Under the pieces are notes generated by a model. It was given only the letters and a program-made list of their open reading frames with translations, made no database searches and had not been told where the DNA came from. This document shows positions 1 through 33,203 of a stretch of 33,203 nucleotides of DNA, one piece after another (positions within the stretch are counted from its first letter, which is position 1; each line of letters starts with the position of its first letter). The stretch comes from Flavobacteriales bacterium (lineage in GTDB: Bacteria; Bacteroidota; Bacteroidia; Flavobacteriales_D; Sanyastnellaceae), in assembly GCA_027491215.1 (NCBI GenBank), contig JAIXWP010000035.1:1-33203 (forward strand). The letters run 5' to 3'. Both the position numbers and the translations under genes were made by a program.

Positions 1-662
1 AATAGCATAACTCTTATGGGATAGTTGATGTATTTTTCCGAAGTGTCAATTCCAAAAAAGTATCGGAAGGATTGAATTTTATTCCCTTTTGAATCGAGTT
101 GTAGTACAAAATCATCGATGTCATTTTGAGCGTTATCAAAAAAGCCAGCTCCAATAGGATTGAAACTACGGCCCAAAGGTCCCCTCGGAAATGATGTGTT
201 GAATGCTGTGAGGTAATCGATTTCACCAAGACTTCCGGTAATAGGATTGTAGAACTTTTCAATCAATCGGTCATTTGATAGACTGAAATTATCCTTATTG
301 CTGATATACCGATCAATGCTAAAGAGGGACTTGTCTGGATCGGTAAATAAAAATTTCGATGAATTGCCTGGTGCAGCAAGTGTTTCTGACATGGTGGTGA
401 TATTTCCGATTTCGGAGAGTTCAATCGAGACATTTTCAAATGCTAAAAAGAAATCGGGGATGCTCGCTGAGGTAGGGAGGTACGAAAACCATACACGCAC
501 TCCCGCCACAGAGGCAAGAAAGGTTTTTGGTTCCAATAAAGCCTTTGTTGACATGGTTGCCCCAAAACTTAATCCTCTGTCTACGGGGTTTAGTTCAGAA
601 TTGTTGAGGTAGTTAAAAAGTAAGACCCGCGCCTCAGCGTAGTCAATTTTGTGCAAACTCAT
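1..662 (-). CDS. Hypothetical protein, C-terminus cut by window edge
   Basis: An open minus-strand frame begins with ATG at 662 (protein start MSLHKIDYAEARVLLF) and stays open for 220 codons to the left edge, so the C-terminus is missing. I do not recognise the family. There is no signal peptide and no clear membrane segment. The composition is that of a soluble, mixed alpha/beta protein, with segments such as NYPIRVMLF near the cut end. The start follows a 117-base gap after the response regulator gene. A weak -7-like element (AACATTTG on the minus strand, 688-695) precedes it, one base off the Bacteroidota consensus. The long stop-free frame and normal amino-acid mix make it a better candidate than the shorter frames on either strand. 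Function unknown. Confidence 0.7.
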   Translation of the reverse strand, partial: MSLHKIDYAEARVLLFNYLNNSELNPVDRGLSFGATMSTKALLEPKTFLASVAGVRVWFSYLPTSASIPDFFLAFENVSIELSEIGNITTMSETLAAPGNSSKFLFTDPDKSLFSIDRYISNKDNFSLSNDRLIEKFYNPITGSLGEIDYLTAFNTSFPRGPLGRSFNPIGAGFFDNAQNDIDDFVLQLDSKGNKIQSFRYFFGIDTSEKYINYPIRVML

Positions 663-779
663 GGGAAGTGCGTTTTAAAGTGTGAGGCAAATGTTGAATG
701 AAAAACTCAATCTAATGCGACGCAATCCATGAGTGGTTAGAATAAAATTAGTTTGTGCTAAAAATGAATGATTTTGTGA

Positions 780-1541
780 TCAAAGCTTTTTCATTCGATC
801 GAAGAATTCGTCTTTTTTTCGTCGACTTAACTCGATAATTGATCCATCATCCATCGTGATTGTGCCTCCATCCCCTTTCTCGTAAGCTTTGATATAATTC
901 AGATTAATCAAATGACTTCTATGTGGAATAAAGAACCGTTCATCATCGAGTAGATCTTCGCATTCTTTGATGCTTTTATTGGTCACAATTTGATTTGCAG
1001 CTCCTTCTGTTGTAGTGTACACCACTGTGTATGAACCAGCGGTTTCAATACGAATAATTTCATTGATTTGAATAAAACGATAACCGTTGGCTACTGGCAA
1101 CGCTACTTTTTCTGAAGATGATTTCGGTGATTGAATATTTTCAATCAATTGTTTTAAATTCTTGGAAGAAAGCTTCGCTTCATAGGTCTTAAGAAAGCGA
1201 TCTATTGCACCACTAAGATCTTCTAATCCATAGGGCTTCAATAGATAGTCAATGGCCGATAGTTTTATCGCGCGCAAAGAATAAGATTCATGAGAAGTCG
1301 TGAATATTACACCCATTGAATCGAGGTTTATTTTTTCTAGTACATCGAATCCCGTTCCTGGATGAAGCATTATGTCCATGAAAACTAAATCAGGCTTCAA
1401 AGCATTGATCTCTGCAATAGCACTTGAAACATTCGTACAAGTGCTGATGACTTTAAAGTTTTGAAAATTTGCTCTCAGCAAGCGATTCAGGTAATCGCTA
1501 TGCTGCAACTCATCATCTACAATGATTACACTATAGCTCAT
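780..1541 (-). CDS. LytTR-family response regulator
   Basis: This 253-residue protein has an N-terminal receiver domain (about residues 3-120) and a C-terminal LytTR DNA-binding domain (about 150-250). The receiver has the acidic pair D9/D10 (IIVDDE), the likely phospho-acceptor D56 (VFMDIML), T81/T82 and K102 (LLKPYG), so it looks competent for phosphorylation. The LytTR part shows the usual FIPHRSHLINL core. Its ATG overlaps the stop of the upstream LytS-type kinase by 4 bases, so the two are translationally coupled and very probably a cognate pair. In such systems the kinase phosphorylates the receiver Asp and LytTR binds direct repeats upstream of target genes. The target here is unknown; no cell-wall or autolysin genes are nearby. 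Confidence 0.95.
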   Translation of the reverse strand: MSYSVIIVDDELQHSDYLNRLLRANFQNFKVISTCTNVSSAIAEINALKPDLVFMDIMLHPGTGFDVLEKINLDSMGVIFTTSHESYSLRAIKLSAIDYLLKPYGLEDLSGAIDRFLKTYEAKLSSKNLKQLIENIQSPKSSSEKVALPVANGYRFIQINEIIRIETAGSYTVVYTTTEGAANQIVTNKSIKECEDLLDDERFFIPHRSHLINLNYIKAYEKGDGGTITMDDGSIIELSRRKKDEFFDRMKKL

Positions 1542-2368
1542 ACATCTTCTTCTATTGGTAAATAAACAATTACTTTCTTTCCAAGATATTTTCCTTCGGG
1601 TCCTTGCAAATCAAGACTTTCAAAGCGCGCTTTTTTTCTTCCGCTTGTTCGAAGTAAATCCAAACGTTCTCTCGTAACAACTGTTCCAAGGGAGCGATGC
1701 TTTCCTTTTGCCTCAGAAGTTTCGTCTGAAATTTCTCCGTTATCAATACAAACGTATTGAAGCTCTCCATCAATTTTATTTACCTCGATGGATATATGTG
1801 CGTCCTGTTGCTTTGATTTAAATCCATGAATAATACTATTCTCAATAAAAGGCTGAATAATCATGGGAGGTACAAGCAGTAACTCGGGATCTACATCATT
1901 CCCATACTTGAATTCAAACGTGAAAGGTTTTTTTAATGCCTCTAACTCCATGTAAATTTTTAACGCATCTGCATCTTCTGAAAGCAAAATGGATTTGTGT
2001 CTGCTATTCTCAAGCACAAGACGCATTAGCTTAGAAAACTTTAGCAAGAACTGACCAGCTTCATCCGTCTTTTGAGATTGTATGTAGAAATAAATAGAGT
2101 TGAGACTATTAAAAATAAAATGCGGATTCATCTGCGCACGCAATGCTTTCATCTCTGTTTCAGCCATATTTCTGCGAACATCACTTTCTCTTTTTCTTCT
2201 TAAAAAAATAAAGAAAATAAAAGAAAACGACAACAGAAATGGAAGAAGTGCAAAGAAAATAATAGTCTCTGCCGCTTCTGCTTCATTCGCAGCCTGAGCG
2301 AATAGCAAATAGGGGAGAGCTATCAGAATCAGTAAAAGTATGATGCGTTTCGAAGCCAATGAAATCAA
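1538..2368 (-). CDS. LytS/YehU-type sensor histidine kinase
   Basis: A 276-residue membrane kinase of the His_kinase (PF06580) family. Two hydrophobic segments (about residues 8-26, possibly a signal peptide, and 35-57) leave only about 10 residues outside, so there is no extracellular ligand domain. The H-box MNPHFIFNSLNSI lies at 80-92 with H83 as likely phospho-acceptor. The ATP-binding N-box PPMIIQPFIENSIIHG is at 167-182, followed by an IDNG motif near 208-211. The frame has no ATG before residue 68. The only starts that keep the membrane segments are TTG at 2368 or TTG at 2359, so a TTG start is inferred. A -7-like element with one mismatch (TATCTTTC, minus strand, 2379-2386) would give a nearly leaderless message. 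It overlaps the LytTR regulator gene by 4 bases. Confidence 0.92.
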   Translation of the reverse strand: MISLASKRIILLLILIALPYLLFAQAANEAEAAETIIFFALLPFLLSFSFIFFIFLRRKRESDVRRNMAETEMKALRAQMNPHFIFNSLNSIYFYIQSQKTDEAGQFLLKFSKLMRLVLENSRHKSILLSEDADALKIYMELEALKKPFTFEFKYGNDVDPELLLVPPMIIQPFIENSIIHGFKSKQQDAHISIEVNKIDGELQYVCIDNGEISDETSEAKGKHRSLGTVVTRERLDLLRTSGRKKARFESLDLQGPEGKYLGKKVIVYLPIEEDV

Positions 2369-2406
2369 GATGTGGCTCGAAAGATACTACATTTTAACGA
2401 TCAGGT

Positions 2407-5151
2407 TTACGCACTAACTTTTGAAAAATTAAGCAGTCTGTTCAACATATCCTGATGTCTTCTCTCGTGCACTTTTGGTGAGCCAGCTGCTGGAGAAGCA
2501 CTTGGCTTTGGAGCAATGACATCAAAGTTTTTGTTGCGCATGGTGCGAAGCACATATGTCCAAGCTCCCATGTTCTCTGGCTCTTCCTGAACCCAAAGCA
2601 ACTTGGCATTTTTGCTATATCCTGAAATCAGTTTTTCTATCTGCTCAATTGGAAGAGGATACAGTTGTTCTAAACGAACAATAGCGATGTTGTCGCCTGC
2701 TCCAGTTTTTTCTTTTTGCTCAAGAATGTCATAGTAAACTTTTCCTGAACAGAATGCAATGGTGTCTACTTCTTTTTTATTGATAGTAGCATCGTCTATT
2801 ACCTCTTGGAAGCGACCTTTCGCCATATCGTTCAGCGAACTTACTGCTTTAGGGTAACGCAAAAGTTTCTTAGGAGTAAATACAATCAATGGCTTTCTAA
2901 AGTCTTGCTTTACTTGTCTGCGCAATAAATGGAAGAAGTTAGCAGGCTGTGTTACATTACAAATTTGCAAGTTGTTTTCCGCACATAATTGTAAGAAGCG
3001 TTCAAGACGTGCAGAACTGTGCTCTGATCCTTGGCCTTCATAACCGTGAGGTAGCAACATTGTCAAACCGTTCATGGTTCCCCACTTATCTTCAGCAGCA
3101 CTAATAAACTGGTCAATAATAATCTGAGCTCCGTTGTTGAAGTCACCAAATTGCGCTTCCCAAATAGTCAAGCCTGTTGGCGCTCCGAAAGCATAACCAT
3201 AGTCAAATCCAAGTACTCCGTATTCGCTCAATAAGCTATTGAAAATACTCAACTTGGCTTGACCTTCTTTGATATCATTAAGTGGAATGAATTCTTTTTC
3301 TGAATCCTCATCTGTCTTCACTACAGCATGACGATGTGAAAATGTTCCGCGCTCTACATCTTGTCCAGAAATTCTCACAGGATGGCCTTCTTCTAGCAAT
3401 GAAGCGTAAGCCATCAATTCTCCCATCGCCCAATCTAGCTTATCTGATTCAAGCATAGCTAAACGATCTTCAAATACTTTTTCTGTCTTTCTAAAGAATT
3501 TCTCACCCTTAGGAAGGGTGTTCAACTTCACAGCAAGATCCTTTAATTTCTTTTTCTCTACACCTGTTTCAATTGATTGCAAGAAGTCGGCATCGTTTGA
3601 TTTTCTTACATCCTTCCATGTTTCCTCTAGGAAGTGCTTTACTTCAATTTTTTCAGCCTGCTTTGATTTTTCATAGCAAGTTTCTAGATAGGCCTCGAAG
3701 TTAGTTTTTACGTTGTCAGCATATGCTTGATCTATCACGTTTTCACTGATCAAACGGTTCATATAAATCTCACGAAGGCTTGGGTGTGATGCAATCAACT
3801 TATACAATGAAGGCTGCGTGAATTTTGGTTCGTCACCTTCGTTGTGACCATATTTTCTATATCCCAAAAGATCTATAAATACATCCATTTGGAATTTCTG
3901 ACGATACTCCAAAGCGATATCCATCACTTGAGCAACAGCTTCTACATCATCTGCATTCACGTGGAAAATAGGGCAGAGCGTTGTTTTTGCAACGTCTGTG
4001 CAATAGATGGAAGTTCGAGCATCTAAATAATTCGTGGTAAAACCTACCTGGTTATTCGTCACGATGTGCAAGGTTCCACCCACTTTGTATCCATCCAAAC
4101 CTGCCATTTGGACTACCTCATAAACAATACCTTGACCTGCAATTGCAGCATCACCATGCACTAGAATAGGAACGAGTGTATGCGCATCATTTAAGTAGCT
4201 ATCGATCTTTGCACGCGAAAGACCTTGTACAACAGGGTTTACAGCCTCTAAGTGAGATGGGTTAGGACAAAGTGTAACGTGTACTTCATGTCCATCTACG
4301 TTCAAATCTCTTGAGTAACCCAAGTGATATTTCACGTCACCATCAAAATTTTCATCATCATAAGCAACACCTTCAAACTCTTGGAATACGAGTTCTTGCG
4401 GTTTGCCTAATATATTCGTGAGTACGTTCAAACGACCTCTGTGAGCCATTCCGACAACAAATTCTTTCACTCCTTTGGAAGCGCCCTTTCTCACCACATA
4501 GTCCATTGCTGGAATCAATGCCTCGCAGCCCTCAGCTGAGAAACGCTTTTGACCAACAAATTTCTTGTGGATGTATTGTTCGAAGAGGGAAGCTCTACTG
4601 GTCATTTCGAAAAGAGCTTTCTTTTCTTCTGCATCAAAACTTGGCTTTTTGACGGCCTCGATGCGCTCTTTCAGCCATGCCACACGCTCAGGATCACGGA
4701 TGTACAAATACTCAACACCAATGCTTTGGCAATATGAGTTTTGGAGATGACTTACGATATCTTTCAATTTCGCATCACCAAGACCTATTTCTGTTCCAGC
4801 ATGGAATGTTTGTTCTAAGTCTGCAGCAGCGAGACCGAAGTTCTCAATTTCCAGACTTGGGCTGTATTTGCGACGTTCGCGTACAGGGTTGGTCTTCGTG
4901 AAAAGGTGACCGCGCTGTCTGTATGCATTGATTAAATTGATCACCTTAAATTCTTTCTGCAAAGCCTCAGCTCCCGCACCACTCAATACATCTCCACCCG
5001 GCATAACTGGGTATTCTGAACGCTGGAAGTCAAATCCTTCGAAGAATCGTCTCCACGAAATATCTACGCTTTCAGGATTTTGCTTGTATTGAGAATAAAG
5101 CAACTCGATAGAGTTGGTGTCGGTATTACTGAGATATGAGAATGAATCCAT
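2407..5151 (-). CDS. sucA: 2-oxoglutarate dehydrogenase E1 component
   Basis: This 914-residue protein is the thiamine-diphosphate E1 subunit of the 2-oxoglutarate dehydrogenase complex. It decarboxylates 2-oxoglutarate and passes the succinyl group to lipoyl-E2 in the TCA cycle. The N-terminus (SFSYLSNTDTNSIELLYSQY) matches the usual E2-interaction segment. HRGRLNVL (237-244), NPSHLE (297-302), GDAAIAGQG (333-341) and NNQVGFTT (366-373) are the substrate and ThDP/Mg motifs. The C-terminal half carries the transketolase-like pyrimidine domain (LLPHGYEGQGSEHSSARLER). Length is normal (about 930 in E. coli). The expected partner sucB (E2) is not adjacent: a two-component system lies downstream and a small unknown gene upstream. 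A promoter element directly precedes it, so it can be transcribed apart from the upstream genes. Confidence 0.97.
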   Translation of the reverse strand: MDSFSYLSNTDTNSIELLYSQYKQNPESVDISWRRFFEGFDFQRSEYPVMPGGDVLSGAGAEALQKEFKVINLINAYRQRGHLFTKTNPVRERRKYSPSLEIENFGLAAADLEQTFHAGTEIGLGDAKLKDIVSHLQNSYCQSIGVEYLYIRDPERVAWLKERIEAVKKPSFDAEEKKALFEMTSRASLFEQYIHKKFVGQKRFSAEGCEALIPAMDYVVRKGASKGVKEFVVGMAHRGRLNVLTNILGKPQELVFQEFEGVAYDDENFDGDVKYHLGYSRDLNVDGHEVHVTLCPNPSHLEAVNPVVQGLSRAKIDSYLNDAHTLVPILVHGDAAIAGQGIVYEVVQMAGLDGYKVGGTLHIVTNNQVGFTTNYLDARTSIYCTDVAKTTLCPIFHVNADDVEAVAQVMDIALEYRQKFQMDVFIDLLGYRKYGHNEGDEPKFTQPSLYKLIASHPSLREIYMNRLISENVIDQAYADNVKTNFEAYLETCYEKSKQAEKIEVKHFLEETWKDVRKSNDADFLQSIETGVEKKKLKDLAVKLNTLPKGEKFFRKTEKVFEDRLAMLESDKLDWAMGELMAYASLLEEGHPVRISGQDVERGTFSHRHAVVKTDEDSEKEFIPLNDIKEGQAKLSIFNSLLSEYGVLGFDYGYAFGAPTGLTIWEAQFGDFNNGAQIIIDQFISAAEDKWGTMNGLTMLLPHGYEGQGSEHSSARLERFLQLCAENNLQICNVTQPANFFHLLRRQVKQDFRKPLIVFTPKKLLRYPKAVSSLNDMAKGRFQEVIDDATINKKEVDTIAFCSGKVYYDILEQKEKTGAGDNIAIVRLEQLYPLPIEQIEKLISGYSKNAKLLWVQEEPENMGAWTYVLRTMRNKNFDVIAPKPSASPAAGSPKVHERRHQDMLNRLLNFSKVSA

Positions 5152-5170
5152 GTCGATTTCTAATTGCGCA

Positions 5171-5178
5171 CAAAGTTA
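5171..5178 (-). promoter_or_regulatory. Promoter -7 element for sucA
   Basis: The minus strand reads TAACTTTG, a perfect match to the Bacteroidota -7 consensus TAnnTTTG. It ends 20 bases before the sucA ATG, within the 37-base gap after the preceding gene. An imperfect -33 (TTTC for TTTG) lies 17 bases upstream. It would give sucA a transcript independent of the upstream genes. Confidence 0.55.
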
Positions 5179-5191
5179 GTTAACGATTCTA

Positions 5192-5554
5192 TTATGAAAG
5201 GCTTTTTCTGAGCCAAACTTTTTGGGCCTCTCTACGAAGAATGAGCCCAGAAAGTTCTTGTGTACTATTTTGAGGATTAGTCTCCGCAACGTGCCGCCTA
5301 GCGCTCTTTTCAGAGATGTCTACACGGTAGAGGATTGCTCCTAATTGTGAGGGACTGTCTTGGATAATCTGTGTTAAAAGTTGAAAAATGAGCATTCTCA
5401 ACTCCTGAGGTGTCGGTGTATCAACCTGCTGGTGATCTTTGGAATACGGGTAAAAGTCTTTGAAGATTTGTTCTTGCGTCAACCGATATAGCTCTTTATA
5501 GTCGTGATCTGGAAGATCGTTGGGGAATAATATGAGCTCTCCGTTATTTTCCAT
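5192..5554 (-). CDS. Small conserved-looking hypothetical protein
   Basis: A 120-residue soluble protein with no signal peptide, membrane segment or recognised motif. It is rich in charged and glutamine residues. Its middle part (PTPQELRMLIFQLLTQII) looks helical, and RVDISEKSARRHVAETN is followed by a basic C-terminus. I do not recognise the family. Its ATG lies 2 bases after the stop of the polyprenyl synthase gene, so it is almost certainly co-transcribed with it and with rmlA. It is separated from sucA by 40 bases containing a promoter-like element. The tight packing supports it as a real gene. No function is proposed. Confidence 0.8.
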   Translation of the reverse strand: MENNGELILFPNDLPDHDYKELYRLTQEQIFKDFYPYSKDHQQVDTPTPQELRMLIFQLLTQIIQDSPSQLGAILYRVDISEKSARRHVAETNPQNSTQELSGLILRREAQKVWLRKSLS

Positions 5555-5556
5555 CG

Positions 5557-6531
5557 TTAATGTTCACGCCCAAGCATTTGCTCCGCGAGTTCGCGAAGAC
5601 TGGTCTTGCGCTCTTCGCTTATTTCGAGGGCCGCTAAATCTGACATGGCCATTTGATGGAAACTTTTCACTTTTTCCAAAACCAATTTGTCTATTTGAAG
5701 CTCCACAAAAATGCTTGTCACTGCACGCACTTTTTCTGTCGGATCCTTTGGTTTTTTTCCCAACCAATATTGAATGACTTCTTTATTAGCTCCCTCAGCA
5801 TTTTCAAGTGCTAAAATTTGCAAGTAAGTTTTCTTGTCGGCGATAATATCGCCTCCCTTCAATTTGCCCACTTTGGCCTCGTCTCCGAAAACATCGAGAT
5901 AGTCATCCAGTAATTGAAAGGCCAAACCAATATTTTCTCCAAAACGATACATGCGATCAGCATCTGCTTTGCTTGCACCGCCGAGTATGGCGCCGATTTT
6001 CATCGCACCAGCAAGTAGAACGGATGTCTTAAGACGAATCATCTCAAGATACTCTTCAAGAGTCACATCAGTGCGCTTCTCAAAGTCCATATCTTGCTGC
6101 TGACCTTCACAAACCTCTAATGCGGTTTGATTGAAGACTCTAAATATTTCTGGAAATTTTTCTGTATTGGTTTTTGATAAAAGCTCATAGGCTTGAATCA
6201 TCATGGCATCGCCGCTCAAAATTGCGGTATTCGAATTCCATTTTTCGTGAACTGTAGCCTTGCCTCGACGAAGCGGGGCATTGTCCATGATGTCGTCATG
6301 CATCAAGGTGAAGTTGTGAAATACTTCGACAGCCAAAGCTGGATGAATAGCATCTTCTAGCTCATCCGAAAACAACTGCGCTGACATAATAGAAAGCGCC
6401 GGACGCAAGCGCTTTCCTCCTAATGCAAGAATATAAGTGATCGGACCATAAATGCCAGATTTTCCATTCTTTCGATTAAACGCATCGATTTTTTTGGAAA
6501 CTAAATCTTGTATTTCAGGAAGCGATAACAT
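5557..6531 (-). CDS. Polyprenyl diphosphate synthase
   Basis: This 324-residue all-alpha trans-prenyltransferase condenses isopentenyl diphosphate with allylic diphosphates to make linear isoprenoids for quinones, carotenoids or lipid carriers. Both aspartate-rich motifs are present: DDIMD at 79-83 followed by RRG (88-90), and DDYLD at 209-213. GGKRLRP (38-44) is the conserved diphosphate-binding loop. The first motif lacks the two-residue insertion of bacterial type II FPP synthases. The residue five before it is Phe74, which in characterised relatives limits the chain to about C15-C20, so a GGPP-type product is my guess, not a certainty. Its start codon follows the rmlA stop with no gap. 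The small unknown gene begins 2 bases after its end. Confidence 0.93.
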   Translation of the reverse strand: MLSLPEIQDLVSKKIDAFNRKNGKSGIYGPITYILALGGKRLRPALSIMSAQLFSDELEDAIHPALAVEVFHNFTLMHDDIMDNAPLRRGKATVHEKWNSNTAILSGDAMMIQAYELLSKTNTEKFPEIFRVFNQTALEVCEGQQQDMDFEKRTDVTLEEYLEMIRLKTSVLLAGAMKIGAILGGASKADADRMYRFGENIGLAFQLLDDYLDVFGDEAKVGKLKGGDIIADKKTYLQILALENAEGANKEVIQYWLGKKPKDPTEKVRAVTSIFVELQIDKLVLEKVKSFHQMAMSDLAALEISEERKTSLRELAEQMLGREH

Positions 6532-7404
6532 TTATTGTTTACTGTTTTTTAATTGTTCAAGAAGATACTTGCCATATCCACTGTTAACTAGGGGAACAGC
6601 GACTTTTCCCAATTGTTCATCGGTGATGAAATTCATGCGCCATGCAATCTCTTCAATACATCCGATTTTTAATCCTTGTCTCTCTTCTATCACTTGCACG
6701 TACTGACCTGCTTGCATCAATGACGCAAATGTGCCTGTATCTAGCCAAGCCGTTCCTCTATCCATCTTCTGCACCATCAATTTCCCACGGCGCAAGTATT
6801 CTTTATTTACGTCGGTAATTTCATATTCTCCTCGTGCACTTGGAGCAAGGTTTTTCGCTATCTCGACTACATCATTGTCATAGAAATAAAGCCCCGGAAC
6901 AGCATAGTTTGACTTCGGCTCCTTTGGTTTTTCTTCGATGGAAATAACACGGTTCTCTTTATCGAATTCGACTACACCATAACGATGGGGGTCATTGACG
7001 TGATAGGCATATACTAAGCCTCCCTCAATGTCGGTATTCTGTCTAAGAATTTGTCCAAAAGCATTTCCATAAAAAATATTATCACCCAATACTAATGCAC
7101 ATTTTTCCTTTCCAATGAATTGTTCGCCAAGCACAAATGCTTGTGCAAGGCCATTTGGAACTTCCTGTACTTGATAAGAAAACGAACAGCCAATCTGACT
7201 TCCATCGCCTAATAGTTTTTGAAAGCCAGGCAAATCATGAGGTGTAGAAATGATCAAGATATCTTTAATCCCAGCGAGCATCAATGTGCTCAATGGATAA
7301 TAAATCATCGGCTTATCATAAACAGGCATCAATTGCTTGCTTACAGCCAAAGTCAATGGGTAAAGGCGCGTACCGCTGCCTCCTGCTAAAATGATTCCTT
7401 TCAT
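6532..7404 (-). CDS. rmlA: Glucose-1-phosphate thymidylyltransferase
   Basis: The 290-residue enzyme joins dTTP and glucose-1-phosphate to give dTDP-glucose, the first step to dTDP-L-rhamnose and other deoxysugars of surface polysaccharides. The nucleotide-binding signature [13 protein letters not shown] spans 6-18, [16 protein letters not shown] (22-37) follows, and LGDNIFYG (106-113) carries the metal-binding Asp108. [20 protein letters not shown] and the DTGTF motif are also typical. Length equals that of RmlA/RfbA from other bacteria. Unusually, rmlB, rmlC and rmlD are not next to it. It sits between an RND transporter (4-base overlap, ATGA) and a polyprenyl synthase (no gap). This may reflect co-expression for cell-envelope building, but that is inference. 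Confidence 0.95.
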
Positions 7405-9860
7405 TTATCTTCAATTTGAACGGTCCAATCTTCGTAGTACAAATCATCTTCCTCGTCCATGATTTGGAAGAATGGCTCCTTAAATGCTTTTGTGGTAACA
7501 CTTCTCTGGAAGGATAACAGCAGCGCTGGAAGTACAATGAGATTGGTAAACATCGCTACTAATAAAGTCACGGCTGTCAACACACCAAGCGCACGCGTTC
7601 CTTCAAATTCACTTGCAGCGAAACAACCGAAGCCAAATAGTAATACTAATGAAGTATACACCATGCTCGCCCCAGTTTCTCTAATAGCGAGCAATGCACT
7701 CTCTTTAATTTTCCAATTATGCCACTTCAATTCTTGACGATACTTCGCCAAATAGTGAATGGTATTGTCCACTGTAATACCCAGTGCAATGCTAAATACA
7801 AGAATAGTCGATGGTTTCAATGGAATGTCCATGAATCCCATGATTCCCGCAGTCATTATTTGCGGAATAATGTTGGGCACAAATGATATAACAACCATTC
7901 GCATGCTCCAAAACATGATGGCCATCAACAATGAAATAATCCCAATTCCCAGGAGCAAACTGCTAAACAAATCGCCCACTAAATAATTTGTTCCTTCTAA
8001 GAAAATGATGGATGTTCCTGTGAGTGTAACGTGGTACTTTTCGGATGGGAAAATGCTGTCGATCTGAGGCTTGATATCTTTCATCAAGCGATCCATTTCT
8101 TTGGTACCAATATCTGCAACTTGCGTTGTTACACGAGTCATAGTCTTGGTGCTATCAAGGAATGATTTCTCTAATCCTTTTGAATTGTAATCATTCTGTA
8201 AATAAGGCCCTATGAAGCTTTGTTCGTTTCGAGTAATCAAACGATAGTACTCCGGATCTCCATTGTAAAATGCTTGTTTGATAAACTTGCCCGCATCGGC
8301 AATGGAAAGTGATCTCGAGAATGGATGAATAACAGTGTCTTCAACCTGCAACGTATAATTCGTAAGCAGGTCCTGAAGTTCTTCAATCTTCGCTAGGTTT
8401 TTATCTTTTGTGATCTGACCTTTCTTTTGACCATCGACCATGATTTCGAAGGGCATCACTCCGTGGAAGTTTGTTTCAAACCACTTGAGGTCGGTAATTA
8501 CTCGGTCTTCATCCGGTAAGTCATCTACAATGTTTCCTGTAGTGTGCACCATCGTTACGCCCACTATGCCTAGCACTACAAGAATGGTTGTGATGATGTA
8601 AACCGCTTTTCTTCGGTAGGTGACAACACTCACTAATGCGTCAAGGATCTTTTCTAACCAAGGGGTGCTCAAGTGTCCCAAGTGCTTCTCAGTTGGAGGA
8701 GAAAGGAAGCTGTAAGCTATCGGGAAGATCAACAATGACAAGAAAAATACGGCCATTGAGTTGATAGTGGCAATTACCCCAAACTGTTTCAATAGATCAC
8801 TTGAAGTGAAAATGAACGTCGCAAATCCAACCGCAGTGGTAGCATTGATCATAAATGCTGCTGCTCCTGCTTTCTGCACTACACGGGCTAATGCGCGGGT
8901 TTTATTTCCATAGCGCTTGTATTCTTGATGATACTTTGTAACAAGATAAATGCAGTTAGGTACACATGTTACAATCATCAATGGGGGCATCAATCCCATC
9001 AAAGCGGTGATTGGATAATCAAACAGAGCAATACTTCCCATTGCTACGACTACTGCCACAATCACCACGCTCATCACCACAGTGATGACCTTCAAGCTTC
9101 TAAAGAAAATGTACAACAGAAGCACACAAATCAACGCTGAAAGCAAGGTGAAGAAACGCAGCTCAGCCTTGATCTTGGTGGTCATTTCTGTGCGGATATA
9201 GGGCAGTCCAGAGAGATGTGTTTTAACCCCGGTCTCTTCTGTAAACTTATCCGTGAGATTGACGATTTGCTCTACTGCATTGCCGCGGTTTTCGCTATTA
9301 AATAAAGCCGCATTCACAAACACCATCATCAAACCAGACTCTGTGCTGTCGTTGTATAACAGGCCACGGTAGAAAGGAAGACTGTATATTTTTTCTCGAA
9401 TAGCATCTACTTCCGCTTGCGTTTCAGGAAGCTTCGGTACAATCTGCTCAAACTTGAAGCGCTGAGCTGTTGTGTCTTTATACAGATTGTAGCAATGGGC
9501 AGTGGAGAAGATCGAATCGACTGAGTTTTGTTTGGCCCCTTCTACATCCACTTGAATTTTCTTTAGATCATTTCCAAGCTGTTTCCACTTTTTGAAATTC
9601 TCTAGCTTCCAAATATTGGGGTCGCGATATCCAATTACTAGCACGTTTCCGTCCTCAGAGAATTGTTTCACAAAACGATCATACTCGATGTACGTGCTGT
9701 CATCCTTTGGAAGGACTCCTGCAAATTTGTAGCTCATTCTTACGAATTGTGCTTCATACGCCATGAACGCAGTGAATGCGATGAGCATAATGGCAAGAGG
9801 TAGCCTATATCGAAGTATGGATGCGCCTATTTTTCCCCACATAGAATTATAATAATGCAC
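7401..9860 (-). CDS. RND/MMPL superfamily transporter
   Basis: An 819-residue inner-membrane protein with the duplicated RND layout: TM1 (about 18-36), a large periplasmic loop, a five-helix bundle, then a second helix and loop and a second bundle. It is shorter than tripartite AcrB-type pumps (about 1040) and matches the MMPL/HAE3-like proteins common in Bacteroidota, which often carry lipids or hopanoids. The second half has the motif [17 protein letters not shown] with Asp698, a residue expected in proton coupling. The equivalent place in the first half is [15 protein letters not shown], with Asn302 instead. No membrane-fusion or outer-membrane partner is adjacent. It is the first gene of the compact minus-strand run and overlaps rmlA by 4 bases. 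Substrate unknown. Confidence 0.9.
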
Positions 9861-9868
9861 AAATTAAA

Positions 9869-11311
<1,443 letters not shown>

Positions 11312-11333
11312 TATTGCATTCAAAATAAAATAG

Positions 11334-11362
11334 AAAAGCGCCCGTTAATGGGCGCTTTTTTT
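11334..11362 (+). terminator. Intrinsic terminator after gdhA
   Basis: AAAAGCGCCC (11334-11343) pairs perfectly with GGGCGCTTTT (11350-11359) around a 6-base loop and runs into a T tract. It starts 22 bases after the gdhA stop. Confidence 0.92.
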
Positions 11363-11446
11363 ATTTAAGTGATTCTTTTTGCGATTGTTATGTAAACTAT
11401 CCAAAAAATGAATACCTTGGACTAGCCTTTTGAAAACCAAACCTCT

Positions 11447-12823
11447 ATGAACAGAAAACTTTACCTACTGGTAGCCATGCTTTTCATTTCTGTAAAAGCA
11501 TTTACACAAACTCCATTTTGGACAGAGGATTTCGGAACGGGATGCAACGCCGAACAACTTGCTACAAGTTATGTTGGACCGAATGGTTCTTGGACTATTG
11601 TTAATACAGGAACGAATCAAACTTCTGCCAATACTTGGTTTATCAGCGCTACAGAAAATGGAAATGCTCCTGGACAATGCGGCAGTGGTTGCGGTAATGA
11701 TCGATCGCTCCACCTTGGTGCCCTCAATTCACCATTAGGATCAGATTTAGGGGCCGCTTATTATGAAGGCCTGCAAGGTTTCTGCGGTTTTTTCCCTTGT
11801 GCAGCAACAAACAAGCGAGTTGAATCACCAACTATCAACTGCACAGGGATCTATGATATCACTATTTCATTCTCCTACATCGAGGGTGGAAATGCTATAG
11901 ACAACGCAACTATGTGGCTCTACGATGGTGTTTCATGGTCGCTTTGGCTAGATTTAGGAAAAACTTTTTCTGCTGGGTGCAGCCCACAAGGACTCTGGAC
12001 TGGTTTCACAGCGGGATTGCCTTCTTACGTGTTCAATAACCCCAATGTAAAAATTGGTTTTCAATGGACCAATAACGATGACGGTGATGCTACAGATCCG
12101 AGCTTTGCGGTCGATGACATCGAACTTTCAGCGGATGTCAACGTCGATATCATTCCCCCGCAATTGACTTGTATCGGGGATCAAGTGTTCGAAGCGAATA
12201 CGGATTGTGAATTTATTCTACCGAATTTTCTTTCTCAAATTACGGTGACCGATAATGTGGATCAAGATGTTGAATTGACTCAGAGTCCTGCTGGACCTGT
12301 TGCTATTGGTGTCGGTATAACAGCGGTTACCATCACCGCTACAGATGATGCGGGTAATTCTTCTACGTGCACTATTGAGGTCTTGGTGGATGACGCTACT
12401 CCTCCAGTGCTCACTTGTTCTAGTGACGTGCAAGTAATCTCGGCGAATGGTGTGGATGCTTTTGTTGACGTGCCAGCTGCATTTGCCCAAGACAACTGTT
12501 CAGCAGTTACCTTAATCAACGACTATAATAATACTTCTGATGCTGATGGTACTTATCCGCTTGGAATTACGATAGTCACTTGGACAGCTACAGATGTCAA
12601 TGGCAATAGCGAAACATGCGAAACTACCGTCAATGTAGTGGATGGTGATTGCTGCACGGGAGACTTCAATTGTGATGGCCTCGTTGGTGTGAGCGACCTT
12701 ATTTTCTTCATGGCATCATATAGTTGTCAGGGGACTTGTCAGGCCGATCTATCTGACGATGGGGTAGTAGGAGCGGCAGATCTCTTGATTTTCATGGATT
12801 TGTTCGGCACCGTCTGTCCTTAA
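11447..12823 (+). CDS. Secreted protein with HYR repeats and dockerin-like C-terminus
   Basis: The 458-residue product begins with a signal peptide (about residues 1-21, ending KAFTQ). Residues 22-230 look like a beta-sandwich of the MAM/jelly-roll type, ending SFAVDDIELS, with many cysteines. Two HYR-type (hyalin repeat, Ig-like) modules follow at about 234-316 and 317-398, each opening with PP.LTC and containing ATD.(A/V)NGNS-like motifs. The last 55 residues hold two EF-hand/dockerin-like loops, GDFNCDGLVGVSDL (405-418) and ADLSDDGVVGAADL (433-446). Such tails are common at the ends of secreted Bacteroidota proteins. There is no typical type IX C-terminal sorting domain. It stands alone between the gdhA terminator and the guaB promoter. 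Adhesion or surface binding is plausible; no catalytic site is visible. Confidence 0.85.
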   Translation: MNRKLYLLVAMLFISVKAFTQTPFWTEDFGTGCNAEQLATSYVGPNGSWTIVNTGTNQTSANTWFISATENGNAPGQCGSGCGNDRSLHLGALNSPLGSDLGAAYYEGLQGFCGFFPCAATNKRVESPTINCTGIYDITISFSYIEGGNAIDNATMWLYDGVSWSLWLDLGKTFSAGCSPQGLWTGFTAGLPSYVFNNPNVKIGFQWTNNDDGDATDPSFAVDDIELSADVNVDIIPPQLTCIGDQVFEANTDCEFILPNFLSQITVTDNVDQDVELTQSPAGPVAIGVGITAVTITATDDAGNSSTCTIEVLVDDATPPVLTCSSDVQVISANGVDAFVDVPAAFAQDNCSAVTLINDYNNTSDADGTYPLGITIVTWTATDVNGNSETCETTVNVVDGDCCTGDFNCDGLVGVSDLIFFMASYSCQGTCQADLSDDGVVGAADLLIFMDLFGTVCP

Positions 12824-12852
12824 TTCACAGACCATTAACATCCATTTCATTT

Positions 12853-12879
12853 TTGGTAGGCGTTCTCTTAGTATATTTG
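12853..12879 (+). promoter_or_regulatory. Promoter for guaB
   Basis: A -33 TTG (12853-12855, within TTTTGG) and a -7 TATATTTG (12872-12879) are separated by 16 bases, fitting the Bacteroidota primary sigma factor pattern. Transcription would begin near 12886, about 30 bases before the ATG. Confidence 0.65.
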
Positions 12880-12914
12880 CACGAATTTATTTAATAAGGT
12901 AAATTCAAACGTTC

Positions 12915-14390
12915 ATGTCTTATTTATCAGAAAAGCTTGTAGGTGAGGGTCTTACCTACGATGATGTACTACTCGTTCCAGCCTATTCAGAGGTATTGCC
13001 ACGCGAGGTTGTCATCAAATCAAATTTCTCACGAAATATTATTCTAAACACTCCCATCGTCTCTGCCGCAATGGATACGGTCACTGAGTCTGCAATGGCT
13101 ATTGCCATGGCACGCGAAGGTGGAATCGGAGTGATCCATAAAAATATGCCCATCGCTGCGCAAGCGGCGGAGGTCAGAAAGGTAAAGCGCTCGGAAAGCG
13201 GAATGATTCAAGATCCTGTAACGCTTCTCGAGTCAGCAAACGTGGGCGATGCTCTGCAATTAATGGCAGAAAATAAAATTGGTGGAATTCCAGTAGTCGA
13301 TGAAAACGGTATCCTTAAAGGTATTGTTACCAACCGAGATCTTCGCTTCGAAAAAATCAACTCTCGCCCTATCACAGAAGTGATGACGTCACAAAACATT
13401 GTCACGACGAAGAAGTCGCAAGACTTAAAAGAGGCGGAATCTATTCTTCAAGAAAGAAAAATTGAGAAACTACCGGTCGTTGATGACAACGGTAAATTGG
13501 TAGGCCTCATTACCTATAAAGACATCATCAAGCTTCGCAAGTACCCCAACTCATGTAAAGATAAGTTTGGTCGTTTGCGCGTTGCTGCCGCTGTCGGTGT
13601 GACATTCGACACGCTGGATAGAGCGGAAGCGCTTGTGAAAGCGGGAGTAGATGCCATCATCATCGATACAGCTCACGGACATTCAGCAGGCGTAATTAAG
13701 ACGTTGAAGGAAGTGAAAGCGAAGTTTGGAGGTCAAGTCGATGTGATCGTTGGAAACATTGCAACTGCTGCTGCCGCAAAAGCACTGGCTGAGGCAGGTG
13801 CAGATGGCGTGAAGGTAGGAATCGGCCCTGGTTCGATTTGTACTACCCGCGTTATTGCAGGTGTAGGAGTTCCTCAATTGACAGCTGTAATGGATGTTGC
13901 TGAAGGACTTCAAGGCACAGGCATTCCATTCATCGCAGATGGTGGTATCCGTTATACTGGAGATATCGCTAAGGCTATTGCAGCCGGAGCGTCTACTGTG
14001 ATGGTAGGTTCAATGCTTGCAGGAGTGGAAGAGTCTCCTGGAGAAACGATCATTTACGAAGGAAGAAAATTCAAATCATACCGCGGAATGGGAAGTCTGG
14101 AGGCTATGCAACATGGCTCGAAGGACCGTTATTTCCAAGATGCGGAAGACGATATTAAAAAATTAGTACCTGAGGGAATCTCAGGTCGCGTACCATACAA
14201 GGGAAGTGTTCAAGAGGTGATGTACCAAGTGATTGGTGGTCTCCGTGCCGGAATGGGATACTGCGGTGCTGCAAGTGTTCAACACCTTCAGCAAGCTAAG
14301 TTTATTAGAATTACCAATGCCGGAATCAAGGAAAGCCACCCGCATGATGTATTCATAACCCGCGAAGCACCTAATTATAGCCACAAGTAG
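12915..14390 (+). CDS. guaB: IMP dehydrogenase
   Basis: The 491-residue enzyme oxidises IMP to XMP with NAD, the committed step of guanine nucleotide synthesis. The TIM barrel is interrupted by two CBS domains (about 95-150 and 155-212), the usual Bateman module that binds adenine and guanine nucleotides. [11 protein letters not shown] (302-312) holds the catalytic Cys309. [20 protein letters not shown] and the active-site flap region [11 protein letters not shown] follow, as in all bacterial enzymes. Length is standard (about 488). It has its own promoter and is followed by a gap of 62 bases with another -7 element, so it is probably monocistronic. guaA is not in the window. Confidence 0.97.
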
Positions 14391-14413
14391 GGCCATAGTT
14401 GCTTCTCTGGTAT

Positions 14414-14421
14414 TACATTTG
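14414..14421 (+). promoter_or_regulatory. Promoter -7 element for the PPIase operon
   Basis: TACATTTG matches TAnnTTTG exactly and lies 31 bases before the ATG of the first PPIase gene. The nearest TTG (14399-14401) is only 12 bases upstream, so the -33 half is poor. Confidence 0.5.
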
Positions 14422-14452
14422 CCATCCTTTGTTTTTAAAACTATAAGTATTT

Positions 14453-16390
14453 ATGAAGTTGCTTAACCTTTTTGCTGCTTTGGTGATTTTCACCACTTTG
14501 AGTTTTTCTGCTTTTTCACAAGATAAAAAAGCAACCATTCTCACCATTCAAGGAGAGAACATCACACTCGAAGAATTCGAGAATATTTTTAGAAAAAACA
14601 ACAGAGATTCAGTCATCACGCAAAAATCGCTGGATGACTATATGGAGTTGTTTATCAATTTTAAACTGAAGGTAAGAGAGGCGAAGGCGCTCGGTTTAGA
14701 TACCGTGGCTAAATTCAAAACTGAACTTGAAGGCTATCGCGCTACACTCGCTCGTCCTTATCTAACAGACACGGACATGCTCAACGGCATGATGCGTGAA
14801 GCTTACGACCGATCGAAACAAGAGGTTCGTGCAAGCCACATCCTTATCAATTGCGATCCTTCAGCTTCTCCAGAAGACACCCTCAAGGCTTACAACAGAG
14901 CTATGGAGGCTAGAAAGAAAATTTTGGATGGAGCTAAGTTCGATGCGACGGCAAAAGAATACAGCCAAGATCCAAGCGCTAAGGATAATGGCGGTGATCT
15001 CGGATACTTTACTGTTTTCCAAATGGTGTATCAATTTGAAGATGGCGCGTACTCAACTCCTGTAGGACAAGTATCAATGCCGGTGCGCACTCGCTATGGC
15101 TACCATGTAATCAAAGTGACCGATAAGCGCACTGCACGTGGAGAAATCCATGTTGCACATATCATGGTGAAAGAGAAGAAAGAAGAAAATGGAGCAGCAA
15201 ATGCTTCTGCAAAAGCAAAAGAAATTTATGACAAGGCTATGGCTGGTGAGTCTTTTACTGACCTCGCTGCCAAGTACAGTGATGATGGTTCTACAAGCAA
15301 ATCAGGCGGAGAACTTCCTTGGTTCGGAACTAATAAAATGGTGGCAGAATTTGAAGAGGCTGCATTCGCTTTAAAGAATGATGGAGAGATTTCAGCTCCG
15401 ATCAAAACATCATACGGCTGGCACATTATCAAACGTCTAGGCTACAGAACAATCGGTACCTACGAGGAGTCAGAGAAGAAAATTAAGAGTGATGTTTCAA
15501 GAGACGGACGTAGCGAAAAAACTAAGAACTCATTTGTTTCTAAGTTGAAGAAAGAATACAAGTTTACTTATGATGAGAAACTTGTAAATGAAATGGCTGC
15601 TACTGCTGATACATCTGTGTTTAAAGGAACTTGGAACGTTAGCAGCAAGTTGTTGAAGAAGCCAATGTTCACGATTGATGGAAAGAAATATCCTGCAAGC
15701 GAATTCCATAAAGTGATCACAGATCGTATGAAAATTCGTACGAAACAGACTCCTGCAGATTACATTCGTTCTGAAGCAAAAGTTTATGCTGAAAATGCAT
15801 TATTGAAACACGAAGACACAAAGCTAGAAGGCAAACACGATGCCTTCCGTCTATTGATGAATGAATATCGTGAGGGTATCTTGTTGTTCGAATTGACGGA
15901 TCAAAAGGTGTGGTCAAAGGCGGTGAAGGATTCAACTGGTCTGCAGAATTTTTATGATAACAACAAGTCGAAATTCATGTGGCCTGAGCGTATCGATGTG
16001 ACTTTCTACACTTGTGCAAATGAGCAAATCGCTGCAAAAGTGCGTGAACTAATCGCTCAGGGAGTTTCTAATTCTGATATCGCTTCGCAAATCAATAAAG
16101 ATACTCAACTCAATATTCAAATTGAAGAAGGTGTGTTTGCAAAAGAGGATAGAGATATTCTTGAAAATGTAGCTTGGAAAAAAGGATTGAGCATGAACAT
16201 CCCGTACAATGGACAATTCGTTATTGCTAATGTGAAAGATGTGATCGCAAGCACTCCAAAGAAATTCTCAGAATGTCGTGGTCTTGTAACGTCTGAATAT
16301 CAAAACTATTTAGAAGAGCAGTGGATCAAAGAGTTGCGAACTAAATATTCTTCAAGCATAAATAAGCAAGTGCTTCACTCCATTAAATAA
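14453..16390 (+). CDS. Periplasmic peptidyl-prolyl isomerase with two parvulin domains
   Basis: A 645-residue exported protein with a signal peptide (about 1-22, ending SAFSQ). A SurA-like helical N-terminal region (about 25-120) precedes two parvulin-type rotamase domains. The first (about 123-225) runs from RASHILIN through GGDLGYF to GYHVIKVTD. The second (about 228-335) runs from VAHIMVKE through GGELPWFG to GWHIIKRLG. The C-terminal 300 residues are less conserved and may hold a second chaperone lobe. Such proteins help outer-membrane proteins fold in the periplasm. It is the first gene of a three-gene operon: its stop overlaps the next ATG by one base, and two further SurA-like genes follow. 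A -7 element precedes it. Confidence 0.92.
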   Translation: MKLLNLFAALVIFTTLSFSAFSQDKKATILTIQGENITLEEFENIFRKNNRDSVITQKSLDDYMELFINFKLKVREAKALGLDTVAKFKTELEGYRATLARPYLTDTDMLNGMMREAYDRSKQEVRASHILINCDPSASPEDTLKAYNRAMEARKKILDGAKFDATAKEYSQDPSAKDNGGDLGYFTVFQMVYQFEDGAYSTPVGQVSMPVRTRYGYHVIKVTDKRTARGEIHVAHIMVKEKKEENGAANASAKAKEIYDKAMAGESFTDLAAKYSDDGSTSKSGGELPWFGTNKMVAEFEEAAFALKNDGEISAPIKTSYGWHIIKRLGYRTIGTYEESEKKIKSDVSRDGRSEKTKNSFVSKLKKEYKFTYDEKLVNEMAATADTSVFKGTWNVSSKLLKKPMFTIDGKKYPASEFHKVITDRMKIRTKQTPADYIRSEAKVYAENALLKHEDTKLEGKHDAFRLLMNEYREGILLFELTDQKVWSKAVKDSTGLQNFYDNNKSKFMWPERIDVTFYTCANEQIAAKVRELIAQGVSNSDIASQINKDTQLNIQIEEGVFAKEDRDILENVAWKKGLSMNIPYNGQFVIANVKDVIASTPKKFSECRGLVTSEYQNYLEEQWIKELRTKYSSSINKQVLHSIK

Positions 16391-17244
16391 TGAGAAAAGG
16401 AATTTTCTTCATACTGCTCGCTGCTTTTTTCGGCAACGCTTGTAACAAAAATCAAGCGTCCGACGCCATAGTAGCACAAGTAGGAGAGAAAACCCTCACG
16501 TGGGCAGAATTGGAAGATGTTATTCCAAATAACTCTTCCCCTGAAGACAGTATCAATCTTAGCGAAACCTACATCAATGATTGGGTGCGCGAGCAAGTGG
16601 TGCTTCGACAGGCTGAAGAAAATCTTTCCAACGAACAAAAGAACTTTGATGAACTCATAGAAAATTATCGAAAGTCGCTTTTGACCTATTCGTATGAACA
16701 AGAATTGGTTCGACAAAAGTTGGATACAAATGTGAACGAAGAGGAGATAGAGAAGTACTATAATGACAACATCAAAAACTTTGAATTGAAGGACTACATC
16801 GTAAAGGTGAAGTTCTGCGCGCTTTCTTCGGACAGCAAAGATTTGAAGCAAATGAAAAAACTCTTCTATTCTTCTGAATCAGGCGACTTAGTGAAGTGGG
16901 AGGCATTGTGTATTGAAAAGCAAGCGGCTTATTATTTTGATGAAGATCGCTGGATGCTGTGGGAAGACTTAGTTCAGAAAATTCCACTGGAGATTTTTGA
17001 CGTAGAATCTTTTCTTAAGAAAAACAAAAGCATCGAACTTGAAAGAAACGGAAACACGCATTTTATTTCTTTCCTCGATTATCAGCTCAGCGGAAGTCAA
17101 TCACCATTGAGCTTTGAGAGAGAGAAGATAAAAGACATGATTATTAACAAAAGAAAAATTGAACTACTTACCAGAATGAGAGAGGACTTGTATCAGCAAG
17201 CGATGGAGAAGAAGGAAGTGGAGATTTTTACCAATAAGAAATGA
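16390..17244 (+). CDS. SurA-N-like periplasmic chaperone without rotamase domain
   Basis: The 284-residue product has an N-terminal hydrophobic segment ending FFGNAC, which could be a loose lipobox with Cys18 lipidated or simply a signal peptide. The sequence after it (VAQVGEKTLTWAELEDVIP) resembles the start of SurA/PpiD N-terminal domains, as does the long helical stretch and the EEIEKYYNDNIKNFELKDY segment where a parvulin domain would begin. The parvulin core motifs (HILI, GG.LG, GYHI) are absent. It is therefore probably a chaperone-only paralogue. It overlaps the gene before by 1 base and surA after by 4 bases, so the three products are made together and may work as a set. The lipoprotein call is uncertain. 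Confidence 0.8.
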   Translation: MRKGIFFILLAAFFGNACNKNQASDAIVAQVGEKTLTWAELEDVIPNNSSPEDSINLSETYINDWVREQVVLRQAEENLSNEQKNFDELIENYRKSLLTYSYEQELVRQKLDTNVNEEEIEKYYNDNIKNFELKDYIVKVKFCALSSDSKDLKQMKKLFYSSESGDLVKWEALCIEKQAAYYFDEDRWMLWEDLVQKIPLEIFDVESFLKKNKSIELERNGNTHFISFLDYQLSGSQSPLSFEREKIKDMIINKRKIELLTRMREDLYQQAMEKKEVEIFTNKK

Positions 17245-18581
17245 AAAAATTAATCGCAATATTTTTCCTTGCACCATTTTTATCACTGGCTCAGGGCGAA
17301 ATAGTAGATAAAATCATCGGTGTAGTTGGAGATGAAATCATCTTGTATTCTGATGTGAAAGCCGCTATTCTAGAGCGCTCTCAAGGAAAGACAACTGTTG
17401 CTAGTCCAGCAGAAACTTGCGCCATCTATGAAGATCTACTTTATCAAAAATTACTTCTAAATCAATCGCGTCTTGATAGTATTGAGGTAGCAGATGCGGA
17501 AGTAGATATGCAAGTAGATCGCCGTATCAGTTATTTCGTTCAAATGTTTGGTAGCACGGAGCAATTCGAAGCTTACTATGGCAAGACCACTGCTCAAATG
17601 CGTGAAGAATATTTCGATTTGATCAAAGATCAATTGTTGGTGCAACGTATGCAACAAGAGATTACGAAGGAATTGAAGGTGACACCATCTGATGTACTGA
17701 AATACTACAACAATATTCCTGCTGATTCACTTCCATTGGTAGGTGAGCAAGTAGTGTATTCTCAAATTGTCATTGATCCCGCCATTCGCGAAACTGAGCG
17801 TCAACGGACGATTCAGTTTTTGGATTCTGTAAGAATGGATATTATGAATGGTAAGACATCCATGACGCTGCAAGCTGCTAAATGGAGTGAGGATCCAGGG
17901 TCGCGCTACAAAGGCGGTTGTTATCCACTTCAAAGAAAAGGATCCTTTGTTCCTGAATATGAAGCGGCAGTTATGAATACACCAGAGGGTAACTATTCTC
18001 CAGTTTTCAAAAGCGACTACGGTTATCACTTTGTGAAGGTGGTGGAAAAACGTGGCGACTTCTATGAATCATGTCACATCTTGATGAGTCCTAAGACATT
18101 TGAAGATGATTTGACACAAGCAAAAATCAAGTTAGATAGTTTGGCAAGCGATATTCGCGCGGGTAAAATCACATTCCCACAAGCAGCATCGCGTTACAGC
18201 ACAGATAAAAACACAGCGAATCAAGAAGGCCGCGTGGCAGATATTCAAACAGGAAGCAAGCACAATGTAGCCAACCTTGAACCTGAAACTAACCTAGCGC
18301 TAAGCGCACTTCAAGTGGGTGAGATTACCGAGCCATTGCTTATTAAAAAAGCAGATGGTAGTCAATCTTACGTAATGTATCGATTGGATAATAGAATTCC
18401 TGCACACAGAGCGACCATGGAACTCGACTTCGAAATATTCAAAATCGGAGCAGAAGACAATGCAAGCCAGAAGATTACGGATGATTGGGTGACAAAGAAA
18501 ATTCAAGGAACTTATGTTTCTGTTGACCCAGAGTTCGCTCCTTGTGGATTTGATTTTAGTTGGGTAAAAAACAAACCATAA
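17241..18581 (+). CDS. surA: SurA-type periplasmic chaperone/peptidyl-prolyl isomerase
   Basis: A 446-residue SurA family protein. A signal peptide (about 1-18, ending LSLAQG) is followed by the SurA hallmark VDKIIGVVGDEIILYSDV. The helical N-terminal domain (about 20-165) binds unfolded outer-membrane proteins. The first parvulin domain (about 170-272) is evident from WSEDPGSRYKGGCYPL and YGYHFVKVVEKR. A second, more divergent one (about 276-385) starts ESCHILMSPK. E. coli SurA is 428 residues with the same order. The ATG overlaps the stop of the preceding gene (ATGA). Three SurA-like genes in a row suggest division of labour in outer-membrane biogenesis, which includes TonB-dependent receptors such as that at 24117. 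Confidence 0.93.
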   Translation: MKKLIAIFFLAPFLSLAQGEIVDKIIGVVGDEIILYSDVKAAILERSQGKTTVASPAETCAIYEDLLYQKLLLNQSRLDSIEVADAEVDMQVDRRISYFVQMFGSTEQFEAYYGKTTAQMREEYFDLIKDQLLVQRMQQEITKELKVTPSDVLKYYNNIPADSLPLVGEQVVYSQIVIDPAIRETERQRTIQFLDSVRMDIMNGKTSMTLQAAKWSEDPGSRYKGGCYPLQRKGSFVPEYEAAVMNTPEGNYSPVFKSDYGYHFVKVVEKRGDFYESCHILMSPKTFEDDLTQAKIKLDSLASDIRAGKITFPQAASRYSTDKNTANQEGRVADIQTGSKHNVANLEPETNLALSALQVGEITEPLLIKKADGSQSYVMYRLDNRIPAHRATMELDFEIFKIGAEDNASQKITDDWVTKKIQGTYVSVDPEFAPCGFDFSWVKNKP

Positions 18582-18631
18582 AGTTCAATCGTTTATATTC
18601 GCAATAATAATCGTGTGAACGAATAACTACT

Positions 18632-19603
18632 ATGGCAGAAATTCAATTTAACTCGGACGCAGAAGCGCTCGATTCGCTGAAAGGAAAATATCAAGCTTTA
18701 CAACAAGAGATAAAGAAAGCCATCGTCGGTCAAGATGAGGTGGTGAAAAATGTGCTTATTTCTATTCTCGGAAATGGTCACTGTCTTTTAGTAGGTGTGC
18801 CCGGACTAGCAAAAACATTATTGGTAAATACGATCGCTCAATCTTTGGGTTTGAGCTTTAATCGTATCCAATTCACGCCCGACTTAATGCCGAGCGATAT
18901 CATTGGTTCTGAAATTTTGGATGGCGATCGCCAATTCAAATTTGTAAAAGGACCTTTATTTTCAAATATCATCCTTGCCGATGAGATCAACCGTACTCCA
19001 CCTAAAACACAATCTGCATTGCTTGAAGCGATGCAAGAAAGAAAGGTGACTGCGGCAGGTCAAACGTATTCGCTTCCTTCACCGTTCTTCGTTTTGGCAA
19101 CACAAAACCCCATCGAACAAGAAGGAACATACCCACTACCAGAAGCACAACTCGACCGTTTCATGTTCAATATTTGGGTGGATTATCCGACCTACCAAGA
19201 AGAATTGGAAATCGTGCGCAGTACTACTTCTAACAGAAAAGTAGAATTGAGATCAGTTATTTCTGGTGAGGAAATCACATTCTATCAGAACTTAATTCGC
19301 AAGATGCCAGTTACGGATCATGTGATTGAATATGCTGTTAAGCTTGTTGGAAAAACACGCCCTGGTGGAGAGTTTGCTCCAGAAATGGTGAATCAATTCT
19401 TATCGTGGGGAGCGGGACCTCGTGCGTCGCAAAACTTAATTGTTGCTGCAAAATGTAACGCTGCATTGAATGGTAAATACAGCCCAGATATCGAGGATAT
19501 TAAAGCAGTTGCTGTTCCAATTCTTCGTCACCGTATTGTGAGAAACTACAAAGCGGAAGCGGAAGGATATACAGTCGAAAAAATCGTAGCGGAGTTGCTC
19601 TAA
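18632..19603 (+). CDS. MoxR-family AAA+ ATPase
   Basis: The 323-residue protein belongs to the MoxR group of AAA+ ATPases (AAA_3 plus lid domain), chaperone-like factors that act on metal- or VWA-domain proteins. Walker A is GVPGLAKT (55-62), Walker B is IILADE (113-118), followed by INRTPPKTQSALLEAMQE, and sensor 1 is in LATQNPIEQEG. The C-terminal lid contains GAGPRASQNLI. In Bacteroidota moxR is usually followed by DUF58 and VWA/Bat genes. Here it is followed directly by a convergent gene whose stop abuts its own (TAATTA), so the usual partners are absent on this side. A near-consensus -7 element (TATATTCG, 18594-18601) suggests its own promoter after surA. Confidence 0.93.
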   Translation: MAEIQFNSDAEALDSLKGKYQALQQEIKKAIVGQDEVVKNVLISILGNGHCLLVGVPGLAKTLLVNTIAQSLGLSFNRIQFTPDLMPSDIIGSEILDGDRQFKFVKGPLFSNIILADEINRTPPKTQSALLEAMQERKVTAAGQTYSLPSPFFVLATQNPIEQEGTYPLPEAQLDRFMFNIWVDYPTYQEELEIVRSTTSNRKVELRSVISGEEITFYQNLIRKMPVTDHVIEYAVKLVGKTRPGGEFAPEMVNQFLSWGAGPRASQNLIVAAKCNAALNGKYSPDIEDIKAVAVPILRHRIVRNYKAEAEGYTVEKIVAELL

Positions 19604-20425
19604 TTATTTTTTTCTTAGAAAAATAGCGTAGCTAAAAATCATAGCCAACGCAAAATCCCATAAGTGCATTACTACTCCGGTAGTCAAATGAAACAAGACG
19701 CCCACTAGCAATAGGGGCGTTTTTATTTTTTTAAACCAGATTAAAATAGGAAATGCAAATTGATAGGCCATCACTCCGAAGGTGAGGGCTTTCATCAAGA
19801 ACCATTGATGCGTGATGCCTGAATTTTTAATCCAATCGGTCGAGAAGCGCTCGATTTCCAAAGTGTAGTATAATGCTTCACCCGAAGGCCACATGTCGCC
19901 ATTGAGCTTGTAAAGGGCTGCAACGAGGTAAAGCAGGACGATCTGTGCAATGCTCGCAGTGCGGCTCAGGTGATTAAGTATGTGTTGAAATGGCTCGTTT
20001 GTTTTCGTGCGCACAGGAATGCAGTAAAATGCCAACGCCAACATCAAAACATTTCCTGCATTGAACACATTGTATCCTGCATAAAAAAGCAACAGTCCTG
20101 TAAACCATGTCAAGAGTCTCGGCAACCAAACATGCTTGAATTCAAACATCGACGCAATGGCTCCTATCAGATGTGTCCAGAATACCCAAGGAAAAAGCGA
20201 AAGCTTGAACACCAAAGCATACGCGACATTCGTGGTGACGTTAGATGCACCACCGAATCTCATCAATACGGTTTCTGGTCCCCAAATTAAACTTCGAATA
20301 TCCCATGTCATGAAAATGGAAATGATAAACCAAGCGTACACGAGTCGAACAAACAAACGCAATGCGCCAGCATACTCCACGGGCTGCTGCATGCTGGTGA
20401 TATAGGTTTGCACTCTAGTGAACAT
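19604..20425 (-). CDS. HTTM-domain membrane protein
   Basis: A 273-residue protein with about six to eight hydrophobic helices. It resembles the HTTM family (horizontally transferred transmembrane domain), related to the membrane part of vitamin K-dependent gamma-glutamyl carboxylase. The diagnostic stretch is LYLVAALYKLNGDMWPSG, with the Lys-Leu pair and Trp-Pro-Ser-Gly, and a terminal LWDFALAMIFSYAIF. The full carboxylase is much longer, so a carboxylase activity should not be assumed. Its start overlaps the end of the DUF5819-like gene by 11 bases, so the two are translationally coupled. HTTM and DUF5819 proteins are often neighbours, which supports a functional pair. Its stop abuts that of moxR with no terminator between. 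Biochemical role unknown. Confidence 0.8.
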   Translation of the reverse strand: MFTRVQTYITSMQQPVEYAGALRLFVRLVYAWFIISIFMTWDIRSLIWGPETVLMRFGGASNVTTNVAYALVFKLSLFPWVFWTHLIGAIASMFEFKHVWLPRLLTWFTGLLLFYAGYNVFNAGNVLMLALAFYCIPVRTKTNEPFQHILNHLSRTASIAQIVLLYLVAALYKLNGDMWPSGEALYYTLEIERFSTDWIKNSGITHQWFLMKALTFGVMAYQFAFPILIWFKKIKTPLLLVGVLFHLTTGVVMHLWDFALAMIFSYAIFLRKK

Positions 20426-21011
20426 CGGTATTATATTTCATGGAGGGAAAAACGAGCTCACCCCATTTCTCATGCTCATTAGCACCGAAAATCGGAGTAA
20501 ATTGGTATGTGAGTCTTAGTTGAAGACTATCTTGAATATCGCTACCGACGTGTCTTTCATGCATTTCATAAACAAAGTACACCGCCTTGTTATAATCGAA
20601 TGATTTAGTAATAGCATCTAATTTTTGAATACCATTTTCATAGTATAAATTATTTGCAACTACAGAAGAAAGTCCACTGCAAATGCTCTGTTCGATATAC
20701 TCCATGCGGTGTCTGCTATCATAGCCGTAGGTGCTTGTTGCGTCTTGCCAAGACATCCAGTGATCATTTGCTTTAACCCGAAACTCCAACTGCACATCAT
20801 ATGCAGGAACCTCCGGTGCAAACATGGTCCATGACTGATGAAAGAATGGAACGGTATAGCTCGTGCTCAACGCTCGTACAGAAGAAGGGAGTGGAATAAA
20901 ATCAAGCGCATAGATGCCCACCATAATGAAATGGAACGCAAGGACAGCAAGGCCTGCCAAACTGATATAAGTTAGTTTTTTACTCAACTTTTTTCGATGA
21001 GCTACAAACAT
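20415..21011 (-). CDS. DUF5819-like membrane-anchored protein
   Basis: A 198-residue protein with a basic N-terminus, one membrane helix (about 14-35) and a soluble outer part of about 160 residues. FFHQSWTMFAPEVP (about 55-68) matches the F.Q.W..FAP.P signature I associate with DUF5819 proteins, which typically accompany HTTM membrane proteins. The soluble part looks beta-rich (YDVQLEFRVKANDHWMSW, LQLRLTYQFTPIFG). There is no catalytic motif I recognise. It overlaps the HTTM gene by 11 bases and is divergent from fahA, with only 50 bases between the two start codons. That gap contains a perfect palindrome, which may control both. The family call is by motif recall and is moderately sure. Confidence 0.7.
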   Translation of the reverse strand: MFVAHRKKLSKKLTYISLAGLAVLAFHFIMVGIYALDFIPLPSSVRALSTSYTVPFFHQSWTMFAPEVPAYDVQLEFRVKANDHWMSWQDATSTYGYDSRHRMEYIEQSICSGLSSVVANNLYYENGIQKLDAITKSFDYNKAVYFVYEMHERHVGSDIQDSLQLRLTYQFTPIFGANEHEKWGELVFPSMKYNTDVH

Positions 21012-21012
21012 A

Positions 21013-21030
21013 ATCTCAAATCTTTGAGAT
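21013..21030. promoter_or_regulatory. Palindrome between divergent DUF5819-like and fahA genes
   Basis: ATCTCAAA and TTTGAGAT form a perfect 8-bp inverted repeat with a 2-base centre. It begins one base upstream of the DUF5819-like start codon. On the minus strand it contains AAGATTTG, one base off the -7 consensus, so a bound dimer would cover that promoter. A repressor operator is the likely reading; no regulator gene is adjacent. Confidence 0.5.
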
Positions 21031-21061
21031 ACCTTGCAGGCCTCAAGTAAAAAAGAAGATT

Positions 21062-22342
21062 ATGGAAATTTCTGCAAACGATCCACGCCTTAAATCATGG
21101 GTAGATGTCCCACAAGGAAGTGATTTTCCAATTCAAAATTTACCCTTCGGTGTATTTCGTACAGAAAGCCAGTTGCCCCGCGTAGGCGTTGCTATTGGTG
21201 ATAAAATCCTTGATCTTAAAGCACTCCACATTCTAGGATATCTCGAAAATCTGCCTTTTCGTTTAGAAGATTTTCTTGCAGATTCATTGAATCCGATGAT
21301 GAAGCATGGAAAAAAAGCGAGTCGAGATCTTCGCAATCGCATCAGCAAACTTCTTCGTTCTGATATGCCTGATCTTCGCGATCGCGAACATCATGTGAAG
21401 CAAGTGCTCGTGAGTCAATCAGAAGTGCAAATGCTCTTGCCGATTAGAGTGGGCGATTACACTGACTTCTACAGCAGTGAAGATCACGCAAGAAATGTCG
21501 GAACAATGTTTCGCGATCCTGCTAAGGCGCTCCTACCAAACTGGAAACATTTGCCTGTAGGTTATCACGGCCGTGCATCGAGTATTGTGGTGAGCGGCAC
21601 TCCTATCAACAGACCGATGGGTCAAGTGAATCCAAGCGATGATACTCCGCCTACTTTCAAAGCGTCAGGTCAGCTTGATTTCGAGTTGGAAGTAGCTTTC
21701 GTTACTTTCGATGGTAAGCCGATGGGTCAGCGCATCAGCACTGGTGAAGCAGATGATTATATTTTCGGTTTAATGTTGTTCAACGATTGGAGTGCGCGCG
21801 ATATTCAACGTTGGGAATACGTTCCACTCGGACCATTCTTGGCAAAGAATTTTGGATCCACTGTTTCTCCTTGGGTAGTGACGTTGGATGCATTAGAACC
21901 CTTCCGTGTGCCGGGTCCAGTGCAGGATCCAGAAGTATTGCCTTATTTGAAATACGAGGGAAATAAAAATATCGATATCCATTTGGAAGTGGGAATCATT
22001 CCTTCAAATGGACAGGAAACCATCGTTTCTCGAAGCAATTACAAGCACATGTATTGGAATATGACGCAGCAATTGGCGCATCATACTGTCGGTGGATGTA
22101 ATATCAAATGCGGCGATATGATGGCAAGCGGTACCATTTCTGGACCAACCGAAGGATCGTTCGGTTCTATGTTAGAAATCGCTTGGAAAGGAACGAAACC
22201 AGTCGCAATGACGGATGGCTCTACTAGAAACTTTATTCTAGATGGAGATAACGTTGTAATCCGCGGTTATGCAGAAAAAGAAGGTGTGCGCGTAGGATTC
22301 GGAAAGTGCGAAGGAGTAGTACTCCCTGCTATTGAATTCTAA
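21062..22342 (+). CDS. fahA: Fumarylacetoacetase
   Basis: The 426-residue enzyme hydrolyses 4-fumarylacetoacetate to fumarate and acetoacetate, the last step of tyrosine/homogentisate breakdown. Length matches eukaryotic and bacterial FAH (about 420). The small N-terminal domain ends near 120. The catalytic domain shows DYTDFYSSEDHARNVG (132-147) with the metal ligand Asp132, the metal-binding QLDFELE (204-210, E208 and E210), FNDWSARDIQRWEY (240-253, Asp242) and SGPTEGSFGSMLE. Homogentisate dioxygenase (hmgA) and hppD are not in the window, so the pathway genes are dispersed. The gene ends by overlapping the convergent DUF6150-like gene by 4 bases. The palindrome upstream may regulate it. 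Confidence 0.96.
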   Translation: MEISANDPRLKSWVDVPQGSDFPIQNLPFGVFRTESQLPRVGVAIGDKILDLKALHILGYLENLPFRLEDFLADSLNPMMKHGKKASRDLRNRISKLLRSDMPDLRDREHHVKQVLVSQSEVQMLLPIRVGDYTDFYSSEDHARNVGTMFRDPAKALLPNWKHLPVGYHGRASSIVVSGTPINRPMGQVNPSDDTPPTFKASGQLDFELEVAFVTFDGKPMGQRISTGEADDYIFGLMLFNDWSARDIQRWEYVPLGPFLAKNFGSTVSPWVVTLDALEPFRVPGPVQDPEVLPYLKYEGNKNIDIHLEVGIIPSNGQETIVSRSNYKHMYWNMTQQLAHHTVGGCNIKCGDMMASGTISGPTEGSFGSMLEIAWKGTKPVAMTDGSTRNFILDGDNVVIRGYAEKEGVRVGFGKCEGVVLPAIEF

Positions 22343-22674
22343 AAGAAAAAGTGCATTTTTTCTTTGTTCTTCCAACCCGCTTGGCTTTGGTAATTGACAA
22401 AGAAAATTTTCACATCTGCTTGGCTTTCGTAATCCACGAAATAGATTTTCTTTTGAGCCTGACTCGCATATTTTACAAAATGCCATAATCCATTATTGGC
22501 TCCTGCTTGGCTCTCATAATCTACTTTGAAAACAAGCAAGTCTGCTTGGCTTTCATAGTTAACTACAAAGACTTTTACGTCTGCTTGTGACTCATAGTCT
22601 ACTGAAAAAACTTTCTGTGCGTCTGCCTTGATCGACAGCGCAATTAGAAGTGCGAATAGTAGTACTTGTTTCAT
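22339..22674 (-). CDS. Small secreted repeat protein, DUF6150/septoil-knot type
   Basis: From the ATG at 22674 the product is 111 residues: a clean signal peptide (about 1-19, MKQVLLFALLIALSIKADAQ) and a mature part made of six short repeats of the form (K)V(F/Y).V.YESQADV, about 13 residues each. A longer frame begins at 22773 but would put 33 extra residues before the signal peptide, so I reject it. The third repeat is lengthened (AGANNGLW), and the last ends QSQAGWKNKEK. This pattern is that of DUF6150 proteins, since renamed for a predicted 7(1) 'septoil' knot fold; I rely on memory for this. The role is unknown. It overlaps the end of fahA by 4 bases, tail to tail. Confidence 0.8.
   Translation of the reverse strand: MKQVLLFALLIALSIKADAQKVFSVDYESQADVKVFVVNYESQADLLVFKVDYESQAGANNGLWHFVKYASQAQKKIYFVDYESQADVKIFFVNYQSQAGWKNKEKMHFFF
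22379..22611 (-). repeat. Intragenic 39-bp-period repeats
   Basis: Copies of a unit like TCTGCTTGGCTTTCATAATC (plus-strand view) recur with a 39-base step, for example at 22379/22418 and 22542/22581. They encode the 13-residue YESQAD repeats of the protein. One longer spacing corresponds to the extended third repeat. The copies have diverged, so the array is old and kept for the protein. Confidence 0.75.
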
Positions 22675-22714
22675 GATTATAAATGTAGTAAAGTTTCTTA
22701 TTTCTTTTAGCAAA

Positions 22715-22954
22715 ATGAAAATCAATTCCTGCACTCTCCCGTTTGGATTCTTGGTCATTTTAGTGTCTAGCACTTTTCAATTACTAGGCCAAGATTCCCA
22801 AAAGAAAATTTCCTTAAATGCCGAGGTGATACCAATGGTGTATCATTGTCAAACCGTGGCTCTACGAGACTATGTAGAGGATCCTAATGCGATCAAGGAA
22901 ATCACCAAAACAGCCAAACGCATCCTTCTTTCGCGCGCGCATCAGAGATCGTAG
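22715..22954 (+). CDS. Small exported hypothetical protein
   Basis: A 79-residue frame starting at ATG 22715 has a good signal peptide (about 1-24, MKINSCTLPFGFLVILVSST then FQLLGQ). The mature part is about 55 residues and ends ILLSRAHQRS. No domain is recognised. An upstream ATG in frame (22628) would overlap the divergent gene and put the signal peptide inside, so I chose 22715. Only 40 bases separate it from the start of the divergent septoil-knot-type gene. The short mature part, ending in a basic tail shortly before the tmRNA promoter, could also be the remnant of a longer gene. Reality of the gene is moderately supported. Confidence 0.5.
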   Translation: MKINSCTLPFGFLVILVSSTFQLLGQDSQKKISLNAEVIPMVYHCQTVALRDYVEDPNAIKEITKTAKRILLSRAHQRS

Positions 22955-23004
22955 CGATGACATGGAAAGCCTTGATGGGCGGGCTAGATAGAAGCAGAGG
23001 GGCA

Positions 23005-23030
23005 TTGCGTTGAAATAAATGCTACCTTTG
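23005..23030 (+). promoter_or_regulatory. Promoter for ssrA (tmRNA)
   Basis: TTG (23005-23007) and a perfect -7 TACCTTTG (23023-23030) are 15 bases apart. The -7 box ends 11 bases before the mature 5' end at 23042, the expected distance for direct initiation just upstream of the RNA. Confidence 0.75.
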
Positions 23031-23041
23031 CAGAGAATTTA

Positions 23042-23437
23042 GGGCCCGACCTTGGATTTGACAGCGAGATGAATAGCTGTGTAAGCATGCAGAGCGTTTT
23101 GTGTTTTAGCTCTTAAATATCGGAGCACAAGTCAGAGATGACAACAATTCTTACGCGCTCGCAGCCTAATCACCGATTGTGATTACGCCTAATCCCGTCA
23201 AGTTTGGCGGGACGAGTAAGTCTCGTTGCGGACCCCGCTCCTGGTACGTAACATAGAGGCTTCATCAAAGGGAGATCGCCAAAGATGATTCTTGTAGTCA
23301 GCGGCTAAAAACTTCAAGATAAGTGGTACGCTTGGTTGACTGTGGCCTGGCCTCCAACGAAAATTAATTGCAGGATAAGCATGTAGAAAGCTCAGAAATT
23401 CCTTGTTTGGACGCGGGTTCGACTCCCGCCGGGTCCA
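23042..23437 (+). ncRNA. ssrA: tmRNA (transfer-messenger RNA)
   Basis: This one-piece tmRNA of 396 bases rescues stalled ribosomes with SmpB. The 5' end GGGCCCG (23042-23048) pairs with CGGGTCC (23430-23436), including one G-U pair, to form the seven-pair acceptor stem; A23437 is the discriminator. The T-arm is GCGGG-TTCGACT-CCCGC (23413-23429). The 5' part GACCTTGGATTTGACAGCGA is typical of tmRNA tRNA-like domains. CCA is not encoded and must be added. A tag frame lies at 23134-23169. A promoter and a terminator bracket the gene, so it is transcribed alone. The minus-strand frame over it is not a gene. Confidence 0.95.
23134..23169 (+). other. tmRNA proteolysis tag reading frame
   Basis: Read in frame to TAA (23167-23169), the tag ends DDNNSYALAA. 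The C-terminal YALAA is the ClpXP-type degradation signal. By analogy with E. coli, where the resume codon follows GUC, the first codon would be AGA at 23134, giving RDDNNSYALAA after the tRNA-borne alanine. Starting at GAT (23137) is the alternative. Confidence 0.8.
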
Positions 23438-23443
23438 CAAAAT

Positions 23444-23486
23444 AAAAAGGGGAAGAAACATTTAAAAATGGTTCTTCCCTTTTTTT
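23444..23486 (+). terminator. Intrinsic terminator after ssrA
   Basis: GGGAAGAA (23450-23457) pairs with TTCTTCCC (23472-23479), flanked by an A run (23444-23448) and seven T (23480-23486). It begins 7 bases after the tmRNA end. Confidence 0.88.
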
Positions 23487-23526
23487 GTTGGGGGTATACT
23501 TCATGATCTCTTTAAAGCAAAAAGCT

Positions 23527-23697
23527 CTACATCATTGCCTCGAATCCTCTTAGTTTCTCATATGCTTCACTTGGTGTATACCCTTTAAGCACAAACTTTA
23601 TTAGGCTTGGTTGGTAATGCAACGGATACTTCTTGATCTCTTCCATTATTTCTTCTGTCAATGGATTGTTGCTCTTCATGTCTTCTGGCGCTTTCAT
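23527..23697 (-). CDS. Small hypothetical protein
   Basis: A 56-codon minus-strand frame from ATG 23697 to TAG at 23527-23529. The product starts MKAPEDMKSNNPLTEEIMEE and continues through IKKYPLHYQPSLIKFVLKGY to EAYEKLRGFEAMM. It is soluble and helical by composition, without a signal peptide or recognised motif. The amino-acid mix looks like a real protein rather than chance translation, and it is the best frame between the ssrA terminator and the receptor gene. It lies just downstream of tmRNA, a common integration site, so it may come from a lost mobile element; no integrase is present. Family unknown. Confidence 0.5.
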   Translation of the reverse strand: MKAPEDMKSNNPLTEEIMEEIKKYPLHYQPSLIKFVLKGYTPSEAYEKLRGFEAMM

Positions 23698-24116
23698 AAT
23701 TTAGAAATTAGATACTTCAGTTAATATATTCGACTATTTCTTCTTTATATTTTCTTCTGTCATGATGCTAGATCACCCTCAGGGCAAATCTATTTAACTA
23801 TCATTGATAATGCTGAATACAGTTAATCCATATTGCAGCAATTCGAAACACGGTGCGAAGGTATACTGAGTATACCAAATATGTGAATGATCGATACTCG
23901 ATGAAGATGGAAATATTGGTACAGGACGGTAACGGTTGGGTGTGAGAAATTGCAGCGCGGGCCGTCGTTCTAGAGTACCCGTCCCCCTTCATCTTTACAT
24001 TACAATTCGAAATTTTTTGAGGTCGAAATACAAAAAGACATTAGATTCGTAACAGAACCTATATGACAGCACCGCTGTTGTTGGTGTAGGTCTTTTATTT
24101 CTGCCAAATACCTGTT
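23698..24116. other. Gene-poor 419-base gap upstream of the receptor operon
   Basis: No complete gene is seen. A plus-strand stretch at 23817-23945 lacks a start codon but reads as protein-like sequence (for example RRYTEYTKYVNDRYSMKMEI) to a TGA, and may be a decayed gene end. A palindrome lies at 23860-23876. Nearer the receptor gene, ACAGC-ACC-GCTGT (24066-24078) is a small dyad. A weak promoter is possible at TTG 24078-24080 with TATTTCTG 24096-24103, one mismatch from consensus. No second copy of the tmRNA 3' end was found, so there is no clear attachment site. Confidence 0.5.
23860..23876. promoter_or_regulatory. Perfect palindrome GGTATAC-TGA-GTATACC
   Basis: Two 7-base arms with a 3-base centre form a perfect dyad in the gap upstream of the receptor operon. 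It has the size of a dimeric regulator site, but lies 240 bases before the receptor start and is not next to a recognised promoter. Chance or a relic is possible. Confidence 0.3.
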
Positions 24117-27104
24117 ATGATTAAACATCTACTTACGGCCACTCTGGTCTTTCTTTCTTTCTTCGCATTATCCCAAGCTTCGCTGGAAATCCTACTCATG
24201 GACTCGCTCAATGCTCCAGTGGTTGGACAAGGCGTTACTGTTTCCAACGAACAAATCGGATTCGCAAAACAATTCGTCTCTAGTGAAAATGGTAAAGTGC
24301 AAATCGCCGGTCTGAGCACCAGCGGTAAGTACACGGTGATCGTTAGCGAAGGGGGGATCTTCCAAGGCCGCACTCTCACCAATATTTCTCTGATCTCCAA
24401 CAAAACAAAAAGTATATCGGTAGTGCTTTCTGAAAAACTCAATCTGCTTTCTATCGTCACGATCAATGGAAATGATTATCAATCGATCAATACGGTAAAC
24501 GGGGAGGTGGCATCTGAACTCAGCATCAAGGAGCTTCAAGAGCTGCCTGTAGAAGGCCGCGATATCACGCGCGCTTTATATCGTTTACCCAACATAACAC
24601 AAGCAACAGGTTTCTTCCCCGAAGCTCCAAACGTGTCGATCAATGGGGCGAACGCTCTTTATACCAATTATGAAATTGATGGTATGGACAATAACGAGAA
24701 CTTCCTCGGCGGACAACGCTTTGCGATGCCTCTCGGTTTTACCAAAAACATCACTGCTCTCACGAATAATTTCTCTGCAGAACACGGTCTTACTTCTAAT
24801 GGTATTGTAAACATTACCACGCAGTCGGGTACTAACAAAACAAGTGGCGAGGTATTCTACATTATGCGCCCAGGTCCTGCGTTGGATTCTCCTTCTCGCT
24901 ATGCACAAAGAGATCTTTCTGGTAACCAAGTGAAGGATGGCTTCATGCGATACCAAGCGGGATTCGGCATCGGTGGTGCAATTAAAAAGGATAAAACATT
25001 TTATTTCCTCAACGTCGAACACACGACAGATATAAAAGATAATCTTCTCAATATCCCACAATTGGGAATCAATGAAACGGTGAGAGGAAGAAATAATTTT
25101 TCATACATCTCTGGAAAGCTCGATCAACACTGGTCTCCAAAGTTTCACTCATCGCTTCGTGTCAATGTTGGACTGGTGGGCATCGAACGTCAAGGTGGTG
25201 GATTGGAAGGTGGCACTACTTTCAATTCTGCAGGGAATACGCAGACTAGAAATTCTGTGAATATTGCTTTCAAAAATACTTATACCACGGATCGCTATAC
25301 ATATGAAGGAAATTACTCTTTCGGTCGCTTCCATTGGAATTACGCAGCGCCTCTAGATAATCAAAACCCGGATGTATCACTATTGGATCCATCGGGGGTT
25401 TCTATTGGTTTCTTAGGTCACCCTGGCTATGCATTCGAGGATATTGAAGAGACGCATGTGGTGCAACAAAAAATTACGCTCTATCAAGGCAATCACCGTA
25501 TCAAAGCAGGTCTGCAATTGAAGAGCTCTGGATTTGAATTGTATGGCGGCGGTAATCCAAATGGCAGCTACCTCGTGCAATTAAATCAAACACAACTCGA
25601 TGCTCTAGTGGCTTCAGGCATCGGAAGTGCGTTAACTCCACGAGACATTCCATCGGACGTTCAGGTACTTTACTACGGTGTTGAACTGCGTCCCAATTCT
25701 TTTACAAAGCGTCAGAATATTTACAGCGCTCATGTAGAAGATCAGTGGTCGGTAGGTTCTCGTTTGAATGTGAATCTTGGATTGCGATATGACTACGACG
25801 ATCTTTCAAAAGGTGGGTCAAACACAGGAGACATGGACAACATCGCTCCTCGCGTGAGTTTGAATTATGAATTGAACGAACGCAGCGCTATTCGTGCGGG
25901 ATACGGCATGTATTATGACAAAATTCTTTATGCTGTTTACAGTGATGCTGTTCAATTCAATTCCACTTCTACTGATTACCAAGCTCAATTACAAGCGTTG
26001 GTCGATCAAGGAATTTTACCTGCTGATACAAAGATTGAAAACATCATCAACGAAGGAAATTTGGTTGGAACTTCTAATGCTGCTTATTTACAAGGTCCAA
26101 CATCAGGAGATTTACTTGAACAACGTGAGAGTATTTTCCAAAATGAATTGCGCGTTTTGAATCCAAATGGATATGATAATCCGTACAGTCATCAAATGAT
26201 GTTGGGTTACCAGCAAAAGACCAATGAGAACACTACGTTCTATGTGGATCTAATGCACAACAGATCACACAATCTGTTCAGATTGAGAAATCTGAACGCT
26301 CCAGCTGCATACAACATCGACCCTTCAAATGTTGTGGTACAATCTACAACAGCTGCGGATCTAACACGCCCAGTGCCGGTTTACACGGATGGTACAGGTT
26401 CTTACAGCATTATTGATGGAGATACTATTCGCGGCGGTGCACGCAACGTGGTGATGACGGAGAGCGCTGGTCGTTCGAATTATTATGCGATGAATTTCAC
26501 GTTCCAAAAAGACAAGGGGGATGATAAGTATGCATTCCGTTTGATGTACACCCTTTCATTTTTGGAAAACAATACGGAGGATATCAACTTCCGCGCAATG
26601 GATGGCAACGATTTCGAAGCAGAGTGGGGTCCGTCGATCAATGACAGAACGCACTTGATCAACGGTATCGTGAATTACTATCCAGTGAAGAATCTTACAT
26701 TGACTCTTGCAGCATTGATCCAGAGCGGTCAGCCGATCAATCGTATTCCTGACGCTGCGGTTTATGGAACAACAGATTTAAATGGTGACGGCCGTGCATT
26801 TGGTGATGCATATGTTGGAAACAGCGACAGACACCCAGGAGAGGATCGAAATAGCGATCGCTTGCCATGGTCAAACACATTTGACTTAAGCGCGCTGTAT
26901 CGTATTCCTATGAAGACATCTGGAAGTTTTGAAGTAGGTGCTCAAGTGTTCAATATATTGAATGCAGAAAACTTGAGTGGTTATTCTAACAATGCACGAC
27001 AAAGCAACCAAGTGCAAACAGGAAGCGCTGCATCTGGTTTGTTGGTTCGCAGAAATGCTGCACCTCCACGTCAGTTTCAGTTCTCAGTGAGATATACTTT
27101 TTAA
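24117..27104 (+). CDS. TonB-dependent receptor with carboxypeptidase-like N-terminal domain
   Basis: A 995-residue outer-membrane receptor of the Oar-like type. It has a signal peptide (about 1-20, ending FFALSQ), a carboxypeptidase-regulatory-like beta-sandwich (about 22-108) and a plug domain (about 125-235). The plug includes LQELPVEGRDITRALYRLPN, the NYEIDGMDNN stretch and the closing GIVNITTQSGTN. A long beta-barrel runs to the terminal phenylalanine (QFQFSVRYTF), as expected for BAM-inserted barrels. Energised by TonB, such receptors import scarce or large compounds. No SusD-like lipoprotein follows, so it is not a standard SusCD glycan system. Instead a complete YnjBCD-type ABC importer starts 28 bases downstream, suggesting outer- and inner-membrane steps of one uptake route. 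Ligand unknown. Confidence 0.92.
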   Translation: MIKHLLTATLVFLSFFALSQASLEILLMDSLNAPVVGQGVTVSNEQIGFAKQFVSSENGKVQIAGLSTSGKYTVIVSEGGIFQGRTLTNISLISNKTKSISVVLSEKLNLLSIVTINGNDYQSINTVNGEVASELSIKELQELPVEGRDITRALYRLPNITQATGFFPEAPNVSINGANALYTNYEIDGMDNNENFLGGQRFAMPLGFTKNITALTNNFSAEHGLTSNGIVNITTQSGTNKTSGEVFYIMRPGPALDSPSRYAQRDLSGNQVKDGFMRYQAGFGIGGAIKKDKTFYFLNVEHTTDIKDNLLNIPQLGINETVRGRNNFSYISGKLDQHWSPKFHSSLRVNVGLVGIERQGGGLEGGTTFNSAGNTQTRNSVNIAFKNTYTTDRYTYEGNYSFGRFHWNYAAPLDNQNPDVSLLDPSGVSIGFLGHPGYAFEDIEETHVVQQKITLYQGNHRIKAGLQLKSSGFELYGGGNPNGSYLVQLNQTQLDALVASGIGSALTPRDIPSDVQVLYYGVELRPNSFTKRQNIYSAHVEDQWSVGSRLNVNLGLRYDYDDLSKGGSNTGDMDNIAPRVSLNYELNERSAIRAGYGMYYDKILYAVYSDAVQFNSTSTDYQAQLQALVDQGILPADTKIENIINEGNLVGTSNAAYLQGPTSGDLLEQRESIFQNELRVLNPNGYDNPYSHQMMLGYQQKTNENTTFYVDLMHNRSHNLFRLRNLNAPAAYNIDPSNVVVQSTTAADLTRPVPVYTDGTGSYSIIDGDTIRGGARNVVMTESAGRSNYYAMNFTFQKDKGDDKYAFRLMYTLSFLENNTEDINFRAMDGNDFEAEWGPSINDRTHLINGIVNYYPVKNLTLTLAALIQSGQPINRIPDAAVYGTTDLNGDGRAFGDAYVGNSDRHPGEDRNSDRLPWSNTFDLSALYRIPMKTSGSFEVGAQVFNILNAENLSGYSNNARQSNQVQTGSAASGLLVRRNAAPPRQFQFSVRYTF

Positions 27105-27132
27105 TAGTTGAACTTTCAAACTTTGAGCATTC

Positions 27133-28344
27133 ATGAGATACGGTCTTCTATTTCTCGTTTCGATCATTCTTGCTTCTTGCGGGAATACCCCACAGGACGG
27201 CGATTCCGACGTTTCAAAAAAATCATGGGAACAAATTGCTGCTGATGCAAAAGGTCAAACTGTGACCATGATGATGTGGCAAGGAGATCCTTTGATCAAT
27301 AAATACATGACAGATTTTGTGGTGCCGCAAGTCAAATCGAAATACAATATTCAACTCAACATCGTCGGTGGACAAGGCAATGCAATAGTAAGCGCGCTGA
27401 TGTCGGAAATGGAAGCGGGGAAGGAGAAGAGTGAGTTAGATATGATGTGGATCAATGGAGAAACATTTTTTCAACTAAGAGAAATTCAAGCATTGCATGG
27501 ACCATTCGTTGAGCAATTGCCCAATAATAAATTCTTGAATTGGGAGAATGAATTCATCAGTACGGACTTCCAACAATCTGTGAATGGAATGGAATGTCCT
27601 TGGGGAAATGTTCAGATGGCGTGGATTTATGACAGCACTCGTGTTCAGCAACCGCCTATGAATATGGCGCAATTAGCGCAGTGGGTGAAAGCGAATCCTG
27701 GCAAGTTTACTATACCAAATGAATTTACTGGAATGACTTTGTTGAAAGCTTGGCTCATCGAATTATCAGGTTCAAAAGATGGATTGAAAGGTCCTTTCAA
27801 TGAAGCGCGATACAAGGAGTTGAGTGAAAAGCTTTGGACGTATATCAACGATATAAAACCATATATGTGGAATGAGGGCAAGTCTTTTCCTGCAGGTGTT
27901 TCTCAGTTGCATCAATTGTTGGTAAGCGGAGAAGTAGCGTTTTCACTGAGCAACAACGACGCGGAAGTAGATAATAAAATACTACAGGGTATTTTTCCAA
28001 AAACATTTAAAGCATACGTCCCGAGTGGTGGAACCATTCAAAATTCTCATTATCTCGGTATTGTAAGTCGCAGTGCTCACAAAGAAGCCGCGATGGTCGT
28101 ATGCAATTTCATGATTTCACCTGAAGCTCAATTTGAAAAGATGAAACCAGACGTTTGGGGCGATGCAACAGTGCTCAACATTGACAAGCTGGAAGGTGAT
28201 TGGAAAGAAAAATTCAACAATATTCCCGGCAGATCGAACGCGCCTAAGCGCTCAGAGATTCAACAATATGCATTGATGGAACCGGCCGCGGAATACATGA
28301 TTCGACTCTTTGAAGATTTTAGAAAACAAGTGATAGAAAAATAA
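27133..28344 (+). CDS. ynjB: YnjB-type ABC transporter solute-binding lipoprotein
   Basis: The 403-residue protein is a lipoprotein: the lipobox LASC puts the lipidated Cys at residue 16 (MRYGLLFLVSIILASCGN). The mature part resembles the YnjB family of solute-binding proteins (COG4134): a WQGDPLINKYMTDFVVP opening, LDMMWINGETFFQLR, ECPWGNVQMAWIYDS, and FTGMTLLKAWLIELSG near mid-sequence. The family is distantly related to thiamine-, iron- and polyamine-binding proteins, but its ligand is not established. It lies 28 bases after the receptor gene. Its stop is directly followed by the first permease's TTG start, so the two are translationally linked. The gene symbol reflects family membership only. 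Confidence 0.88.
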   Translation: MRYGLLFLVSIILASCGNTPQDGDSDVSKKSWEQIAADAKGQTVTMMMWQGDPLINKYMTDFVVPQVKSKYNIQLNIVGGQGNAIVSALMSEMEAGKEKSELDMMWINGETFFQLREIQALHGPFVEQLPNNKFLNWENEFISTDFQQSVNGMECPWGNVQMAWIYDSTRVQQPPMNMAQLAQWVKANPGKFTIPNEFTGMTLLKAWLIELSGSKDGLKGPFNEARYKELSEKLWTYINDIKPYMWNEGKSFPAGVSQLHQLLVSGEVAFSLSNNDAEVDNKILQGIFPKTFKAYVPSGGTIQNSHYLGIVSRSAHKEAAMVVCNFMISPEAQFEKMKPDVWGDATVLNIDKLEGDWKEKFNNIPGRSNAPKRSEIQQYALMEPAAEYMIRLFEDFRKQVIEK

Positions 28345-29190
28345 TTGCAAGGCTTCAAGAAAAATAGCGCTGTTTTTTTATTCATTGCGATTGCTGTGGT
28401 GCCTGTTCTCTGCGGCTTTATCTATAGTTTACTGTACAGTGTGGGCTTGGCCGGCTTGTTAGGCAAAGGTTTTACTTTAGAGCATTGGGAAAAATTGTTG
28501 GCTTCTAGTGATGGCCTGATGTCTATTGGTTATACGTTTTACTTAACGATTACCACTATAGCACTCTCCATGATAATGGCGTTTGCTTATGCATGGTATC
28601 ATTTTCGACAACCGAGTGAACGTTCGGTTTCAAAATTGTATTTGCCACTTTTATTTCCCCCTCTTGTAGCTGGAATGGCGTGGTACTTTGTATTGAGTCC
28701 AAGTGGATTACTTTCGAGGTGGTCCTATGCATTAGGATTTATTCAACGTGTGGAAGATTTTCCTAGATGGGTCAATGACGATTTTAGTTTTGGAATTATT
28801 CTCACACAATTCTTCTTAGTGTTTCCCATTTTTACGCTTTTATTTTTAAATATTTCTAAGAAAGAAAATCTGCGTGAGCTATATCGTACGGCTTTGCATT
28901 TAGGCGGGGACAAACGCTATTTTTTCAAAAATATTTTCCTTCCAATCCTTTGGTCTAAAGGCAAATGGGTGGTAGTGCTCTATGCAATATTTTTAATGGG
29001 AACCTATGAAGTGACGTTGATTCTTGGCCAAACGAATCCAAGAACGATCACAGTTTTTATCATGGAGAAATTGAGCAAGTACAACTTGAATGACATACCT
29101 CAAGCTCATGCGATGAGCGTGTTGTACTCAACGATGATGCTACTTTTTATGATGATTCTTTTTAGATTAAAAAATTGGAGAATAGCATGA
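28345..29190 (+). CDS. ABC transporter permease, YnjC/ThiP type, first subunit
   Basis: A 281-residue inner-membrane protein with about six to seven helices. The cytoplasmic EAA-type loop LYRTALHLGGDKRYFFKNIF shows where the ATPase docks. The frame has no ATG until well inside the second helix region. A TTG at 28345, immediately after the YnjB stop, is the only start that keeps the first helix (about 7-30). In E. coli the YnjC permease is one double-length protein of about 510 residues; here its halves appear as two genes. The end overlaps the second permease gene by 16 bases. The pair would form the heterodimeric channel for the YnjB-bound substrate. Confidence 0.85.
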   Translation: MQGFKKNSAVFLFIAIAVVPVLCGFIYSLLYSVGLAGLLGKGFTLEHWEKLLASSDGLMSIGYTFYLTITTIALSMIMAFAYAWYHFRQPSERSVSKLYLPLLFPPLVAGMAWYFVLSPSGLLSRWSYALGFIQRVEDFPRWVNDDFSFGIILTQFFLVFPIFTLLFLNISKKENLRELYRTALHLGGDKRYFFKNIFLPILWSKGKWVVVLYAIFLMGTYEVTLILGQTNPRTITVFIMEKLSKYNLNDIPQAHAMSVLYSTMMLLFMMILFRLKNWRIA

Positions 29191-29954
29191 GAAGACTGTT
29201 GCAAATAGTATTGTTGTTGCTAGTTCTTTTGCCTGCAGTAGTTCTACTATGGCTTTCTTTAGCGAAAGAAATAGGCTACCCATCTTTCTTTGATTCGAGC
29301 TTTACTTTTGATTTCTGGAAGAATGTTTTTACTGGTGGAGAAGGATTGTTGAAGAGCTTACTTTGGTCATTGGGTATCGCCTTTTTTGTAGCCATGGTAT
29401 CGACTGTTTTTGGATTTATAATTTCAAAAAAAATAGCGTCGTCTGATTTTGGACAACGCAGTTTACAATTGGCTTACTTGCCCTATTTGATTGCACCAGT
29501 TGTCCTTGGCGCGATGTTGCAGTTTTATTTCACACGATTGGGCTGCACAGGAAGTGTAATCGGAGTTATGATGGCACAATTGATCTTTATTATGCCTTAT
29601 GCAGTGCTCGTCTTCTCCGGGTTTTGGACACCACATATCAAACAATTGGCGTTTCAGGCTACAACATTGGGTGCGTCAAATTATTATGTTTTGCAACATA
29701 TCGTCTTACCAGTAGCGAGGTCTTGGTTTTTCCTTACTTTCTCACAATGTTTTTTAATTTCATGGTTTGAGTACGGAATTACAGAATTGATAGGAGTGGG
29801 AAAGGTGCAAACACTGACGATTAAGTCGATGGTATATGTTAAGGAGTCGAGTCCTCAATATGGCGCTGTCGCAGCCTGTATGATGATTATTCCAGTGCTA
29901 TTATTGTTCGTGATTAATTCACGTGTATTTTTAAAGAAGGAAGTGGAAGGATGA
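29175..29954 (+). CDS. ABC transporter permease, YnjC/ThiP type, second subunit
   Basis: A 259-residue membrane protein with about six helices. The first (about 7-27) is very leucine-rich (LLQIVLLLLVLLPAVVLLW). The EAA-type loop AFQATTLGASNYYVLQHIVL, ending in LPVARSW, contacts the ATPase. It matches the second half of YnjC-like double permeases. The gene overlaps the first permease by 16 bases and the ATPase gene by 4 bases, so stoichiometric synthesis is likely. No binding or catalytic domain is fused. Substrate is unknown and would follow that of the solute-binding lipoprotein. Confidence 0.87.
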   Translation: MENSMRRLLQIVLLLLVLLPAVVLLWLSLAKEIGYPSFFDSSFTFDFWKNVFTGGEGLLKSLLWSLGIAFFVAMVSTVFGFIISKKIASSDFGQRSLQLAYLPYLIAPVVLGAMLQFYFTRLGCTGSVIGVMMAQLIFIMPYAVLVFSGFWTPHIKQLAFQATTLGASNYYVLQHIVLPVARSWFFLTFSQCFLISWFEYGITELIGVGKVQTLTIKSMVYVKESSPQYGAVAACMMIIPVLLLFVINSRVFLKKEVEG

Positions 29955-30682
29955 TTGTACTAAAAAATATCACCAAGAAATATCAAGGAAAATCGGTACT
30001 TTTTGATTTGAGTTTGGAAATTTCCGAACACGAAACAATGTGCATTCTTGGCGTGTCTGGTTGTGGAAAGAGTACGTTGTTGAAGGTGATGGCTGGCTTG
30101 GAATTGGCGGATGGAGGAAGTTTTGAGATGGAGGAACAACACGTTTTTGATATTCCAGCTGAGAAGCGCGGCATTGTTTATATGAGCCAGGAACCATTGT
30201 TATTTCCTCATTTGAATGTATTTGAAAATATCGCGTTTGGCTTGCGCGTGCGAAAATGGACGAACAGTGAAGTTGAAGAAAAAGTAAATGCATTGGCAAC
30301 TCGTTTAGGACTCACAGAAGAATTGATGAAGATGCCACATCAGTTATCAGGTGGACAAAAGCAGCGCGTCAATTTCGGACGATCGTTGATCATTGAGCCG
30401 CGATTGATTTTGCTCGATGAGCCTTTCGGAAGTTTGGATAGCCAGACAAGAGCTGAGATGCAACAGTTGTTTCATGATGTAAGGAAAGAGAAGAAGATTA
30501 CAGCACTCTTTGTAACGCACGATATAAAAGAAGCGCTAATCATGGGCGACCGAATTGCGAGAATGGATAAAGGACAGTTAAAAGTTTATCCTAACTCAGG
30601 GGCATTTTTGAATAGTGGGGATGATGATGTTGTAAAAGAACTTTCATTTTGGAACGGTGTCATTAATGGAGAGATGATTTAG
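29951..30682 (+). CDS. ynjD: ABC transporter ATP-binding protein, YnjD type
   Basis: The 243-residue ATPase powers the two permeases. All motifs are intact: Walker A GVSGCGKS (34-41), Q-loop Gln80 (YMSQEPLLFPH), signature LSGGQ (132-136), Walker B LILLDEP (152-158) with Asp156/Glu157, D-loop SLD and switch His190 (VTHD). It has no C-terminal regulatory (TOBE) domain, consistent with the short YnjD/ThiQ group rather than sugar or iron importers of about 350 residues. Its ATG overlaps the second permease stop (ATGA). A 114-base gap with an inverted repeat separates it from the radical SAM gene, so the transport part may end here or read through. Confidence 0.92.
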   Translation: MIVLKNITKKYQGKSVLFDLSLEISEHETMCILGVSGCGKSTLLKVMAGLELADGGSFEMEEQHVFDIPAEKRGIVYMSQEPLLFPHLNVFENIAFGLRVRKWTNSEVEEKVNALATRLGLTEELMKMPHQLSGGQKQRVNFGRSLIIEPRLILLDEPFGSLDSQTRAEMQQLFHDVRKEKKITALFVTHDIKEALIMGDRIARMDKGQLKVYPNSGAFLNSGDDDVVKELSFWNGVINGEMI

Positions 30683-30690
30683 TTTGTTTT

Positions 30691-30715
30691 TTTTGAGAAC
30701 TAATGTTCTTCAAAA
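30691..30715 (+). repeat. Inverted repeat between ABC operon and radical SAM gene
   Basis: TTTTGAGAAC (30691-30700) and GTTCTTCAAAA (30705-30715) pair around TAAT with a single bulged base. The T run lies before the stem, not after, so it is not an ordinary plus-strand terminator. It could be an operator or a mild attenuator separating the ABC genes from the two downstream genes. Confidence 0.5.
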
Positions 30716-30795
30716 TGAGAGTAATGGTTTTTATGTCGGGTTCACTAAATGTGAGTTTGTGGGCCCTTGTCTTAGTAAGATTTAAAGTAGAGTAG
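30703..30795 (+). CDS. Possible 30-residue hydrophobic peptide
   Basis: A short frame from ATG 30703 to TAG at 30793-30795 encodes a hydrophobic peptide (MFFKMRVMVFMSG, then SLNVSLWALVLVRFKVE). It ends one base before the radical SAM start codon. A membrane mini-protein or a leader peptide coupling translation is possible. It lacks the Cys/Gly-rich core of most radical-SAM-modified peptides. Chance is a real alternative. Confidence 0.25.
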   Translation: MFFKMRVMVFMSGSLNVSLWALVLVRFKVE

Positions 30796-30796
30796 A

Positions 30797-31726
30797 ATGA
30801 ATAAGTTTGATCATATCGAGTCAGTGTATTGGGTGTTTACACAGTTGTGTAATGACAAGTGCGATCATTGCTATAATATGTCAGGGCCACAAGGAGAGCG
30901 CATTTCAGAAGAGGATTGCATGGCCATCATTGAGAATCTTCCATCCTCAATTGATCGTTTGATCTTATCAGGAGGTGAGCCAATTGCGGATAAGAAAAAG
31001 CTATACATGATCCTCGATCGATTGAAGGAAAAATATCAAGGCAAGACTCAGATCATGTTACAAACGAACGGGGATCTCTTAACTGATGAGATCTTGGATA
31101 CCTTGATCGAGAAAGGAGTGACCCGATTTGACATCGCGAGCATTGATCGTTATCATAAAGCTGCCGGAGGGCGTATCATGCAGCTCGCAGAGTTGTTTGA
31201 ATCGCGAGGTGTGAACGGTGAAGATCGCGATCCACTCGTGACGAAAGATAATTATGTAGTGGAACACGAATTGAGCTGGGGTTACTGGGGCGCGACAGAA
31301 GAGATGTGGCTAGGAGGCAATTGGGCGCGTGGTAGAGCGTATCAAAAGAACATTTGGTTGAAGGACCCCAATCACAACTTCTGTGGGATCCTTTCTGGTG
31401 CTGTTGGCTTTTTGAATGGCGCCGATAACATTCCTCAAGAAATTTCTATTCAACTTTATAAAATCAATCCCTGCTGTCCAGGAACAAAAGAAGCGCTCGG
31501 GGATGCTCGCGTGCAAAAAATTTCAGATGTGTTGGAGCGTATTTCAACACACCCCGTATTTGAAAAACTTGACAAAGGAGATCCTTATCGGATGGGCGAA
31601 TCAGTGGGTGTTTCGGAAGAGCATGCTCGCAAGAGATGCGGTGAATTGAAAAATGTATGTCTTTGGTGCGATGAGTTTTTCGATCAGCACTTTGATATCA
31701 AAACATTATCAAAGAAAGAGTCATGA
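30797..31726 (+). CDS. Radical SAM protein with extra cysteines
   Basis: A 309-residue soluble protein with the radical SAM cluster motif C18xxxC22xxC25 (QLCNDKCDHCYN), the SAM-binding SGGEP (58-62) and the usual partial barrel to about 190. The C-terminal region carries Cys196, Cys226/Cys227 (NPCCPG) and C281-x6-C288-x2-C291, enough for an auxiliary iron-sulfur cluster as in twitch/SPASM-type enzymes, although the spacing does not match a full SPASM domain. A Trp/Tyr/Gly-rich stretch (WGYWGATEEMWLGGNWARGR, 161-180) is unusual and may face the substrate. I do not recognise the exact family. It overlaps the following CxxC protein gene by 4 bases. Lying behind a TonB receptor and YnjBCD importer, it may process the imported compound, which is inference. 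Confidence 0.9.
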   Translation: MNKFDHIESVYWVFTQLCNDKCDHCYNMSGPQGERISEEDCMAIIENLPSSIDRLILSGGEPIADKKKLYMILDRLKEKYQGKTQIMLQTNGDLLTDEILDTLIEKGVTRFDIASIDRYHKAAGGRIMQLAELFESRGVNGEDRDPLVTKDNYVVEHELSWGYWGATEEMWLGGNWARGRAYQKNIWLKDPNHNFCGILSGAVGFLNGADNIPQEISIQLYKINPCCPGTKEALGDARVQKISDVLERISTHPVFEKLDKGDPYRMGESVGVSEEHARKRCGELKNVCLWCDEFFDQHFDIKTLSKKES

Positions 31727-32091
31727 ACGAGGAGAGAGAGTTTATTTTAATTTATAACGCTGATTCAGGTAAATGGAATGGCTACATGGATATGATGCAT
31801 AAAGTATTCAGTCCGAAAACTTATCCATGTCATCTCTGTGCTATAACTTATGGAGTATTCAAAATTGAAGATGATTGGAAGGAGTTCATTAAGGAATATC
31901 CGGTGCCATTGATTTTTCTTCATCGCGATGAATGGCTTGAGCAGCATTCATTTGCTACGGCTTTGCCGGCAATTGTAGAACGCAATAGTGGAGGATATAG
32001 AGTTATTCTCTCACCGGAGAAAATGAATACTATGGATTTGCCGGCTTTAAAATTATTTATGAAAAAAATGGCGTCAAGCGCGACCGCGTAG
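31723..32091 (+). CDS. Small conserved-looking CxxC protein
   Basis: A 122-residue soluble protein. Its N-terminal half contains LIYNADSGKWNGYMDMMHKV (9-28) followed by FSPKTYPCHLCAITYGVF (29-46) with C36xxC39. I recall similar small proteins in Bacteroidota and other phyla with the same YNADSG and CxLCxxTYG pattern, but no assigned function. The middle (PLIFLHRDEW) and end are alpha/beta in character. A thioredoxin-like fold is conceivable, since the fold order and CxxC would allow it, but the CxxC is far from the first strand and redox activity is not shown. The start overlaps the radical SAM stop (ATGA), so the two proteins are made together. Confidence 0.82.
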   Translation: MNEEREFILIYNADSGKWNGYMDMMHKVFSPKTYPCHLCAITYGVFKIEDDWKEFIKEYPVPLIFLHRDEWLEQHSFATALPAIVERNSGGYRVILSPEKMNTMDLPALKLFMKKMASSATA

Positions 32092-32105
32092 CCATTCAAG
32101 GGACA

Positions 32106-32133
32106 TTGTTTTGTTTTTAAATGGGTATCTTTG
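32106..32133 (+). promoter_or_regulatory. Promoter for the Kef-type antiporter gene
   Basis: TTG (32106-32108) and a perfect -7 TATCTTTG (32126-32133) are 17 bases apart, the best promoter in the window by spacing. Transcription would start near 32140, about a dozen bases before the ATG at 32152, and would separate this gene from the radical SAM unit. Confidence 0.7.
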
Positions 32134-32151
32134 CAAATATCCCATTTGCCG

Positions 32152-33203
32152 ATGCAACATTTACCCCACCTCATTACCGACCTCGCTTTGATCTTGGGTG
32201 CTGCTGCAATCTTCACTCTGCTATTCAAAAGGTTAAAACAACCAGTAGTTTTAGGTTATATCATCGCAGGTCTTCTAGTCGGTCCCAATTTTAAATTGTT
32301 TCCATCAGTTGTTGAAGTCGATAGTATTAAAATCTGGGCAGAAATCGGAGTATTGTTTCTTCTCTTTGGTCTTGGATTAGAATTCAGTTTTAAAAAATTA
32401 GTCAAAGTCGGAGGCATTGCAGTCGTTGCCGCATTGATGGGCATCAGCCTAACAATGCTATGTGGTTTTGGTATTGGATACATGTTGGGATGGGAGTTGA
32501 TGGATAGTCTTTTTATGGGTGGAATTCTCGCCATAGCCTCGACCACCATTATAGTCAGAGCGTTTGATGAACTGGGCGTGAAAAGTCAAAAGTTTGCAGG
32601 TATTGTATTGGGAGTCCTGGTCATCGAGGATCTTGTGGCGGTGGTATTGATGGTGGTTCTCACGACTGTTTCTATATCCCGAACTTTCGAAGGTACGGAG
32701 ATGATCATGTCTATTTTGAAATTGATTTTCTTCCTGGTTTTATGGTTTGTTTCTGGGATATTCTTCCTTCCTACTTTTTTAAAAGCAGTAAAGAAATATT
32801 TGAGTGAAGAAACTTTGCTCATCTTATCAATCGCACTTTGTTTTTCAATCGTCGTGCTTGCCGCTCACGTCGGATTTTCGCCGGCATTAGGTGCGTTTAT
32901 TATGGGGTCAATCTTAGCAGAAACCACGAAAGCTGAGAAAATTGAACATGGAATTAAATCACTCAAAGATCTATTTGGAGCGATATTCTTTGTGTCTGTG
33001 GGTATGCTGATTGATCCGCACATGCTTATCGAACATGCTTTGCCTATTGGATTAGCAACACTTGTTTTGCTCATTGGAAAACCAACGTTTGTGATGATTG
33101 GATCATTAATTACAGGGCAGCCTTTGAAGGTGGCAGTGCAAACAGGTATGAGCCTCTCGCAAATCGGAGAATTCTCTTTCATTATTGCAACATTAGGTTT
33201 GAC
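32152..33203 (+). CDS. CPA2/Kef-type monovalent cation:proton antiporter, C-terminus cut by window edge
   Basis: The frame is open from ATG 32152 to the right edge (350 codons). The start MQHLPHLITDLALILGAAAI and the many helices match the CPA2 family (Kef, GerN, NhaS3-like). Typical signatures are QPVVLGYIIAGLLVGP (about 30-45), LFLLFGLGLEFS, LAIASTTIIVRAFDELG, and VLVIEDLVAVVLMV with the expected Glu-Asp pair in the ion-binding helix. GFSPALGAFIMGSILAET and IFFVSVGMLIDP follow. Whether a TrkA-N/RCK domain follows cannot be seen, so a potassium-efflux (Kef) or sodium-proton role is open. It has its own promoter and is probably unrelated to the preceding operon. The start was chosen because it lies just after the promoter and gives the usual N-terminus. 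Confidence 0.93.
   Translation, partial: MQHLPHLITDLALILGAAAIFTLLFKRLKQPVVLGYIIAGLLVGPNFKLFPSVVEVDSIKIWAEIGVLFLLFGLGLEFSFKKLVKVGGIAVVAALMGISLTMLCGFGIGYMLGWELMDSLFMGGILAIASTTIIVRAFDELGVKSQKFAGIVLGVLVIEDLVAVVLMVVLTTVSISRTFEGTEMIMSILKLIFFLVLWFVSGIFFLPTFLKAVKKYLSEETLLILSIALCFSIVVLAAHVGFSPALGAFIMGSILAETTKAEKIEHGIKSLKDLFGAIFFVSVGMLIDPHMLIEHALPIGLATLVLLIGKPTFVMIGSLITGQPLKVAVQTGMSLSQIGEFSFIIATLGL

Follow-up and report, generated by a model that had tools for sequence, protein, structure and literature searches.

A conserved TonB receptor, YnjBCD-type importer and radical SAM block in Flavobacteriales as a candidate entrance to an arsenosugar-type pathway

Which genes of a block coding for an outer-membrane receptor, an ABC importer and a radical SAM enzyme form one system, and what compound would such a system handle? 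The question is raised by positions 24117-32091 of the window (the whole 33,203-nucleotide stretch of Flavobacteriales DNA analysed here), for which the first-pass annotation had described seven plus-strand genes with short gaps or overlaps and a complete ABC set. All seven open reading frames (ORFs) were confirmed, each overlapping its neighbour or lying a short gap away from it:

24117..27104, plus strand: TonB-dependent outer-membrane receptor (TBDR), 995 aa; Oar-like barrel (PF25183), CarboxypepD_reg domain, not SusC
27133..28344, plus strand: YnjB-type lipoprotein substrate-binding protein, 403 aa; lipobox LASC; NF008633/PRK11622 at 379 bits (cut-off 203)
28345..29190, plus strand: ABC permease 1, counterpart of one half of E. 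coli YnjC; resembles NCBIfam permeases at scores under cut-off; position conserved
29175..29954, plus strand: ABC permease 2; NCBIfam similarity, position conserved; 16-nt overlap with permease 1
29951..30682, plus strand: short YnjD-type ABC ATPase, 243 aa; PF00005 at 106.6 bits
30683..30796, plus strand: 114-nt gap between the ATPase and radical SAM genes, derived in the window's genome
30797..31726, plus strand: radical SAM enzyme (rSAM), 309 aa; PF04055 at 55.7 bits; CxxxCxxC at C18, C22 and C25
31723..32091, plus strand: CxxC protein, 122 aa; no Pfam or NCBIfam family; optional partner

Gene content of the block

Domain scores place the first protein among the TonB-dependent receptors (PF25183 at 170.6 bits and PF00593 at 39.2 bits, above cut-off; plug domain at 23.0, slightly below its 23.9) and the binding protein in the YnjB family (NF008633/PRK11622), whose curated cut-off it exceeds. 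In NCBIfam, the ABC subunits show weak similarity to importers of molybdate, thiamine, polyamine and phosphonate. The receptor has no NCBIfam match to SusC/RagA (TIGR04056/TIGR04057; positive control, the SusC of locus L101, 573.7) and no adjoining SusD gene. The absence of SusD, siderophore synthesis and reductase genes from the block, pointed out by the first-pass annotation, was borne out, and its view that this is neither a standard glycan nor a standard siderophore locus agrees with the lack of partner genes for either in the 18 rSAM-bearing loci described below. Readings as a siderophore, glycan PUL, RiPP or standard cofactor locus were rejected on the absence of partner genes in those loci and also because, among the best 25 NCBIfam families listed, no curated radical SAM family fits rSAM. 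The idea that the block is a mobile element integrated at the tmRNA gene was rejected as well: G+C is even, there are no direct repeats, and neither the window nor the genome contains a repeated copy of the tmRNA 3′ end.

The radical SAM superfamily is indicated for rSAM by its CX3CX2C motif together with PF04055, and the core is followed by a Twitch/SPASM-like C-terminus. Across an alignment of 17 sequences C18, C22 and C25 are invariant, as are C196, C226, C227, C288 and C291 of the C-terminus; for a Twitch domain, whose auxiliary [4Fe-4S] cluster is bound by four cysteines, the observations are five invariant C-terminal cysteines and a BtrN-like predicted fold. The predicted structure (pLDDT 84) best matches the Twitch enzyme BtrN (4m7t) in the PDB, with CteB-type enzymes, EpeE, viperin and others following at modest TM-scores. 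Among the best 25 NCBIfam families listed, rSAM exceeds no curated cut-off. A viperin-like defence role was rejected, the PADLOC match (44 bits) being confined to the rSAM core.

Conservation as one unit

Relatives were found with the rSAM protein as query in named genomes and in genomes of the same order, giving 18 distinct rSAM-bearing loci, the window included, from Bacteroidota, Ignavibacteria and Chlorobiota. The ATPase accompanies rSAM in all 18, YnjB in 16 and the TBDR (51-68% identity across loci) in 15; the exceptional loci are one that is rearranged (L021), one with other genes at the TBDR position (L024) and one at a contig end (L036). Everywhere except in one rearranged locus rSAM adjoins the importer, usually with ORFs that overlap or nearly touch. 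Among 299 genomes of the same order, rSAM is present in 7, a YnjB-like protein in 8 and both in 6, always adjoining (Fisher P = 2e-10, kinship among the 299 genomes ignored), a pattern that argues against grouping by chance; the seventh rSAM genome (G026) carries rSAM on a 4.3-kb contig beside both permeases and the ATPase. Furthermore, no protein of the block is as conserved as rSAM (mean pairwise identity 0.69, versus 0.36-0.58 for its partners). TBDR, YnjB, the two permeases, the ATPase and rSAM are a conserved unit.

The first-pass annotation had proposed one uptake-and-processing system, to be doubted if neighbourhood searches found the radical SAM and receptor/ABC genes only rarely together. 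Such a search found them co-occurring, and the proposal holds, by co-occurrence and adjacency, for six genes, with the CxxC gene uncertain. Of the last two genes, whose membership had been left open, rSAM belongs. The CxxC gene follows rSAM in only 4 of the 18 loci and its protein is also found in unrelated contexts elsewhere, and we therefore regard it as an optional accessory and not as core of the block. No single function emerges from its contexts in three further genomes (G049, G056 and G058), and its Foldseek matches to the thioredoxin fold are weak (best E 6e-3, TM 0.46). The 114-base gap before the radical SAM gene is indeed there, and no convincing terminator or Bacteroidota promoter was found in it; since most relatives show -14 to 11 nt at this place, the gap is a local, derived change.

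Complementarity with ArsS and the probable type of ligand

Two aspects of the wider context had escaped the first-pass annotation: the probable replacement of ArsS in a shared pathway, and an arrest-type upstream ORF in relatives. In arsenosugar biosynthesis the radical SAM enzyme is ArsS, which has rhodanese, TIGR04282 and PNP as partners. NCBI annotates the (rhodanese-)TIGR04282-PNP pathway as arsenosugar biosynthesis; to our knowledge, this name rests on cyanobacterial ArsM/ArsS work, none of it from Bacteroidota. The window's genome encodes a rhodanese-TIGR04282-PNP cassette on another contig (TIGR04282 at 189.5 bits, cut-off 134). Of the 299 genomes 94 have ArsS, which goes closely with canonical TIGR04282 (86 genomes share both, P = 3e-48). 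ArsS is found in none of the seven rSAM genomes, all of which retain canonical TIGR04282, each combining the cassette with a radical SAM enzyme in the same genome while ArsS is missing. Within the window's own family, the TIGR04282-bearing genomes divide into 13 with ArsS and no rSAM and 7 with rSAM and no ArsS, none having both or neither (P = 1.3e-5, kinship ignored; the five genera amount to few independent events).

The same split is seen within two genera (G000 versus G002 in one, G266 versus G013 and G032 in the other). The gene order in G002, of the window's genus, is TIGR04169-ArsS-rhodanese-TIGR04282-PNP-HDAC-like, and the window's genome, with the same flanking genes, lacks TIGR04169 and ArsS at this spot. 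Four other rSAM genomes carry a full DUF547-rhodanese-TIGR04282-PNP cassette without ArsS, and in the remaining two (G017 and G026) the cassette is seen in part, at contig ends. Psychroflexus halocasei (L030) provides an independent case, in which upstream ORF, TBDR, YnjBCD, rSAM, rhodanese, TIGR04282 and PNP form one run, and two Saprospiraceae-type loci hold TIGR04282-type genes inside the block (197.8 bits in L024; the L025 copy is 79% identical to it). As counter-evidence, seven genomes (G037, G038, G258, G268, G310, G312 and G344) have TIGR04282 and no ArsS, and neither rSAM nor any other substitute was found in them. Taken as a whole, the ArsS/rSAM split is the pattern of one function reached via two routes.

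Paralogous receptor and importer contexts bear on the type of ligand. In G050 a YnjBCD importer without rSAM adjoins nucleoside hydrolase and MTR-kinase-like genes, and in G057 genes of the same two kinds lie beside a receptor 49% identical to the window's TBDR; the cassettes of both genomes are rhodanese-TIGR04282 pairs without PNP. A nucleoside hydrolase and a kinase would together yield the same ribose-1-phosphate-type product as PNP, a sugar-1-phosphate, and these contexts suggest a 5-substituted riboside ligand. Because ArsS adenosylates methylated arsenic (PMC8552651, PMC12159101), arsenosugar-type ribosides are the leading candidate, with arsenic itself the presumed substituent; that the window holds no arsenic gene counts against this reading. 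Distant YnjBCD relatives elsewhere lie beside genes for a CDP-alcohol phosphatidyltransferase, TVP38 and an FAD oxidoreductase, or beside sugar kinase and aldolase genes, and this variety speaks against a single ligand for the whole importer family. No single function emerges from plasmid contexts of YnjB, and the paired proteins next to rSAM in five loci have no Pfam, NCBIfam or PDB family.

On balance, we consider it probable, with no great confidence, that the block is an uptake-and-conversion module feeding the rhodanese-TIGR04282-PNP pathway in place of the TIGR04169-ArsS step, and that the window's bacterium probably imports from outside what its relatives synthesise themselves. Briefly, a 5-substituted riboside of the arsenosugar type, or a precursor of it, would cross the outer membrane through the TBDR and then reach the cytoplasm by way of the YnjB lipoprotein and the importer of two permeases and an ATPase. 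There the putatively Twitch-type rSAM would turn it into a form usable by PNP and TIGR04282, whose genes lie in another part of the genome. The conservation of the unit, the perfect complementarity with ArsS in the family, the retained TIGR04282 cassette and the sister loci with hydrolase and MTR-kinase-like genes are directly seen; what we infer is the direction of transport, which ligand is carried (and that it contains arsenic) and what reaction rSAM catalyses. For rSAM there are two options, remodelling of an imported riboside or replacement of the ArsS reaction, and the former ranks slightly higher because of the hydrolase and kinase contexts.

The latter option would make rSAM a non-orthologous ArsS that joins an imported methylated arsenical to a 5′-deoxyadenosyl group, the nucleoside then being cleaved by PNP. 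Its presence exactly where ArsS is missing and PNP kept, the ArsM-like methyltransferase gene directly before rSAM in L021 (190 bits, below the 263 cut-off), the CNxxCxHCxxxxGP sequence around the cluster motif common to both enzymes, and the adenosylation of arsenic by ArsS (PMC12159101) all speak for such a role. We nevertheless judge it rather unlikely: orthology to ArsS was rejected, with no homology beyond the radical SAM core, only 48 columns of the ArsS profile aligning, TIGR04167 absent from the best 25 NCBIfam families listed and no DUF3641 in rSAM, while the proteins matched by fold are Twitch dehydrogenases and epimerases, and the nucleoside hydrolase and MTR kinase beside YnjBCD and TBDR relatives point to ribosides, not small methylarsenicals.

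In G050 and G057, the partnership with hydrolase and MTR-kinase-like genes would also suit a locus free of arsenic, one that salvages 5′-deoxy- or 5′-methylthio-ribosides while the TIGR04282/ArsS-type genes serve some other 5-substituted ribose product. A nucleoside hydrolase beside YnjBCD in Peptoclostridium fits this salvage, as does the fact that no arsenic resistance gene was seen in the loci; with the arsenic function of ArsS demonstrated (PMC8552651, PMC12159101) and its complementarity with rSAM specific, we hold it to be unlikely.

That the anticorrelation with ArsS is an accident of lineage, with rSAM modifying an unrelated imported nutrient (metallophore, vitamin, polyamine or sugar), would accord with the small number of independent events, the broad resemblances of the ABC subunits and the sugar-type clusters of distant YnjBCD relatives. 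It appears quite improbable given the two within-genus contrasts, the clean absence of TIGR04169-ArsS from the syntenic spot, the Psychroflexus operon, and ArsS operons headed by the same glycosyltransferase (GT)-like upstream ORF family as rSAM loci. Finally, the 114-nt gap and the optional CxxC gene might suggest an ordinary importer beside which the radical SAM and CxxC genes lie by chance. This is highly improbable overall, and for rSAM it is refuted: rSAM adjoins the importer in every locus but a single rearranged one.

Upstream ORFs of relatives, implications and closest known systems

The GT-like ORF, of 220-280 residues, heads the block in 12 rSAM loci other than the window and also precedes YnjB in G050. 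It has a GT-like domain and no evident signal peptide, is homologous to TIGR04282 but scores 73.6 bits against the cut-off of 134 and lacks the KTRL motif. Its last residues form an R[AG]PP or similar motif, and the next gene starts 11-184 nt downstream. A profile search of the 299 genomes recovered about 20 further members, located upstream of SusC-SusD-symporter-phosphoesterase loci, of a receptor-MTR kinase-nucleoside hydrolase locus and of TIGR04169-ArsS operons (G016, G053 and G059). A strict R[AG]PP terminus was found in 20 of 30 GT-like ORFs and in 0 of 603 control ORFs, and the spacing from domain end to motif is held at 42-48 residues though the tail is only 17% identical. RAPP/RGPP upstream ORFs ahead of TonB receptors are a known class (CruR, PMC9426467; survey, PMC12992588), in which the survey describes mostly secreted proteins and leaves glycosyltransferase-like ones unmentioned. 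The window contains no RAPP-type upstream ORF, with no tblastn trace in 21001-27200, and we therefore treat this ORF as context and not as part of the finding.

More tentatively, and with less than even confidence, we suggest that the arsenosugar-type pathway of Bacteroidota may have two interchangeable entrances, both controllable by one GT-derived R[AG]PP regulator. Entrance by synthesis would be TIGR04169-ArsS, and entrance by uptake either TBDR-YnjBCD-rSAM or a receptor/importer with nucleoside hydrolase and MTR kinase; the regulator, a GT-derived domain followed by a tether of about 46 residues and an R[AG]PP ribosome-arrest tail, would sense a pathway metabolite while ribosome-bound, in a riboswitch-like manner. 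The window has the uptake entrance without the regulator ORF. In our literature search, genes for arsenosugar uptake in bacteria were the subject of no paper, and YnjBCD importers appeared without an established ligand. The locus is a testable candidate for both arsenosugar uptake and the YnjBCD ligand, through one binding protein and one radical SAM enzyme, and ArsS strains of the same genus give a clear genetic contrast to the window's genome. With the upstream ORF family, RAPP-type regulation would reach beyond the sensing of metals and secretion to include an enzyme-derived domain as sensor.

Among known systems, the Twitch radical SAM enzymes BtrN, SpeY and EpeE resemble rSAM in predicted fold and in one putative auxiliary cysteine cluster, at TM-scores of only about 0.3-0.6 and 13-18% identity, and the fold does not reveal the substrate. 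In the CruR/DUF2946-BfrG copper uptake operon of Bordetella, a RAPP upstream ORF controls a downstream TonB receptor, and 45 residues separate its sensor motif from RAPP (PMC9426467), a distance comparable to the spacing in GT-like ORFs; CruR is a small exported CXXC protein, whereas the relatives' ORF has a cytosolic glycosyltransferase-like domain and the window has none. E. coli ydjXYZ-ynjABCDEF shares with the window an importer of NF008633/PRK11622 binder, permease and ATPase, neither with an established ligand. Its ynj operon has a fused YnjC and TVP38, AhpD-like, rhodanese and CDP-alcohol phosphatidyltransferase partners; the window instead has two separate permeases, a TBDR and a radical SAM enzyme, with no YnjA-, YnjE- or YnjF-type neighbours, and is not an operon of the E. 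coli type. The TIGR04169-ArsS-rhodanese-TIGR04282-PNP operon differs in having no importer and in its ArsS (TIGR04167 with DUF3641), which is like rSAM only in the radical SAM core; it occurs in the same genomes and families with the same downstream cassette, and the block is found where TIGR04169-ArsS is missing.

GT-like R[AG]PP ORFs and the clusters that they head

In about 30 loci, ORFs derived from TIGR04282 have an R[AG]PP motif at the C-terminus, and its spacing from the domain is constant at 42–48 residues. The genes downstream encode TonB receptors, YnjB or TIGR04169-ArsS, the latter including the radical SAM enzyme of the arsenosugar pathway. These ORFs, a family of which we found no mention in the literature searched, are probably arrest-type regulators.

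L019 2624-3328, TIGR04282-derived R[AG]PP ORF
L033 3277-3972, TIGR04282-derived R[AG]PP ORF
L096-L115, TIGR04282-derived R[AG]PP ORFs

The order SusC-SusD-sodium symporter-metallophosphoesterase is kept across L096, L099-L103, L105-L108, L110-L112 and L115 (the L102 copy is interrupted by a contig end). Each of these clusters is headed by a GT-like R[AG]PP/RGSP ORF, and the genomes bearing them contain ArsS.

Flanking genes and individual loci

Upstream of the receptor-importer-radical SAM block lies a tmRNA gene, and between it and fumarylacetoacetase sits a small ORF of repetitive sequence, in which YESQAD units recur. In G002, a genome of the same genus, the site at the tmRNA 3′ end instead holds a serine recombinase along with genes resembling those of mobile elements.

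Window 22339-22773 (-), YESQAD repeat ORF
Window 23042-23440, tmRNA gene
L064 2702-4252, tmRNA-site entry

Two neighbouring, strongly conserved proteins of about 210 aa each adjoin the radical SAM enzyme or ATPase in five loci; the pair matched no family in Pfam, NCBIfam or PDB, giving only a weak DUF4350-like signal.

L021 5793-7078, protein pair
L023 7830-9096, protein pair
L027 10993-12269, protein pair
L028 and L029, protein pair

In the Hymenobacter sp. BRD67 copy (L023 1617-9847), frameshifts, reflecting either decay or sequencing error, split the TonB receptor, permease and ATPase, and the radical SAM gene is intact. The gene order of L028, from a MAG labelled Armatimonadetes, is identical to that of the Chlorobiota locus L027; the label may be wrong.

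YnjBCD relatives in other contexts

A YnjBCD relative in genome G324 (L061), lacking the radical SAM gene, clusters with Dak1/Dak2, DeoC/LacD aldolase and sugar-isomerase genes, a context by which we judge it an importer of a polyol or sugar. Common neighbours in plasmid records (L040, L042-L045, L047) are TVP38/TMEM64, FAD oxidoreductase, CDP-alcohol phosphatidyltransferase, AhpD-like or rhodanese genes, which suggests a link of YnjBCD to lipid head groups in other phyla.
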